A program made the translations under genes and the position numbers. 54,540 bases of DNA from Anaerolineaceae bacterium (lineage in GTDB: Bacteria; Chloroflexota; Anaerolineae; Anaerolineales; UBA11657): contig BGOS01000026.1 in NCBI GenBank assembly GCA_003569365.1, forward strand, positions 1-54,540. Direction: 5' to 3'. Below the pieces are notes generated by a model, which was given only the letters and a program-made list of their open reading frames with translations, made no database searches and had not been told where the DNA came from. Positions within the stretch are counted from its first letter, which is position 1, and each line of letters opens with the position of its first letter. Positions 1 to 54,540 of this stretch are shown in pieces.

Positions 1-822
1 CCGCAATCTTGCGCCCGGTGATGCGTTCGGCAGCCTGCACAACGGCACGCACGCTGAAGCCGGTGCCGTTGCCGAGGTTGAATGTGTTGGCTGACAGTGC
101 ATCAATTTGGCCAGCGCCAGCACGTGCGCGCCGGCAATATCCAGAACATGCACATAATCCCGCACGCAGGTGCCGTCTTCAGTTCGTAATCTTCGCCAAC
201 AGCTCGAGGCTGGCCCGCTGGCCTGCAGCTGTTTGCAGAATAAGCGGCAGCAGGTGAGTTTCGGGCATGTGCTGCTCACCGTAGCGCGCGCTGGCACCCG
301 CAGCGTTGAAGTAGCGAAACACCACGGCTTTCAATCCGTACGCCTCGCGGTAGCGCTGCAGCAGGCGTTCAAACATCAATTGGTTTCGCCATACGCGTTT
401 AGTGGCGCGGTCGGGTGGTTCTCGTCCAGCGGAGAGCTGATGGGCTCGCCGTAGACCGCTGCGGTGGAAGAAAAAACAATGCGCTTGGCAGCTGTGCTCG
501 CGCAGCGCATTGAGGAGTGTGATGCCGTGTTGTAAGTTGTTGACCACATAGCGGTGCGGATCTGTACTGGCTGCTGTCACCAGAGTCTCCGCTGCAAAGT
601 GAACAACTGCACTCACGCTGTTCTCGGTAAAAAGCCGTTTTAGCAAGCGGGCGTTGCCGATGCTGCCGCGCACCAGGCGGGCTTTGGGTGAACCGCGCGC
701 CGGTTGCCAGTTTGCAGGTTGTCTAGGACAATCACGTCATAGCCCTGTGCAACCAGCAGCTCCACGCACACAGAGCCTACAAAGCCCGCGCCGCCGGTGA
801 CCAGAATTGTTTGTTGCTTCAT
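1..822 (-). pseudogene. galE: UDP-glucose 4-epimerase (GalE), frame-broken and cut by the window edge
   Basis: This is an SDR-family nucleotide-sugar epimerase, which interconverts UDP-glucose and UDP-galactose in the cytoplasm to supply glycan synthesis. The N-terminus at 822 reads [17 protein letters not shown], the NAD-binding TGGAGFVG Rossmann motif. A second frame (about 673-180) carries VVHFAAETLV, then the FRYFNAAGA motif. Near 120-180 a third frame gives [12 protein letters not shown], the conserved GalE TCVRDYIHV block, and 1-105 gives [15 protein letters not shown]. Restoring single missing bases near 670, 480, 400, 220, 188 and 105 would rejoin the frames. The 3' end lies beyond position 1. 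The canonical active-site Tyr block falls in a scrambled stretch and cannot be checked. Sequencing error at a contig end is as likely as real decay. The family assignment is secure; functional status is not. Confidence 0.85.
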
Positions 823-933
823 CCTTTAGACCAATCAGTGCTATGCGCAGGCTGGGGTACCTTACACTGAACGCCAAAGTATACCCACTGGCGCGCCAAG
901 GGAGCCGGTGCTGCGCTGGAGGCGCCAACGCTG

Positions 934-2136
934 ATGGCTGAAGCGCTGCGCCTGCTGGTAGTGCAGGAAACGGACTGGCTGCAGCGCGGACCACACCAGC
1001 AGCACCACCTGTTTGAGCGCCTTTCGCTGCGCGGGCATACCGTGGTGGCGGTTGATTTTGAGATGCTCTACACCCCGTGGCCAAAAGCGCCGCTGCTGGC
1101 GCGGCGTGCCGAGTGGCAGGGCGTGGCGCGTGCGCTGCCCGCTGCACAAGTGCGCGTGGTGCGGCCGCCGACACTGCGCCTGCCGGGCATTGCGCGCCTC
1201 GTTTCTGTGGGCACATTCCACCATGAATTGCAGCACCTGGCGGCGCAACTCCAGCCACAAGTGCTGGTGAACTACGCCCTGTCCACCGGCCTGCCGGCAC
1301 TGGCGCTTGCGCGCCGCCGGCACATTCCAATGCTGATGCACGTGATTGACGCACTGCATACGCTGGTGCCGGCGCGCAGTGCGCGCTGGATTGCGCGCCA
1401 GGTGGAGCGCTACCTGCTGCGCAATGCGCACCACACGCTCTACATCAACCAGACTCTGCAGGACTACGGCGTGGCGCTTGGCGCCGCAAGCACGCGCGCC
1501 AGCACTATTCGCACCGGCGTGGACTTGCAGCGTTTTCACCCGCGCAATGATGCGCGCGAAGTGCGGCGCGCCCATGGCTTTGCGGCGGATGATGTGGTGC
1601 TGGTGTTTACCGGCTGGTTATACGAGTTCAGCGGCTTGGATGCCGTAATGCACGCCCTGCAGCAGCTGCCGCCGCATGTGCGGCTGCTAATTGTGGGCAG
1701 CGGCAGTGCAGAGCAGCGCTTGCGGGCGCTGCAGCAATCGCTGGGGCTGGGTGTGCGGGTGGTGTTTGCCGGCCAGCAGCCCTATTCCCAAATGCCGGCG
1801 GTGCTGGCAGCTGCCGATGTGTGCCTGCTGCATTCTGAAGTGAACGCAGTCACGCGCCACATCGTGCCCATCAAAGTTTATGAGTACATGGCCAGCGGCA
1901 AGCCGGTGCTCGCAGCGCAGCTGCCGGGTTTGCAGCGCGAGGTGCCGCCCGGCAACGGCATCTTGTATGCGCCCGCCGCAGCGCTCCAGCAGACTCTGCA
2001 ACAGCTGCTTGATCCCGCAGTGCGCGCAACAGCGGGGGGGCAGGCACGCAGCTTCACGGAGAAGTATTGTGATTGGGAGGCGCTGACAGATGAGTTTGAA
2101 GCGCTGCTGCAGCGCGTGGCGGGCACCGCGGCCTGA
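934..2136 (+). CDS. Glycosyltransferase family 4 (group 1)
   Basis: A 400-aa GT-B fold glycosyltransferase that would transfer a sugar from a nucleotide-sugar donor to a glycan or lipid acceptor on the cytoplasmic side. The N-terminal acceptor domain runs to about residue 190. The donor domain follows, with GVDLQRFHPRN (the usual domain-linker motif), VLVFTGWLYEFSGLD, and near residue 305 EYMASGKPVLA, matching the E-x7-E/EAMACG-type donor loop. The ATG at 934 has a GGAGG about 12 bases upstream. It is transcribed away from the broken galE, so the two may belong to one surface-glycan locus. The exact sugar and acceptor cannot be read from sequence. The gene is intact, unlike its left neighbour. 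Confidence 0.85.
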   Translation: MAEALRLLVVQETDWLQRGPHQQHHLFERLSLRGHTVVAVDFEMLYTPWPKAPLLARRAEWQGVARALPAAQVRVVRPPTLRLPGIARLVSVGTFHHELQHLAAQLQPQVLVNYALSTGLPALALARRRHIPMLMHVIDALHTLVPARSARWIARQVERYLLRNAHHTLYINQTLQDYGVALGAASTRASTIRTGVDLQRFHPRNDAREVRRAHGFAADDVVLVFTGWLYEFSGLDAVMHALQQLPPHVRLLIVGSGSAEQRLRALQQSLGLGVRVVFAGQQPYSQMPAVLAAADVCLLHSEVNAVTRHIVPIKVYEYMASGKPVLAAQLPGLQREVPPGNGILYAPAAALQQTLQQLLDPAVRATAGGQARSFTEKYCDWEALTDEFEALLQRVAGTAA

Positions 2137-2230
2137 ATTCCCCGCTTGCCTGCACAGCACTGCAGCGAGGCTTGCAAACCGGCAGTATGCCAGCAGCGCG
2201 GGCTGCAAGCTTGTTGTTGCGGGCGGTTGT

Positions 2231-4021
2231 TTACAAGTGCCAGACAATTGGCAGCGCAATCATTACCACAATGAACAGCACCACTGTCATGCCCCAGCCC
2301 ACGCGCACAAAATCTTTGACTGTGTAGCCACCGGGCCCCATCATCATCACGTTGACCGGGTGGGCGGTGGGGATGAGGAAGGCCATGGATGTGCCGAGTG
2401 CAACGGCCATTGCAAATGCGCGCGGGTCGGCGCCCATTTGCTGCGCGGCGTTGATGGCGATGGGGGCAAAGATCACAGCGGAACCGACGTTGCCCACCAC
2501 TTGCAGCACGAGTGTGGTGGCGAGGAAGAGCCCGCCCGCCATTACCAGCGGCCCAAGCTGCCCGAGGGTGCCCACAAGCGATTGGCCAAGGAGCGCGGCT
2601 GCACCGGTGTGTTCAAGTGCAATGCCCAGCGGAATAAATCCGGCAATCAAAAAAATTGCGCGCCATTCAATGGCGCGGTAGGCGTCATCCATTGTCAGGC
2701 AGCCGGTAAGCACCAGCGCCAGCGCTGCCGCAAACGCAGCCTCTGCAATTGGAAAAATATTTGTGGTGGCCAATGCCAGCGCAATGATCACGATTGCAAC
2801 TGCCAGCGGCGCTTTGCGCGGCTGCACGTCCGGCGCATCATCCTCGTCCAGCACCAGCACGTTGGGGTCGGCGCGCAAGATTTTGATTTTGTCGCGGGTG
2901 CCCTGCGCCAGCAGTGCATCGCCCCATTGCAAGGCCACGTCCCCCAGCGCGTCGCGCAAGGCGGCGCCTTTGCGCCAAATCGCCAGCACTGACAATCCGT
3001 ACTTGTCGCGAAAGTTAATTTGTTTCAGGGTTTTTGTGATGAAGTCCGAGCGCGGCGACAGAATAAGCTCGATGAGGCGCACGTCTTCTGATGCGAGGTC
3101 GCCCTTCCACGCGGGGTCAACCGTCGGAATCAAGCCGCAGCTTTCCAGCGCACTGCCGGCGGCTTCACCGCCCGCCAGCACAATGTCGCCTTCCAAAATC
3201 ACCAGGCTCTTGTCTGGGGGCAGCAGGATCTTGCCGCCGCGCGACACGCCAAAAATACTCAAGCCTAGTTTCTCGCTCCAACTTGCGGCGCTGATGGGCT
3301 GGCCGGCCATGACTGAACCGCCGCAAACATAAAGCTGTGTGACGGCCTGCTGCAGGCCGTATAACTCTGAAAGCTCGCGCGGCGTGGCCACCCGGGGCGC
3401 GCCGGCGGGCGCATGGTCCGGCAGCAGCTTGGATCCAATCAACAGCATGTAGAGCGTACCGGCAATCACCAGTGGCACACCCACAGGCAAAAAGTCGAAC
3501 ACTGAGAAAGTTTGCAGGCCGGCTTCGCGCAAGGCGTTGTTTACCAGAATGTTGGAGGTGGTGAGCAATGTGGCCATGCCGCCCAGCATTGTGGCAAACG
3601 CCAGTGGCATCAGCAGTTTTGAGGGCTTCAAGTCAGTCTGGCGGGTGACGCCCACAATTGCCGGCAACAGCACCGCGCCAGCGGCGATGTTGTTCATCAC
3701 CAGTGACAGTGCGGCACCAGCCAGCATGACCAACGGCATCAGGCGCCCCTCATGCGGACCGGCCAGCTTGAGCAGCCGGTGGCCGATGAAGCGCGTAGCG
3801 CCACTGCGCTCCAGCCCGGCGGTGATGATAAACACCGACATGATGGTTATCACGGCCGGGCGGCTGAACCCCGCAAAAACATCCTGTGGGATCACCAAAC
3901 CGAACAGCCCGAGTGCGCTCAGCGTAAGCAGTGCCACCACATCCGAGCGCACCAGCTCTGTCACCAGCATCACTGTGGCAACCAGCATGATGCCAAGAAC
4001 GGCAATAATTTGGGGAGTCAT
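2231..4021 (-). CDS. SLC13-type permease with two RCK_C domains
   Basis: A polytopic inner-membrane transporter of the SLC13/DASS-like group (CitMHS/ArsB superfamily), 596 aa from the ATG; a TTG three codons upstream is an alternative start. Helices fill residues about 1-205 and 385-596. Between them lie two cytoplasmic RCK_C (TrkA-C) domains, seen for example as GQPISAASWSEKLGLSIFGV and later TLKQINFRDKYGLSVLAI. The pattern membrane-RCK_C-RCK_C-membrane is typical of bacterial anion permeases annotated for sulfate or dicarboxylates. The helix motif VMNNIAAGAVLLP and a C-terminal STAHPVN-like segment (IPTAHPVNVMMMGPGGY) fit the ion-coupled fold. The substrate is not determined. It converges with the preceding glycosyltransferase, 94 bases away, and no clear terminator was found between them. 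Confidence 0.85.
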   Translation of the reverse strand: MTPQIIAVLGIMLVATVMLVTELVRSDVVALLTLSALGLFGLVIPQDVFAGFSRPAVITIMSVFIITAGLERSGATRFIGHRLLKLAGPHEGRLMPLVMLAGAALSLVMNNIAAGAVLLPAIVGVTRQTDLKPSKLLMPLAFATMLGGMATLLTTSNILVNNALREAGLQTFSVFDFLPVGVPLVIAGTLYMLLIGSKLLPDHAPAGAPRVATPRELSELYGLQQAVTQLYVCGGSVMAGQPISAASWSEKLGLSIFGVSRGGKILLPPDKSLVILEGDIVLAGGEAAGSALESCGLIPTVDPAWKGDLASEDVRLIELILSPRSDFITKTLKQINFRDKYGLSVLAIWRKGAALRDALGDVALQWGDALLAQGTRDKIKILRADPNVLVLDEDDAPDVQPRKAPLAVAIVIIALALATTNIFPIAEAAFAAALALVLTGCLTMDDAYRAIEWRAIFLIAGFIPLGIALEHTGAAALLGQSLVGTLGQLGPLVMAGGLFLATTLVLQVVGNVGSAVIFAPIAINAAQQMGADPRAFAMAVALGTSMAFLIPTAHPVNVMMMGPGGYTVKDFVRVGWGMTVVLFIVVMIALPIVWHL

Positions 4022-4209
4022 ACTCGGCAATTTTGCCTATGTACGGTCACGCACCCGTATGTGATCGGGAAGCGGCTGCACAGCTGACCGTGCAGTTGAT
4101 GGTTGCAGGTGCCTTGCATTACAAGTGGACAAGGCACCCAAAGATTGCTGGGAGAAAAATTTGCGGTGGATTGGCTGTAGCCAGCAACCGGCACCAAGCC
4201 AGCGCGGGC

Positions 4210-5853
4210 CTAGACCTCGTTGACCACCGCGAACACCATCGGGCGGCGCTTGGTCTCCGCATAGAAGTAATCCGTGAGGGCGCTTTCCACATGCCGCGCC
4301 AGGTTGCCGTTGGGGTTGGAGTGCACTGCCTTCACCACGCGTTCGGCTGCATTGTTGAACAGCTCAGTGGCATCGCGCACGTACACGAAGCCGCGCGAGA
4401 TCATCTCCGGCTTGTTCACCAGCTGGCGCGTATCCGAGTCCACCAGCAAACTCACAATCACAAAGCCGTAGTTGGCGAGGCGGTCGCGGTCGCGCAGCAC
4501 CTCCGGGCCAATGTCGCCCACGCCGGTGCCGTCCACATACACATAGCCGCCCGGCACGCGCTCGCTGATGGTCATGCTGTCTGCTGTAAAGACCAGCACG
4601 GTGCCGTTTTCCACAACGGCCACGTTGTCCGGCAGCACGCCCGCCTGTTTGGCTAGCTTGGCATGCGCATGCAGCATGCGCAGTTCGCCGTGCACCGGCA
4701 CAAAGTACTTGGGCTTCAGCAGCGCAATCAACTGGGACTGCTCTTCAGAGCTGGCATGTCCGGAGACATGCACCGGCAGCAACGGATCGTAAATCACATG
4801 CGCACCGCGCTGGAACAGCTTGTTGACCGTGCGCGCCACCACTTCCTCGTTGCCGGGAATGGGATGCGCCGATACCACAACTGTGTCGCCGGCTTCAAGG
4901 TCAAATTGCCGGTTATTGCCTTGCGCCAGGCGTGCCAAAATCGAAGACGGCTCGCCTTGCGAACCGGTCATCATCAGCGCCACTTTGCCGTGGGGCATCT
5001 CCAGCGCTGTTTCGAGGGAAACCAGCACGTTTGTGGGATCTTTAAGATAGCCAAGCTTCAAGGCTAGTTTGGAGTTCTCCACCATGGAGGTTCCCACCAT
5101 TGCCAGCTTGCGCTTGTGCTTCGCCGCTGCGTTAAGTACCTGCTGCGTGCGCGAGATCAATGATGCGAAGGTTGCCACCAGCACGCGCCCCTGCGCCTTA
5201 GTGAAAACTTCATCCAGCGCGCCGTCAATGATGGCTTCGGAAGGTGTGCGGCCGGGCTGCTCAGCATTAGTGGAGTCTGAAAACAACGCCAGCACGCCGC
5301 GCTCGCCAAACTCTGCCAGTTTGCCCAGGTCCATGGGCCACCCGTCCACCGGCGTGGGGTCCAGCTTGAAGTCACCCGTGTGCACCACCAACCCCACCGG
5401 AGTGGTGATGGCTAATCCCACTGCATCCGGAATGCTGTGCGAAGTGTGGAAGAACTCCACATCGAACGGCCCCAGATTAATCTTCTCGCCAGCCTGCACG
5501 GTCTGGATTGTGAGTTTGTCCAGCAGGCGCGCTTCGCGCAGTTTGTTTTCCAGCAGTCCGCGCGTGATTGCCGTCGCATAAATTGGCGCACGCAGGTCTT
5601 TCATCACGTGCTTGATGGCACCCGTGTGATCCTCATGGCCGTGCGTGATGATCACGCCGCGCACCCAGTCCAGCTTGTCCTCCAGATAATTCATGTCGGG
5701 AATGATGTAATCAATGCCCCACATGTCGTTGGCCGGAAACATCAGCCCGGCGTCCACAATCACAATGTTGCGGCCATACTCGAAGGCCATCATGTTCTTG
5801 CCAACTTCCCCAAGGCCTCCAAAGGGGATTACGCGTAATCGTTTGCCTGTCAT
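4210..5853 (-). CDS. rnj: Ribonuclease J
   Basis: A 547-aa metallo-beta-lactamase/beta-CASP ribonuclease acting in mRNA decay and rRNA processing as a 5'-3' exo- and endonuclease. The zinc motif HGHEDH lies near residue 75. FFHTSHSIPDA, VHTGDFKLD, SDSTNAEQPGRT and the C-terminal SGHASSEEQ/PVHGE blocks are all present, and the length matches the family. Start choice: ATG at 5853 is preceded by GGAG with a 6-base spacer, whereas the in-frame ATG at 5865 and any farther start lack a ribosome-binding site, and the farther extension would run into the leader terminator. The gene has its own promoter and a 5' leader of about 150 nt containing an intrinsic terminator, which suggests attenuation. Confidence in function is high; the leader control is inference. 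Confidence 0.97.
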   Translation of the reverse strand: MTGKRLRVIPFGGLGEVGKNMMAFEYGRNIVIVDAGLMFPANDMWGIDYIIPDMNYLEDKLDWVRGVIITHGHEDHTGAIKHVMKDLRAPIYATAITRGLLENKLREARLLDKLTIQTVQAGEKINLGPFDVEFFHTSHSIPDAVGLAITTPVGLVVHTGDFKLDPTPVDGWPMDLGKLAEFGERGVLALFSDSTNAEQPGRTPSEAIIDGALDEVFTKAQGRVLVATFASLISRTQQVLNAAAKHKRKLAMVGTSMVENSKLALKLGYLKDPTNVLVSLETALEMPHGKVALMMTGSQGEPSSILARLAQGNNRQFDLEAGDTVVVSAHPIPGNEEVVARTVNKLFQRGAHVIYDPLLPVHVSGHASSEEQSQLIALLKPKYFVPVHGELRMLHAHAKLAKQAGVLPDNVAVVENGTVLVFTADSMTISERVPGGYVYVDGTGVGDIGPEVLRDRDRLANYGFVIVSLLVDSDTRQLVNKPEMISRGFVYVRDATELFNNAAERVVKAVHSNPNGNLARHVESALTDYFYAETKRRPMVFAVVNEV

Positions 5854-5891
5854 ATCATGCTCCATATTGAAATCGAAATTGAAAATAGAAA

Positions 5892-5924
5892 TAAAAAACC
5901 CGCACGGTTCAGTCACCGGCGGGT
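5892..5924 (-). terminator. Intrinsic terminator inside the RNase J leader
   Basis: On the minus strand the arms ACCCGC+CGGT and ACCG+T+GCGGGT form a 10-bp stem with one bulged T and a 6-nt loop, followed by six T residues. It ends 39 nt before the rnj start codon and lies downstream of a good promoter, so it sits within the leader rather than at a gene end. It could also stop read-through from the GH gene 380 bases upstream. Confidence 0.75.
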
Positions 5925-6012
5925 CTAGTTGCGCAACAATTTATCTGCGGGCCATATCAGCCGGCAAAACCTCCACCTGCGGGGAACAACACCAACTCGG
6001 ACTAACGCCAAT

Positions 6013-6041
6013 AATATATCACGGACAGTGCGTACCGTCAA
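6013..6041 (-). promoter_or_regulatory. Promoter of rnj
   Basis: On the minus strand, -35 TTGACG (6041-6036) and -10 TATATT (6018-6013) are separated by 17 bases. Predicted start of transcription is near 6006, giving a leader of about 150 nt. The rest of the 447-base gap (5854-6300) holds an AT-rich stretch near 6180-6210 and small hairpins near 6210-6290 that may end the GH transcript. No gene was seen there. Confidence 0.65.
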
Positions 6042-6300
6042 AAATAGTTATAGCGACTTTCGCGTTCCCGCCCACCGTGTGCGCATTGCAGCCGTATTTT
6101 TTCGTCAAAAGCAGGCTGTTTTTCTAATTCATCTGTTGAATGGATTGGCGGGGGAGACAAATTGGCGTTGAAAAGTGTCATTCAACCAAAGATTAAATTT
6201 TTATAAGATCTGGCTGGCTGCCTGCTTGCGGGCAGCTGCCGGCATCTGGCGTGCGCGCAGCGGCTCCAGATGCGGAGCTTTTGATCCGGGTCAGGCGCAG

Positions 6301-8937
6301 CTACTGCTGCGCTGCGTGCATGCGCTCCACATTTAGCGAGCTGATGATTACCGGCATGCTGCCGCCCACAATGCGGAAGTCTGCGCCATAGTTTTGGTGA
6401 TTGCCAAACGCTGCATTCGTCAGCAGCAGGGTTGCGCTGCGCCAGCTGCGCGTGTCTTGGCGGGTTGCAAGTAAGGTGCGCCGGTATGCATCGGCGGGAT
6501 CACGATTGGCGCTGCACGGCACGGTGTCGTACTCGATCAGCAGCGGCTCGCGCCCGTTGTCATAGTATTGCACGGTGAGGCGCAACGGGGCGCCACCGTC
6601 AAAATAGAAGCCGTCATCAATTGCAAAGTACATTTGGTTTAGGGGTGCGCCGGCAGCCGGCAGCGCTACGGATGCGGCGATAGCACTGTTGGCACTGCCA
6701 AAGGCAAGCGGGTGCGTTTTGCCGTCCGCAGTGCGCACCGTCCACTCTCGCGAGTCCGGCAGGTAGAGCGCCAACTCCGCGCTGCCATCGCCGTCGTAGT
6801 CAGCAGCGGCGGGCAGTGCGTTTGCGCCGGGCGCGCCCCACTGCTCCACGCGCCCTTCCCCGCTGCGGGAACTGCGGATGAACCATTGTGCGCTGCTGGC
6901 GCGAAAGAGCGCAAAGTCAGTGCGCCCGTCGCCGTCATAGTCTGCCGGCGCGGGCAAATCGCTGCCGCCAGCCAACCCGAAGATGCGCTGCACCACGCGC
7001 CCATCGGAGGAGCGCCGCACAATCCAGGTGCTGTTCTCCGGCACAAAAACAGCTGCGTCGCTGCGCCCATCACCATCGTAATCACCGGCCACGGGCACGT
7101 TTTCTGCTGCAGCGCTGCCCAGCTGCAGCACCACGGGGCGGGTGAGGCCAGAGTAAATGTTCCACTCCGCAGTGGCGGTCCAGTACTCGGCACGGTCGGG
7201 TTTGCCATCGCCGTCAAAATCTATCGGCTGCGTTAGATTGCCGAGCGCTGTGGTTTGCAGTGTGCGCCCATCGCTCGAGCGCTGCACATAGCGCAGCTTG
7301 CTGGCGGGCTGCAGTAGCGCCGCGTCCGCGCGACCGTCGCGATCATAATCAAACGGAGCTGGCACCAATGCATAGCCAGTGCTGCGCGCGGCTTCCCCAT
7401 CCACAATTGCAGCGGTGTGGAATGTGTCGCCCTGCGCATCCAACAACGCCAGGCCGCCGGCACTGCCGTGCGCGCCAAAAGTTAGCTGCACTGAGCTGGC
7501 GCCGGTGTACGGCGTGGGCGCAGCGTAGCCGCGCTTAAAGTCTTGCGCCAGCTGGCGCGTGAGGTCCAGATAGCTGCGGCCCTGCTCGCGGGTTTCGGCG
7601 ATGCCGGTGCCTTCGTGAAATTCATTCCATGTTTCAACCGCGGCCCAGGGGGTGCGGCAGCGCGTGGCTGCGGCAAAGCCAGCGCGCAACGCGTCGCCAT
7701 TGCCCCGATCCACAAACAAAGCGTTGGCGCGGTCCGCCAGCAGCCGGTCATCGTAGCCCGGCCCGATGGCAGCAACTTGCACCGTAAGACGCGGCCACAA
7801 TGCGCCGCCCCAATAGTACTGGGCATCGCCGCGCAGCGCACCAGCACCGGCGCTGCGGGCTGCAGCATCCCAATTTGGCGTGAGCACCACGTAGGGCAGT
7901 ACGCCAAAGTCCGCGGAGAAGCGCAGCTTGAGGTCTGCCAGAAACTGCGCGCTGGCTCCACGCACAAAGTCCGGCTCCCACATCCAAATCAGCGGTTGGC
8001 CGGCTTTTGTTAATGCCCAGTGCGCGCGCGGAATGGTGTTGAAGAAAAATTGAATGCCGCTGTAAAACTCGGCGCGTCCAACTTCAGTTGAAAGGTCCAC
8101 CGGCTGCGGGTTGGTGGTGTCATAAAACATGCCAATTGCCGGGGCGCTGCTGTTGCGGGCGCGCATAGCTTGCAGCGCGCTGGCAAGTGCCTGCAAACCG
8201 GGGCGTGACCAGTTATGGGCTTCGGCTGAGTTCCAGTAAACCGGCAGTGCCACATCGATGCCGGCGTACGTCATGTCTTCCAGCTGGCGCTGGTGCCACG
8301 CCGGGCTGCGCAAAGCCGGCGCTAGTGGACCGGCGGGATTTTGGGTGAGCCAGCTGCTGGGGTCACGCGGGTTGCGGCCCATATGCAGCGCGCTCTGCTC
8401 GTCATACCAGTAGAAGTAGTAACTGAAGATGGTGCGATCTTCGCCCGCAGCGGTGCCAGCTTGCTCTACCGGTGGTGCATCTTCGGCTGCAGTGCCCGCA
8501 GCGCTGCCCCCTGGCGCTGTCGCCAGTGCTTCCCCCGCAACAGTTAACGTGAGCCTCAGATTTGTGAGCCAGCCACCATCGCCGCGCAGCCGCAGCACAT
8601 AATGCTCATCCACATACGGGCACATCCGGCGCTGCCCAACTGCTGCCACCTCCGCATTGCCAAGGTACACGGTGCGGCTCTCGGTAGTGTTCCAATGCAG
8701 CCAGGTGCAAGCGCCTGGGCGCACGGTTGGATTGTCCAGCCAGAACTGCGGTGCGCTGAGTTTGGGGGCGACGGGCGGCGGCTCGGCGGCGCGCGCAGCA
8801 CCGGCCGGGCTGGCGCACAGCAGCAGCCCGCAAGCCACAGCTGCTGCCAACCCGTGGCTGCGGCGGATAAGGTTGAAGATTGAGGACACAGCGCTAACAA
8901 GCGCGGGCAGCTGTTCCACTGAACAGGCAGCCGGCAT
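6301..8937 (-). CDS. Secreted GH71/99-like TIM-barrel protein with FG-GAP repeats
   Basis: An 878-aa exported protein. A positively charged RRSHG followed by a hydrophobic run ending in ASPAGA is a signal peptide near residues 25-48. Residues about 165-475 resemble the DUF5010/GH71-GH99 barrel: SYYFYWYD, YAGIDVALPVYWNS, then ETWNEFHEGT, whose acidic residues are typical catalytic candidates. Residues about 495-745 hold five FG-GAP/VCBS-type repeats built around DYDGDGRSD-like calcium-binding loops (FDYDRDGRAD, FDGDGKPD, DYDGDGRSD, DYDGDGRTD, DYDGDGSAE). The C-terminal ~130 residues look like a beta-sandwich. It probably cleaves or binds a surface or environmental glycan such as a mannan. The start is uncertain: a GTG 16 codons later would leave a more typical signal peptide. 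It is the last gene of the minus-strand polysaccharide cluster. Confidence 0.75.
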   Translation of the reverse strand: MPAACSVEQLPALVSAVSSIFNLIRRSHGLAAAVACGLLLCASPAGAARAAEPPPVAPKLSAPQFWLDNPTVRPGACTWLHWNTTESRTVYLGNAEVAAVGQRRMCPYVDEHYVLRLRGDGGWLTNLRLTLTVAGEALATAPGGSAAGTAAEDAPPVEQAGTAAGEDRTIFSYYFYWYDEQSALHMGRNPRDPSSWLTQNPAGPLAPALRSPAWHQRQLEDMTYAGIDVALPVYWNSAEAHNWSRPGLQALASALQAMRARNSSAPAIGMFYDTTNPQPVDLSTEVGRAEFYSGIQFFFNTIPRAHWALTKAGQPLIWMWEPDFVRGASAQFLADLKLRFSADFGVLPYVVLTPNWDAAARSAGAGALRGDAQYYWGGALWPRLTVQVAAIGPGYDDRLLADRANALFVDRGNGDALRAGFAAATRCRTPWAAVETWNEFHEGTGIAETREQGRSYLDLTRQLAQDFKRGYAAPTPYTGASSVQLTFGAHGSAGGLALLDAQGDTFHTAAIVDGEAARSTGYALVPAPFDYDRDGRADAALLQPASKLRYVQRSSDGRTLQTTALGNLTQPIDFDGDGKPDRAEYWTATAEWNIYSGLTRPVVLQLGSAAAENVPVAGDYDGDGRSDAAVFVPENSTWIVRRSSDGRVVQRIFGLAGGSDLPAPADYDGDGRTDFALFRASSAQWFIRSSRSGEGRVEQWGAPGANALPAAADYDGDGSAELALYLPDSREWTVRTADGKTHPLAFGSANSAIAASVALPAAGAPLNQMYFAIDDGFYFDGGAPLRLTVQYYDNGREPLLIEYDTVPCSANRDPADAYRRTLLATRQDTRSWRSATLLLTNAAFGNHQNYGADFRIVGGSMPVIISSLNVERMHAAQQ

Positions 8938-9028
8938 GCCAAAGTTATCGGCAGGCGCAACTAGCGATGCAGTCGCGTTGCACGCGCGCCCGCAAAATCA
9001 AGGCTTTTGCGCGCGTTCTTTACGGAGA

Positions 9029-9454
9029 TTAAATCAGGTAGTCAAAAAAACTGCCGGGGGTGACTGCCTCCTGTGGCAGCAATTTGCGGGCGACGCCGGA
9101 GTTGCCGGCCCTGCTTTGCTCCAGTTTGATGCCGGGCAGCAGTTCCGCTGTGCGTTTTACGGTGCGCTCGGCGCTGCGCTCGTTGGTGGCATCAAGTGTG
9201 TGTTCTACGCGCGGCGCGTAATTGGCGCTTGCCGGGCGCTTGGTGCTGGGTGTCTGATAGGGATATGGCGTGTAGGTCTCGAATCGATCCAACCGCGCAA
9301 AGATCGGACTGGCATCCGGGCGGTCAATGCGGCTGGTGTCAATGCGCTGCTGCGGCCGGTCTGCCGGCGCTTGCGGTGTAGCCAGCGCCGGACTGCGATA
9401 ACGGTTTAGTGCAGAGCTGCCATGGAGCGGTTGAATTGCGTTGTATTCAGACAT
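9029..9454 (-). CDS. Small hypothetical protein, proline-rich and probably disordered
   Basis: 141 aa from the ATG at 9454; an upstream extension overlaps the preceding gene and is not supported. I do not recognise a family. The first ~75 residues are rich in Pro, Ser, Arg and Tyr and look disordered (RFETYTPYPYQTPSTKRP). The C-terminal part has a possible amphipathic helix (NERSAERTVKRTAELLPG) and ends in GSFFDYLI, a hydrophobic tail that could be a docking motif. There is no signal peptide or membrane helix. It lies 40 bases downstream of the zinc-finger gene in the same direction, so co-transcription is likely. No Shine-Dalgarno is visible, so coding status is moderately supported by position only. 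Confidence 0.5.
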   Translation of the reverse strand: MSEYNAIQPLHGSSALNRYRSPALATPQAPADRPQQRIDTSRIDRPDASPIFARLDRFETYTPYPYQTPSTKRPASANYAPRVEHTLDATNERSAERTVKRTAELLPGIKLEQSRAGNSGVARKLLPQEAVTPGSFFDYLI

Positions 9455-9494
9455 AGGGGCGTCCGATTCAATGGCGGGGTTTGGAGTAATTACA

Positions 9495-9920
9495 TCAAGT
9501 GAGAATGCGAATGTGGCCGCCGGGCGGCGCAGTGCCGCTGCCGGAGCAAGCGCTGCACGGCTTATTTTTAGTATATCCAAATTCTGCCGGCTCGCTGCCA
9601 ACGCCTGCGCAGCGCTGGCAGCGCTGGCGCAAAGTCAACACATGCGTGGTGCCAGCTTGCGAGATGCAGCCGGCGCCGCGGCATTCCGGGCAGGGCTGGC
9701 GGGTAAACATGCCGCGTGCGGCGGGTTTGTGGCCGGTGGCGCTGCATTGCACACAGGTGACCAGCGTATCAGAGTGCTGCACCAACAGCTGGCGGCTGCC
9801 TGAGCACACACTGCAAACCGGCGTGGACGCACCGGGCTCAATACCGGTAGCACCACAAAATGCACAAGCCACTATTGAGCGGCCCGGCGCAAGTACTTCA
9901 ATTATTGCAACAGGCTCCAT
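9495..9920 (-). CDS. Orphan DnaJ-type cysteine-rich zinc-finger protein
   Basis: A 141-aa protein with six CXXC-type motifs in sequence: CAFCGATG, CSVCSGS, CVQCSATG, CPECRGAG, CQRCAGVG and CSACSGSG. The CxxCxGxG pattern is that of the central zinc-binding domain of DnaJ, here repeated to give about three zinc sites. There is no J-domain, G/F linker or C-terminal substrate domain. The N-terminus begins MEPVAIIEVLAPGRS. By analogy it may bind unfolded chains or act in thiol chemistry, but no function is shown. It sits between a WecG-type glycosyltransferase gene and a small unknown on the same strand. The even spacing and intact frame argue against chance. Similar stand-alone proteins exist in bacteria with poorly defined roles. 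Confidence 0.75.
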   Translation of the reverse strand: MEPVAIIEVLAPGRSIVACAFCGATGIEPGASTPVCSVCSGSRQLLVQHSDTLVTCVQCSATGHKPAARGMFTRQPCPECRGAGCISQAGTTHVLTLRQRCQRCAGVGSEPAEFGYTKNKPCSACSGSGTAPPGGHIRILT

Positions 9921-10006
9921 GGGAATTATCCAAAGTTACCAGCATGGCGCTGCGCACCGGGCACAGCGCTGGCGCAGCTGGCTGTGTTGAGGCCGCGCAT
10001 CGGATG

Positions 10007-10744
10007 TCAGATTTTGCGCACTGCGTCAGGCTGCGTAAGCATCTGCCATGCAAACTGCGGCAGCGCCAGCATGCGCCGCCAGCGCCACGGCTGTAGCAGC
10101 AACCGGTGCAGCCATTCCAAGCCAAGCTGCTGCATCCACTGCGGCGCGCGCTGCGCCACCCCGGCCACAAAATCAAGGGCGCCGCCCACGCCCATCATCA
10201 CCGGCACAGCAAGCACTGTGCGGTTGGCCGCAATCCACAAATCCTGCTGCGGTGCGCCGTAGGCAACCAGCAACACATCCGGTTGCGCGGCGTGCACCTG
10301 CGCCAGAATTGCCGGCAGTGCATCCGGCTGCGGGCTCCCGCTGTATGTGCCCACAACTTGCAGGGCTGGATGCGCAGCGCACAGTGCCTGCGCAGCAGCT
10401 GCGGCCACGCCTTCGGCTGCGCCCAGAAGAAAAATTCGCCAACCATCAGCCGCCGCGCGTTCGCAAACGCGCCACACAAAACTGGAGCCGGCCACGCGTT
10501 CACGCAGAGTGTGGCCGCGCAGCCGGCTGGCCCACAACAGCCCCTGTCCGTCCGGCAGGCAAAGTTGCGCAGCCTGCAGCACTGCGCGAAAGGCTGCGTT
10601 GCGCTGCGCCGCCATCACAAACTCCGGGTTGACGGTGCACACTTGGGCGCAGCCGCGGCTGGTAATTGCGTGCGCAAACCAGTCAAGCGCCTCGGGCGTG
10701 GTCACATCATCAACAGGCACCGCGAGAAAAGCCAGCCGCTGCAT
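10007..10744 (-). CDS. WecG/TagA/CpsF family glycosyltransferase
   Basis: A 245-aa GT26 enzyme. Family members such as TagA transfer N-acetylmannosamine, and WecG N-acetylmannosaminuronic acid, to lipid-linked GlcNAc at the membrane face. Seen motifs: CTVNPEFVMAA near residue 36, then LPDGQGLLWASR (the PDG motif with a candidate catalytic Asp), IFLLGAAEGVA, LLVAYGAPQQDLWI, and VMMGVGGALDFVAG followed by RAPQWMQQLGLEWLHRLL, the hallmark C-terminal block. The length matches the family. ATG at 10744 begins 2 bases after the stop of the upstream glycosyltransferase, so the two are almost certainly co-translated. The sugar cannot be specified from sequence. Confidence 0.92.
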   Translation of the reverse strand: MQRLAFLAVPVDDVTTPEALDWFAHAITSRGCAQVCTVNPEFVMAAQRNAAFRAVLQAAQLCLPDGQGLLWASRLRGHTLRERVAGSSFVWRVCERAAADGWRIFLLGAAEGVAAAAAQALCAAHPALQVVGTYSGSPQPDALPAILAQVHAAQPDVLLVAYGAPQQDLWIAANRTVLAVPVMMGVGGALDFVAGVAQRAPQWMQQLGLEWLHRLLLQPWRWRRMLALPQFAWQMLTQPDAVRKI

Positions 10745-10746
10745 GT

Positions 10747-11877
10747 TTAGTGCGCCGGCGCCGTGGGGGAAAGCTGGAAGGCGCGCTCGAGCACGGCCAG
10801 CGTTTGCGCAGCGCACTGCTCCCAGGTAAAGCAGCGCACCCGATCTGCCCCGCGTGCCACAAGCTGTGCGCGCAGCGCTGCATCGTCCAATACGCGCGTG
10901 ATGGCATGCGCCAGCGCTGCGGTGTCGGTTGCCTCAAACTGCAGCGCAGCTCCGCCCGCCACTTCCGGCAGCGAGCCGCCGTTGGAGCAGATTACCGGCG
11001 TGCCACAGGCCATTGCTTCGAGCACTGTAAAGCCGAAGCCTTCATACAAAGATGGCAGCACGCAGGCTGTGGCGTGCGCATACAGCGCGGGCAAATCTGC
11101 TTCGGGTACATAATCCAAAAAGTGAATGCGGTCGCCGAGCCCAAGCGCCGCAGCGTGCTGCCGAATGGGCGCACTGAGCCAGCCGCTGCGTCCGGCGAGC
11201 ACCAGCTCCGGCTGGCTTGGATGCATGCGCACGGCGGCCAGCGCATCCATCAGGCGCGTCAGGTTCTTGCGCGGCTGCAAGGTGCCCACGTGCAGCAGGT
11301 AGTTGGCAGGCAGGCCGGGCAGCCGCGCGCTGCGCTGTGCGTTCGCAAACGGCAGCGCGTCAAATCCCGGATAGACCACGGTTACGCGCTCTGCGCTTAC
11401 GCCGTACTGTTCCATCAGGTCCCGCCGGGTTGCGTGTGAGTCCGCAATTAAATGCGTGGCGTGGCGCGCATTGTGGCGGGTGGACCAGTTGAGGTAGAGG
11501 CGCTGTGATGCAGTGTGGGTCGCCGGAAAGTGGCGGAAGCCGAGGTCGTGCACAGTGACAACCGCCGGCACTGCGCAAAAGAGCGGGCGCACATGCGCGG
11601 GAATAAACAGCCCGGCGGGCGGGTCGCGCCATAGTGCGCTGGCAAGCGCAGCGTGCGTCCACAAGCGTGGCAGCGCCAGCACGCGCTGCTGCGCGCGGGC
11701 ACTGTGCGGCAGCAAGTTGGGCTGTGGCGCATCCCGAAAATACAAACGCCACTCGTGCTGGCCCGGCAGCCGCAGCAGGTGGCGCAGCAGCTGCAGCGCG
11801 TAGTTTTCTGTGCCGGTGCGGTTGGCAACCGTGATGCGGCTGGCGTCCACGCCAATCACTGCTGGCGCGGCACTCAT
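10747..11877 (-). CDS. Glycosyltransferase family 4 (group 1)
   Basis: A 376-aa GT-B glycosyltransferase. The N-terminal domain begins IGVDASRITVANRTGTENYA and includes VVTVHDLGFRHFP and ADSHATRRDL. The donor domain has HVGTLQPRKNLTRLMDAL near residue 190, YVPEADLPALYAHA, and LPSLYEGFGFTVLEAMACG, the E-x7-E donor-binding region. It resembles the glycosyltransferase at 44436 in this window, so the two loci may use related chemistry. Start ATG at 11877 overlaps the TGA of the upstream lipoprotein gene by 4 bases (ATGA), which fixes the start and implies translational coupling. The predicted site of action is the cytoplasmic membrane face, extending a surface glycan. Donor and acceptor are unknown. 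Confidence 0.9.
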   Translation of the reverse strand: MSAAPAVIGVDASRITVANRTGTENYALQLLRHLLRLPGQHEWRLYFRDAPQPNLLPHSARAQQRVLALPRLWTHAALASALWRDPPAGLFIPAHVRPLFCAVPAVVTVHDLGFRHFPATHTASQRLYLNWSTRHNARHATHLIADSHATRRDLMEQYGVSAERVTVVYPGFDALPFANAQRSARLPGLPANYLLHVGTLQPRKNLTRLMDALAAVRMHPSQPELVLAGRSGWLSAPIRQHAAALGLGDRIHFLDYVPEADLPALYAHATACVLPSLYEGFGFTVLEAMACGTPVICSNGGSLPEVAGGAALQFEATDTAALAHAITRVLDDAALRAQLVARGADRVRCFTWEQCAAQTLAVLERAFQLSPTAPAH

Positions 11878-13811
11878 GGTGTTTGTGGCGCAGGATGAAA
11901 CAACGGGTGGCGCCGCAACAGCCACGATTGCTGCGCAGTCAAATTGACCGATGCCTGCTGCGCGCCACTTTGCCAAAACATCAAGTTGTTTGCGTCGAAC
12001 AGTGCGCACTCATCCACACCCACGTTTTTATTGCCGTCCACGTCCGCACTTGCCGCGGAACACTGCGGCGTGTCGGATAGAAAGTCGAAGCTAAGCCCGT
12101 CTTCGTCGGTGGTGTGCGCCAGCCCGAGGAAGTGCGCGGACTCGTGAATAATGGTTGCAGTCAGCTCTTGCATGTCTCCGTCCATCAGCTCCCACGCCAC
12201 TACTGCGCATGAGTGCTGCCCCTCTGTGATGATGGCTGTGCCCGGCTGTGGCGCAAGGCCAAGCACCGGTTCTTCGGTTGCGCCTGAAGAAAATTGAATG
12301 CGGTACTCGTCGACGAGTGCCACGTTCAATTTGTACCCGCTGCCCATGTCCGCCTTCAGCGCGCTGCAGAGCTCCGCGTACTGCGAATCTGACATGCGCT
12401 GCAAGCGCATGCGCTGCGCTGCGTTAGCTTCGCCAAAATGCACCGCGCCGATTGCCAGGCCATGCGGCTCCAGAATGGTGTGCGCAGTCTGGCGCAGCGT
12501 TTCCTCCAGCCGTTGGCGGCCCGCGGCAGTGGTCAGCTCCGGCGCAGCACTCACCAGCCACAAGTTCAGGTCAATCACTTGCGGCACCGGCTCAGATTCA
12601 ATGCGCACAATCGCCAGTGCATCGCAGATCGGCTCGCCCCCCTCCGTTGAGAGGCTGAAATCGTAAGAACCGGCCTGCAGCGCCTGCGCTGGCGCCAACG
12701 GCAGAAACAAGGTGAGCTCGCCCTCGTCGGAAGGCAACGCGGGCTGCAGTGGCTGCGCGCGGTCGTTTTGGATGCCATCGTAATTCCGGTTATAGAGCTC
12801 CGTGCCAAATGGATCGGTTGCAGCGGACAAGTTAATCACCTCGAACCGGTTTGCAGTGCGCGCAATAAATAATATTGACTCGTCGCCGGGCTCAATCAAG
12901 ACACGCGCTGTTCCGTCCGCGCCCAGCGGTCCCAGCCGTACTTGGCGGGTGCCCGGGTGCGCACTGTCATCCAGCGTTAGTGTGCATTCGCTGCGGGCGG
13001 GCACGCTGCGCTGAGCATGCTCAACCACGTCCAGCTGTGTGAAGCGCAGGCTGTCTGCGCCTTGCTCCGACCAGCCCACGAGCCCCACGCCGCCAGTTGC
13101 AAAAGTGTCATCATGCACCACCGTGAGCAGAATGTCCTGTGCAAATACGCGAAACTCTGACCCTTGAACGTCAACGCGCAGGTCCTTAATTTCGAATGCG
13201 GATTGCAGCTGCTCAATTTCCGCGCTCTGCAGCGTTTCGGTATTGCCGTTTTTCAATTTCAGCAGCCAAAAGTCGCCGCCGCCATTCACCAGAAACGCAT
13301 AGTAGTTGTCCTGATCGGCGACGCGAAACGCCAGGCCAGCAGATGTGGATAAGTTTGTGCCTAACTTAAGACGCAGCCGGGCCGAAAAGTCGGCCGGGAA
13401 TTTTTGTGGATAGGGCACCATTTGCAGCAGGTTCGCTGCAAAAAAATCAATCTTGAAGCCGGAGATGGAATAATAACTTTTGAGGTTCTGGTAGGTTTCT
13501 TCGGGCAGCCCGCTGAGGGCAGTCTTAAGATCATCTGTGAAGGGCAGCAGCGCAACCGGGGTGCTGGTGCTGGTTGGCTGGGGCGTAATGGTTGGCGTTG
13601 CCGTCGGCGTATGGGACGGCATGCGCGTCGCGCGCCGCGTGGCCGTTGCAACAACAGGCTTGCGCGTAACGGTTGGCGCCGGTTTGTTTGCGGCCGGCCG
13701 GCCTGCGGCTGCGCCACACGCCACCAGCATGCACGCCAGCAGCAAGTTTGCAGTGCGCAGCCACCGGCATTGCGCAGCGCCTGCCACGCGGTGCGGTTTG
13801 GCTGCGGGCAC
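11874..13811 (-). CDS. Lipoprotein with metzincin-like zinc protease domain
   Basis: A 645-aa lipoprotein. GTG at 13811 is chosen because GGGGG stands 7 bases upstream and a -10 box is just beyond; earlier starts run into the cold-shock gene terminator. The signal peptide ends in LLLACMLVAC (lipobox, acylated Cys). A Thr/Pro-rich linker follows (THTPTATPTITPQPTSTSTP), then a beta-sandwich (about residues 90-260) resembling LamG or DUF1080 folds, with YYAFLVNGGGDFWLLKLKNG. The C-terminal half carries HESAHFLGLAHTTDEDG, fitting HExxHxxGxxH zinc ligation with a third His, followed downstream by FDANNLMFW, a possible Met-turn. It is predicted to act outside the membrane. It heads the polysaccharide operon by overlapping the next gene. 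The substrate is unknown. Confidence 0.8.
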   Translation of the reverse strand: MPAAKPHRVAGAAQCRWLRTANLLLACMLVACGAAAGRPAANKPAPTVTRKPVVATATRRATRMPSHTPTATPTITPQPTSTSTPVALLPFTDDLKTALSGLPEETYQNLKSYYSISGFKIDFFAANLLQMVPYPQKFPADFSARLRLKLGTNLSTSAGLAFRVADQDNYYAFLVNGGGDFWLLKLKNGNTETLQSAEIEQLQSAFEIKDLRVDVQGSEFRVFAQDILLTVVHDDTFATGGVGLVGWSEQGADSLRFTQLDVVEHAQRSVPARSECTLTLDDSAHPGTRQVRLGPLGADGTARVLIEPGDESILFIARTANRFEVINLSAATDPFGTELYNRNYDGIQNDRAQPLQPALPSDEGELTLFLPLAPAQALQAGSYDFSLSTEGGEPICDALAIVRIESEPVPQVIDLNLWLVSAAPELTTAAGRQRLEETLRQTAHTILEPHGLAIGAVHFGEANAAQRMRLQRMSDSQYAELCSALKADMGSGYKLNVALVDEYRIQFSSGATEEPVLGLAPQPGTAIITEGQHSCAVVAWELMDGDMQELTATIIHESAHFLGLAHTTDEDGLSFDFLSDTPQCSAASADVDGNKNVGVDECALFDANNLMFWQSGAQQASVNLTAQQSWLLRRHPLFHPAPQTP

Positions 13812-13834
13812 TATTAATCCCCCTGCATGCGCAA

Positions 13835-13840
13835 AGTATA
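13835..13840 (-). promoter_or_regulatory. -10 box before the lipoprotein operon
   Basis: TATACT on the minus strand, 24 bases before the GTG start and downstream of the cold-shock gene terminator. No good -35 box is seen at 17 bases. Transcription from here would give a short leader that still includes the GGGGG ribosome-binding site. Confidence 0.45.
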
Positions 13841-13866
13841 CCTGTGGCATTGCTGCACAAAAATGC

Positions 13867-13893
13867 AAAAGCCCCCGCATGGCAGGGGCTTTT
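13867..13893 (-). terminator. Terminator of the cold-shock gene
   Basis: The 9-bp arms AAAAGCCCC and GGGGCTTTT, with a 9-nt loop, lie 22 bases past the cold-shock stop codon. The symmetric A/T ends would let it work in both directions. Confidence 0.85.
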
Positions 13894-13914
13894 GTTGGTT
13901 CACAGGCCGTGACC

Positions 13915-14127
13915 TCAGGGGATCACTTGTACATCAATTGCCTGCAGGCCGTTTTTGCCGTCGGTAATGGCAAACTCAACCTTCTGCCCGCGCAGCAATT
14001 TTCGGTACCCCTCCATACTCAGCGCAGAAAAATGAACGAACAGATCCTCACCGCCTTCGTGGCCAATGAAGCCGTACCCTTTCGGCGCACTGAACCATTT
14101 TACTTCCCCGGTGACACGCTCAGACAT
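13915..14127 (-). CDS. Cold-shock domain protein
   Basis: A 70-aa single OB-fold protein that binds single-stranded RNA and DNA and acts as an RNA chaperone. It contains GEVKWFSAPKGYGFIGH (RNP1-type), then DLFVHFSAL (RNP2), and ends GLQAIDVQVIP. ATG at 14127 is chosen because an AGGAGGAG lies about 10 bases upstream; an earlier in-frame ATG at 14151 would place that site inside the gene. The length is normal for a CspA/CspD-like protein. It has its own promoter (TTGACA-17-TAACAT) and a strong terminator, so it is a monocistronic unit. Whether it is cold-induced cannot be told; the untranslated leader of about 55 nt is shorter than the E. coli cspA leader. Confidence 0.95.
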   Translation of the reverse strand: MSERVTGEVKWFSAPKGYGFIGHEGGEDLFVHFSALSMEGYRKLLRGQKVEFAITDGKNGLQAIDVQVIP

Positions 14128-14189
14128 ACGATCAATACTCCTCCTGCACAATAAGGTTTTGCGGCGAACCGCTGCCGCTTGATGGAAAA

Positions 14190-14218
14190 ATGTTAATCGC
14201 GCCCGCCAACAATGTCAA
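14190..14218 (-). promoter_or_regulatory. Promoter of the cold-shock gene
   Basis: Minus strand: -35 TTGACA (14218-14213), 17-base spacer, -10 TAACAT (14195-14190). The predicted start near 14183 gives a leader of about 55 nt with the AGGAGG site. Confidence 0.6.
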
Positions 14219-14272
14219 GCCGGCGGGTTAACGCTACAGCGCGCTGCCTGCCCGCTAACAGCAGCCTGTAAT

Positions 14273-15739
14273 TTACGCGCTGCCGTACGGGTACCAGTAC
14301 GGCTTGGCGGCCGCACTGAAGTCCCAGTGCACATGTTTGGTGGTGCGGAACTCCTCCAGCCCTTCCTGGCCCAGCTCGCGGCTGCCACCGGACATGCGCA
14401 TGCCGCCAAACGGGCCGGCATAGTTGTCCGTCAGCGGATCATTGATCCAGATGGTGCCGGCGCGCACCTCGTCAAAAAAGCGCTTGATGCGGTCGGGGTC
14501 ACGGCTGAGCAGCGTTGCGCCCAGCCCGTACGGTGAGTCGTTGGCCAGCCGGATGGCGTCGTCAAAGCTGCTGTACTCCATCAGCGGAATTGCGGGGCCG
14601 AAGGTTTCGGCAGTCATTACAAGCATGCTGTGGTCGGCATTGGCAATTACCGTTGGCTCATAAAAGAAGCCGCGCGTGAAGCCCGGCGGGCGGCGCCCGC
14701 CGGTGAGGATTGCCGCGCCAGCGTGGCGCGCCTGTTCCACATGCGTTTCAAATTTGGCGCGATACTTCTCGCCCATCATCGGCCCCAGATCTGTGGTGCT
14801 TTCCATGCCCGGCCCGAGGCGCAGGCTGCGCACGTGCTCCACCAGTGCTTCGGTAAACTGCGCTGCCCGCGCGCGCGGCAGATAGACGCGCTCGGCCGAG
14901 GTACACACCTGCCCGCAGTTGAGCAGCGCAGCATACGCCAGCGCGCGCGCCGCCACTTGCGGGTCGGCGTCGTCGGCAATCACAAATGCGTCCTTGCCGC
15001 CGAGCTCCAGATGCAGCTTCTTCATTTGCGGGGCGGCCAGCGCTGCAATGCGCTGGCCGGTGGCAAGGCTGCCCGTGAACGCCACCATATCCACATCCGC
15101 GTGCGTTACCAGCGGCTCCGCCACCTCGGGGCCGTAGCCCGTCACAACATTCACCACGCCGGCCGGCAAATGGTCGAGGCAGTGCTCCTGCATATAAAGC
15201 GTGCTCAGTGGCGTCATCTCGGACGGCTTGATGACGCAAGTGTTGCCGGCCGCCAGCGCTGGCGCCAGCTTCCATGCCAAAAGCAGCAGCGGAAAATTCC
15301 ACGGCGTGATGCAGGCCACCACACCGTAGGGCTCCTTGAGCGTAAAGTTAAATTGGGTGGGCGTGCCCGGCGGCAGCACGCTGCCGCGCTCGTGGCGTCC
15401 CAGCTCGGCATAGTAGTCAAAGGTATTGGCCGACCACACCAGCTCCTCCTCGTTCTCGCTCCAGGGTTTGCCTTGCTCCAGCGTGAGCAGCCGGATGAGG
15501 TGCTCCTGATGGTGGCGCAGCTTGGTGGCTACGGCATGCAGCAGCTCGGCGCGGTCGTTGGCCACGGTGGCGCGCCACTGTGGCGCTGCGGCCATGGCAG
15601 CTGCAACTGCAGCGCTCGCGTCGGCGGCAGTGCCGCGCGGCACCGTGTCCAGCACCTCCTCGGTGGCCGGGTTGTGCACGGCAATCTCTTGCGTGGCGTG
15701 GCCTTGTGTGAACCGGCCATTGATGTGCATCAGGCGCAT
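14273..15739 (-). CDS. NAD(P)-dependent aldehyde dehydrogenase
   Basis: A 488-aa enzyme of the ALDH superfamily that oxidises an aldehyde to its acid with NAD(P)+. Recognised blocks: ITPWNFPLLLLAWKLAPALA (cofactor-binding N of the PWN motif), FTGSLATGQRIA (the Rossmann glycine loop), LELGGKDAF (general-base Glu), NCGQVCTSAERV (catalytic Cys), and ETFGPAIPLMEY near the C-terminus. The closest functional groups by eye are succinate-semialdehyde, aminobutyraldehyde or betaine-aldehyde dehydrogenases. Specificity cannot be read from sequence alone. It ends 55 bases upstream of the cold-shock promoter region on the same strand. If of betaine-aldehyde type it could relate to the Rieske cluster at 30 kb, but the distance makes that speculative. 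Confidence 0.92.
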   Translation of the reverse strand: MRLMHINGRFTQGHATQEIAVHNPATEEVLDTVPRGTAADASAAVAAAMAAAPQWRATVANDRAELLHAVATKLRHHQEHLIRLLTLEQGKPWSENEEELVWSANTFDYYAELGRHERGSVLPPGTPTQFNFTLKEPYGVVACITPWNFPLLLLAWKLAPALAAGNTCVIKPSEMTPLSTLYMQEHCLDHLPAGVVNVVTGYGPEVAEPLVTHADVDMVAFTGSLATGQRIAALAAPQMKKLHLELGGKDAFVIADDADPQVAARALAYAALLNCGQVCTSAERVYLPRARAAQFTEALVEHVRSLRLGPGMESTTDLGPMMGEKYRAKFETHVEQARHAGAAILTGGRRPPGFTRGFFYEPTVIANADHSMLVMTAETFGPAIPLMEYSSFDDAIRLANDSPYGLGATLLSRDPDRIKRFFDEVRAGTIWINDPLTDNYAGPFGGMRMSGGSRELGQEGLEEFRTTKHVHWDFSAAAKPYWYPYGSA

Positions 15740-15808
15740 GGGTTGTCTTTGGTTGGGGTCAACGCTACGGCGGCCAGTACTGTGGAAGAATGATCTAGCC
15801 GAACCAGG

Positions 15809-16771
15809 TCACGGCTTGGGTAACTTGTTCTGGGACTCGTTAAATCCCAGCTGTGCACTTAGTATGTAGAGTGGGCGCTTCTTTACTTCGTTGTAGATGC
15901 GCCCCAAGTACTCGCCAATAATTCCAAGAAAGATGAGCTGCACTCCGCCAAGCAGCAGCACGCTGCTGAGCGTGGTTGCCTGCCCCTCAAACGCAAGGTA
16001 ACCAGAGAGGCGCAGCAGCAGCACAGCCGGGATGCCCAGCAGCGCCATGCCAGCCGCTATAAAACCCAGCGTGGTCGCCAGCTGCAGTGGCACGTATGAA
16101 AAACTTGTGATGCCATCCGCCGCAAAGCGCAGCATCTTGCGCATCGGATATTTTGAGACGCCGGCGAAACGCTCGTTCCGCACGTACTGCACACTAGCCT
16201 GCCGGAAACCCAGCCAGACCGAGAGCCCGCGCATGAAGCGATGATGCTCGCGCACCTCGCGCAGCGCCAGCACCACCTGCCGGTCAAGCAGCCGGAAGTC
16301 GCCGCTATCGAGCGGGATATGCAGCTCTGTGAGCCGGTTGATGATGCGATAAAACGCGGCCGCAGTGCTGCGCTTCAGCCAGCTTTCACCGAGGCGCTTG
16401 GCGCGCACTGCAAACACAACCTGCGCTCCGCGCTGCCATTCGGCCACCAGCTGCGGGATCGCCTCGGGCGGATCCTGCAAATCGGCGTCGATGATGACCA
16501 CCGCGCTGCCGCCGGCATAATCCAGCCCGGCGGTGATGGCCATTTGATGCCCAAAGTTGCGCGAGAACTCCAGCACGCGCACACGCGCGTCCGCCGTTTG
16601 CAGCGCACGCAGCAATTGCGGTGTGCCATCCTGGCTGCCGTCGTTGACGAGAATCAACTCGCACGTGCCATCCAGCCCGTCCATCACCTTACACATGCGC
16701 CGGTAAAGTTCGGGCAGCGACTCGGCCTCGTTGAAGACCGGCACGACAATTGAATATTTGGTTTCGGTCAA
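15809..16771 (-). CDS. GtrB/DPM1-like glycosyltransferase family 2
   Basis: A 320-aa membrane-associated polyprenyl-phosphate glycosyltransferase, expected to move a hexose from a nucleotide sugar to undecaprenyl phosphate. The GT-A domain has SIVVPVFNEAESLPELYRR, LVNDGSQDGT, and VVIIDADLQDPPEAIPQLV (the metal-binding DADLQDP motif). Later come SGDFRLLDRQVV and the R-F-x-R-G block FMRGLSVWLGF. The C-terminus has two membrane helices (about residues 228-252 and 262-288) as in GtrB/ArnC. It has a 37-base gap to the aldehyde dehydrogenase stop region and no visible strong promoter, although a minus-strand TATACT lies at 16996-16991. It likely supplies lipid-linked sugars for surface glycan modification. 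Confidence 0.92.
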   Translation of the reverse strand: MTETKYSIVVPVFNEAESLPELYRRMCKVMDGLDGTCELILVNDGSQDGTPQLLRALQTADARVRVLEFSRNFGHQMAITAGLDYAGGSAVVIIDADLQDPPEAIPQLVAEWQRGAQVVFAVRAKRLGESWLKRSTAAAFYRIINRLTELHIPLDSGDFRLLDRQVVLALREVREHHRFMRGLSVWLGFRQASVQYVRNERFAGVSKYPMRKMLRFAADGITSFSYVPLQLATTLGFIAAGMALLGIPAVLLLRLSGYLAFEGQATTLSSVLLLGGVQLIFLGIIGEYLGRIYNEVKKRPLYILSAQLGFNESQNKLPKP

Positions 16772-16861
16772 GATATAAGTTGGCTGCCGGCTGCGGCCGC
16801 TAATGCACAGTGCCCACAGTTCGCGCCCGCCCGCCGCAGTAGCTTAGGCGGCAGCCCGGCC

Positions 16862-16899
16862 GCAATCTGCTGCCAGCTGGCAAGCTGGCAGCAGATTGC
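16862..16899. repeat. Perfect 17-bp palindrome between divergent genes
   Basis: The arms GCAATCTGCTGCCAGCT and AGCTGGCAGCAGATTGC flank a 4-base GGCA loop, followed on the plus strand by ATTTTCG. It lies between GtrB and dnaK, which point away from each other. The remaining 300 bases of the 338-base gap show no gene; a weak -10 (TATACT, minus strand, 16996-16991) may serve GtrB. No HrcA/CIRCE element was found before dnaK. Confidence 0.8.
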
Positions 16900-17109
16900 A
16901 TTTTCGCGCAGGCAGCCCGAAACCCTGTTTAAAGTGCACATTTTTGGTTCCACCGCCGGTCGCAGACCAACACACCAGCATGCGTCGCGCAGTATAACGG
17001 AAAACATCGGCCGCAGCTAACAGCCGTTTTATGCGCCTCTAATACTTCTCAAACGCTGCGCGCCTATTCTCCACTGAGTTAGACTGCAAGAAAACAAGAG
17101 GGTAGCAAA

Positions 17110-18981
17110 ATGTCAAAGATTGTTGGAATTGATCTGGGCACGACAAATTCGGTCGTAGCAGTGATGGAGGGCGGTGATCCCGTGGTGATCAGCACCAGTG
17201 AGGGGCAGCGCACGATGCCATCGATTGTGGCGTTCAACAAAAATGGCGAGAAGCTGGTCGGACAGACAGCCAAGCGCCAGGCGGTGATCAATCCGGAGAA
17301 CACGGTGTACTCCATCAAACGCTTCATGGGCCGGCGTGAAAATGAAGTGGGCTCTGAGCGCAGCCTCGTGCCGTACTCGGTGGTGGCTGGCCCCAATGGC
17401 GATGCGCGCGTGACCATCCCGCAAACTGGAAAGACCTATACGCCGCAAGAAATTTCCGCCATGATCTTGAGCAAACTGAAGACAGATGCTGAGGCTTATC
17501 TGGGCACGCCGGTAACGCAAGCCGTGATCACTGTGCCGGCTTACTTTAATGACTCGCAGCGCCAGGCCACCAAAGACGCGGGCAAGATTGCCGGGCTGGA
17601 AGTGCTGCGCATTATCAACGAGCCAACCGCTGCGGCACTGGCATATGGCTTGGACAAGCGCGCCAATGAAACCATCCTTGTCTTTGATCTCGGCGGCGGA
17701 ACATTTGATGTTTCGGTACTGGAAGTGGGTGACGGTGTGGTGGAGGTGAAAGCCACAAACGGCGACACACATCTGGGCGGAGATGACTGGGATGCAGCGC
17801 TAGCCGAGTGGGTGGCTGATGAATTCAAGAAGCAAGAGGGCATTGATCTGCGCAAAGACAAGCAGGCACTGCAGCGCCTGCGCGAGGGCGCGGAAAAAGC
17901 CAAGATTGAGCTGAGTGCGATGGCGCAAACTGAAATCAATCTGCCGTTCATCACGGCTGATGCCAACGGGCCAAAGCATGTGCAGATGACGCTCACGCGC
18001 AGCCTCTTTGAGAAGCTTACGCAGAAATTGGTAGACCGCTTGCGCGGCCCGTTTGAGAGTGCGCTGAAAGACTCCGGGCTGAGCGCCAGCAAAATTGACC
18101 AGGTTGTGCTGGTGGGCGGATCATCGCGCATGCCGATGGTGCAAGAGCTGGTGGAAAAATTGACAGGCAAGGTGCCGCACAAGGGCGTCAACCCGGATGA
18201 GGTGGTGGCAGTGGGTGCGGCCGTGCAGGGCGGTGTGCTGTCCGGCGATGTAAAAGATGTGCTGCTGCTGGATGTAACTCCGCTGTCCCTGGGCCTCGAA
18301 ACGCTGGGCGGCGTGATGACATCCCTGATTGAGCGCAACACCACCATCCCGGTAAACAAGAGCCAGGTTTTCTCCACAGCAGCGGACGGGCAGACGGCGG
18401 TGGACATTCACATTCTGCAGGGCGAGCGCAGCATGGCGCAAGACAATATGACCATGGGGCAGTTCCGGCTGGAGGGCATTCCCGCCGCGCCGCGCGGCAT
18501 GCCGCAAGTGGAAGTCACTTTTGACATTGATGCCAATGGCATTCTGAATGTGAGCGCGAAAGACAAAGCCACCGGGCGCGAGCAGAAAATCACCATCACG
18601 GCCAGCACCAACCTGGACAAAAATGAAGTGGAGCGGCTGATTAACGAAGCGCGCCAGCATGATGCGCAGGACAAACGCCTGCGGGAGCTGGCCGAGGTGC
18701 GCAACAACGCCGAGAGCCTGGCCTACCAAACTGAGAAGACGGTGCAGGAGGCGGGTGACAAGCTGGACAGCCAGACGCGCGAGATGGTTGAAGGCCGCAT
18801 CCGCGAGGTGCGTGAGGCTGCCAAAGGTGAAGACGCCGCGCGCATTCGGGATGCCAACCAGCAGCTGGAGCAGGCTGCCGGCGTACTCAACCAGCAGGCA
18901 GCAGCCCAAGCCGGTGCCAACGGCAGCGGGCCCAAGCAGGCTGATGAGGACGTGGTCGAAGGCGAATTTACAGAAGCGTAG
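17110..18981 (+). CDS. dnaK: Chaperone protein DnaK (Hsp70)
   Basis: The 623-aa cytoplasmic Hsp70 ATPase, which cycles substrates with DnaJ and GrpE. The N-terminus [10 protein letters not shown]-type motif ([18 protein letters not shown]), [43 protein letters not shown] and [12 protein letters not shown] mark the nucleotide-binding domain. [19 protein letters not shown] starts the substrate-binding domain at about residue 390. The lid helices run to the EEVIDADF-like tail, here [12 protein letters not shown], the familiar acidic C-terminus. AGGG stands about 8 bases before the ATG. No grpE, dnaJ or hrcA gene neighbours it, so it stands alone between a glycosyltransferase and a branched-chain aminotransferase, and it is followed by a strong terminator. 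A heat-shock operator is not visible. Confidence 0.99.
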
Positions 18982-19003
18982 GCGCAAGGCCCTAACAATC
19001 AAG

Positions 19004-19036
19004 CAGCCTCCCGCGTGCGGGGGGCTGTTTTGTTTT
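19004..19036 (+). terminator. Terminator after dnaK
   Basis: The arms CAGCCTCCCG and CGGGGGGCTG (one G-T wobble) with a 4-nt loop are followed by TTTTGTTTT. It begins 22 bases after the stop codon. Confidence 0.9.
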
Positions 19037-19063
19037 GGTGCGCAGCTCCACGGCCGGCGCCTG

Positions 19064-19069
19064 TATAAT
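19064..19069 (+). promoter_or_regulatory. -10 box before the aminotransferase gene
   Basis: A perfect TATAAT preceded directly by TG, 50 bases upstream of the ATG. No -35 box is convincing at 16-18 bases, so it may act as an extended -10 promoter. Confidence 0.5.
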
Positions 19070-19119
19070 GCTGCGCAGCGTGGCATGTGGCTGCGCTCTT
19101 TTTGAAACAGGAGCTGCAC

Positions 19120-20028
19120 ATGAAGTCTGACTTCATCTGGATGAATGGAGAGCTGGTGCCGGCAGCACAGGCGCTGGTGCCGGTGCTTTCGCCCACATTG
19201 CACTATGGCCTTGGTGCATTTGAGGGAATCCGCTGTTACGCCACGCCCACGGGCAGCATGGTCTTTCGTTTGCAAGACCATATGCAGCGCCTGATTGCCT
19301 CAAGCCACATCATGGGTGTGCGCACATTTCCCTACAGCCAGCAGGAGCTGTGCGAAGCGGCGCTTGCCACCATCCGCAAGAACAAATTCACCAGCTGTTA
19401 CATCCGTCCGCTGCTTTATATGGACGGCCCGCTGGGACTCAATCTGGATGTGAGCGAACCGAAGGTTGCAATTGCCACGTGGGAATGGGGCACTTACTTG
19501 GGCGCGGATGCGCTGGAGGCTGGCGTCCACATGATGGTCTCTTCCTACACGCGCCACCACATCAACGCCACGATGACAAAGTCCAAAATCACGGGCAACT
19601 ATGTGAACTCCGTGATGGCCAAGACGCTCGCACTGCGCTCCGGCTATGACGAGGCAATCATGCTGGACCCGGAGGGCTATCTGGCCGAGTGCTCCGGCGA
19701 AAATATTTTTCTTGTGCGCAATGGAGAAATTTACCTGCCGGGGCGCGCCACCATTTTGGAGGGCATTACGCGCGATTCACTGTACAAGCTTGCGCGAGAT
19801 GCCGGCTACACGGTGCACGAAGGTCAAATCTCGCGCGACCAGTTGTATATTGCGGATGAAGTGTTTGTGTGCGGCACTGCGGCCGAGGTCACGCCAGTGC
19901 GCGCCATCGATCATCGCACCGTCGGCGCGGGCCGGCGCGGGCCGGTGACCAAGGCGCTGCAGGATGCTTTTTTTGAAACGGTGAACGGCAAAGGGAAGCG
20001 CTCGGCCGAATGGCTGAGCAAGGTATAG
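19120..20028 (+). CDS. ilvE: Branched-chain amino acid aminotransferase
   Basis: A 302-aa fold-type IV PLP enzyme, transferring amino groups between Val/Leu/Ile and 2-oxoglutarate in the cytoplasm. Seen: DFIWMNGELVPA, LHYGLGAFEGIRCY, KSKITGNYVNSVMAK with the Schiff-base Lys (SKITGNY), DPEGYLAECSGENIF with the PLP-binding ExSGxNxF pattern, TRDSLYKLARDAGY, and DEVFVCGTAAEVTPV near the C-terminus. ATG at 19120 is chosen for AGGAG 6 bases upstream; a farther in-frame GTG lacks that site. The length matches family members. Regulation: a clear -10 lies 50 bases upstream and the dnaK terminator precedes it, so it is probably transcribed separately. It may be co-transcribed with the small membrane protein that starts 16 bases after its stop. 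Confidence 0.97.
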   Translation: MKSDFIWMNGELVPAAQALVPVLSPTLHYGLGAFEGIRCYATPTGSMVFRLQDHMQRLIASSHIMGVRTFPYSQQELCEAALATIRKNKFTSCYIRPLLYMDGPLGLNLDVSEPKVAIATWEWGTYLGADALEAGVHMMVSSYTRHHINATMTKSKITGNYVNSVMAKTLALRSGYDEAIMLDPEGYLAECSGENIFLVRNGEIYLPGRATILEGITRDSLYKLARDAGYTVHEGQISRDQLYIADEVFVCGTAAEVTPVRAIDHRTVGAGRRGPVTKALQDAFFETVNGKGKRSAEWLSKV

Positions 20029-20044
20029 CAGCGCAGCGCGGCGC

Positions 20045-20434
20045 ATGAGTGAAGCGCCCGTAACTGCTGCCGAACCACAGGTTGCTGCGCGCAGTTGGCG
20101 GCAGCAAATGCGGCTGCCATACGTTTTGCTGCTGGCGCCGCCCGCGCTTACGCTGGCGCTGGCACTGCTCTTATTTGCGGGCGCAAACGCCCTGCCGCAG
20201 CGCGTGGCGCTGCACCTTGGCGCCGGCGGAACCCCCGATGTTTATGGCGCCGCACAAGACTTGCTCTTCTTGCCATTTGGCGGATTGCTAATCTGGTTGG
20301 TGAATTCTGCGCTGGGCTTGCTGCTGAACGCGGTGGCGCGCTTGCGCCCGGCCGCAATGGCGTTATGGATTGGCAGTGCAGTAGTGCAGCTGCTGCTGGC
20401 AGCCGCCAGCGCGCGCCTGCTGCTGGCGGGGTAA
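20045..20434 (+). CDS. Small membrane protein, DUF1648-like
   Basis: A 129-aa hypothetical with an N-terminal cytoplasmic tail and three membrane helices (about residues 24-45, 72-95 and 102-127). Between helices 1 and 2 is LPQRVALHLGAGGTPDVYG, which resembles the DUF1648 signature (PxHxxxxGxPD) found in small membrane proteins related to SdpI-type immunity or regulators. No enzymatic motif is visible. It starts 16 bases after the aminotransferase stop, so co-transcription is likely, but no functional link is evident. Confidence 0.6.
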   Translation: MSEAPVTAAEPQVAARSWRQQMRLPYVLLLAPPALTLALALLLFAGANALPQRVALHLGAGGTPDVYGAAQDLLFLPFGGLLIWLVNSALGLLLNAVARLRPAAMALWIGSAVVQLLLAAASARLLLAG

Positions 20435-20580
20435 CAACCAAATTAAACACGCAGATCGGCTGCGCAAGCTCCAATTACCGTTGGGCAGCTGTTGATGCTT
20501 CCCATCGCAAAGCTGGACACAAAGGGCTCCTGATCAGCAACTATGATGGCTTGCGACGGGAATTGCCAGGCAATACCTCA

Positions 20581-21579
20581 GTGACCGTACTCGCAGCGCT
20601 CTATTCTGATCTGCACCATTTGGGGCTCATCCAAAAAGGAGTTGAGCCTGCCGCACAGCCTTTGGCGGGCGGTGTGTCTTCGGACATCTGGAAAGTGGAG
20701 CTTGCAGCTGGTCCGATAGTATTCAAGCGCGCACTGGCAAAACTTAAGGTGGCGCAAGACTGGCAGGCGCCGGTTGAGCGCTCGCGTTTCGAAATTCGGT
20801 GGCTGCGCACTGTTGCGCAAATACTTCCAGATGCTGTGCCAAACTTAATCGCGGCTGATGAGGAGCGCGGTATTTTTGCGGTTGCATATTTGGATCCACT
20901 GAAATACCTTTTGTGGAAACAACAGTTACTTAATGGCTATGTTCAGCCTGCGACAGCAGCAGAAGTTGGCAGGCGTCTGGCGATCATCCACGCAGCAACT
21001 GCCAGCAACCTTGCCATGAGCAGCTTGTTTCCGTCAGACGCAATCTTCCATGAGATCCGGCTTGCTCCTTATCTGGAAGCCGCGGCGCTCTGCCACCCGG
21101 ACTTGTCAGACGCGCTGCTGCAGCTGGTGGCAATCACGGCCCGGACCAAGCGCGCGCTGGTGCATGGCGATGTCAGCCCAAAGAACATCCTGATCGGATC
21201 CAATGGCCCGGTGTTTCTGGATGCAGAATGCGCTTGGTATGGTGACCCGGCATTCGACCTTGCTTTTTGCCTCAATCATCTTTTGCTAAAGTGTCTGGTG
21301 TGCCCGGCGGAGAAAGGATTGCTGCTCGATTCATTTTTTGCGCTGGCCGGGAGCTATTTGCACGGCGTAAACTGGGAGCTGCCTGCAGAATTGGAAGCAC
21401 GCGCCGCGCACCTGCTGCCGGGTTTGATGTTGGCGCGTGTCGACGGCAAATCACCCGTCGAGTACATCACTGAAAGTGGCGCCAAGCACAGTGTGCGGCG
21501 TGTAGCCCGCCAGTTTTTGGCGGCACCGGCAGCTATGCTTGGGTTGATTGTAGAAGAGTGGCGGCGGGAGTTGCGATGA
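20581..21579 (+). CDS. APH/choline-kinase-fold small-molecule kinase
   Basis: A protein of about 332 aa with the aminoglycoside-phosphotransferase (protein-kinase-like) fold. It shows IVFKRALAKLKV (candidate ATP-binding Lys), ALVHGDVSPKNILIG (the HGDxxxxN catalytic loop, normally HGDLHxGN), and GPVFLDAECAWYGDPAFDLAF (the metal-binding D of the IDxE/DFG-like motif). The start is uncertain: no ATG is in frame after the previous gene; GTG at 20581 is used here, but farther GTG/TTG codons exist. It overlaps the next gene by 4 bases (ATGA), which implies that kinase and enolase-like enzyme act together. The substrate is unknown; antibiotic resistance is unlikely from this context. Confidence 0.7.
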   Translation: MTVLAALYSDLHHLGLIQKGVEPAAQPLAGGVSSDIWKVELAAGPIVFKRALAKLKVAQDWQAPVERSRFEIRWLRTVAQILPDAVPNLIAADEERGIFAVAYLDPLKYLLWKQQLLNGYVQPATAAEVGRRLAIIHAATASNLAMSSLFPSDAIFHEIRLAPYLEAAALCHPDLSDALLQLVAITARTKRALVHGDVSPKNILIGSNGPVFLDAECAWYGDPAFDLAFCLNHLLLKCLVCPAEKGLLLDSFFALAGSYLHGVNWELPAELEARAAHLLPGLMLARVDGKSPVEYITESGAKHSVRRVARQFLAAPAAMLGLIVEEWRRELR

Positions 21580-22850
21580 TGCCAACCAAAATTGTGAAGC
21601 TCCGCGGGCGGCGAGTGTGGGACTCGCGCGGCCGGCCGACGGTTGAGGCGGAGGTGCATTTGGCCTGTGGTGCCGTTGGCCGCGCAATTGCCCCTGCGGG
21701 CGCCTCCACCGGCTCGGGCGAGGCGCTGGACTTGCGCGATGGCGGCGGACAGTTTGGCGGCCTTGATGTCACGCAGGCCATCGCAAATGTTCAAGTGCCA
21801 ATTGCGGCTACGCTCAATGGGCTTGATGCTGCGGATCAGGCTGGCGTTGATGCTGCCTTGATTGCACTTGATGGCACGCCGCAGAAGCGCCACTTGGGCG
21901 GGAATGCAATGATTGCCACCTCGATGGCAGTTGCGCGCGCTGCAGCTGCAGCTGCAAACCAGCCCCTGTGGCAATACCTTGGCGGCAACGGTCCCATGCC
22001 GCTGCCGCAAATCCAGATTTTTGGCGGCGGTGCGCACGCAAATCGGCGCGTCGATATACAAGACTTTATGGTGATACCCGTTGGCGCCACGGAATATTCT
22101 GAAGCGCTCGATTGGACTGCCCGCGTGTACGCAGCCGCCGGCCGGATCATGGCCGATGCCGGCAACTTGGCAGGCGTTGCGGACGAGGGCGGGTTCTGGC
22201 CGAACTTTAATTCTAATGAAGCGGCTGTTGAAACATTGGTCAGGGCGATTGAGAAAGCCGGGTTAACTCCCGGCACAGATGTCGCGATTGCGATTGATGT
22301 TGCGGCCAGCACTTTTGGCCAGGGTGGAATTTATCAGCTGGGCCTCGAGCGCAAGCGGGTTGACTCTGATGCACTTTCGGAGATGCTGCTGCGCTGGCTT
22401 GAGCGTTACCCGATTGTGTCAGTCGAAGATCCCATGGGTGAAGATGATGGCGCTGCGTTCGCGCGCTTTACCAGTGCCGCCGGGCCGAAAGTGCAAGTGG
22501 TAGGAGATGACTTACTGGTTACCAATGCCAGCCGGATTAGTGATGCGGCGGCGCACAGCGCCTGCAACGCTGTGCTGATAAAGCCGAACCAAGCTGGTAC
22601 TCTCACCGAAACAAAGCTGGCGCTGGATGAAACCCGCCGCGTTGGTTATGCGCCAATTGTATCTGCGCGCTCTGGCGAGAGTGAAGACACAATCATTGTC
22701 CACCTTGCTGTTGGCTGGGGTGTCCCGCAATTAAAAGTCGGTGCGTTTGCGCGTTCCGAGCGTATGGCTAAATGGAATGAAGGCTTGCGCTTAGCCGAGA
22801 TTGTCGGCGGTAGTCTTCCGCCAAAAAACTCCTTTGCATGGGGCCGATGA
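21576..22850 (+). CDS. Enolase paralogue with an altered active site
   Basis: A 424-aa protein of the enolase family (normally 2-phosphoglycerate dehydration to phosphoenolpyruvate). Kept motifs: VWDSRGRPTVEAEV, GGAHANRRVDIQDFMV (AHAN), VADEGGFWPNF, VSVEDPMGEDDG (metal Glu), VQVVGDDLLVTN (metal Asp), VLIKPNQAGTLTET (catalytic Lys). Near residue 365, however, the usual SHRSGETED reads SARSGESED, so the substrate-phosphate-binding His (H373 in yeast numbering) is Ala; the later Lys in the LKVGAFARSERMAKWN block is present. The first ATG at 21576 overlaps the kinase stop and has GGAG 5 bases upstream. A true second enolase cannot be excluded, but the His change and the paired kinase suggest a modified substrate. 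Confidence 0.8.
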   Translation: MMPTKIVKLRGRRVWDSRGRPTVEAEVHLACGAVGRAIAPAGASTGSGEALDLRDGGGQFGGLDVTQAIANVQVPIAATLNGLDAADQAGVDAALIALDGTPQKRHLGGNAMIATSMAVARAAAAAANQPLWQYLGGNGPMPLPQIQIFGGGAHANRRVDIQDFMVIPVGATEYSEALDWTARVYAAAGRIMADAGNLAGVADEGGFWPNFNSNEAAVETLVRAIEKAGLTPGTDVAIAIDVAASTFGQGGIYQLGLERKRVDSDALSEMLLRWLERYPIVSVEDPMGEDDGAAFARFTSAAGPKVQVVGDDLLVTNASRISDAAAHSACNAVLIKPNQAGTLTETKLALDETRRVGYAPIVSARSGESEDTIIVHLAVGWGVPQLKVGAFARSERMAKWNEGLRLAEIVGGSLPPKNSFAWGR

Positions 22851-22991
22851 GACGGATGTTTGGGCACGTGCCGCGAATTTTGTGCAACATACTGGAAGCT
22901 CACGCGCTCTGCCACACTGGCATAACCCTGACCGCTGCGCCTGCCTCAGCTTGTTTGCAGAAGATGCGCGTTCGCCTTGCACCTAACTTGC

Positions 22992-23411
22992 TTACACATC
23001 TGGAATTAAGCGCTTGCCTAAGCTGACGACTTCATCAATGCCATAGCCCAGGCGTGCATAAAAAGCCAGAGCTTGGGCATTGCTGCTGCGCACTTGGAGA
23101 TTGAGTTTTGGGCAGCCGGCACCGAGTAGCAGTTGTTCGCCATACGCCATCATGGCCCGTGCAAACCCTTGGCCCTGATGCGCGGGGTGGACTGCCAGAT
23201 AGTTCACCCAGCCTCTATGGCCTTCATATCCAAACATCGCGCTCGATACGATTTCGCCCTGCAACTCACCCACCAAAAACCATTCGCGGTTAACAGCCAG
23301 CTTGCGCTCAATATCAAGGCCTGCGTTGTTCCAAGGGCGGGTGAGTTCACACTTTTGCCAAAGTGCGATAACGGCGGCTTGGTCGGATGCTTCATAAGGA
23401 CGAATGTGCAT
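22992..23411 (-). CDS. GNAT-family N-acetyltransferase (YpeA-like)
   Basis: A 139-aa acetyl-CoA-dependent acetyltransferase of the GNAT fold. It begins MHIRPYEASDQAAVIALWQ, then WFLVGELQGEIVSSAMFGYEG, and holds the acetyl-CoA pyrophosphate loop in LAVHPAHQGQGFARAMM (Q/RxxGxG/A). It ends with a long helix and SNAQALAFYARLGYGID, the motif-B arrangement. Size and motifs resemble YpeA/RimI-type enzymes, but the acceptor (amine, protein or small molecule) is unknown. It is monocistronic on the minus strand, converging with the enolase gene 141 bases away. Confidence 0.85.
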   Translation of the reverse strand: MHIRPYEASDQAAVIALWQKCELTRPWNNAGLDIERKLAVNREWFLVGELQGEIVSSAMFGYEGHRGWVNYLAVHPAHQGQGFARAMMAYGEQLLLGAGCPKLNLQVRSSNAQALAFYARLGYGIDEVVSLGKRLIPDV

Positions 23412-23429
23412 AGTTGTTGCCCCCGGAAA

Positions 23430-23435
23430 ATTATA
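23430..23435 (-). promoter_or_regulatory. -10 box of the GNAT gene
   Basis: A perfect TATAAT on the minus strand 18 bases before the ATG, followed by a GGGGG ribosome-binding site. No clear -35 box. The remaining 23436-23827 gap holds no gene that I can support. Confidence 0.45.
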
Positions 23436-23827
23436 ATTGCGCTTCTGGAATATCTATTGTTAGAATCGCACCATTCCACCATGGTCAGATTTAAAAATGC
23501 GAGTCTGGCGCGATGTTGGAAAAGCCCGTACTTAGATCGAGCCGTTCAGCATGGTAGTGTCTTCGGCGGACCTGCTGCAAAGTTCAAACAATTGATTTTT
23601 AGCGCGCCACCTTTCCGGCTGTTTAATCCCAGATGCCCCTTTGAATTCGTTTATTGTGGTCTGGGTCAGCCGGTGTTTGAGACTGTACGCCTGCCATCGT
23701 AGGTCAAACTTGTGATTCCAATTAGGCTGACGCTTGTACGACCCAGGCTGTCGACCAGTGAATTCATCGCCGGTGTTTGTGAGCACTTTGCTGATTTTGA
23801 CTGGGATGGACTTGTAGAAAGTTCCCC

Positions 23828-24670
23828 GTGCTTCAGCTTCGTCAGACGGACTTGAATCTGCAAAATTATTTCATTGGCGCTGCGCTGGCAGCACTGATCG
23901 GCTGGCTGGGGCTGCGCCAGCGCGCGCTTTCGCGCAGTGGGGCGCTGGGTGCGTTGCTTGTTGGCACAGCGGTGTTTGGCGGGGCAGGCTTGCCGGGCGC
24001 AGCGCTGTTGATTGGTTTTTTCGTTTCGTCGAGCGGGCTTTCGCGTGCAGGCGGTTTGCGAAAAGCGCAGCTTGCAGCGCAATTCTCCAAAGGTTCGCAG
24101 CGCGACCTGCTGCAGACGCTTGCCAATGGCGGTGTAGCAGCAACAGCGGCCGTCGTGTTTGGCGCCTCAAATCTTGACGCTGCTTGGCTGGCAATGGCTG
24201 GTGCACTGGCCGCGGCCAACGCGGACACTTGGTCCACCGAACTGGGAGTACTGGCGCGCACTTTGCCGCGCCGCATCACCAATTGGAAGCCGGTGCCAAC
24301 CGGCACCTCCGGCGCAATAACCGGCTGGGGGGTGCTGGGTGCAATTGGCGGCGCTGCGTTGATTGCGTTGTTGGCGGGCGCCACAAACTGGCTCACTGGT
24401 TCGGCGCACAGTTTGCCGGCGATCGCGCTGCTGCCACTCTGCGGCGTGGCTGGCGCTTTAGTGGATAGCTGGCTGGGTGCAACCGTGCAGGCTAGCTATA
24501 AATGTGAAGCATGCGGGAAAACTACGGAGCGGCATCCGCTCTGCCAATGTGGCGGCGCCACCTGCTGGCAATCTGGCTGGCACTGGCTTGGCAACGACGC
24601 GGTCAACTTTGCGGCAACACTCACCGGTGCAGCTTTAGCCGCATGGGCGGCGCTGCTGCTTGCAACCTAA
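23828..24670 (+). CDS. DUF92 family membrane protein
   Basis: A 280-aa polytopic membrane protein with about seven helices. DUF92 members include plant VTE6 phytyl-phosphate kinase and animal TMEM19, so a CTP- or NTP-dependent polyprenol or phytyl phosphate kinase role is plausible but unproven here. Visible family blocks: GALGALLVGTAVFGGAG near residue 38, ANADTWSTELGVL (the conserved AAxDTWASE-like motif), and PVPTGTSGAITGWGVLGA. A loop near residues 220-245 has KCEACGKTTERHPLCQCGG, a cluster of Cys/His that could bind zinc. The start is GTG at 23828; upstream sequence shows no strong ribosome-binding site. It converges with the flavoprotein cluster. Confidence 0.85.
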   Translation: MLQLRQTDLNLQNYFIGAALAALIGWLGLRQRALSRSGALGALLVGTAVFGGAGLPGAALLIGFFVSSSGLSRAGGLRKAQLAAQFSKGSQRDLLQTLANGGVAATAAVVFGASNLDAAWLAMAGALAAANADTWSTELGVLARTLPRRITNWKPVPTGTSGAITGWGVLGAIGGAALIALLAGATNWLTGSAHSLPAIALLPLCGVAGALVDSWLGATVQASYKCEACGKTTERHPLCQCGGATCWQSGWHWLGNDAVNFAATLTGAALAAWAALLLAT

Positions 24671-24706
24671 GCAGCGCTTGCGGTGCGGGCAGCAGCTTTT
24701 CTGTTA

Positions 24707-24746
24707 AGTGCGGCGCAGCTGCCCGCCGCCCGCACTGAAACTTTTC
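24707..24746 (+). terminator. Possible terminator between convergent genes
   Basis: The arms AGTGCGG and CCGCACT enclose a 16-nt GC-rich loop, followed by CTTTTCTTTA. It lies between the DUF92 stop and the flavoprotein stop and might serve either strand. The T-tract is offset by four bases, so support is modest. Confidence 0.4.
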
Positions 24747-24747
24747 T

Positions 24748-26313
24748 TTAGCCCCAGTCGCGCAGCACCTGGCGCGCAGCGTTGTGGCCGTTGATGCCGG
24801 TGCAGCCGCCACCAGGATGTGTGCCGGCGCCGCACAAATACAACTGCTTGATGGGCGTGCGATATTGCGCGCAATCGGGTATGGGGCGCATGTGCAGCGC
24901 CTGGTCTAATGTCATCTCGCCGTGCGTTGCGCTGCCTTCGGGCAGGCCGTAGTTGCGCTCCAAGTCCAGTGGGGTCAGTACTTGGCTATGCAGCACAAGC
25001 TGCGGCACATCCGGTGCAAATTGCGCCAGCGTGCTTAGGATGGCGCTGCCCAGCGTGGCGCGCTGCGTGTCCCAGTCCTGGCTGCGCAAGTGGTACGGCG
25101 CGTACTGGGCGTGAATGGACAGCACATGCTGCCCGGGCGGGGCAAGCGTCGCATCCGCCAGCGTTGGCAGCGTTACATCCAGCCATGGCTGTTGTGACCA
25201 GGTGCCATACTTGGCCGCATCACTGGCTTGCTCAATATAGTTGATGCTTGGCGCAATGCGAATGCGCGCTGTCGCATCAAATGCAAAGCGCGGCACACCG
25301 GACAAAGCCAGATGCATACGCGCGCTGCAGCCGCGGTATTTGATGGTGCCCGTGCTGCGCAGAAACACAGGGTCAACCTCCAGCGGATCAAGCAAGCGCT
25401 GAAAAGTTGTGCGCGGGTCTGCGTTGGAAATGACAACCTGCGCGCTGATTTCTTCTCCGCTGGCAAGCACCACACCCGCAGCGCGGCCGGCTTTCACCAC
25501 CACCTGCTGCACGGCAGCGTTCAGACGCAGCTGCGCACCCATGCTTGTGGCGGCTTTTGCGAGTGCCTGGGTTAGTGCGCCGACTCCGCCCTGCAACTGG
25601 CTGGCTGCTGCAAATGCCGGCACTTGCCCGGCTGCCAGCGCCAGCAGCCACACAAACGCCGTGCCCGCCTGCCGCGGCCCCAATGACACGCCATGCACGC
25701 CATCAACCGCAAGCGCGGCTTTGAGTGCGTCGCACTCAAACCATTCATCGAGCATGTCTGACACCGGCATGGGCAAAGTGCGAACAAGATCGCCAAGTTG
25801 CTTGCGGTTGAGGCGCCGCGCGGGCGCCACCAGCTTCAGCAGCTCCAGTAGGTCGCGGCCACTTGGTGCCGGCAGCGCGGGCGGGATCAGCATCATCAAG
25901 CGCGCCACCACCGCTGCAAGGCACTGCATGGCAGCGCAGAAATCCGGCCAGCGTGCGGCATCTGCCTTCGAGTGGCGCGCAATTTCTGCAGCGGTGCGGG
26001 CTGTGTCGCTGTAGAAGCTCAGGCGGCCGCCAGCCGGCAGCGCAGCCGTTAGCAGCGCGTCAATTGGCAGCAGCTTTAAGCCGTGCTTGTGCAGCTGCAG
26101 GTCAGCCGCCACATGTGCAACCAGGCGCCCCGTGCCTTCGGCCACACTGGAAAAACGGAAGCCGGGAAACAACTCCTCGGTAACAGCAGCGCCGCCCACC
26201 TGGGGCTGCTGCTCCAGCACCAGCACGCGTTTGCCGGCGCGCGCCAAATAGGATGCGGCCACCAGTCCATTGTGCCCGGCGCCCACAATCAACGCATCAA
26301 AAGTTTCAGCCAT
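24748..26313 (-). CDS. PYROXD2/phytoene-desaturase-like FAD oxidoreductase (copy A)
   Basis: A 521-aa flavoprotein of the amine-oxidase/CrtI superfamily. The N-terminal dinucleotide motif reads LIVGAGHNGLVAASYLARAG with the downstream acidic residue in VLVLEQQ, followed by GGAAVTEELFPGF. The C-terminus has LYLCGAGTHPGGGCTGINGH, the second FAD-contact GG motif. The overall layout matches PYROXD2-type proteins and all-trans-retinol saturases. It is the last of three tandem copies; its start at 26313 overlaps the stop of copy B by 8 bases. Substrate and reaction are unknown; no membrane helices are seen. Confidence 0.88.
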   Translation of the reverse strand: MAETFDALIVGAGHNGLVAASYLARAGKRVLVLEQQPQVGGAAVTEELFPGFRFSSVAEGTGRLVAHVAADLQLHKHGLKLLPIDALLTAALPAGGRLSFYSDTARTAAEIARHSKADAARWPDFCAAMQCLAAVVARLMMLIPPALPAPSGRDLLELLKLVAPARRLNRKQLGDLVRTLPMPVSDMLDEWFECDALKAALAVDGVHGVSLGPRQAGTAFVWLLALAAGQVPAFAAASQLQGGVGALTQALAKAATSMGAQLRLNAAVQQVVVKAGRAAGVVLASGEEISAQVVISNADPRTTFQRLLDPLEVDPVFLRSTGTIKYRGCSARMHLALSGVPRFAFDATARIRIAPSINYIEQASDAAKYGTWSQQPWLDVTLPTLADATLAPPGQHVLSIHAQYAPYHLRSQDWDTQRATLGSAILSTLAQFAPDVPQLVLHSQVLTPLDLERNYGLPEGSATHGEMTLDQALHMRPIPDCAQYRTPIKQLYLCGAGTHPGGGCTGINGHNAARQVLRDWG

Positions 26314-27886
26314 GCAGCAGCTCCATCGCAGCATTGCGCCCGTTGATGCCAACCACGCCGCCGCCGGGATGCGTGCACGCACCGCACAGATACACGCCCG
26401 GCATGGGCGTGCGATGCGCAAAGCGCTTGTCCCACATATAGTCTGGCAGGCACTCGCCCTGAAAGATGTGGCCGCCAGTGAGGCCCACGCTCTGTTCGAT
26501 GTCCGGCGGGCCCAGCACCTCGCGGTCAATAATTGCATCCGGCAGGTTGGGGCAGAAGCGCGCAATCGAGTCGATCACCAGCTGCCCGGCTGCAACGCGG
26601 TGCGAGTCCCAATCGCCTGTGGCAAACGTGGCGGGTGCGTACTGCGCAAACACACTCATGGTGTGGGTGCCGGCCGGCGCCACTGACTCGTCATACACAC
26701 TTTGCAGATAGATCTCGGTCCACATGTGCGCGGGCAGGTGGCCAGCGCGCGCTGTTTGATGCGCAGCATGCAACTGCGGCGCGCTTAGCGGCGTATTGAT
26801 GACGGCGCGGTGATGTGGCTCGTCAGATCCGGGCCGCGCCGTAAAGTTGGGCAGCGCGCGAAGCGCCAAGTTCACTTTGACCGTAGCACTTTGCATTGGC
26901 CATGCGGCCACCTTGCGGCGCCACTCCGGGTTGGCGGCGTCTCCCAGCAGGCGCAGTGTCACTGCCGGGTCTGCATTGGAGATGACGACAGGCGCGTTGA
27001 TGCGTTCGCCGCCCGCCAACTCCACACCCTCTCCCGGCAGAATGCGGGCCACCGGCACGCCGCACGCAATGGTTGCGCCCAGCTCGCGCGCCACATCGCC
27101 CAAGATGAAAGAGACCATGCCCATGCCGCCTTTCACATAACCCCATTGCCCGATCGAGTCGCCCATTCGCCCGCAAAAATGGTAGAAGTAAATTGACGCG
27201 GTGCCGCGCTCGTACGGGCTGGCATTCGTGCCAATCACGCCCTGGCCAAGGTAAGCCATTTGCAGGCGTTCATCTTTTAGATAGCGCTCCACATACTCAA
27301 CCATCGACCAGTTGAAGAGCAGGTTGATGGCATCTGCATCGCCATTGAGCCGCGCCTGCACCTGCGCAGCGGTGGGGGCGCGGCCAATCCACATGTCGCG
27401 CGCGTCCGCCGGGCGCACGGCTTCCGTGGCGCGGCTCATCACCGCCTGCATTGCAATCCAGCCATCCACATCGCCGGGCGCAAAGCGCTCAATTTCCGCG
27501 ATGCAGCGCGTGTCGTCATCCCACAACTGCACACTTGAGCCGTCTTCAAACGGGATGAACATGCCGCCGGCCGCGTGCTGCCATTCAAAGCCATGCGCGC
27601 GCAATCTCAATTCGTCAATCACCAGCGGGTGCAGAATGCCTGCCACGTATGCGCACGGCGACATGCGGATGCCGGGCCACGGTTCCGCAATGGTGCATGC
27701 GCCGCCCACGCGTTCGCGTGCCTCCAGCACCAGCACGCGCTTGCCAGCCCGCGCCAGATACGCAGCGCAAGCCAGCCCGTTGTGGCCAGCGCCAACGATG
27801 ATGGCATCCCACTTAACAGCGGCCAGCTCGCGGAGTGGCGCTGGCAGCCCCAGCTTGCCAAGGCATGCTGCAGTCGCGGATGTCAT
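26306..27886 (-). CDS. PYROXD2/phytoene-desaturase-like FAD oxidoreductase (copy B)
   Basis: A 526-aa flavoprotein. ATG at 27886 begins MTSATAACLGKLGLPAPL, a ~27-residue lead before the FAD motif IIVGAGHNGLACAAYLARAG; the N-terminal extension is longer than in the sister copies. Later blocks: RVGGACTIAEPWPGI, YFYHFCGRMGDSIGQWGYV, and CGACTHPGGGVVGINGRNA at the C-terminus. This copy is the most different of the three in its middle region, so it may oxidise a different substrate or form a complex with A or C. It lies 50 bases downstream of copy C and overlaps copy A. A redox partner is not visible in the window. Confidence 0.88.
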   Translation of the reverse strand: MTSATAACLGKLGLPAPLRELAAVKWDAIIVGAGHNGLACAAYLARAGKRVLVLEARERVGGACTIAEPWPGIRMSPCAYVAGILHPLVIDELRLRAHGFEWQHAAGGMFIPFEDGSSVQLWDDDTRCIAEIERFAPGDVDGWIAMQAVMSRATEAVRPADARDMWIGRAPTAAQVQARLNGDADAINLLFNWSMVEYVERYLKDERLQMAYLGQGVIGTNASPYERGTASIYFYHFCGRMGDSIGQWGYVKGGMGMVSFILGDVARELGATIACGVPVARILPGEGVELAGGERINAPVVISNADPAVTLRLLGDAANPEWRRKVAAWPMQSATVKVNLALRALPNFTARPGSDEPHHRAVINTPLSAPQLHAAHQTARAGHLPAHMWTEIYLQSVYDESVAPAGTHTMSVFAQYAPATFATGDWDSHRVAAGQLVIDSIARFCPNLPDAIIDREVLGPPDIEQSVGLTGGHIFQGECLPDYMWDKRFAHRTPMPGVYLCGACTHPGGGVVGINGRNAAMELLHG

Positions 27887-27936
27887 TGGCCGGGTGCAAC
27901 CGCGCACTGCGGTTGCTTGCGCAGCGCTGCGCGCAT

Positions 27937-29514
27937 CTACTTGCTGCTCCGTAATATTTCCATGGCAGCCAGGCGCCCCGGCCCGCCAGTGATGCCGCCG
28001 CCGGGATGCGTGCCAGACCCGCATTGGTAATAGTTGCGGATGGGTGTGCGGAACTTGGCCCAGCCGGCGGTGGGCCGCAAAAAGAAAATCTGGTCCAGGG
28101 TTAGCTCGCCGTGAAAGATGTTGCCTTCTGCCAGCCCGAAGTCTTGCTCCAGATCCCAGGGCGACAGCACTTGCCGGTGCAGGATCAGCTTTTTTATGCC
28201 CGGCGCAAATTCCTCCAGCGTATTCACCACGGCATCGCCAAAGGCATCGCGCTGTTGTGCGCTCCAACCGCCGTTCAGCTTGTAGGGCGCGTATTGCACA
28301 AAGATGCTCATCACATGTTTGCCGGGCGGTGCCAGTGTGGGGTCGATGGTGGACGGGATGAGCACGTCTAAAAATGGCCGGCGCGAAAACTCGCCGTACT
28401 TGGCATCGTCGTAAGCGCGCTCCACAAAGTCCACGCTCGGGCAAATTTCAATCATGCCTTGCAGCAGCGCGCGGTCCGGCATGCTGGTGAAGGTGGGCAG
28501 GCCATCGAGCGCCAGGTTCACCTTGCCGGAAGAGCCGCGATATTTAAAGTTGCCAATGGCGGTTGCAAATTCAGCTGGCAGCTGCCGGCTGTCCACCAGC
28601 TTAAGAAAAGTCTGGCGCGGGTCCAGCCCGGAGACCACTGTGCGCGCGCGGATCTCCTCGCCGCTCTCGAGTGCCACGCCCACCGCCTGCCCGTTGCGCA
28701 CAATCACTTGGGCCACAGGCGCGTTGCAGCGCAGCACGGCGCCGTGCTGCCGGGCCGCGCCGGCAATTGCGTTGCTGACGGCGCCAGTGCCGCCTTTTTG
28801 AAAACCCCAAACAGTGAAGGCGCCGTCCAGCTCGCCCATAAAGTGATGCAGCATCACATACGCAGTACCCGGCGAGCGCGGGCCCAGCATTGTGCCGATG
28901 ATGCCGTTGATTGCAGTCAGCGCCTTGAGAACGTCACTCTCAAACCACTCATCCAAAAAGTCTGTGGCGCTCATCGTCATCAGTTTTGTGAGCTGTTGGA
29001 AGGTGCGCGCATCCAGACCTTTGGCATGCCGTCCCAGTTCCAACAGCCGGCGCAGATCATCCACGCCCGGGCTCAGCGGATTTGGCGGAACCATCCCCAG
29101 GATGGGCTTCACGGCGAAGCCCATCTTGTACATCATCTGGTTGAACTCAGGGTATGCGTCTGCATCGCGCCTGGAGTGGCGCTGCAGTTCTGTGCGCGTT
29201 GTGGCCGGGTCAGACCACAGCGCCAAGTGGTCGCCGTTTTCCATCGGCACGAATGCGCTGTCGAGCGGCAGAATTTGCAGCCCGTGGCGCGGCAGCTCGA
29301 GATCACGGATGATCTCCGGGCGCAGCAGGCTCACCACATACGAGCACACCGTGTAAGTGAAGCCCGGAAAAATTTGCTCTGATACAGCAGCGCCGCCCAA
29401 AATGTGGCGGCGCTCCAGCACCAGCACTTTGCGCCCGGCGCGCGCCAGATAGGCAGCGCACGTCAGCCCGTTGTGGCCGCCGCCAATAATTACGGCATCA
29501 TAAATCTCAGCCAT
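27937..29514 (-). CDS. PYROXD2/phytoene-desaturase-like FAD oxidoreductase (copy C)
   Basis: A 525-aa flavoprotein with the N-terminal VIIGGGHNGLTCAAYLARAG, the ERRHILGGAAVSEQIFPGF segment, and the C-terminal CGSGTHPGGGITGGPGRLA. The mid-domain LGPRSPGTAYVMLHHFMGEL is close to the PYROXD2 pattern. Size and motif spacing match copy A closely; both share the LFPGF/IFPGF turn. It starts 42 bases after the GcvT-fold gene stop, so all five genes from the Rieske oxygenase onwards probably form one operon. The in vivo electron acceptor and substrate are unknown. Confidence 0.88.
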   Translation of the reverse strand: MAEIYDAVIIGGGHNGLTCAAYLARAGRKVLVLERRHILGGAAVSEQIFPGFTYTVCSYVVSLLRPEIIRDLELPRHGLQILPLDSAFVPMENGDHLALWSDPATTRTELQRHSRRDADAYPEFNQMMYKMGFAVKPILGMVPPNPLSPGVDDLRRLLELGRHAKGLDARTFQQLTKLMTMSATDFLDEWFESDVLKALTAINGIIGTMLGPRSPGTAYVMLHHFMGELDGAFTVWGFQKGGTGAVSNAIAGAARQHGAVLRCNAPVAQVIVRNGQAVGVALESGEEIRARTVVSGLDPRQTFLKLVDSRQLPAEFATAIGNFKYRGSSGKVNLALDGLPTFTSMPDRALLQGMIEICPSVDFVERAYDDAKYGEFSRRPFLDVLIPSTIDPTLAPPGKHVMSIFVQYAPYKLNGGWSAQQRDAFGDAVVNTLEEFAPGIKKLILHRQVLSPWDLEQDFGLAEGNIFHGELTLDQIFFLRPTAGWAKFRTPIRNYYQCGSGTHPGGGITGGPGRLAAMEILRSSK

Positions 29515-29556
29515 GCTTGAAGTTTCTGTGGTGCGCAGCGGGCGGATGGAAGTGCA

Positions 29557-30744
29557 TCACGCGCGTTTGTGCGGCGGGTTGTAAAACGGCAGCGCGGTCA
29601 CACGCGCTGCCGTCATGTGGCGCTGCGCCTCCACGGTTGCTTCCATGCACACGGGCGTGCCCGGCTTTGCATACTGTGGCTGAATGCGCGCCAGCACCAC
29701 ATACTTCTTTAGCAGCGGCGACCACGTGCCGCTGGTTGCCCGCCCAATTTGCACTTCATCGCTGTAAACCGGAACCGCATTGCCCCACGCGGTTTCCGGT
29801 AGGTGAATGGGCATGCCGTAGCGCTTGTAGATTTGCTCCAGCGAATCCCATTGCACATCCAACCCAACCGTGGCCCACGCTGCGCCGCGCTCGCGTTCCG
29901 CGGCCAGCGCCGCCCGCCCCACAAAGTTGCCCTTCTCCAGCATCACCGTCCAGCCCAGCCCCAGCTCGTAGGGTGTGGATTTCTGCACATCGAACACAGT
30001 TTTTTTGGACGAGATAAAGTCCACGGCCACCAGCAGCAGCCCGGCCTCAATGCGCACCATGTCCAAAGCTAGCTGCCCGGCTGCGCGCAGCAGCCGCGGC
30101 TGGCCGGCTTCCATCAAGGCATCCCATAGCCGTTCAGCATCTGCCGGGTCTGCAAACAACTCGTAGCCCAGATCTCCGGTGTAGCCGGTGCGCGTGATGC
30201 TGACATCCATGCCGGCGATTGCAGCAGAGGCATGCCGGAAATACTTGAGCTGCGCAAGCGCTGGGCCCGCTGCTTGCTGCAGGATCTCGCCCGCCAGCGG
30301 GCCCTGCAAAGCCAGTGCTGCGAGCGAGTCGCTGATGTCGTCTATCTGCACTTGCAGCCCGGTGGCATTGTCTTCAAACCAGCGCAGGCTGGGGTCCGCT
30401 GCCGTTACGCGGTAGCGGCCGGGGGCCAGCTGCGTCACGGTGCCATCATCAATGATGCGGCCGTGCTCATCACACCACGGCGTGTACAGTACCTGCCCCA
30501 CCGCGCAGCGCGCAATGTCGCGCGTCATCACGCGGTTGAGCAGCTTCAGCGCGTCGCGCCCGTGCACCAGATATTTGTAGAGCGGCGAGATGTCGATCAG
30601 CGCGGCGGCCGTACGGATGGCGTAGTACTCGCGCAAGTGATGCAGCTCGTACATGTTGGCGGAAAGGAAGCCGGACCACTCCTGCCAGCTGTGGCTCTCG
30701 CACAGCGCTGCGGTGCGCGAGTAAAACGGCGAGGGGCGCGGCAT
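29557..30744 (-). CDS. GcvT-fold aminomethyltransferase-like protein
   Basis: A 395-aa cytoplasmic protein of the GcvT/YgfZ/DMSP-demethylase fold, in which tetrahydrofolate accepts a one-carbon unit. Seen: EYYAIRTAAALIDISPLYKYLVHG-type start (family R-x6-D motif near residue 45), ALALQGPLAGEILQ, ITRTGYTGDLGYELF (the family TGYTGExGxE motif, here Asp for the first Glu), then LDMVRIEAGLLLVAVDF (R-x-E-x-G). The C-terminal barrel has SGTWSPLLKKYVVLA, like the TSGxxSP/SPSLK motif. No FAD domain is fused, unlike dimethylglycine dehydrogenase. It sits directly after the Rieske oxygenase gene, consistent with capture of released formaldehyde or a methyl group. Which donor is used is inference. Confidence 0.88.
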   Translation of the reverse strand: MPRPSPFYSRTAALCESHSWQEWSGFLSANMYELHHLREYYAIRTAAALIDISPLYKYLVHGRDALKLLNRVMTRDIARCAVGQVLYTPWCDEHGRIIDDGTVTQLAPGRYRVTAADPSLRWFEDNATGLQVQIDDISDSLAALALQGPLAGEILQQAAGPALAQLKYFRHASAAIAGMDVSITRTGYTGDLGYELFADPADAERLWDALMEAGQPRLLRAAGQLALDMVRIEAGLLLVAVDFISSKKTVFDVQKSTPYELGLGWTVMLEKGNFVGRAALAAERERGAAWATVGLDVQWDSLEQIYKRYGMPIHLPETAWGNAVPVYSDEVQIGRATSGTWSPLLKKYVVLARIQPQYAKPGTPVCMEATVEAQRHMTAARVTALPFYNPPHKRA

Positions 30745-30831
30745 TATGCGGCCGGCACCAGCACTGCGCTAATTTGGATGGAGCTGCCGGCTTTGCAATC
30801 ATTCGGGCAATAGAACTGCGCCGGCGCAGGA

Positions 30832-31926
30832 TCACGCGTGCCCGAGCGCCTTCAGTACTTCCGCATCAAACGCGGCTGGCAGCAGCTCCTGATCGGACTG
30901 CAGCTTGCCGGGCCGGTACATGCGCGAGCGCATGCCGATCTGGGTTTCACCGCAGATGTGCCAGTCTTGGCGATTGGTCATGTCCCAAAACTCAACCGCA
31001 TCCGCTGCGTCAAAGCCCGGCTGGGCCATAGCCTGCGGGTCAAACAACCATTCACAGGTAATCAGCGTGCGCTCCGGGCTTTGCGGCCAAAGGGTATGAA
31101 ACATGACGTAGTCCGGATGCAGGCTGACAAGCAGGTTGGGAAAGAGTGAGTAGTAATGTACGCGCTGCAAGTCCGCGCCGCACACGCGCCCCAGCGGCAG
31201 CCGTTTGGTGCCCCCGCTGGATGTCAGGCTACTGTGCCCTTCGTTCAGATCCATGGAGCCGCCAAGAAACGGGCCGGCGATCAGGTCATTGCTGCCGCTG
31301 TCATGCGGCGAAAGTTTTTCCAGCGCCGGATGCACAAGCGGGCAGTGGTAGCACTCAGAGTAATTCTCTGCCAGCAGTTTCCAGTTTGCATGCGCGTCGT
31401 ATTCAATGCGCTGCGCGCGCCGCAGACTTGGCAGGTTCCACATCTCAAACTTGCCGGTCATTGGCGCCAAAGCAGCAGCCAGGCTTTCACCTGCTGCATC
31501 CAGATTTACAAAGATGAAGCCTTCCCAAACTCCGGCCTGCGCGCGGTAGAGCCCGTGCTCCGCCTTGTCAAAGTCCGCCACTGCACTCATGTTAGGTGCA
31601 CCCAGCAAGCGCCCGTCCAGCGCGTAAGTCCACGCGTGGTACGGGCATTGGATGGTCTCGCGCAGCTGCCCGCTGGCCTCCGCACAAAGGCGCGTGCCGC
31701 GATGCCGGCACACATTGTGAAGCGCTTGCACGCTGCCACTGCGGTCGCGCAGAATGATCAGATTATCGCCACCGATCTCGCGCAGAAAATAATCACCGGG
31801 GTTTGCAATTTCTGCAGCGCGCCCGACACACACCCAGCGCTTCCGGAAAATATGCTCGATCTCTGCCTGCAGGATGGCGTCCGTTGTGTAGTACTCGCTG
31901 GGGAGCGTGTTTAGAGCGTCCGGCAT
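30832..31926 (-). CDS. Rieske non-heme iron oxygenase, alpha subunit
   Basis: A 364-aa ring-hydroxylating-type oxygenase. The Rieske [2Fe-2S] cluster ligands are CRHRGTRL (CxH) and CPYHAW (CxxH). The mononuclear iron site is in ENYSECYHCPLVHP, where two His and a later Asp are expected. The layout resembles glycine-betaine or stachydrine demethylases (GbcA-like) and carnitine monooxygenase more than classical aromatic dioxygenases. A dedicated reductase is not encoded nearby. The start ATG at 31926 faces the Lrp regulator across a 335-base promoter gap. The substrate is inferred to be a methylated amine or betaine because of the GcvT-fold neighbour; an aromatic substrate remains possible. Confidence 0.88.
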   Translation of the reverse strand: MPDALNTLPSEYYTTDAILQAEIEHIFRKRWVCVGRAAEIANPGDYFLREIGGDNLIILRDRSGSVQALHNVCRHRGTRLCAEASGQLRETIQCPYHAWTYALDGRLLGAPNMSAVADFDKAEHGLYRAQAGVWEGFIFVNLDAAGESLAAALAPMTGKFEMWNLPSLRRAQRIEYDAHANWKLLAENYSECYHCPLVHPALEKLSPHDSGSNDLIAGPFLGGSMDLNEGHSSLTSSGGTKRLPLGRVCGADLQRVHYYSLFPNLLVSLHPDYVMFHTLWPQSPERTLITCEWLFDPQAMAQPGFDAADAVEFWDMTNRQDWHICGETQIGMRSRMYRPGKLQSDQELLPAAFDAEVLKALGHA

Positions 31927-32117
31927 GTTGTGAACTCCGTTGCCATAGACCGGGCTACCCGCTCACCCTTTGAGCAGCGTTGGAACGTGCGCGGCAGCTT
32001 GGTGGGCGCGACCGGCAGCCGAGGAATCAACAGTGTGGGCGCCGACCTTGCTTCGGATTCGGAAGAGTTTCTTGTAGCGTGGTGCATATTGAATTTAATC
32101 ACTCAAAAGCTAGTGAA

Positions 32118-32231
32118 CCAATATTGTAACAGGCTATTATCCGTTGATTGCGCCGTTTACAAGCCATTGAGAGACGTGCTTCAAAACAAGACAGGCGGTT
32201 GTGCGGCTCAGGCAAACACGTACAATATTGG
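32118..32231. promoter_or_regulatory. Inverted repeat spanning the divergent Rieske/Lrp promoters
   Basis: CCAATATTGTA at 32118-32128 and TACAATATTGG at 32221-32231 are perfect reverse complements, 92 bases apart. Each contains the palindrome CAATATTG and a TACAAT that could be a -10 box for the outward-facing gene (minus strand 32128-32123 for the Rieske operon, plus strand 32221-32226 for lrp). This fits paired operators for the Lrp-type protein. The rest of the 31927-32261 gap shows no gene. Confidence 0.6.
32199..32226 (+). promoter_or_regulatory. Promoter of the Lrp-type regulator gene
   Basis: -35 TTGTGC (32199-32204), 16-base spacer and -10 TACAAT (32221-32226). The -10 coincides with one arm of the inverted repeat, as expected for an autoregulated gene. 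Confidence 0.5.
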
Positions 32232-32261
32232 CAATGAATAGAAGTGAGGGGTAAATCCGCT

Positions 32262-32744
32262 ATGCCGCGACCTAAGCACTCTCTGGACCGGCTCGACCTG
32301 TCCATCATCCGCTGTTTGCAGAAGGATGGGCGCCGCCCCTACGCTGAAATTGCCGCGCAGCTCGGCATATCAGCTTCCACTGTGCAACAGCGCGCTACGC
32401 GCCTGATCGACAGCGGTGCAATCCAAATTACCGCAGTGGCTGACCCCGCCACGCTGGGGTACCCGGTGGCGGCAACTGTGGCCGTGAAGGTGGATGGTGT
32501 GCGCCTGAAAGCAGCGGCCGCTTCCATCGCCAAGTTTTCTGAGGTGGGCTATGTTGCAATTTGCACCGGCTCTAATGACCTGCTGCTCGAGGTGGGTTGC
32601 CGTGACAATGATGAGCTGATCGAATTTGTCTCCAGTAAACTTTCAAAGATCAAGGGCGTGCGCGAAACCGAAATTTATTTGTATCTGCGGATAGTCAAGA
32701 ACACCTACCAATGGGGACCATTCGATGACAAAGACAAGGCGTAA
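32262..32744 (+). CDS. Lrp/AsnC family transcriptional regulator
   Basis: A 160-aa DNA-binding regulator. The N-terminal winged helix has LDRLDLSIIRCLQKDGRRPYAEIAAQLGISASTVQQRATRL-type sequence with recognition helix SASTVQQRATRLID. The C-terminal RAM/AsnC ligand domain has ATVAVKV..., AICTGSNDLLLEVGC and VRETEIYLYLRIVK. ATG at 32262 has AGGGG about 10 bases upstream; an earlier GTG lacks one. It is transcribed away from the Rieske/GcvT/flavoprotein operon and shares its regulatory gap, so it probably controls that operon in response to an amino-acid-like effector or a betaine. Autoregulation is inferred from the inverted repeat. Confidence 0.92.
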   Translation: MPRPKHSLDRLDLSIIRCLQKDGRRPYAEIAAQLGISASTVQQRATRLIDSGAIQITAVADPATLGYPVAATVAVKVDGVRLKAAAASIAKFSEVGYVAICTGSNDLLLEVGCRDNDELIEFVSSKLSKIKGVRETEIYLYLRIVKNTYQWGPFDDKDKA

Positions 32745-32859
32745 GCCAGTGAGTTTGCGTGGCGCTGCGCAAAGAGCCATGTGTTTTTTGGCGGCGGCGT
32801 TGGTGCTTGCGGGATAAGCTGTGCCAGCAACCTGCATTGTGGCGGACTGTAGTGCTTAG

Positions 32860-33218
32860 ACGAATTTTCTGCGGGCAGCGGACGGCATGCAGGTGCGCCT
32901 GCGGGCGGCCGGCAGCGAGCTACAAGTGCTACAGAGCGGGCAGCAGCTTGCGGTGAGCCAGGCGGTGACCGTTGTTGTGCGCCCGGAGAAGTTGGCGCTC
33001 CATCCCATCAGTGGCGCAAACGGCAGCGGGCTGGCCAGTGCTTTGCAAAAACCGTACTTATCGGCGGCAACACACGCTACTTGGTGCGGCTGGAAACGGT
33101 CGAGCTGGTGACGGTGCGCGTGCAAAACGCCGGGCTGGGTAGCGGCAACGGCTGGCGCATAAGCACTCCGGTTCGGGTGCACTTGGAGCAACACAGCGCA
33201 CGCATCCTTACCGCCTGA
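32860..33218 (+). pseudogene. C-terminal remnant of a PotA-like ABC ATPase
   Basis: This stretch encodes only the TOBE-type tail of a spermidine/putrescine importer ATPase. It starts TNFLRAADGMQVRLRAAG, passes VTVVVRPEKLALHP (the family RPEK motif), and, after a frame change near 33045, continues IGGNTRYLVRLETVEL and ends HSARILTA at 33218. The Walker A/B nucleotide-binding domain, about 230 residues, is missing: 32745-32859 contains stop codons in all plausible frames and nothing resembling it. So it is a decayed or rearranged gene fragment, not just a sequencing frameshift. No permease or binding-protein genes flank it. The last 180 bases up to ssb hold the ssb promoter. Confidence 0.75.
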
Positions 33219-33301
33219 CCCGCCGACGGGCAGCGGATTTTGCGCTGCTGCGCTGCGCACCCTGCTGAAGAAACTCGTAATAGGAAAATAGAACAAATGT
33301 C

Positions 33302-33329
33302 TTGACTCTGGGAAATTTGGGTTTATACT
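33302..33329 (+). promoter_or_regulatory. Promoter of ssb
   Basis: -35 TTGACT (33302-33307), 16-base spacer, -10 TATACT (33324-33329). It gives a leader of about 66 nt ending in AGGAG 7 bases before the ATG. Confidence 0.7.
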
Positions 33330-33401
33330 GCATGCAATCTAGCAGCCCGTTCGTTTCACACTGGCAACACTTTAGATCCTGCTGGAGCAAGGAGCAACCG
33401 C

Positions 33402-33830
33402 ATGTATCAACGCATTATGGTCATTGGGAATTTGGGCCGGGATCCGGAGTTGCGCTACACCCCGTCTGGCCAGGCGGTCACCGACTTAAGCGTGGCCACC
33501 ACTGAAAGCTGGAAAGACACGGAAGGCGCCAAGAAAGACCGCACCACTTGGTGGAAGGTGGCAGTCTGGGGCAAACAAGCCGAAACCTGCAACCAGTTCC
33601 TCAAGAAGGGCAGCAAAGTGCTGATTGAGGGAACGATGCGCGGCGACGAGAAGGGCAATCCGCGCACCTTTCAGCGTCAGGACGGCACCTGGGGCGCATC
33701 TTATGAGATGACGGCCAAGGACGTGCGGTTCATGAGCCCGCGCACCGAGGGTACTGGCTCCACTGGCTCCAATGGCTCCGGCGAGTTTGAGGGAGCAGTG
33801 GCGGCAACAGAGGATGATTTGCCGTTCTAG
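33402..33830 (+). CDS. ssb: Single-stranded DNA-binding protein
   Basis: A 142-aa OB-fold SSB that coats single-stranded DNA in replication and repair. It opens YQRIMVIGNLGRDPELRYT and continues VTDLSVATTES, TTWWKVAVWGKQAET and KVLIEGTMRG, the standard core. After a short Gly/Ser/Thr linker it ends in EDDLPF, the conserved acidic tip that recruits partner proteins. It has its own sigma-70-like promoter and a strong AGGAG. It lies directly upstream of DUF3467 and translin-like genes, perhaps co-transcribed. Confidence 0.98.
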   Translation: MYQRIMVIGNLGRDPELRYTPSGQAVTDLSVATTESWKDTEGAKKDRTTWWKVAVWGKQAETCNQFLKKGSKVLIEGTMRGDEKGNPRTFQRQDGTWGASYEMTAKDVRFMSPRTEGTGSTGSNGSGEFEGAVAATEDDLPF

Positions 33831-33911
33831 CTCAATCCCCGCACATACAGCTACACCGCAGCCGCCGGCCAGTTGCCGGCGGCTTGCGCACTTAATGGAA
33901 TGGAGAAGCCC

Positions 33912-34247
33912 ATGACCACTCCGGCGAATGCTGCTGCGCCAGCGCCACAAATAAAGATTGAAATCCCCGCCGACTTGGAAGGGATCTATGTAAATTTTGC
34001 GCTGATCTCCCACTCAGCTTCTGAGCTGGTGCTGGACTTTGCGCGCCTGCTGCCTAATACGCCGCAGGCCAAGGTGCAGGCGCGCCTGATCATGACGCCG
34101 ATCAACGCAAAGTTATTGATGCATGCACTTGGCGACAATCTGGGCAAGTTCGAAGCGCAGTACGGCGAGATAGTGGTGCCCGCGCACCATACACTCGCGG
34201 ACCAGTTATTTCGCACGCTGCCGCCGGGCGATGCAAACCCCGGGTAA
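33912..34247 (+). CDS. DUF3467 protein
   Basis: A 111-aa protein of unknown function, family DUF3467. Conserved blocks: GIYVNFALISHSASELVLDFARLLP, then AKVQARLIMTPINAKLLMHAL and LGKFEAQYGEI. ATG at 33912 is preferred over an ATG four codons earlier because GGAG stands 6 bases upstream. It overlaps the translin-like gene by 17 bases. Members are widespread next to housekeeping genes, but the role is unknown. There are no membrane segments. Confidence 0.9.
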   Translation: MTTPANAAAPAPQIKIEIPADLEGIYVNFALISHSASELVLDFARLLPNTPQAKVQARLIMTPINAKLLMHALGDNLGKFEAQYGEIVVPAHHTLADQLFRTLPPGDANPG

Positions 34248-34893
34248 CGGCGCGCCGCCAGCCGGCGGCAGCCTGGGTGATCTGCCGCAAATTGGCGAGC
34301 AGCTGCGCGCTGCTCTGGGCGTCAAGCATGCGGCGCGGGATGCCGCGCTCGCGCAATCGCGGGCTCTGGTGCGTTTCTGTGCCAACGCCATCCGTGCCAT
34401 TCATCGGGAAGAGCGGGCGGAGGCACAGGCGCTTTTAGGCGAGGCACGCAGCGCTGCGGCGGCCATGTGCGCTGCGGTGGCGGGGTTTCCGGATCTCTTG
34501 CATGCGGGGTACACGCAGGATGGATTGAAGGAACTGGTTGAGGCCAGTGTGCTGCTGGCGCTGGCCGCGGACGAGCCCATGCCTTCGCCCGCGCAACTGG
34601 GCGTGGAGCCCGCCACATACCTCAACGGCCTGGCGGAGGCAGCCACCGAGCTGCGCCGGCGCATTTTGGATCTGGTGCGGCACGAACACTCCGCCGAGGC
34701 TGAGCGACTGCTGGATGCAATGGACGAAATTTATTCACTGCTGGTCACGGTGGATTACCCTGACGCCATCACCGGCGGGCTGCGCCGCAGCACCGATGTA
34801 TTGCGCGGCGTGCTGGAGCGCACGCGGGGCGACCTGACCGTAAGCATGCGCCAGCAGCGCCTGCAGGATTTGCTAGCCAAGTCCGGCGCGTAG
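34231..34893 (+). CDS. Translin-family protein (prokaryotic COG2178-like)
   Basis: A 220-aa all-helical protein. It has RDAALAQSRALVRFCANAIR and AIHREERAEAQALLGEARSA, then LGVEPATYLNGLAEAATELRRR, AERLLDAMDEIYSLLVTVDYPDAITGG-type sequence and LERTRGDLTVSMRQQ, which match the translin/COG2178 core (RExAL...SxxAIRAxHR... TGGLRRxxDxxRxVLERTRGD). Eukaryotic translin and TRAX bind ssRNA/DNA and form the C3PO nuclease; in archaea and bacteria the function is largely unknown. Older annotation may label it a haloacid dehalogenase, but no HAD motifs are present. It overlaps DUF3467. Confidence 0.82.
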   Translation: MQTPGNGAPPAGGSLGDLPQIGEQLRAALGVKHAARDAALAQSRALVRFCANAIRAIHREERAEAQALLGEARSAAAAMCAAVAGFPDLLHAGYTQDGLKELVEASVLLALAADEPMPSPAQLGVEPATYLNGLAEAATELRRRILDLVRHEHSAEAERLLDAMDEIYSLLVTVDYPDAITGGLRRSTDVLRGVLERTRGDLTVSMRQQRLQDLLAKSGA

Positions 34894-35066
34894 TAAGCGC
34901 AGTTGCGCGTGGGGCAGCGCAAGTTGCGCTGCTGGCAATTCATGCAGCCGATGAGTTCGGCGCAGGCCGTTCGGATTAACGCAGCGCGGCAATCGCTTGC
35001 AGCCGGGCAGCCAGCTTCGCTTCCGGGTTGCACCCCATCGCGTTCCCCATGATGTAAACTCCGCCC

Positions 35067-35912
35067 ATGGCTCCAAAAAGCTTTTTGATTTTTCATAACC
35101 CGCAGGTGGCACGCTCTGAGGCGCTGGCAAATACCATTGATGCGAGCCTGCGCACAACGCATGGCTGCCACGCGGAGTGCACCACGCTGGCGGCGGCCGA
35201 AGAGCGTGCGCTGCTGCCCGCGCCTGACATGTTGGTTGCGGTTGGCGGAGACGGCACGATGCTGCGTGTGAGCCGGCTGGGTGCGCTGTTGGGCTGCCCC
35301 GTGCTGGGCATCAATCTGGGGCGCGTGGGCTTCCTGCTGGAGGTGCCGGAAGCGGAGTGGCAGGCGGCGCTGGTGCGCGTGGTGGCCGGCGACTTTTGGC
35401 TGGAGCCGCGCATGCTGGTGTATGCGGAGCACATGCGCGCCGGCGCGCGCTTGGGCGAACATCACGCGCTCAATGAAGTGGTGATTACGCGCGGAGCACT
35501 GGCGCGGCCGGTGCGCCTGAAGACCGCAATTGACGGCAGCCCGCTGGGCACGTACATTGCGGACGGTTTGATTGTGGCCTCGCCCACCGGATCCACGGCA
35601 TATGCGCTGGCAGCCGGCGGGCCCATTCTGCCGCCCACGCTGCGCAACATTGTTCTAATTCCGGTTGCTCCGCACTTGAGCATTGAACGGGCCATCGTGC
35701 TGGCGGAGGGCGCAGGCATAACCATTGATGTGCGCATCGACCATCCCGCAATCCTGAGCGCTGACGGGCAGGTGGAGGTTGAGCTGCGCGACGGCGACCG
35801 GATTAGTGTGCGCGCCAGCCAGCGTGACGCCAGTTTTGTGCGCTTGCAAGACGCTGCATATTTCTATCGCAATCTTGCGGCCCGGCTGGCATACAAGGAG
35901 TCATTGCAATAG
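35067..35912 (+). CDS. nadK: NAD kinase
   Basis: A 281-aa ATP/polyphosphate-dependent kinase making NADP+ from NAD+. The GGDGTMLR motif lies near residue 60, preceded by LVAVGG. LGINLGRVGFLLE, LNEVVITRGA, ADGLIVASPTGSTAYALAAGGP (the NAD-binding TGSTAY block) and LSADGQVEVEL follow in normal order. The length fits. A 173-base gap separates it from the translin-like gene, and it overlaps the next gene by one base, so those two are coupled. Confidence 0.97.
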   Translation: MAPKSFLIFHNPQVARSEALANTIDASLRTTHGCHAECTTLAAAEERALLPAPDMLVAVGGDGTMLRVSRLGALLGCPVLGINLGRVGFLLEVPEAEWQAALVRVVAGDFWLEPRMLVYAEHMRAGARLGEHHALNEVVITRGALARPVRLKTAIDGSPLGTYIADGLIVASPTGSTAYALAAGGPILPPTLRNIVLIPVAPHLSIERAIVLAEGAGITIDVRIDHPAILSADGQVEVELRDGDRISVRASQRDASFVRLQDAAYFYRNLAARLAYKESLQ

Positions 35913-36385
35913 TGGCCGCCGACTCCGGCACAGTAGCCGGAGAGTTTTGTGCCAACCATCCGGACCGGCCGACGGCCCTGCGCTGCAACAAGTGCGCAAA
36001 GCTGATCTGTCCCGGTTGCGCGCTGCACACGCCCGTAGGTTACCGCTGCCCGCAATGCGTGCGCGGCCAGCAGGCGGTCTTTGAGACTGCGCACTGGTAC
36101 GACTATGTCACCGCAGCGGTAACCGCACTCGTGCTGTCCGGGTTGGCGGGTGTGCTCCTGTCGCGGTTGGGATGGCTGCTGCTTTTTCTGGCGCCCACTG
36201 CCGGCGGCGCACTGGCAGAAGTGGTGCGCCGCGTTGTACAGCGCCGGCGTGGCCGCTACTTGCCGCATACGGTGGTGGCTGCCATGGTGCTGGCTGCGCT
36301 GCCGGCTCTCAGCCTGTGGATGCTTTTATACGTGGGGCTGGCGGCGGCCACGGTGTTTGCGCGCCTGCGCGGATCGTTGATTTAG
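35912..36385 (+). CDS. Membrane protein with N-terminal B-box-like zinc finger
   Basis: A 157-aa protein. The first 50 residues carry CANHPDRPTALRCNKCAKLICPGC and CPQC, a B-box/double zinc-ribbon-like Cys/His set also seen in rhomboid-associated and other bacterial membrane proteins. Two or three hydrophobic helices follow (about residues 65-100 and 118-150). GTG at 35912 shares its G with the nadK stop and has GGAG about 10 bases upstream. The function is unknown; there is no rhomboid Ser-His catalytic pair. Confidence 0.75.
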   Translation: MAADSGTVAGEFCANHPDRPTALRCNKCAKLICPGCALHTPVGYRCPQCVRGQQAVFETAHWYDYVTAAVTALVLSGLAGVLLSRLGWLLLFLAPTAGGALAEVVRRVVQRRRGRYLPHTVVAAMVLAALPALSLWMLLYVGLAAATVFARLRGSLI

Positions 36386-36602
36386 GGGGCTGGCGCGGTG
36401 GCTGTTTACACTGGGCGGGCATGGTTTTGCGGATCGGTTTTGGCCGCTGCCGGCGGTGATTTGTAAAGAGCCACGAAACCGGGTGGACGGCCGTCACCGA
36501 ACCACTTGTTATTGCGGTGCATTGCAGTCTGCTCACCAGCCCAACCCCCGCGCTTTACAAACCCCTTCCGCAGCGGTACACTTCGCGCTCAGCCAACAAA
36601 AT

Positions 36603-36637
36603 AAACAACTGGGCACAAGTCTCAGTTGTTTTGTTTT
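36603..36637 (+). terminator. Probable terminator between the nadK unit and greA
   Basis: The arms AAACAACTG and CAGTTGTTT, 9 bp, with an 11-nt loop are followed by TGTTTT. The stem is AT-rich, so strength is moderate; A/T flanks allow either direction. The rest of the 36386-36709 gap shows no gene and only a weak possible -10 (TAGAAT, 36686-36691) for greA. Confidence 0.5.
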
Positions 36638-36709
36638 CTGGGCAAAAGCACAGTTGGCAATTGTGGCCCAAAGCGAACACAAAAATAGAATTAGGATAAA
36701 TCGAAGATT

Positions 36710-37198
36710 ATGAGCGAGGAAAGTCTCCATAAAGACGTTACCTATTTGACGCGTGAAGGCATGCGCAAGCTGGAGACAGAGCTTGCCCATCTGCGCACTG
36801 ATGGGCGCGCCGAGGTGGCGCAGCGCCTGCACCAAGCGCTGGAAGAGGGCGGTGACCTACTCGAGAATGCAGAGTTTGAAGCTGCAAAAAACGAGCAGGC
36901 GTTTGTGGAAGGGCGCATCATGACGATAGAGACGCTGCTTCTCCACGCGAAGATCATTAAGAAGAGCACAGCTGCGAACGGGATCATTGGCATAGGGTCG
37001 GTAGTGGTGATAAAGGAAGAAGGCGGCAAGGCGGAGACCTACAAAATTGTGGGCGCAGCCGAAGCCAACCCGGGCGACGGCAGCATCTCCAACGAGTCGC
37101 CGTTGGGAAAGGCGTTGCTGGGCCAGAAGCAGAGCGCCAAGGTGCGCATCAAGGCGCCGGGCGGCGAACTTATCTTCCGCATCATGAAGGTAACTTGA
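36710..37198 (+). CDS. greA: Transcription elongation factor GreA
   Basis: A 162-aa factor that rescues backtracked RNA polymerase by stimulating transcript cleavage. The N-terminal coiled coil carries YLTREGMRKLETELAHLRT, then GDLLENAEFEAAKNEQAFVEGRI, with the acidic D-x-x-E-N tip (GDLLENAEF) that reaches the active site. The C-terminal FKBP-like domain has IVGAAEANPGDGSISNESPLGKALLG and ends RIMKVT. It is followed by a strong terminator and lysS, an arrangement common in several bacterial phyla. AGGA lies upstream but at a long spacing. Confidence 0.98.
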   Translation: MSEESLHKDVTYLTREGMRKLETELAHLRTDGRAEVAQRLHQALEEGGDLLENAEFEAAKNEQAFVEGRIMTIETLLLHAKIIKKSTAANGIIGIGSVVVIKEEGGKAETYKIVGAAEANPGDGSISNESPLGKALLGQKQSAKVRIKAPGGELIFRIMKVT

Positions 37199-37219
37199 CC
37201 CCTTCAAATACGAAGCTTC

Positions 37220-37250
37220 AGCCCTGCGCAACTTGGCAGCAGGGCTTTTT
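37220..37250 (+). terminator. Terminator after greA
   Basis: The arms AGCCCTGC and GCAGGGCT, with an 11-nt loop, are followed by TTTTT. It begins 22 bases after the stop. A TTGGCA (37234-37239) inside it and TAAAAT (37255-37260), 15 bases later, could form the lysS promoter. Confidence 0.85.
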
Positions 37251-37286
37251 CGTTTAAAATGCTGGCTGTGTGCACTCGGAGCAATC

Positions 37287-38807
37287 TTGCGCGATCTTAA
37301 TGAAATAGAAAAGAACCGCGTTGCCAAAGCGGATCGCATGCGCGCCCGGGGCGAGCAGCCCTATCCGGCGCGGGCGCAGCGCACGCACACGGTGGCGGAT
37401 GCGCTGCTGGCTCTTGAGCAGGCACTGCAAGCTGGTGCGCCCGTGCAAGACAGCGGTGTACCGGCCACTTTATGCGGCCGCTTGCGCTCCATGCGCACAA
37501 TGGGCAAGCTCACTTTTGCGCACATGGAGGATGTGAGCGGCCGGGTGCAGCTCTTGCTGCGCTCAGATGAGGTTGGTGCGGATCGGCTGCGCCAGTTTGA
37601 TACAGACTTTGATCTCGGGGATTTTGTGCAGGCGACCGGTGTCTTGATGCGCACCAAGACCGGCGAGTTCACCCTGCGCTGTTCCGCAGTGGTGATGCTT
37701 GCGAAAAGTGTGAGCCCGCTGCCGGCCGCCAAGGAGGCGGAAGAAGACGGGCACAAAGTGGTGTACTCCGCATTTGCCAACCCGGAGGCGCGTTACCGCG
37801 AGCGCTACGCGGACCTGGCAGTAAACACCGAGGTGCGCGAGATTTTTCGGGTGCGGGCAGCCGTGGTGCGTGCCCTGCGAAACTTTTTGGACGAGCGCGG
37901 TTTCCTTGAGGTGGAAACGCCGGTTCTGCAGCCAATCTACGGCGGGGCGGCTGCGCGCCCGTTTGTAACCCATCACAACCAGCTGCATCAGGATCTGTTC
38001 CTGCGCATTTCATTTGAGTTGTACCTGAAGCGCTTGCTGGTCGGCGGACTGGAGTCCGTGTATGAGATTGGCCGCGACTTCCGCAATGAGGGCGTGAGCC
38101 TCAAGCACAACCCGGAGTTCACCCAGCTGGAGTTTTATTGCGCGTACGCCGACTACGCAAAGGTGATGGAGATCACAGAGGAGATGCTTGCGTTTGTGGC
38201 GCAGCAGGTGTGCGGCAGCACCACGCTAGAGTACGAGGGCCACAAAATTAACTTGCAGCCGCCATGGCGGCGCGTTGCGCTGCGCACCGCAGTGGCTGAA
38301 GCCTGCGGCATAGACATCGCTGCGCACCCAACGGCAGCCGCGCTGGCTGAAGCCATGCGCGCCAGCGGGCAGGCGGTGGACCCGGCAATGCCGCGCGGCA
38401 AACTTATCGAAAGCCTGTTGGCGCTGCATGTGGAGCCGCTGCTGATCCAACCCACTTTCGTGCACGATTTTCCGCGGGACATTTCGCCGCTGGCAAAAGC
38501 CACGCCCGGTGATCCGCACACTGTGGAGCGTTTTGAAGCCTATATTGCGGGTATGGAGCTGTGCAATGCATTTTCCGAGCTGAACGACCCGCAGGAGCAG
38601 GCGCAGCGCTTTGAAGAGATGCAGCGCGATCACCCAAAGGGAGAAGAAGCGCATCCAATGGACGAGGATTATTTGCGCGCGCTGCAGTACGGCATGCCGC
38701 CCTGCGGCGGATTTGGCATGGGCGTTGACCGGCTGACGATGCTGCTAACTGGCCAGCGCAATATTCGCGAGGTGATTTTGTTCCCGCACCTGCGAACACG
38801 AGAGTGA
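37287..38807 (+). CDS. lysS: Lysyl-tRNA synthetase, class II
   Basis: A 506-aa class II aminoacyl-tRNA synthetase. The anticodon-binding OB fold includes LCGRLRSMRTMGKLTFAHM. The catalytic core has RAAVVRALRNFLDERGFLEVETP, motif 2 in EIGRDFRNEGVSLKHNPEF, and motif 3 at the C-terminus in PPCGGFGMGVDRLTMLLTG. The start is taken as TTG at 37287 because GGAG stands 5 bases upstream; upstream in-frame starts fall in the greA terminator. This unusual start could be checked by protein N-terminal data. It ends with HLRTRE and a bidirectional terminator. Confidence 0.97.
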   Translation: MRDLNEIEKNRVAKADRMRARGEQPYPARAQRTHTVADALLALEQALQAGAPVQDSGVPATLCGRLRSMRTMGKLTFAHMEDVSGRVQLLLRSDEVGADRLRQFDTDFDLGDFVQATGVLMRTKTGEFTLRCSAVVMLAKSVSPLPAAKEAEEDGHKVVYSAFANPEARYRERYADLAVNTEVREIFRVRAAVVRALRNFLDERGFLEVETPVLQPIYGGAAARPFVTHHNQLHQDLFLRISFELYLKRLLVGGLESVYEIGRDFRNEGVSLKHNPEFTQLEFYCAYADYAKVMEITEEMLAFVAQQVCGSTTLEYEGHKINLQPPWRRVALRTAVAEACGIDIAAHPTAAALAEAMRASGQAVDPAMPRGKLIESLLALHVEPLLIQPTFVHDFPRDISPLAKATPGDPHTVERFEAYIAGMELCNAFSELNDPQEQAQRFEEMQRDHPKGEEAHPMDEDYLRALQYGMPPCGGFGMGVDRLTMLLTGQRNIREVILFPHLRTRE

Positions 38808-38836
38808 GGCAGCCAAAACTGGTGTGAATAAAAACA

Positions 38837-38871
38837 AAGCCCCGCAAAAATAGCGGGGCTTCTTTATTTTT
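38837..38871 (+). terminator. Bidirectional terminator between lysS and pepF
   Basis: The arms AAGCCCCGC and GCGGGGCTT with a 7-nt loop are followed by CTTTATTTTT. It lies between convergent genes, and the A-rich left flank would also serve the minus strand. Confidence 0.9.
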
Positions 38872-38888
38872 GTGCGGTGCCGCGCAAC

Positions 38889-40664
38889 TTAATCCAGCCC
38901 AGACTCCAGCTCATCCAGCAGCCCGCTGATAAAGTCGAAGCCACCCTGCCAAAATGCCGGCTTGGTGATATCGATGCCAGCCTCTTCCAGTATGTGCTGC
39001 GGGCTGGCTGAGCCGCCATACGCCAGAATCTTCAGGTAGTGCGGCGTAAAGCGCGCGCCCTGTTTCTTGTAGCGCTGGTAAAGCGCCAGCACCAGTAGTT
39101 GCCCAAAGCTGTAGGCATAGCAATAAAACGGCGTGTAAAAAATGTGCGGGATGGACACCCATTCCCACTTGAACTCTGGTGCCACCGCAACCGCGCTGCC
39201 AAACTGCTCGCGCAGGTTGCGCATGTAAGCTGCGTTTAGCTCGTCCGTGCCAGCGCCTGATTGAATAAGCGTATGTGCTTGCTGCTCGAAGAGCGTGAAG
39301 TATGCCTGGCGCATGATGGTGGCATAGGCGTCGTCCAGCGTATCCGCAATCAGCTGGCGGCGCACCGCCGGATCGCGATCTTGTGCCAGCAGGCGGTCGG
39401 TTAGCAGCATCTCTGCAAAGGTGGACGAGGTTTCGGCCAGCGGCAGCGCCGAATGAAATGTAAACACTGAGTGGCGCGCCGCCAGCATGCTGTGAATGGC
39501 GTGGCCGAGCTCATGCGCCAGCGTGGCCACATCGCGCACATCACCGGTGTAATTTTGCAGCACATACGGCGTCATGCCCGGCAGCACGCTGGCGCAAAAT
39601 GCACCGCCGCGTTTACCCGGCCGCACTTCAGCATCAATCTGGTTCTCGTCAAACACGCGCCGCGCGGCGCGCGCCACCGCCGGTGAAAACTTTTGGAAAG
39701 TATCCAGCACAAGCTTGACCGCCTGATCGTAGGGGTAGGTTTTCTCCGCCCCGGAAAGCGGCGCGTAGATATCGTAGCGGCGCAGTTTCTTCAGCCCCAG
39801 CAGGCGCGCCTTCACGCGAAACCAGCGTTGAAACACGCCGCGGTTCTTGCGGCAGGTGCGCAGCAGCGTTGCAATCACCGGGTCTGGAATGTCATTGTCC
39901 AGATTGCGCACAGCCACTGCGGCGCGGTAACCGCGCAGCTTTACATTCTCTGCATGCCAGTCACGCACGCGGTGCGTGTAAATTTGCGCCAGCACCAGTC
40001 CGTCTTCCGCGTACACGCGGTACAGCTCCTGGTACGCAGCAGCGCGCAGCGCGGGATCCGCCTTGCGCACATTGGCCATCAATGCATCCCGCGTCAGTGG
40101 TTTTGCATCGCCATCAACCAGCAGATTGAACTTGTACGCATTGGTAAGCATTGAGTACACGGTGGTCAGCCCGTTCATACCATTAACGTCTTTTATATTG
40201 AGAAGCTGTTCGTCGCGCTCCGGCAGCACATGCGGCGTTGCTTTGCGCTCCAGCGCCAGGTGGTGGCGCAGCCCCCGCGGGCTGGCTGCCAGCAGGCGGG
40301 CGGCTGCCGGCGCGGGCAGCCCCTTCCACCACAGGCTGAAGAAAAGCACCCGGTTGCGCGCGTCAGTTGTAATCTGCTGGATGCGCCCCTGAAATGCCAG
40401 CGCCGCCTGATCTTGCGTATTTTCCGAGAACCATAAACCGGCGTAGGCGCCGATGCGGCTGGCCGCCGCCGCCAGCTCTTCGGTAAGGCGCAGCATGCGC
40501 GTGAAGTCTGCCGCTTTGATGTTGTCTGCAAGCAGCGGGCGCAGCGCCTCGAGCGCGCGCACACTGCGCTCTAGCTGCGTGGTGACGCGCCGCAGTGGCG
40601 CACCCTTGGGGGTGGCCAGCAGGTTGCGCAGCGTCCAGCGGGTCGGTAAAAGTGTTTTAGCCAT
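38889..40664 (-). CDS. pepF: Oligoendopeptidase F-type metallopeptidase (M3)
   Basis: A 591-aa M3 family zinc oligopeptidase that trims short peptides in the cytoplasm. The zinc motif is in TLAHELGHAIHSML, with the third-ligand Glu region in ALPLAETSSTFAEM. The upstream helical lid includes YSMLTNAYKFNLLVDGD and YQELYRVYAEDGLVLA. The C-terminus has PHIFYTPFYCYAYSFGQLL and GGSASPQHILEEAGID, both typical. ATG at 40664 starts MAKTLLPTRW; earlier in-frame codons overlap ychF and are not supported. It lies 17 bases downstream of ychF, so it is probably co-transcribed. Confidence 0.95.
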   Translation of the reverse strand: MAKTLLPTRWTLRNLLATPKGAPLRRVTTQLERSVRALEALRPLLADNIKAADFTRMLRLTEELAAAASRIGAYAGLWFSENTQDQAALAFQGRIQQITTDARNRVLFFSLWWKGLPAPAAARLLAASPRGLRHHLALERKATPHVLPERDEQLLNIKDVNGMNGLTTVYSMLTNAYKFNLLVDGDAKPLTRDALMANVRKADPALRAAAYQELYRVYAEDGLVLAQIYTHRVRDWHAENVKLRGYRAAVAVRNLDNDIPDPVIATLLRTCRKNRGVFQRWFRVKARLLGLKKLRRYDIYAPLSGAEKTYPYDQAVKLVLDTFQKFSPAVARAARRVFDENQIDAEVRPGKRGGAFCASVLPGMTPYVLQNYTGDVRDVATLAHELGHAIHSMLAARHSVFTFHSALPLAETSSTFAEMLLTDRLLAQDRDPAVRRQLIADTLDDAYATIMRQAYFTLFEQQAHTLIQSGAGTDELNAAYMRNLREQFGSAVAVAPEFKWEWVSIPHIFYTPFYCYAYSFGQLLVLALYQRYKKQGARFTPHYLKILAYGGSASPQHILEEAGIDITKPAFWQGGFDFISGLLDELESGLD

Positions 40665-40681
40665 TGGAGTTTTTGGTAAGG

Positions 40682-41773
40682 TTATTTTTTGGAGGGCGGA
40701 GAGAAGCGCACCTGAAGAATGTCGCCATCTTGTACTGTGTACTCGCGGCCTTCCAGCCGCCACTTTCCAGCGGTCTTCACCGCCGCCTCGCTGCCATGTT
40801 GATGCAAATCGGCGTAAGCCATAACTTCTGCCCGAATGAATCCCGCCTCCAGATCCGAGTGAATGGCACCGGAGGCCTGCGGCGCGCTGGCGTCTTTGTT
40901 GATTGTCCACGCCCGCACCTCGTCTTCGCCGACAGTGAAGAATGCCTGGCGGCCGAGCAGGTCGTAGCACATGCGGATCACACGCTGCAAGCTGGGGGCT
41001 TGCAGCCCGTACTCCGCCAAAAAGAGCACGGCTTCCTCCGGCGCCAGCTGCGCAATCTCCATCTCCAGTTTGCACTGCAGCGCAACTACCCGGTGGGAGG
41101 CCGCAAGCCCGGCGGGCAGCTTGCCATCACTAGGTCCCGCATCATCGCCGGTGTTGAGCACCACCAGCAAAGGTTTGCGCGTGAGCAGCCCAAAACCGGA
41201 AAGCGTGCGCTCTTCTTCCGCAGACAGCGCCAATGTGCGCAGTGCTTCGCCGTTGTTAAGCATATTGAGCAGGCGCGTAAACAATTCGTGCTCGCGCTCT
41301 ATCTCGGCTTTGTCGCGGCCGGCGCCTTTGCGGCGCTCGTCGCCGAGTTTTTCGAGGCGCCGTTCCACTACCAGCAGATCGTTTAGCAGCAGCTCATCAT
41401 CAAGCGCTTGCACATCGCGGGCCGCATCAATGCTAAGCAGCGGGTGCGGTACCAGATCGTTGGCGAAACTGCGCACCACGTGCAGAAAGGCATCGGTTTG
41501 CGCAAGCGCGTTGAGCAGCGGGCCGGAGAAGCTGCTCTTTGCGCCCTGCACGCCGCCAATATCCAGGAACGTGACTTGCGCGTGGGTGGTCTTCGCCGGT
41601 TTGTAAAGCGACGCAAGCCAGTCAACGCGCTCGTCGGGCACGCTCACGGTTGCCGACGTAACGGCAACCCGCCCGCCGCCAAGCATCTTGCCAACGGGCT
41701 GGTCGGCCCCTGTGAGCGCGTTGCAAAGTGTGGTCTTGCCGCTCTGCGGCAATCCGATAATCCCAATTTTCAT
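40682..41773 (-). CDS. ychF: YchF/OLA1 family GTPase-like ATPase
   Basis: A 363-aa Obg-related ribosome-associated nucleotidase. The P-loop reads GLPQSGKTTLCNALTG; family members normally have NVGKST-type loops, and here QSGKT replaces it. TFLDIGGVQG provides the G3 region (D-x-G-G), and the NKxD-like site is VVLNTGDD rather than NxxE of classical YchF. A helical coiled coil lies in the middle, and the C-terminal TGS/DUF933 block includes TVGEDEVRAWTINKDASAPQASGAIHSD and ends DILQVRFSPPSKK. It heads the ychF-pepF unit. The changed motifs suggest a divergent member, so assignment to canonical YchF function is less sure than to the family. Confidence 0.88.
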   Translation of the reverse strand: MKIGIIGLPQSGKTTLCNALTGADQPVGKMLGGGRVAVTSATVSVPDERVDWLASLYKPAKTTHAQVTFLDIGGVQGAKSSFSGPLLNALAQTDAFLHVVRSFANDLVPHPLLSIDAARDVQALDDELLLNDLLVVERRLEKLGDERRKGAGRDKAEIEREHELFTRLLNMLNNGEALRTLALSAEEERTLSGFGLLTRKPLLVVLNTGDDAGPSDGKLPAGLAASHRVVALQCKLEMEIAQLAPEEAVLFLAEYGLQAPSLQRVIRMCYDLLGRQAFFTVGEDEVRAWTINKDASAPQASGAIHSDLEAGFIRAEVMAYADLHQHGSEAAVKTAGKWRLEGREYTVQDGDILQVRFSPPSKK

Positions 41774-41780
41774 GGCAAAC

Positions 41781-41809
41781 TTGACCTAGATGGGCGGTTG
41801 GCTTAAACT
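41781..41809 (+). promoter_or_regulatory. Promoter of tRNA-Leu
   Basis: -35 TTGACC (41781-41786), 17-base spacer, -10 TAAACT (41804-41809). Predicted start is within about ten bases of the tRNA 5' end. Confidence 0.65.
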
Positions 41810-41822
41810 GTTCAGCGCATTG

Positions 41823-41904
41823 GCCGAAGTGGCGGAATTGGCAGACGCGCGCGACTCAAAATCGCGTTCCTTCGGGAGTGAGGGTTCGATTCCCTCCTTC
41901 GGCA
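41823..41904 (+). tRNA. tRNA-Leu (anticodon CAA)
   Basis: An 82-nt class II tRNA. Acceptor arms GCCGAAG and CTTCGGC pair fully, with A as discriminator and no encoded CCA. The anticodon stem CGCGA/TCGCG holds loop CTCAAAA, giving anticodon CAA, which reads UUG leucine codons. A long variable arm (about TTCCTTCGGGAGT) and the T arm GAGGG-TTCGATT-CCCTC confirm the class. No tRNA neighbours are seen. Confidence 0.97.
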
Positions 41905-42039
41905 CTCTCGCGCAGACTGCTTTGCCTCTCACCGAAGTATAGCATTCGCGCGCTGCAACGCGGCCCGGGTTTGAGCGTGCCCTGCCGGATGTTGGTCGCA
42001 GGCGACGTGCCCGATTTTTAGACAACCCCCAACCTACCA

Positions 42040-42480
42040 GTGACCCAGTACGACTACAAGCACAACCGCCCTTCAAACAGTGCGCGGTTGCCCGGGCAGG
42101 GCAGCCCGCTTGGCAGCGTAAGTGTGACCGGCATTGGAAACCTGCTGGCGGGACTGCTTGTGGGAGTGCTGGCTGCACTTTACTTTGCGTGGCGGGTGAT
42201 GCCGCTGCAAATTGTGGACAACCAACCGCGCAGTCTGGCACCCGCCTTTCGCGAGGACTTTGTGTTGTTGGTGGCAGAGACCTTTGCAATTGAGCAGGAT
42301 GTTGAACGGGCACGCACACGCCTCGCAAGCCTGGCGGGCGCCAAAGGCGCGGCCGTGGTGGCACAGCAAGCCGAGAAGATGATGGTGACGGGCGCTGGCA
42401 GTAATGATTTGAAGTTCATGGCGCAGCTGGCAGCCGCGCTGGGTGTGGCCACGCCGGCCATGCAGAATTACCTGCCATGA
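42040..42480 (+). CDS. Membrane-anchored hypothetical protein (short form)
   Basis: A 146-aa protein starting at GTG 42040. A hydrophilic N-terminus is followed by one membrane helix near residues 33-52 (NLLAGLLVGVLAALYF). The remainder is helical, with DVERARTRLASLAG similar to NMERARQRLQVLG in the next gene. The two overlap by 4 bases (ATGA) and are probably paralogous in their membrane-plus-helix part. I do not recognise a described family. Placement before glycosyltransferases suggests a role in surface-glycan assembly or export, but nothing in the sequence proves it. Confidence 0.7.
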   Translation: MTQYDYKHNRPSNSARLPGQGSPLGSVSVTGIGNLLAGLLVGVLAALYFAWRVMPLQIVDNQPRSLAPAFREDFVLLVAETFAIEQDVERARTRLASLAGAKGAAVVAQQAEKMMVTGAGSNDLKFMAQLAAALGVATPAMQNYLP

Positions 42481-43280
42481 ATGTTGTGCGGCCGAGTTTG
42501 GTGCTGCTGGGATTAATACTTGGCGTTGCGGGCGGGCTGCTGCTGGGCTGGCTGGTATTTCCGGTGTTGGCTGCTGCCACTGTGCCGGCGCAGCTGCGTG
42601 CGGACCACCGTGAGGCGCAAATAATCATGATTGCGGCGGCCTTGCGCGCAGACAACAACATGGAGCGGGCGCGCCAGCGGCTGCAAGTGCTTGGCTTGGG
42701 GGACACCGCCGGCGCAGTGGGAGCGCTGGCAGTGCGCGCAGAAAAGGAAGGCCGGGATGTGCTGACCCGCAGCGTGCTGCAGGACCTGACGCTGGCTTTG
42801 GGTGCGCCGGCGCAAGCCGCTTCGGATACAGCCGAAGCTGAACCCACGCTGGACGCCGGCCCAACGGCAGCGCAGCCAACAGCCATGCCAGCAGCCACCA
42901 AGGTGGCAGCGCTGCCATCTGCCGTACCGCCGGTGAACGCGAAGTCCACTTATGAAATGCTCAGCAGCACCCCGATGTGCGACCCCAACCAGCCCAGCTT
43001 GAGTTTGCAAGTTTATGTGGTTGATGAAAATTCAGAGGAGCTGGCCGGCGTGCCGCTTGAACTTTCAAGTGATGGCGTTGTGGAAAGTTTTTTTACCGGA
43101 CTCAAGCCGGAGCGCGGCGGCGGCTATGCGGATTTTCAGCTGCTGCCGAATGTTGAGTACACGTTGCAGATCGACGGTCAGGTTCCGCCGCTGGCGGCGG
43201 TGAGTGCGCCGCAATGCAACGCGGGCAGCGCTAACGCGTTTTCCGGCTACCTGCTGGTGCGCTGGCAGCGCCGGCCGTGA
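42477..43280 (+). CDS. Membrane-anchored hypothetical protein with C-terminal beta domain
   Basis: A 267-aa protein with one N-terminal helix (LVLLGLILGVAGGLLLGWLV), a helical stretch with ERARQRLQVLG, an Ala/Pro/Thr linker (about residues 120-155), and a C-terminal ~110-residue beta-rich domain: CDPNQPSLSLQVYVVDENSEELAGVPLEL then GGYADFQLLPNVEYTLQIDG, resembling carboxypeptidase-regulatory-like or PEGA folds. It is likely exposed outside the membrane. It overlaps the preceding gene by 4 bases and sits 2 bases before the next glycosyltransferase start. Function unknown. Confidence 0.7.
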   Translation: MNVVRPSLVLLGLILGVAGGLLLGWLVFPVLAAATVPAQLRADHREAQIIMIAAALRADNNMERARQRLQVLGLGDTAGAVGALAVRAEKEGRDVLTRSVLQDLTLALGAPAQAASDTAEAEPTLDAGPTAAQPTAMPAATKVAALPSAVPPVNAKSTYEMLSSTPMCDPNQPSLSLQVYVVDENSEELAGVPLELSSDGVVESFFTGLKPERGGGYADFQLLPNVEYTLQIDGQVPPLAAVSAPQCNAGSANAFSGYLLVRWQRRP

Positions 43281-43282
43281 CC

Positions 43283-44439
43283 ATGGCAGCAAAGGCGCCC
43301 GAAAAAATCCGGGTGCTCATGATTTCGAAGGCATGTGTTGTCGGCGAGTACCAGCGCAAGCTGGAGGCATTGCGGGTTACAAAGACATTGACTTGACTGT
43401 ATTAGTGCCGCCCGCATGGCGCGATGAGCGCGGCACGCTGCTGCTGGAGCGCGCTCACACTGTTGGCTACCGCCTGCTGACAACACCGATTGTTTTCAAC
43501 GGCAGCTATCATCTGCACTTCTATCCGCAATTGCGCAGGCACTTTGCAGCTGGCGTGCACATTGTGCACATTGATGAGGAGCCGTACAACCTGGCCACCT
43601 GGCATGCGCTGCGGCAGGCGCAGCGCTGCGGCGCAAAAACTTTGTTCTTCTCGTGGCAAAACATTGCGCGCCGCTACCCTTGGCCCTTTAGCGCCATGGA
43701 GGCGCACGTGCTGCAAAACGCAGACCGCGGAATTTATGGCAGCGCAAGCGCTGCTGCGGTGGGCCGGGCAAAGGGCTTCAGCCGCGAACTCGCGGTCATT
43801 CCGCAATTTGGCGTGGACCCGCAAACATTCTCGCCAGTAGTGGAGCCGCGGGCTGCTGCGACACCGTTTCGCATCGGCTACGTGGGCCGGCTGGTGCCCG
43901 AGAAGGGCGTTGATATTTTGCTGCAAGCGGCAGCCCGGTTGGGTCCGGGCATTCGGGTTGAGGTGATTGGCGCCGGCCCGCAGCTGGCTACACTGCGGGC
44001 GCTTGCACTTCGCGATGGAATTGGCGACGCTGTTAGCTTTACTGCCTGGCTTCCGTCCGCGCAGATGCCGCAGCGGTTGCGTGAGCTGGATGCATTGGTG
44101 CTGCCCGCGCGCACGCAGGCAAACTGGCGCGAGCAATTTGGGCGTGTGCTGGTGGAGGCGATGGCTTGTGGTGTAGCCGTGGTTGGCTCAACCTGTGGTG
44201 AGATCCCCGGTGTGATTGGGGACGCCGGGCTTGTAGTACCGGAAGGTGATGTTGCGGCGCTGGCAGATGCACTGCGGCGCCTGCGCGACGACCACCAGCT
44301 GCGGGACGAATTGGGCGGGCGTGGGCGGGCCCGCGTGCTGCAGCACTTCACCCATGCGCATGTTGCGGCAGCAACCGTGCAGGTTTACCGCGCCATGCAA
44401 GCTAGCGCAGCGCCCATGCTACACTCGCCGAAGCAATGA
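43283..44439 (+). pseudogene. Glycosyltransferase family 4 with one frameshift near 43371
   Basis: A GT-B glycosyltransferase. ATG at 43283 gives MAAKAPEKIRVLMISKACVV then YQRKLEAL, and stops a few codons later in that frame. The following frame opens immediately with AGYKDIDLTVLVPPAW and runs to 44439 with RIGYVGRLVPEKGVD and REQFGRVLVEAMACG, the donor-binding block. Adding one base near 43371 makes a single 385-residue protein with a normal N-terminus. The remaining frame is intact, so this may be a sequencing error or a recent mutation. It ends in an ATGA overlap with the next glycosyltransferase, so the operon structure is complete. Confidence 0.85.
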
Positions 44440-45590
44440 CTGTGACCAGTAAAAGCCGCTATAAAGTGGGTTTATCCGCGCTGCTGCTCAGTCCGCAGCA
44501 CGGTACTTATCGGCAGGCGGGAATCCACAGCTACATTCACGGCATACTTTCTAACTTACCGGCAGAGCACGCAGCACTGAGCTATACGGCGCTGGTGGCT
44601 GCAGGTGCGGCCAAATTTGATGCGCCGCTGCTGCTGCGCAACGTAAGCCCGGCCACCCGCCGGCCGCTGGTGCGCATTTTATGGGAGCAGTTTGTGCAGC
44701 CGCTTGTCTGCAATTCTGAGCGCTTTGATCTGCTGCATGCCATGGCATTCGTTGCGCCGCTGCTGGCGGCGCTGCCCACAGTTGTCACCATCTACGATTT
44801 GACCTTTCAGAAACTGCCGCAGAACTTTCGCGCCGCAAACCGGGCTTACCTTAGTTTGTTCGCGCGCCTCTCATGCCGCCGTGCGGCGCGCGTGATTGCA
44901 ATCTCGCACAGTACCAAGCGCGATGTGGTGCAGGCATATGGCATTGAAGACAGGCGTGTGGATGTGATCTACCCCGGCTTGCGCGCAGGAATGCAGCGCG
45001 CTGAACCGCGTGCTGTGGCGGAGTTTCGCGAGCAGCGCGGCCTGCCGGCCCGTTTCGTTCTCTACCTGGGCACCATTGAGCCGCGCAAGAACTTGTCTGT
45101 GCTGGTTGCGGCCTACAAACTGGCGCAGCTTAAAGATGTAAAACTGGTTTGTGCGGGCGGCGAAGGCTGGATGTACAGCGATGTCTTTCGGGCCGTGGCA
45201 GAACTGCAGCTTTCGCGCGACGTTCTCTTTCCGGGCTTTGTGCCGGAAGCAGACCTGCCGTTGTGGTATTCGGCAGCCGAGGCTTTTGTATACCCGTCCG
45301 CCTACGAGGGTTTTGGATTGCCGGTGCTTGAGGCACTTGCCTGCGGCACTCCGGTGATAACCACCACCGCCGGCTCGCTGGTTGAGGTGGCGGGAGGTGC
45401 AGCGTTACTTTGCCCGCCGGATGATGCGCCAACACTCGCAGACGCAATTGTGCGTGTGATAAACGAACCGGCAATCCGCGAGCAGTTGGCCGCAGCTGGC
45501 CCGGTACAGGCGCAGCGCTTCTGTTGGCAGGAAGCCGGCAAGCGCACAGCCGCCACGCATTTGCGCGCATTGCAACCGGAACGCACATGA
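44436..45590 (+). CDS. Glycosyltransferase family 4 (group 1)
   Basis: A 384-aa GT-B enzyme. Blocks: FDLLHAMAFVAPLLAAL, TVVTIYDLTFQKLPQNF, AISHSTKRDVVQAYGI, then YLGTIEPRKNLSVLVAAYKLA, FVPEADLPLWYSAAEAFVYP, YEGFGLPVLEALACGTPVI. It closely parallels the glycosyltransferase at 10747 (shared HD/YDLTF, TLQPRKN/TIEPRKN and PEADLP motifs), suggesting related chemistry in two loci. It overlaps both neighbours by 4 bases (ATGA twice), so it is translationally coupled to them. The donor sugar is unknown. Confidence 0.92.
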   Translation: MTVTSKSRYKVGLSALLLSPQHGTYRQAGIHSYIHGILSNLPAEHAALSYTALVAAGAAKFDAPLLLRNVSPATRRPLVRILWEQFVQPLVCNSERFDLLHAMAFVAPLLAALPTVVTIYDLTFQKLPQNFRAANRAYLSLFARLSCRRAARVIAISHSTKRDVVQAYGIEDRRVDVIYPGLRAGMQRAEPRAVAEFREQRGLPARFVLYLGTIEPRKNLSVLVAAYKLAQLKDVKLVCAGGEGWMYSDVFRAVAELQLSRDVLFPGFVPEADLPLWYSAAEAFVYPSAYEGFGLPVLEALACGTPVITTTAGSLVEVAGGAALLCPPDDAPTLADAIVRVINEPAIREQLAAAGPVQAQRFCWQEAGKRTAATHLRALQPERT

Positions 45591-47023
45591 CTCTGGTGCA
45601 GCGCGAGATTAATCTGCAACGGCCGGCGTGGTGGCTGCTGCTCGATGGCGTGCTGATCAATTTGGCCTCCGCATTAGCGTGGTACATCCGCTACGAGCTG
45701 GCCTGGTTCCGCAGCCTCGATCCGGTTTTCTACACAAGCCTGACGGCTTACGCGCCGCTGTTTGCCGGCCTTACGGCTCTGCTGCTGGTGGTATTGAGCG
45801 CCAACGGAACCTACAATGTGCGCCGTGGCCTCTCATGGGTGGAGGAAATGTTTCGCGTGGCGAATGCCGCGCTGGTGGCGCTTGTGGTGCTGGTTGCGAT
45901 CACATTTTTTGCGCGCCCACTGGCATTTTCGCGGCTGCTATTTTTCTATGATGGTGTACTGATCGTTGCCCTGCTTGGCATGGCACGCGCCTTTCGGCGC
46001 CTGCTTGAAGAACGGCTGCGCGCGCGCGGCTACAACCTTGTGCGCGTGTTGATTGTTGGTGGCGGAGAAGCGGGCCGCTCGGTGATGAGCGCGATCATGG
46101 CGCAGCCCCAGCTTGGGTACGATGTGGTCGGCTTCCTGGATGACGATCCACAAGTGGGTTCTACGGACATCGGGCGCTACCGTGCACTTGGCAGCACAAG
46201 TCAATTTGAAAACGTACTTCGCCGCGAGCGTGTGCGCGAGGCCATCATCACCCTGCCGTGGCACCAGCAGCCGGTGATCGGCCAGTTGATGGCCAGCAGC
46301 GCACGCTGTGGCGTAGCTGCGCGCGTTGTGCCAGACATGTTTCAGCTCAACCTCAGCCGGGTAACCGTTGATGAGATTGCCGGTGTGCCGCTGATTGGCC
46401 TCAAGGACAGCACCGCTGGAACGGGCGGGCGCGTGGTGAAGCGCACCATCGATCTGGCGCTTGCGCTGCTGCTACTGGTGTGTGCTGCCCCCATACTGGC
46501 ACTGATCGCGCTGCTGATTGCCGTAGACTCGCGTGGCCCCGTTTTGTTTTCGCAGCTGCGTGTGGGCTGGCATGGGCGCCAGTTTCGTATGCTCAAGTTT
46601 CGGTCAATGCAGCTTGGCGCGGAGGAACAGCTGCCGGGCCTGGCTTCCTTGAACGAGGCCAGTGGCCCGCTGTTTAAAATCAGGGATGATCCGCGGCATA
46701 CGCGGGTGGGCCGGTGGCTGCGGCGCCTGAGCTGGGATGAGCTGCCGCAATTGGTAAACGTGCTGCGCGGCGAGATGAGCCTGGTGGGACCGCGGCCGGG
46801 CTTGCCGGTGGAAGTTGCGCAGTATCAGGAGTGGCACCGCGAGCGCCTGCACGCACTGCCCGGCATCACCGGCTTATGGCAGGTGTCGGGCCGCAGCGAC
46901 GTCTCATTTGATGAAATGTGCCTGATGGATATTTACTACATGCAGAATTGGTCGCTGGCAATGGACACAACAATCTTGCTGCGCACTGTGCCGCGGGCAC
47001 TATTTGGGCGCGGGGCGTATTAA
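45587..47023 (+). CDS. Polyprenyl glycosylphosphotransferase (WcaJ/WbaP type)
   Basis: A 478-aa initiating enzyme of exopolysaccharide or O-antigen synthesis; it would load a sugar-1-phosphate onto undecaprenyl phosphate. Four membrane helices (about residues 18-130) precede a Rossmann CoA-binding-like domain with VLIVGGGEAGRSVM. A fifth helix (ALALLLLVCAAPILALIALL) leads into the catalytic bacterial-sugar-transferase domain: RGPVLFSQLRVGWHGR, MLKFRSMQ, RLSWDELPQLVNVLRGEMSL-type sequence, VGPRPG and PGITGLWQVSGRS. All key motifs are intact. It is likely the last gene of the plus-strand operon from 42040. Confidence 0.95.
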   Translation: MTLVQREINLQRPAWWLLLDGVLINLASALAWYIRYELAWFRSLDPVFYTSLTAYAPLFAGLTALLLVVLSANGTYNVRRGLSWVEEMFRVANAALVALVVLVAITFFARPLAFSRLLFFYDGVLIVALLGMARAFRRLLEERLRARGYNLVRVLIVGGGEAGRSVMSAIMAQPQLGYDVVGFLDDDPQVGSTDIGRYRALGSTSQFENVLRRERVREAIITLPWHQQPVIGQLMASSARCGVAARVVPDMFQLNLSRVTVDEIAGVPLIGLKDSTAGTGGRVVKRTIDLALALLLLVCAAPILALIALLIAVDSRGPVLFSQLRVGWHGRQFRMLKFRSMQLGAEEQLPGLASLNEASGPLFKIRDDPRHTRVGRWLRRLSWDELPQLVNVLRGEMSLVGPRPGLPVEVAQYQEWHRERLHALPGITGLWQVSGRSDVSFDEMCLMDIYYMQNWSLAMDTTILLRTVPRALFGRGAY

Positions 47024-47099
47024 GGCGGGGATGTGCGCGAAAATTTTGCACTAAAAGAAGGCGCCGCTGTTTAGCAACCCCGAACAGCTGTCGAATGAA

Positions 47100-47867
47100 C
47101 TAAGCAGGGTGGCGGGCTTGATGGCTTCTGAACTTCCGAATCAATCGCCGCAAATATGCGACAAGCACAAAGTATTCATTGATGGTTCGCAAAACATTGA
47201 TCTTGCTTGCTCCACGCTTGACCCCGTAGTCGTACACGAATGGAATTTCAGCCACTTTTGGGGCCAGCAACGACAGTTTTATCAATAGTTCTGCGTTTGC
47301 CACAAAGCCGTGGGTTTGGATTAACCCCGCGTCGCCAAAGTATGGGAGCGCTGCGCGCAAGGAACTAATTCGATACGCCCTGAAAAATATGGTGTAATCA
47401 AATACGTTTGGAATTGGAAAATAATGCCGCATCATACGGTTGGCAAGGTGGCTGAATAGCAGCCGTGCCCACGGGAAGTTTTTATAGGCACCGCCGTGCA
47501 AATAGCGCGATGCAATCACAATATCTTTGCCTTTGTGGCGGATCTCATCCAGCATCAGGGGTATCAAGTCAATTGCGCTGGTTTGATCACTCTCAAGAAT
47601 CACAAGCAGGTCGCCAGCCTGTGCCTGTGCCGCAACATAAATAATTCCTGTCGAAAACACCGCGCCAATGTTCAGGTTGACGCGGGTGCCAAGCACAATC
47701 AAGTCGGGCCCGCTCAGTTCCTTCAGGATTGCATCGGTGCGGTCGGTACTGCCATCATTCACCGCAACAATTTTGATATCACCATTAAATTGCCCTGCCC
47801 TCAGCCCGGAAATTACAGAAGCAATATTGGCTTCCTCATTAAACACCGGCAGCAAAAAATAAATCAT
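47100..47867 (-). CDS. Glycosyltransferase family 2
   Basis: A 255-aa GT-A enzyme without long C-terminal helices. Motifs: YFLLPVFNEEANIASVISGL, VAVNDGSTDRTDAIL, VILESDQTSAIDLIPLML (metal site, here E-S-D rather than D-A-D), and FFRAYRISSLRAAL. The C-terminus has GASKINVLRTINEYFVLV, typical of polyprenyl-phosphate mannosyltransferase-like GT2. It converges with the initiating phosphotransferase and lies 9 bases downstream of a membrane-protein gene, so those two are likely co-transcribed. Base composition in this region looks more AT-rich than in the housekeeping block. Confidence 0.85.
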   Translation of the reverse strand: MIYFLLPVFNEEANIASVISGLRAGQFNGDIKIVAVNDGSTDRTDAILKELSGPDLIVLGTRVNLNIGAVFSTGIIYVAAQAQAGDLLVILESDQTSAIDLIPLMLDEIRHKGKDIVIASRYLHGGAYKNFPWARLLFSHLANRMMRHYFPIPNVFDYTIFFRAYRISSLRAALPYFGDAGLIQTHGFVANAELLIKLSLLAPKVAEIPFVYDYGVKRGASKINVLRTINEYFVLVAYLRRLIRKFRSHQARHPA

Positions 47868-47876
47868 CGCAGAAGT

Positions 47877-49308
47877 TTATTTGCGCACATACACTTGCCA
47901 GAACTTGGAGTAGAACATGGTATCCCACGCAGTGCTCGGAAAGTCAGTCTCCGCTCCACCAAACCGAGGTGACCAAACAACGATCGCTTTTGAGATTGTG
48001 GGGTCAATTTGGGTGCGAGAATGCTTGAACCGGGGAAGCTGGAGTGAGAAGTCACGCGCTAGGTGGGCTGGAATTGCTCCGGCCGCCTCCATTCCATTGC
48101 AGAAAACCAACTCCTGGCGTGCAGCCGCTTGGAACGCTGAGTTGCCGCGAACCCAAGCCATCAAATTTTGGGTGTCGTAGTGGTAAAAGCTTTCGCGGGT
48201 CAAGGCCCACTGCGACACCAGCATATTGAAGAATAGTGCCCCAATCGGAATCAATACCTGAAAGATCGTGCTGGTTTGTGGCAACATCTGCGCCACAAAA
48301 ATTGCAACCGGAAATGCAAAAAAGATGCCCAGCGGTCCCGCATAATACGAAATTGTGCTCCATGGCAGCAGGATCGCAACGTACCCGCCGTACATAAGCA
48401 CACCCGTAAATATCCCCCATTTCTGGCGTGCGGTAAACAGTGCAAGCTGCCGCAGTTTAGGTCCGGAACGGGATGCTGCGGCACCCAGCAGCACAACAAG
48501 AATGACCCACGGAAGATGGTTTGCAAAATCTTTTGACAACCAAGCAGAAAAGTTTCCAGACATACGGGACCAATTGGTAAAGGAATAGGAACTCGTATAA
48601 GCGCCCTGTGCAAACACCTTTAGACCAATCCCATAGGTGGCTGTTCCCACTAGGTTTACCAAACCCACCCATAACGCTCTCGAACGTATCTCACTCTCGA
48701 TCCAACCTAGGATAGTAAATCCAAGACCGAATGCCACCCCGACAGCAACCAGAGGTTCCTTTGCGCCAAAACCAATAACCATAAATAAACGCCGGCTATA
48801 AACAAGGTGGTAAATTGGAATGGGGAAGGCGCTTCGAAACTTATCAAAAGCAATTAAGTGCAAGACCACAAAAGAGTACGCCCAGGATTTCATGCGTAGA
48901 CAAGAAAAAAAAGGTGTCGTAAAAATAATGAAAAGACAATGTGACTGCAACGAAAATCGGCATAGAGGCGCACTTCCCAGAAATGCGCTGGACTGCTGCG
49001 CCCCAAACAGAAAGGACCAAACATGCTTCTATCCACTTAAGAACATGCATAGAAATAGGTGAATACCGAAACATTGAAAAGAAGATTGCCTGATGCAGTG
49101 CGAAGGTGGGCTTAAATTCTCCAAATGCTAGGAAGCCACGGAAAATAGAGCTGAACCGCTTTGTGACTACGGACCCATCGGAGATAAGGCCGGCGTCATC
49201 CATTAATCCCCAATACCACTCCTGTAGGTAGAAGCTCAACAGTATCGTGAGTAGTGGTACTGTGGCCGGAAAAAACCAAATAAAGAATAGAATGCTTCGT
49301 TGTGCCAT
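47877..49308 (-). pseudogene. Polytopic membrane protein, frameshifted copy
   Basis: About 476 residues if the frame is rejoined, matching its 482-aa neighbour at 49635. The first frame (49308 to about 48845) contains SFYLQEWYWGLMDDAG and DTFFFLSTHEILGVLFCGLALN; the second resumes at about 48860 and includes KEPLVAVGVAFGL, YAGPLGIFFAFPVAIFVAQM and ends in DTMFYSKFWQVYVRK. A one-base change near 48845-48860, in a T-run, explains the break. Eleven or so helices are predicted. It may be a GT-C-like or O-antigen-related membrane protein, but no diagnostic catalytic motif was seen. Whether it is truly broken is uncertain. Confidence 0.7.
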
Positions 49309-49634
49309 TGGCAGTGGCGTGTCCGCAACGGCGGTCAAGTGTTTTTAGTGCTTAGTGCGCCCACAGAATTAATATTTAGAAAATTCTCGCAGGATGATAG
49401 TTGCTAATCCCGTGCGGGGGCTCTTCAGTGGAAGGAGAACACTCTGCCACTAGCGGGGTAGCAGTGGACATTAAGTGGTTCCGGCATCCCAAAAACCGAG
49501 TTGTAAGGTTCCAACAAAATAGGGCGAATGCAGCATTGTAGATTTCCAGAGGCAGCAGAACATGAGCGGTGATGTCCGAACGAAGAATCTCCCTCTGAGC
49601 TTTTCTTGGGCCACAAAGTAGGTGTATCCCTGCC

Positions 49635-51083
49635 CTATTTATGCACATACACCTGCCAGAACTTGGAGTAGAACATCGTATCCCACACATCTGGCGCGAA
49701 GACATCAGTACTACTGCCGAAGCGCGGTGTATAGACCATTACTTCGCCACTGCGAATTAGATTCTGATCGAAGCCTTGGTACTTGAAACCGGGTATCGAC
49801 ACTCCAAAGTCTCGTCCTAAATGTGCTGGAATTGCACCGCCACCCTCCATTGCGTTGCAGTAAACAAGTTCACTGCGGGCCGCCACTTGGAATGCAGGAT
49901 TGCCCTGAATCCAAGCCATAAGATTCTGGGTGTCGTAGTGATAGAGGCTCTCGCGGGTAAGCGCCCATTGCGACACGAACATATTAAGCAGAAGTGCAGC
50001 TACCGGAGTTAATACCTGCAGTGCGATGCTGGTATGCGGCAAAATCTGCGCAACAAAGATGGCAACAGGGATGGCGAAAAATACACCGAGTGGCCCAGCA
50101 TAGTATGCAGTGGTGTTCCAAGGCAGAATAATTAGAAAATAACCACCATACAGTAGCAGGCCGATCACAATGCCCCATTTTTGTCGTGGGGTGAACAATA
50201 GTCCAAGCCTCATTCCGGCTTTGGATACAAAGGCTGCAAATCCCGCCATTATTACGGTAGCCAGCCATGGGCTGTGATTAAATAGGTCTTTACTCGTCCA
50301 AGAGGAGAGGTTACCTAATAATCGGGGCACATTCGTTAGCGAGTAACTGCTCGCATGAGCGGATGGTGTCATTCCAAATCTTAAAAAGAGGGCGTAGCCC
50401 AACGACGCCGTAAATACCATACCACCAAGAAGAAGTGCTTGCCTGCTATTGTGTTTATCAACAAAGCTGAGAAGAACAAAACTAAGCCCAAGTGCAATTC
50501 CAACTGCCACCATTGGTTCCTTGGTTGTTATCGCGAGCGATGAGCACAGTACTCCAAGAGCCCACAGGATGATGAACCGAGTTTGTGAACCTGCTTCAAG
50601 TGTACCGAGGAAGAAATTTAGCGCAAGACCCCAGAAAAGAAGACCAAGAACTTCATGGGTGGAAATGAAAAAAAACGTATCGTACAAATTATGAAAGGAC
50701 AGAGTAACCGCGACAAATATTAGTGCAGCACGGTGATTGCCACCGATTTTGCGTACAGCATTACCCCACACTACAAGCATTAGACATGCTTCTGTCCACT
50801 TCAGAACATGAAGCAGTACTGGATTATGTTCAAACCAAGTGTAGAAGATTGCGGAGTGCAGTGAAAATGTGAATTGCATGCGGCCGGCTGAAAATCCGCG
50901 TGCGCCAAAATCATTAGAAAAGCGCTCCACAACAGTGCGACCCATGCCTAGAATTGAGGTATCATCCATCAGCCCCCAATACCATTCCTGTAAATAGAAA
51001 CTTAGAAGAATTGTGCCCAGCGGCACTATGATGGGGAATATCCAGAGCAGATTTAGATTGGCGTATTTTTCAAATGTTCGCAT
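49635..51083 (-). CDS. Polytopic membrane protein, intact copy
   Basis: A 482-aa protein with about eleven membrane helices. After helix 1 it has SFYLQEWYWGLMDDTS, whose acidic DD pair resembles the first-loop acid of GT-C glycosyltransferases. VTLSFHNLYDTFFFISTHEV follows, then KEPMVAVGIALGL, PLGVFFAIPVAIFVAQI and a C-terminal soluble segment ending DTMFYSKFWQVYVHK. It is a tandem paralogue of the gene at 47877, separated by a 326-base gap (49309-49634) in which I see no gene, only a possible shadow frame. Lipid-linked sugar donors from the neighbouring phosphotransferase and GT2 would fit such an enzyme, but this is inference. Confidence 0.75.
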   Translation of the reverse strand: MRTFEKYANLNLLWIFPIIVPLGTILLSFYLQEWYWGLMDDTSILGMGRTVVERFSNDFGARGFSAGRMQFTFSLHSAIFYTWFEHNPVLLHVLKWTEACLMLVVWGNAVRKIGGNHRAALIFVAVTLSFHNLYDTFFFISTHEVLGLLFWGLALNFFLGTLEAGSQTRFIILWALGVLCSSLAITTKEPMVAVGIALGLSFVLLSFVDKHNSRQALLLGGMVFTASLGYALFLRFGMTPSAHASSYSLTNVPRLLGNLSSWTSKDLFNHSPWLATVIMAGFAAFVSKAGMRLGLLFTPRQKWGIVIGLLLYGGYFLIILPWNTTAYYAGPLGVFFAIPVAIFVAQILPHTSIALQVLTPVAALLLNMFVSQWALTRESLYHYDTQNLMAWIQGNPAFQVAARSELVYCNAMEGGGAIPAHLGRDFGVSIPGFKYQGFDQNLIRSGEVMVYTPRFGSSTDVFAPDVWDTMFYSKFWQVYVHK

Positions 51084-51625
51084 CGGATGGGTTTCGGAGC
51101 TTGGGTCGGCGTGCTGGCGTTAAGATGGTTTAGTAGAAGGTGGCGTGGCGGATTATGAGTGTGGACACTTCGATTCTTATTGCGCTTGTGTGTGCGCCTC
51201 TACGAGGGATATTGGTAAGCCCTGAAGTCGCCGGTGTCTGAAGCTCTGAGTAAAGTATAGCTGTAGGGTGGATTGGAATGGCGCTTTGCTGTCAGCAATC
51301 CTTCGGGGTCTCACGAAACACGCGGGCAAAAAACACCATCCAACTCAAGCGGTGCATTACTTAAGTGCCTGCGGCGGCTCTGGACTGGTCATCTACGCTG
51401 GAATGCAGGTACCGACGCGGGTGTTGTGCTGCGCCGTGAAAATGCGCCCGGTGGTGGGTTTTTATACACAGGCCAAGAAGATAGCTGGGCGCTGACATTC
51501 CTATCCACAGAGCAGCCGACGCTCACGTTATCGGCAGCCTGCCACCGGTTAGCCACGGTGATTGCGCGCAAATTTTATGATCAATGCGCAACTAGTGCTT
51601 ATAGCAGTAATTCCCCAAAAAGTAT
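51084..51625. other. 542-base region without a recognisable gene
   Basis: Between the membrane-protein start and the M23 peptidase remnant. A plus-strand frame (51273-51824) stays open but has a composition unlike coding sequence here and runs antisense into the peptidase domain. Its part near 51420-51540 encodes VVLRRENAPGGGFLYTG, which hints at a beta-rich protein fragment, possibly frame-broken. I cannot assign it. Confidence 0.4.
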
Positions 51626-53062
51626 TTACTGCGATGCATACAACTCCGGCACTTCCAGTGCCAGCCATTGCGTAGGATCCACTTGGTTGCTGTTTACCCA
51701 CACTTCCCAGTGCAAGTGCGTGCCGGTGGAAGACCGGTGTTGCCAACTGTGCCAATCACTTCCCCGGCCTGCACCGCCTGGCCGGGCTTTACTAGAACGC
51801 TGGCCTGATGCCAGTAAGCTGTGAAGACACCCAGCCATGGTCAAGGATCGTGGCGCCACCGCGGATTTGAAGCTGTTCCGCAAGCACGACCACACCATCG
51901 GTTGGTGCCCGGATGGGAGTGCCGGCAGGCGCACCAAAATCAATGCCACCGTGAAACGTGCGAAACGGACTGCCGTTATAGCCTGCGGCGCAGTCCGAAT
52001 TGAGTGGTGATGTATTGTGATGAGATGGGCTGCACAAACTCGGCGGTCCACAGGCGCGTGGCCGTGAAGGCTTTAGCCACAGCTTGAATGCGCGCTACTT
52101 CGCCATCTCCGACCTGCGGATCGTTTAGCAGCGCGGCCTTCTCGTCTTGCAGCAATATCAGCTGTGCGCAAAATGCGCATTGGAGACGCGCACGCGCAAC
52201 TCCACATTCACAGCCGCACCGCGCGGCGGCTGGGCGCGCACCCGCAACGCATACACGCCCGGCTCGGTGATGGCGTTCACGCCATGCAGCGCAATCTGTC
52301 CCGTGCCCAGCTGCGAAAAATGCAATGGCTCGCCATCAAACTCACCGCTCAGCACCGCAGCGCTGGCAAGCGTAAGCACTACCGCCAGTGGCTCGCCTTG
52401 TGCGGGATGATCTGGATAAACAGTTATTGATTGGAACGGCAGCGGCAATGAGTTCTCCGCCGGTGCTGGCAGCTGCAGCTGGAGCCCCGGGGCGGCTGCC
52501 AGCGATGACAGCTGATTGGTCAAGGCGAGTTGTTGCATGGTGAGTCCCGCCCGCGCAGCCAGCAACGCAAGCGTCTCGCCGGGCTGCACCACTACCGCAT
52601 GCTGTGCGGACAGCACTGGCTGCTCATCATCGCCAGCTAGAAATAAAAACGACTGCCCAAGAAACAGCGCGGCCGGATTCACAAGGCGGTTGAGGCGCAC
52701 AAGTGTTGGCAGGTCTGAGCGCAGACGGTACAAGAGGTTTGGCAGGCTGTCGCCGGCAGCCAAACTGATGCGTGGCCAGCACTCCACGCATGCCGGCAAA
52801 GCCGGGCACAAGCAGGCGCTGGCCCACGTCCAACAGCCCGGGATCCGTAATTGCGTTTGCTTTTTGCAATGCCTCCACACTAGTGCCCAGCAGCTGCGCA
52901 ATTGTGTAAAGGCTTTCGCCAGCCTGCACAATAGACCTGGACCGTCCTCTTCAGGCTGCATATGCATTGCGTGAAGGCACCAGCACCAGTGCCGCAACTG
53001 CAAGGGTAAAGCAGTGCACGCGCCAGAGTAGTGTGCTGCGTGGACACACCGGCAACGCGCAT
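51626..53062 (-). pseudogene. LysM-M23 peptidoglycan peptidase, frame-broken
   Basis: Pieces in three frames assemble in order into one secreted cell-wall hydrolase. Near 53030-52950 a signal-peptide-like HCFTLAVAALVLVPSRNAYAA appears. A LysM domain follows (QAGESLYTIAQLLGTSVEAL, about 52929-52800), a second (AAGDSLPNLLYRLRSDLPTL) and a third (VQPGETLALLAARAGLTMQQ). The M23 domain reads FHGGIDFGAPAGTPIRAP and then, in another frame, GTHLHWEVWVNSNQVDPTQW, with the HxH zinc motif of lysostaphin-type endopeptidases. At least five breaks are needed (about 52930, 52800, 52170, 51830 and 51745). The start near 53062 is approximate. The number of breaks at a sequence edge suggests base-calling errors. 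Confidence 0.75.
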
Positions 53063-53243
53063 AAAATTGATGCGCAAGTCCGGGAGCAGGCTAGCCAATT
53101 GCTTATCATTGGGTTTTGATTCGCGCTCTGCGGCAGGGCAGAGCGCAGGTGATTAATCCGGCAGTTTACGGGAAAACAGGCAGTGCATCCGGCTTCGCGT
53201 GCGCTTCAGTGTGCATGCAGGAGCCGGCAATATAATCGCCACA

Positions 53244-54311
53244 ATGCCAATTCGACGCACGTGCATTATAGCGACACTGGCCGGATTGCTTGTGGCGTGC
53301 GGTGCTGTGGCACGCCCTGCGGTTGTGGCGCGCACCATTCCAACTGCGCTTCCCTCACGCACAGCAACGCCCACGCAAACGGCCACGCCCCCTGCAACTC
53401 CGGAACCAACTGCAACCCCGCACCCGCTTTCAATTGCCGCGCTGCGCCAGGGCGAGTATCCGGGCAGCCGGCTGGCTCTGGAACAGCCATTGGAAGCCGG
53501 CATCAACTATGCGCGCTCCATCGTGTCTTATCAATCCGAGGGACTTAAAATCTACGCGCTGCTGACTGTTCCATTTGGGGAGCGACCCGCAGCGGGATGG
53601 CGGTGATTGTTTTTAATCACGGCTATATTGCGCCGGCCGAGTACCGCACCACTGAACGCTATGTAAATTACATGGGGGCCTTGTCTCGGAGCGGTTACAT
53701 TGTGCTGCGGCCGGACTACCGCGGGCACGGCAGCTCTGAAGGCGTGGCGCGTGGCGCTTACGGTGCACCGGATTATGTGGTGGATGTGATGAATGCGGTT
53801 GGCGCAATCAAACAATATTCCGACGCTGACCCGGCCCGCATTGGAATGTGGGGCCACTCGATGGGCGGCTACATCACATTGCGGGTGATGGTGGCCACGC
53901 GCGACATCAAAGCCGGCGTGATCTGGGCTGGTGTGGTGGCGTCCTACCGGATATAGTTGCCAACTGGAGCCGGCTTACCGGCGGTGCAGGAGTGCAACTC
54001 CTGTGGCTGGCTGGGGCACCCGGTGGACCCGGTCGCTGAGCAAACTTTTGGCAGCCCGCAATCCAGCCCGAAGTTTTGAGCGATATCTCCGCCAATAGTT
54101 TTCTGCTGACATCTCCGGTCCGCTGCAGCTGCATCACGGCAGTATTGATCAAGTTGTGCCGGCAGTTTTTTCCGAAACTCTTATCAGCAGCTGCGCACTG
54201 CCGGCCAGCCGGCAGAGTTGTATCTGTACCCGCAAGGCGACCACAATCTCCGCTTGAATTTGAGGAGGCAATGCAGCGCACGCTGCGGTTTTTGAGGAGC
54301 ACCTAAAATGA
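53244..54311 (+). pseudogene. Lipoprotein alpha/beta hydrolase, frame-broken
   Basis: A serine hydrolase of the prolyl-oligopeptidase/dienelactone-hydrolase type. ATG at 53244 begins MPIRRTCIIATLAGLLVAC, a lipoprotein signal with the acylated Cys, then a Thr/Pro-rich linker (SRTATPTQTATPPATPEPTA) and YQSEGLKIYALLTVPFG. After a break near 53590 the frame gives VFNHGYIAPAEY, RPDYRGHGSS and GMWGHSMGGYITLR, the GxSxG nucleophile elbow. After further breaks near 53950 and 54050 onwards, HHGSIDQVVP (acid) and YPQGDHN (His) complete the triad. Restoring one T in the T-run near 54290 would end the protein in EEHLK at 54311. Breaks look like missing bases, so the gene may be intact in the organism. 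Confidence 0.78.
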
Positions 54312-54435
54312 TGGTGGGCAGTTTGCTGCCGGGAGTGGTCTGCCTTAGCAGCCAGCTCACTTGCACATTCGGGCAATATTCGTTATTATGCGTCCGCGGC
54401 CTGATTTACTGTGGCTGGTCGTGCGACATCCCTGC

Positions 54436-54465
54436 TTGACAATCTCGCTGGCGGTCTTGTACAAT
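54436..54465 (+). promoter_or_regulatory. Strong promoter reading out of the window
   Basis: -35 TTGACA (54436-54441), 18-base spacer, -10 TACAAT (54460-54465). Predicted start near 54473. The downstream gene lies beyond the window. The 54312-54435 stretch shows nothing else. Confidence 0.65.
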
Positions 54466-54514
54466 TACGCGTATAACCATGTCGATCGATTTGTTGGTAC
54501 TCGTCCCGTAATTT

Positions 54515-54534
54515 GCTTCTCGTAATTGAGAAGC
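54515..54534 (+). repeat. Small hairpin in the leader of the outgoing transcript
   Basis: The arms GCTTCTC and GAGAAGC with a 6-nt loop lie about 40 bases into the predicted transcript. It could be a leader structure; no T-tract follows within the window. Confidence 0.4.
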
Positions 54535-54540
54535 CTTTGC

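Follow-up and report, generated by a model that had tools for sequence, protein, structure and literature searches.

The window analyzed here is a 54,540-nucleotide stretch of DNA from an Anaerolineaceae bacterium (Chloroflexota). On its plus strand, a gene encoding a 332-amino-acid small-molecule kinase (20581..21579; GTG start, TGA stop) is followed by a gene encoding a 424-amino-acid enolase paralog with altered C3-hydroxyl ligands (21576..22850; ATG start, TGA stop). As the initial annotation had noted, the two genes overlap by four bases; the ATGA at 21576..21579 (plus strand), read directly from the sequence, contains both the kinase stop and the enolase start. The identical four-base overlap could be read in 56 examined loci of the paralog. 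The pair lies between unrelated genes in the window itself (ilvE and DUF1648 on one side, GNAT and DUF92 on the other), which give no indication of a local pathway. Elsewhere in the window, three mutually similar phytoene-desaturase-like FAD proteins are encoded in tandem on the minus strand (24748-29514), and the region 47001-51000 has a GC content of ~0.46-0.50, compared with ~0.60-0.65 elsewhere, and is possibly a recent insertion.

Family assignment and origin of the two genes

The kinase has the APH/MTR-kinase fold. Its Pfam APH domain (65 bits) contains the HGD...N motif and the metal-binding Asp, and the motifs HGDVSPKN and LDAEC (HGD-SPKN, LDAE) are invariant among its aligned relatives. 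The AlphaFold2 model (pLDDT 94) is closest, among solved folds, to 5-methylthioribose kinase (2pyw, TM 0.82). Identity as a 5-methylthioribose kinase was rejected based on a TIGR01767 score of 57 bits against an equivalog cut-off of 275. In a Pfam search, the window kinase matched neither of the known glycerate kinase folds, PF02595 and PF13660.

The paralog has the Enolase_N and Enolase_C architecture and scores 458 bits against TIGR01060 (cut-off 300), so annotation pipelines would label the gene phosphopyruvate hydratase. Its AlphaFold2 model (pLDDT 90) is nearest in fold to E. coli enolase (6npf, TM 0.93). Structure-model alignments were made with window and genome-contig sequences only. 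No solved structure of the kinase family or of the kinase-linked enolase family was retrieved by sequence search. The proposal of a modified enolase had been made to depend on this not being the only enolase of the organism, and a second, canonical enolase with SHRSGETED, 46% identical to the paralog, is encoded on contig 5 of the window's genome (G000; 2.6 Mb, 95.5% complete). Five other Chloroflexota genomes (G400, G429, G452, G469, and G505) encode two enolases each and were absent among the kinase-search matches; these may hold further enolase variants without this kinase.

The sequences nearest to the window pair come from the same genus (genome G001 and L022, a Chloroflexi MAG), and in a quick tree this trio nests among Rhodospirillaceae sequences. 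Within the genus, the pair occupies one site, in the order dnaK-ilvE-DUF1648-pair-GNAT-DUF92. Sister genera retain dnaK-ilvE (a DUF1648-like gene is present in two of these genera) and lack the pair at this site where the contig continues; a search for the kinase elsewhere in the sister-genus genomes did not find it. The genus thus probably gained the pair by transfer from Pseudomonadota, as judged from phylogeny and synteny. Acquisition had been suspected earlier from composition judged by eye, which carries less of the case: GC3 of the pair region is 0.59, compared with 0.64-0.80 in most neighbors, and agrees weakly with transfer, but the adjacent GNAT gene is at 0.55 and the overall GC of the pair region is unremarkable.

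Residues around the C3 hydroxyl

In E. coli enolase, whose numbering is used here, the C3 hydroxyl of 2-phosphoglycerate (or of a mimic) is contacted by Glu167, Lys392, and His369, and the phosphate ligands are the Ala40 NH, Ser371, His158, Arg370, and Mg2 (PMC6863902). At the His369 position the paralog has Ala364 (codon 22665..22667, plus strand), within SARSGESED in place of SHRSGETED, a His-to-Ala change that the initial annotation had recognized. That annotation took the missing His to bind phosphate; loss of a phosphate ligand was rejected, since His369 contacts the C3 hydroxyl and the phosphate-binding His158 is kept (PMC6863902). It also missed a second change of a C3-hydroxyl ligand, found by alignment, of Glu167 to Asp163 (codon 22062..22064, plus strand). 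The metal ligands D245, E289, and D316 and the base K341 are present, as had been stated, together with the acid E208. K392, S41, R370, S371, and H158 are retained as well, and with them every phosphate ligand. The paralog therefore has the Mg sites, catalytic Lys and Glu, and phosphate ligands of an enolase and lacks the Glu167/His369 pair. Because this defining ligand pair was tested and found to be altered, the paralog was not filed as EC 4.2.1.11.

Close relatives were gathered by scanning the collection with the peptides PLP[EQ]IQIF and GVADEGG[YWF]. These peptides excluded the SARSGE motif, so the His-to-Ala outcome was not built into the search. H369A and E167D occurred together in all 91 close paralogs in the alignment and in 17 of 17 more distant kinase-linked enolases; both His and Glu were present in 31 of 31 canonical enolases. 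The 17 distant sequences come from Chloroflexota, Actinomycetota, Pseudomonadota, Bacteroidota, and haloarchaea, and most were reached through the kinase search alone. In a wider alignment, E167D, H369A, G206A, and T393V/I were shared by 47/47 kinase-linked enolases and occurred in 0/31 canonical ones, one of which has Ser at T393. We define the kinase-linked enolase subfamily by these four changes and a neighboring kinase, all of which the window locus has. Residues S41, H158, Q166, E208, D245, E289, D316, K341, R370, S371, and K392 are invariant across the kinase-linked and canonical enolases.

The 47-sequence count left out L118 (7193-9918), from an Enterobacter chuandaensis plasmid, where a distant family kinase is divergent from a degenerate enolase-like protein annotated as hypothetical. 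In this protein the catalytic Glu208 is Lys, His369 is Gly, and Glu167 is Asp. The L118 pair precedes aminotransferase, U32 peptidase, and MFS genes, an arrangement that resembles a biosynthetic cluster.

The disappearance of a conserved active-site residue could also mark a noncatalytic enolase with a regulatory or moonlighting role. We find this scarcely credible, given that 91/91 close and 17/17 distant sequences preserve every residue for metal binding, proton transfer, and phosphate binding, which a pseudoenzyme would not be expected to retain.

Distribution and gene neighborhoods of the pair

The kinase-enolase pair, whose conservation had been named as a check on the initial proposal, proved to be conserved very widely. 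The kinase is near the paralog in 83 of 88 loci, usually directly upstream, and in four of the five loci without it the contig ends within 44 bases upstream of the enolase. L047 (10001-11239) is the sole paralog locus with full flanks and no kinase within 10 kb. A kinase-first search of plasmids and 400 Chloroflexota genomes recovered distant kinases, 32-50% identical to the window kinase, in Rhodococcus, Sphingobium, Methylobacterium, Embleya, Persicobacter, Haladaptatus, Halomarina, and other Chloroflexota. In almost every case the kinase adjoins an enolase that is 41-48% identical to the window paralog, with Ala and Asp at the two altered positions; L107, at a contig end, was uninformative. 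These distant pairs span four bacterial phyla and haloarchaea. In a quick tree, canonical enolases form one side of a branch with 99% support, and a single origin of the kinase-linked ones depends on the root. We found no earlier description of a kinase-enolase catabolic pair in the open-access papers searched; as subscription journals were outside the search, novelty is provisional. A lead on 2-phospho-L-glycerate (PMC13228409) concerns a cytidylyltransferase, not a kinase-enolase pair.

The two proteins might instead belong to shared catabolic regulons and act on different intermediates rather than in consecutive steps, as would suit loci of the Rhizobium, Burkholderia, Variovorax, and Streptomyces type, in which several kilobases separate the two genes or the strands differ. 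We consider this unlikely, because the four-base overlap is found in most loci, both gene orders occur across phyla and domains, and many loci conserve nothing else around the pair.

Neighborhood contents were determined with tblastn panels and gene calling over the 88 paralog loci (1.47 Mb total). A D-2-hydroxyacid dehydrogenase was present in 38 of the 88, compared with ~5 expected if such genes were as dense as in the genome that contains the window (9 in 2.63 Mb). The count rises to 43 when PanE/ApbA, a third 2-keto-acid reductase family, is added. Three arrangements recur. In the first, mainly in Rhodospirillales and Acetobacteraceae, the pair stands alone or has, before or after it, a glyoxylate/hydroxypyruvate reductase-type D-2-hydroxyacid dehydrogenase. 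In the second, found in Rhizobium, Burkholderia, Variovorax, Streptomyces, and Sphingobium, a dehydrogenase-kinase pair is accompanied by a LacI regulator, an HpaD-like extradiol dioxygenase, an HpaG-like FAH protein, a cupin, and an alcohol dehydrogenase. Two Rhizobium plasmids have PEP carboxylase upstream of the dehydrogenase and kinase on one strand. The third arrangement is kinase-enolase-FAH-SDR with a LacI regulator and sugar or TTT transporters; its FAH protein is closest to 2,4-diketo-3-deoxy-L-rhamnonate hydrolase, and two of the loci also encode a UxuA-like dehydratase.

Operons of dehydrogenase-kinase-enolase or dehydrogenase-enolase-kinase were seen in Sphingobium and Rhodococcus. 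An L-threonate dehydrogenase above its family cut-off occurred in one locus, DUF1537 kinases with PdxA and GarD-like dehydratases in single loci, and a galactonate dehydratase with a C-terminal-binding-protein type dehydrogenase in the Halomarina locus. These neighbors point to sugar-acid catabolism. On the haloarchaeal plasmids L120 (9957-18957) and L121 (3262-18921), the pair is found with an ilvC-like ketol-acid reductoisomerase, TCP-1-like chaperonins, and several MR/MLE dehydratases, company that may narrow the substrate.

The same data bear on inhibitor resistance, in which the enolase would be a target variant insensitive to phosphonates such as SF2312 and the APH kinase would inactivate the drug. 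The SF2312 hydroxyl is bound by Glu167, Lys392, and His369, two of which are changed here (PMC6863902); resistance kinases are found among APH folds, and the pair is alone in many loci. We nevertheless regard resistance as highly unlikely: LacI regulators, sugar transporters, sugar-acid dehydratases, and hydrolases recur nearby, the nearest kinase fold is metabolic (MTR kinase), and a drug-proof enolase must still use 2-phosphoglycerate, which the changes probably impair.

A more conservative account is that the kinase is an unrecognized D-glycerate 2-kinase and the paralog a second enolase converting D-2-phosphoglycerate to PEP, with residue changes that tune its kinetics. The glyoxylate/hydroxypyruvate reductase-type dehydrogenases adjoining the kinase and the PEP carboxylase in the two Rhizobium loci would fit such an isozyme, and FAH cleavage of diketo-deoxyhexonates would, judging from known pathways, yield glycerate. 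However, both E167 and H369 contact the C3 hydroxyl, and most of the M. tuberculosis enolase point mutants tested were reported to be nonfunctional, except S42A with ~5% (PMC10619443). Both changes are also fixed across domains. A class II (DUF4147, PF13660) glycerate kinase is encoded elsewhere in the window's genome, and D-glycerate therefore already has a path to PEP. Together, that kinase, the canonical enolase, and the inactivity of most active-site mutants disfavor D-2-phosphoglycerate as the substrate, and we judge an isozyme for it rather improbable.

Proposed reaction and comparison with known systems

We favor, with a probability of roughly 0.6, the reading that the two genes encode a two-enzyme catabolic module, in which phosphorylation at O2 is followed by dehydration of a substrate other than D-2-phosphoglycerate. 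The kinase would transfer phosphate from ATP to the 2-hydroxyl of a small acid with hydroxyls at C2 and C3, not D-glycerate itself. By normal enolase chemistry, the kinase-linked enolase would then remove water from C2/C3 and so yield PEP or an analog of it. In that step, Lys would take the C2 proton, Glu would assist loss of the C3 hydroxyl, and two Mg ions would hold the carboxylate. In many genomes, a D-2-hydroxyacid dehydrogenase would make the hydroxy acid from a 2-keto acid before the kinase acts. We infer the order of the steps, the phosphorylation at O2, and the type of product. Enolase chemistry is proposed because the catalytic core is intact, and a change of substrate because two C3-hydroxyl ligands are altered. 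A kinase feeding a modified enolase, as first suggested in the initial annotation, is thus the best-supported reading of the sequences, but the altered residues surround the leaving C3 hydroxyl and not the phosphate.

The substrate would differ from D-2-phosphoglycerate on its C3 side or in configuration, and the leading candidates are 2-phospho-L-glycerate and a C4-or-longer 2-phospho-aldonate. L-2-phosphoglycerate is favored by the occurrence of PEP carboxylase in two loci and by the self-contained nature of the pair in many genomes; the D-specific dehydrogenases, giving the D configuration, do not fit L-glycerate directly. A C3-substituted acid is a candidate in view of the nearby C4/C6 sugar-acid genes and the reduced side-chain size at the two positions, but no constant partner is present to consume an unusual enol phosphate. 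Since contexts differ and many loci consist of the pair alone, one common substrate is an assumption. In its most novel form, the proposal is of an undescribed, cross-domain, ATP-driven dehydration. Starting from a 2,3-dihydroxy acid (L-glycerate or a C4-or-longer sugar acid), the kinase and a repurposed enolase would produce PEP or a new enol phosphate, and the route would substitute for sugar-acid dehydratase pathways or complete them; we give this form an even chance of being correct.

Enolase is regarded as a single-function enzyme of nearly unmatched invariance. If confirmed, a widespread branch with a rebuilt C3-hydroxyl site and its own kinase would mean that the enolase family proper carries out a second physiological reaction, and would add a path into PEP. 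It would also correct many 'phosphopyruvate hydratase' annotations able to mislead metabolic models, and provide a natural system for how enolase recognizes its leaving group. The 'enolase' label has probably masked the route in databases.

Several known systems share features with the pair. Canonical enolase (EC 4.2.1.11) agrees with the kinase-linked enolases in fold (TM 0.93-0.96 to E. coli enolase), in the two Mg sites, and in Lys341, Glu208, Lys392, Ser41, His158, Arg370, and Ser371, whereas the kinase-linked enolases are only ~40-48% identical to it, adjoin a kinase, occupy a separate tree branch, and carry the four residue changes. MtnK (5-methylthioribose kinase; 2olc, 2pyw) has the APH-type fold, the HGD and D(A/P)E motifs, and a small polyhydroxylated substrate, as predicted for the window kinase, but is ~15% identical to it, and no methionine-salvage genes were seen near the window kinase family. 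The class II (DUF4147/MOFRL) glycerate 2-kinase of the serine cycle, with enolase, may follow a similar logic, from hydroxy acid to 2-phospho acid to PEP and, with PEP carboxylase, to oxaloacetate; the kinase folds are unrelated, however, the pair has a dedicated altered enolase, and a class II glycerate kinase is already encoded by the host. Some loci have genes for an SDR, an FAH-type hydrolase, and a dehydratase next to the pair, reminiscent of diketo-hydrolase sugar-acid pathways of the L-rhamnonate/L-fuconate type (SDR and FAH hydrolase); the kinase and altered enolase are extra to the known steps. LxmK/LxmY of class V lanthipeptides resembles the pair only in how it works, in that an APH-fold kinase activates a hydroxyl ahead of elimination. 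There, the phosphate itself is eliminated from the peptide by an unrelated lyase, whereas the enolase here would retain the phosphate and lose water.

Follow-up and report, generated by a model that had tools for sequence, protein, structure and literature searches.

What might a bacterium gain from encoding, in one row, a Rieske oxygenase, a folate protein and three flavoproteins? The row belongs to a lake bacterium of the Chloroflexi and lies in the 54,540 nucleotides analysed here (the window), as five minus-strand genes from which an Lrp/AsnC gene diverges (Table 1). The reading we favour, at a probability of roughly 0.6, is that the operon provides N-demethylation and C1 salvage for a methylated amino compound, whether betaine or N-methyl amino acid. 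Hydroxylated by the Rieske oxygenase, one N-methyl group would be released as formaldehyde; a remaining one would be oxidised to the iminium (methylene) level by at least one of the three CrtI/MAO-fold flavoproteins, and the stand-alone GcvT would pass the methylene on to tetrahydrofolate, forming 5,10-methylene-THF. Flavoprotein 1 and GcvT would then do in two genes, and with a different fold, what dimethylglycine dehydrogenase does. An earlier note on this DNA had thought a demethylation route for a betaine or other methylated compound plausible, and cluster conservation, the Rieske tree and the GcvT residues now support it, the activities and their order, and likewise substrate, electron donor and regulation, being what we infer.

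Table 1. Features of the cluster and its promoter region (positions in the window)
Feature	Position	Strand	Remarks
Flavoprotein 3	24748..26313	-	521 aa from ATG 26313; Pfam Amino_oxidase + NAD_binding_8
Flavoprotein 2	26306..27886	-	526 aa from ATG 27886; Pfam Amino_oxidase + NAD_binding_8
Flavoprotein 1, with a CrtI/MAO fold; typically next to this GcvT subfamily	27937..29514	-	525 aa; Pfam Amino_oxidase + NAD_binding_8
Stand-alone GcvT-like folate protein	29557..30744	-	395 aa; Pfam GCV_T + GCV_T_C
Rieske non-heme iron oxygenase of the quaternary-amine type, in a subfamily of its own	30832..31926	-	364 aa; Pfam Rieske + Ring_hydroxyl_A
Inverted 11-mer pair (putative operator), left arm	32118..32128		promoter-region comparison
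Inverted 11-mer pair (putative operator), right arm	32221..32231		promoter-region comparison
Lrp/AsnC regulator, divergent	32262..32744	+	Pfam AsnC-type HTH + AsnC_trans_reg

Arrangement, conservation and control

The gene coordinates confirm the layout described in the earlier note, with gaps of 87, 42, 50 and -8 bases, and among the cluster genes a reductase gene is indeed absent. For the regulator a GTG at 32244 opens the frame, and the ATG at 32262 is the more likely start. Against a same-genus genome the Rieske, GcvT, flavoprotein 1, flavoprotein 2 and Lrp genes have dN/dS of 0.04-0.08 (flavoprotein 3 lies beyond the contig end there), and since in addition the arrangement recurs across phyla, in Chloroflexota and Gemmatimonadota with partial forms elsewhere, the cluster is not due to chance. 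Rieske, GcvT and flavoproteins stand together in L014, L115, L153, L065, L068 and L090, more loosely in L055, and a paralogous copy of the cluster exists in the same genome; the set thus recurs in related genomes, as its proposed conservation demanded. The full set is rare, with parts only in most genomes. In the genomes tested, those of 47 of the 79 Rieske-subfamily loci, GcvT is present in just 9, so that the Rieske protein often acts in its absence, which tells against the favoured reading.

How might the operon be controlled? The arms of the 11-mer pair are 92 nt apart, and a single substitution in them covaries between two species; in L115 they are seen only in part. A search for inverted repeats whose arms are separated by at most 40 nt gave none. 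Through the 11-mer pair Lrp/AsnC would control the divergent promoter.

The Rieske oxygenase, GcvT and the flavoproteins

A 100/100 branch of the Rieske tree splits the window protein from the aromatic dioxygenases (hcaE-type rows), a separation that the earlier note had singled out for checking and with which sequence and model comparisons agree, and places it with the quaternary-amine N-demethylases Stc2, YeaW/CntA and GbcA-like proteins. Its own subfamily has 83 rows (support 98/88); the reference rows group with weak support (81/57), and the tree contains long branches among references and same-gene duplicate rows (L114/L014, L115/L006, L113/L003). At the bridging position of Rieske oxygenases, 102 of 106 aligned rows have Glu and 4 have Asp, namely three aromatic references and L013. 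In the model comparison the lowest CntA row ties with the best terephthalate dioxygenase row, at Z 35.4. With Stc2 (stachydrine), YeaW/CntA (carnitine) and GbcA (glycine betaine) the protein shares a clade, the bridging Glu, Rieske and iron-ligand motifs and the model fold, but it sits in a separate subfamily, is about 30% identical to them and has no FNR-type reductase found nearby. ‘GbcA-like’ was therefore right as to the broad clade but not as to identity, the score against the GbcA equivalog NF058607 being 219 bits where the cut-off is 670. The tree, the bridging residue and the sequence and model comparisons disfavour hydroxylation of aromatic rings as the main explanation.

Is the GcvT-like protein equipped to bind folate? 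Its IDD, TGYTG..GYE and R..EAG motifs, with the catalytic Asp and the pterin-binding motif, align with E. coli GcvT, so that the catalytic and folate positions aligned are kept. It has family-wide insertions absent from E. coli GcvT, and scores 168 bits with the glycine-cleavage T-protein model TIGR00528, below 235.85. The GcvT part of dimethylglycine oxidase/dehydrogenase is related (E 5e-31 to 1pj5) and the same methylene transfer to folate is proposed, but in dimethylglycine dehydrogenase a DAO-type flavin domain is fused to it, whereas the window GcvT, true to the earlier description, stands separate from any FAD domain and its neighbour is CrtI/MAO-like. Over its length its best sequence match is the C-terminal half of TMAO demethylase (Tdm; E 1e-56), whose N-terminal half it lacks; accordingly the 286 bits against NF053776 come from the C-terminal half only, the cut-off being 1100 at full length.

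The tandem flavoproteins had seemed to have no obvious place. Actually they do have one, because flavoprotein 1 is the usual neighbour of GcvT and the others represent two more old lineages. The linkage was established by genome-wide searches starting from each partner: 33 of the 37 GcvT places, drawn from 301 Chloroflexota genomes, have flavoprotein 1 within 3 kb, a count whose Fisher p ignores genome relatedness, and 21 of the best 24 flavoprotein-1 places have GcvT within 3 kb. The tree resolves three old lineages and does not support a recent triplication. That of flavoprotein 2 elsewhere mostly adjoins Rieske genes, and that of flavoprotein 3 supplies the second flavoprotein of several GcvT or Rieske clusters; these neighbour labels are biased towards GcvT, since loci were chosen for holding it. 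Among the tree's rows L093 is the window gene, and L095/L117, L099/L120, L104/L121 and L107/L123 look like pairs.

Electron supply and substrate

From where would the oxygenase draw electrons? Reductase queries found no GbcB/CntB/Stc4-like reductase near any of the 79 subfamily loci, the sole match being a short ferredoxin-domain one in L045. An FNR-type reductase is present at 5 of 6 reference loci; the exception is the Priestia megaterium plasmid betaine locus (L136), which is likewise devoid of matches to those queries. The bacterium's own genome gave no PF00970 match, and 35 of the 47 tested genomes lack both a YeaX-like reductase and a FAD_binding_6 domain. As PF00970 missed the YeaX-like match of G385, and YeaX reached Stc4-type proteins only at E ~1e-16, other reductases may escape such searches. 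One improbable solution is that the Rieske protein is amine-driven and reductase-free: a flavoprotein would oxidise one N-methyl, GcvT would load the methylene, and the two electrons would pass, directly or via a ferredoxin, to the Rieske protein oxygenating the next N-methyl. Oxidation and oxygenation would then form a redox-neutral pair, needing no NAD(P)H reductase.

Gene contexts point to a methylated amino compound as the substrate class, perhaps tryptophan-derived in some lineages. Counts of Rieske neighbours refer to 76 loci (79 minus 3 of less than 5 kb) and are lower bounds, as the simple scripts that called genes outside the window missed the Rieske gene at some loci. SolA-type oxidases occur within 3 kb of Rieske in at least 7, and corrinoid methyltransferase or activator relatives adjoin Rieske in L045 and L160 and GcvT in L116. 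The most similar plasmid Rieske place (34% identity) is the Priestia locus, which also combines Rieske, a flavin oxidase and a GcvT-containing protein with glycine-cleavage genes (gcvP) and a BCCT transporter; there, however, the GcvT part is inside a larger FAD protein, an oxidoreductase, and the oxidase is SolA. As to transport, Pot genes adjoin Lrp in L014 and L115, not in the window, and a window transporter was rejected; a 54% homologue of the Pot-type binding protein is encoded elsewhere in the genome. Where PotD carries acidic polyamine ligands, the L014 and L115 binding proteins carry Ser, Ser and Cys. A class III aminotransferase and acyl-CoA genes adjoin the H5_CFX5 copy and are absent from the window cluster, which weighs against the favoured reading. 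No pathway with this gene set was found in open-licence papers (no preprint server covered), including those on homarine and hypaphorine degradation; a homarine operon serves as a lead only.

Other readings, and what the pathway would mean

Might the Rieske protein hydroxylate carbon, with no demethylation, and GcvT only scavenge C1 units from flavoproteins or other enzymes? Its subfamily stands apart from every characterised member used in the tree and adjoins aromatic amino-acid genes, as with the verrucomicrobial relatives, which lie beside tryptophan rather than N-methyl genes and in this tell against the favoured reading; clade, bridging Glu and model comparison nevertheless favour N-demethylases, leaving this unlikely. 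Distinctly doubtful is that the module demethylates a tryptophan-derived compound (tryptophan betaine/hypaphorine, N-methyl-tryptophan or N-methylanthranilate) and feeds kynurenine or anthranilate routes. Within 3 kb of Rieske, TDO-family genes occur at no fewer than 12 of the 76 loci, HAAO at at least 11, ACMSD-like at at least 12 and KMO-like at at least 4; in L090 a kynureninase gene precedes the GcvT-flavoprotein-Rieske set, and in L158 GcvT-flavoprotein 1 has an aromatic acyl-CoA gene set upstream. A SolA neighbour scores 323 bits as N-methyl-L-tryptophan oxidase, above the cut-off of 257, but SolA also acts on sarcosine, the TDO relative tested reaches 248 bits where its cut-off is 390.7, PF03301 has no match in the window genome, and the neighbours of the window clade differ, being Lrp, a Pot-type transporter and a class III aminotransferase.

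For all three flavoproteins the top-scoring NCBIfam name is CrtO, and for flavoprotein 1 the nearest solved fold is a carotenoid desaturase (Z 35), as if the proteins were desaturases or ketolases making or altering a carotenoid-like or other secondary product. That is very improbable given NF045689 scores of 311, 159 and 286 bits, all far under the cut-off of 1000, the company of a folate protein and an N-demethylase-type Rieske, and no further carotenoid gene among the window genes examined. Chance neighbours without common function might explain the rarity of the full set, but with recurrence in seven loci and the paralogous cluster, and a GcvT-flavoprotein 1 link strong from either side, the idea is hardly credible.

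What would N-demethylation with C1 salvage mean? With a Rieske subfamily spread across several phyla and no FNR-type reductase found beside it, the electron-supply question is directly testable. A two-gene equivalent of dimethylglycine dehydrogenase, if true, would provide a name, and a test, for the pair in at least 30 of the 301 Chloroflexota genomes. CL500-11 bacteria abound in the oxygenated depths of large lakes, and methylated nitrogen compounds probably serve them as food.

Identity, upkeep and conservation of the cluster

The five genes and divergent regulator proposed in the earlier note were confirmed in the window, positions and gaps included, and the cluster is real and conserved. 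Pfam assigns Rieske and Ring_hydroxyl_A domains to the oxygenase, GCV_T and GCV_T_C to the second protein, Amino_oxidase/NAD_binding_8 to each of the three flavoproteins, and Lrp/AsnC membership to the regulator; the top NCBIfam names for the cluster proteins, GbcA, TMAO demethylase (C-terminal half) and CrtO, each score far below cut-off. The source genome assembly is of 2.6 Mb and its nearest named relative is isolate ZSMay80m-chloro-G1, whose Rieske protein is 91% identical (a passage of PMC6169038 names ZSMay80m-G1 as CL500-11 cluster representative). Because dN/dS against that isolate is 0.064 for Rieske, 0.075 for GcvT, 0.039 for flavoprotein 1, 0.083 for flavoprotein 2 and 0.056 for Lrp, these five genes are being maintained.

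As to the conservation that the earlier note wished to see, Rieske, GcvT and flavoprotein genes are grouped in several other genomes. They lie together in the same genus (locus L014, apparently one contig with L114), in a different family of the same order (L115, with one flavoprotein) and in loci L153, L065, L068 and L090; L055 has a single gene intervening between GcvT and the flavoproteins. H5_CFX5 carries the grouping twice on a single contig, and the stretch between the two sets contains genes for an Lrp protein, a class III aminotransferase, a protein that we read from its sequence as CoA-synthetase-like, and a relative of acyl-CoA dehydrogenases. In a Caldithrix genome (L070), a short contig bears GcvT with two flavoproteins. 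The paralogous set on another contig of the source genome compares with that of the window at 50% for GcvT, 65% and 43% for the flavoproteins and 32% for Rieske, its Rieske protein grouping in the tree with YeaW, outside the window protein's subfamily.

Coordinates of the promoter repeat and of other features
Feature	Position	Strand	Remark
11-mer CCAATATTGTA	window 32118-32128		between Lrp and Rieske genes
TACAATATTGG, exact inverted copy of CCAATATTGTA	window 32221-32231		92 nt from it
Paralogous set (L113)	source genome, contig C3, 8287-13799		order GcvT, flavoprotein, flavoprotein, Rieske
Pot-type transporter locus (L171)	source genome, contig C22, 8306-19215		contains a homologue of the L014 and L115 transporter
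Two similar tandem open frames	window 47877-51083	-	called products with near-identical hydrophobic stretches in common

Which of the genes form the tight unit? Among 301 Chloroflexota genomes, with an E-value threshold set per search, the GcvT subfamily occurs in 34, flavoprotein 1 in 80 and Rieske in 39. Flavoprotein 1 is present in 33 of the 34 GcvT genomes and at most 3 kb away at 33 of 37 GcvT places (Fisher p 8e-21, relatedness ignored); in the reverse view GcvT is as close at 21 of the best 24 flavoprotein-1 places. Since linkage is strong from both sides, and a close GcvT is found in 9 of 47 genomes carrying the Rieske subfamily, the tight unit is GcvT plus flavoprotein 1, and the Rieske protein is found in other settings besides.

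The promoter repeat has a counterpart pair in L014, CCGATATTGTA/TACAATATCGG, likewise 92 nt apart and differing from that of the window by a single changed base, altered in both arms. Allowing at most one mismatch, the 54.5 kb window contains the 11-mer at its two arm positions and nowhere else, though its rarity is weak alone because at least two matches arose in 10 of 100 shuffles; covariation and spacing, not rarity, carry the case for the pair.

The proteins

In a Rieske tree of 106 rows the window protein stands apart from the aromatic references (a firm grouping with aromatic dioxygenases was among the earlier note's refuting conditions) and with the quaternary-amine type, in a subfamily of its own: three aromatic references and L013 split off (support 100/100), the subfamily of 83 rows has 98/88, and the other 19 rows, including Stc2, YeaW and the GbcA-like protein of the Priestia betaine locus, are weakly united (81/57). 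Of the 106 rows, 102 have Glu at the bridging position and 4 have Asp. Among solved structures, 3n0q, CntA and Stc2 are the closest in sequence (E about 1e-44 to 1e-49, against 1.6e-28 for the best aromatic enzyme), and the AlphaFold model (pLDDT 93) matches these three at Z 35.4-39.7 and aromatic enzymes at up to 35.4. Sequence and model together support placing the protein in the N-demethylase class, a class that names no substrate.

The GcvT protein aligns full length with E. coli GcvT and retains the IDD aspartates and the TGYTG..GYE and R..EAG motifs, which are taken as catalytic and folate-binding positions; with its relatives it shares insertions absent from both E. coli GcvT and the Priestia oxidoreductase. 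The flavoproteins fall, in a tree of 65 rows, into three lineages (SH-aLRT 96-100), and the window has one from each. In lineage 1, 35 of 36 rows have a GcvT gene at most 2.2 kb away, a count biased by many of these loci having been fetched via GcvT; in lineage 2, 7 of 12 have a Rieske gene, but no GcvT, that close; the 17 rows of lineage 3 include the second flavoprotein of several clusters. Flavoprotein 2 is on a long branch, so its placement is less sure. The flavoprotein 1 model (pLDDT 88) is nearest to carotenoid desaturase (Z 35.0), then to renalase, putrescine oxidase and monoamine oxidases (Z about 22-26).

Surroundings of relatives

Of 76 Rieske-subfamily loci, seven have SolA-type oxidases at most 3 kb from the Rieske gene, four of these with a second, GbcA-like Rieske. 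Corrinoid methyltransferase or activator relatives adjoin Rieske in L045 and L160 and GcvT in L116, the trimethylamine methyltransferase and activator matches scoring below cut-offs. Also within 3 kb, all in Verrucomicrobia, are genes like TDO (12/76; 248 bits for the relative tested, against a cut-off of 390.7), ACMSD (12/76) and KMO (4/76), and HAAO (11/76); the ACMSD and KMO names are our reading, NCBIfam giving nothing for the former and VioC, under cut-off, for the latter. Such Verrucomicrobia loci, with Rieske relatives beside tryptophan 2,3-dioxygenase and further kynurenine-pathway genes (L036, L037, L053, L060, L063, L078, L086 and others), suggest that tryptophan catabolism in that group includes a step not yet described. 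No TDO match occurs in the window genome. In L090 kynureninase lies upstream of the GcvT-flavoprotein-Rieske set, and in L158 (genome of L046) an aromatic acyl-CoA gene set lies upstream of GcvT-flavoprotein 1.

In L014 and L115 the Lrp gene is followed by PotDBCA-type transport genes. At what we take to be the acidic-ligand positions of PotD, their binding proteins and the source-genome homologue have Ser, Ser and Cys, most aromatic positions being kept, a pattern that suits a zwitterionic ligand better than a polyamine; in the L128 protein the acids are retained. In L171 the homologous transporter has two genes of note about 5 kb away, one for an aldehyde ferredoxin oxidoreductase and one MttB-like, the latter split by our script into two overlapping pieces. 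Amino-acid type ABC genes precede Rieske in L016, whose binding protein scores below its cut-offs, and L083, and are divergent from it in L031. In L123, L125, L126, L127 and L129 the subfamily GcvT adjoins an ABC transporter that resembles iron or cobalamin importers of the FecCD/BtuCD kind; in L117, L118 and L120 its neighbour is a small cupin-like protein (about 110 residues).

A proposed demethylation scheme and its electron supply

The cluster is best read as a variant of known N-demethylation chemistry, not previously described in the open-licence literature searched, where no paper on it was found. On this reading the Rieske protein would N-demethylate the substrate, a flavoprotein would oxidise a further N-methyl group and the stand-alone GcvT would move the methylene to folate. 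The scheme would operate in the manner of a glycine-betaine or dimethylglycine route, and the cluster may encode one. For SAR202 Chloroflexi, tetrahydrofolate-linked demethylation and sarcosine oxidase genes (PMC5395668) and an expansion of ring-hydroxylating dioxygenases (PMC6946804) are reported, the relevant passages of both making no mention of this set.

From where would the oxygenase draw its electrons? An FNR-type reductase adjoins or is near the oxygenase in five of six quaternary-amine reference loci (L133, L135, L137, L138, L141), the sixth, Priestia L136, having no reductase match. Queries from those loci, with hcaD, gave one weak match across 79 subfamily loci (L045; E 1e-7, 91 residues), which maps to the ferredoxin portion of a relative of corrinoid activators. 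The source genome has no PF00970 match and eight places with a 2Fe-2S ferredoxin domain. A YeaX-like match occurs in 2 of 47 subfamily genomes, PF00970 in 12 and neither in 35, in searches that were less than exhaustive: many assemblies are incomplete, and PF00970 missed the YeaX-like match of one genome (G385). The plain alternative is ferredoxin with another kind of reductase. As to the flavoproteins, 'phytoene dehydrogenase' is listed as putative reductase for an Anaerolinea thermophila Rieske oxygenase, and 'phytoene dehydrogenase-like oxidoreductase' is among several listed for Fervidobacterium, in passages of PMC5209329 that are the sole link of this kind to a Rieske oxygenase found. It is this question of electron supply that puts the cluster above a routine catabolic operon in interest.
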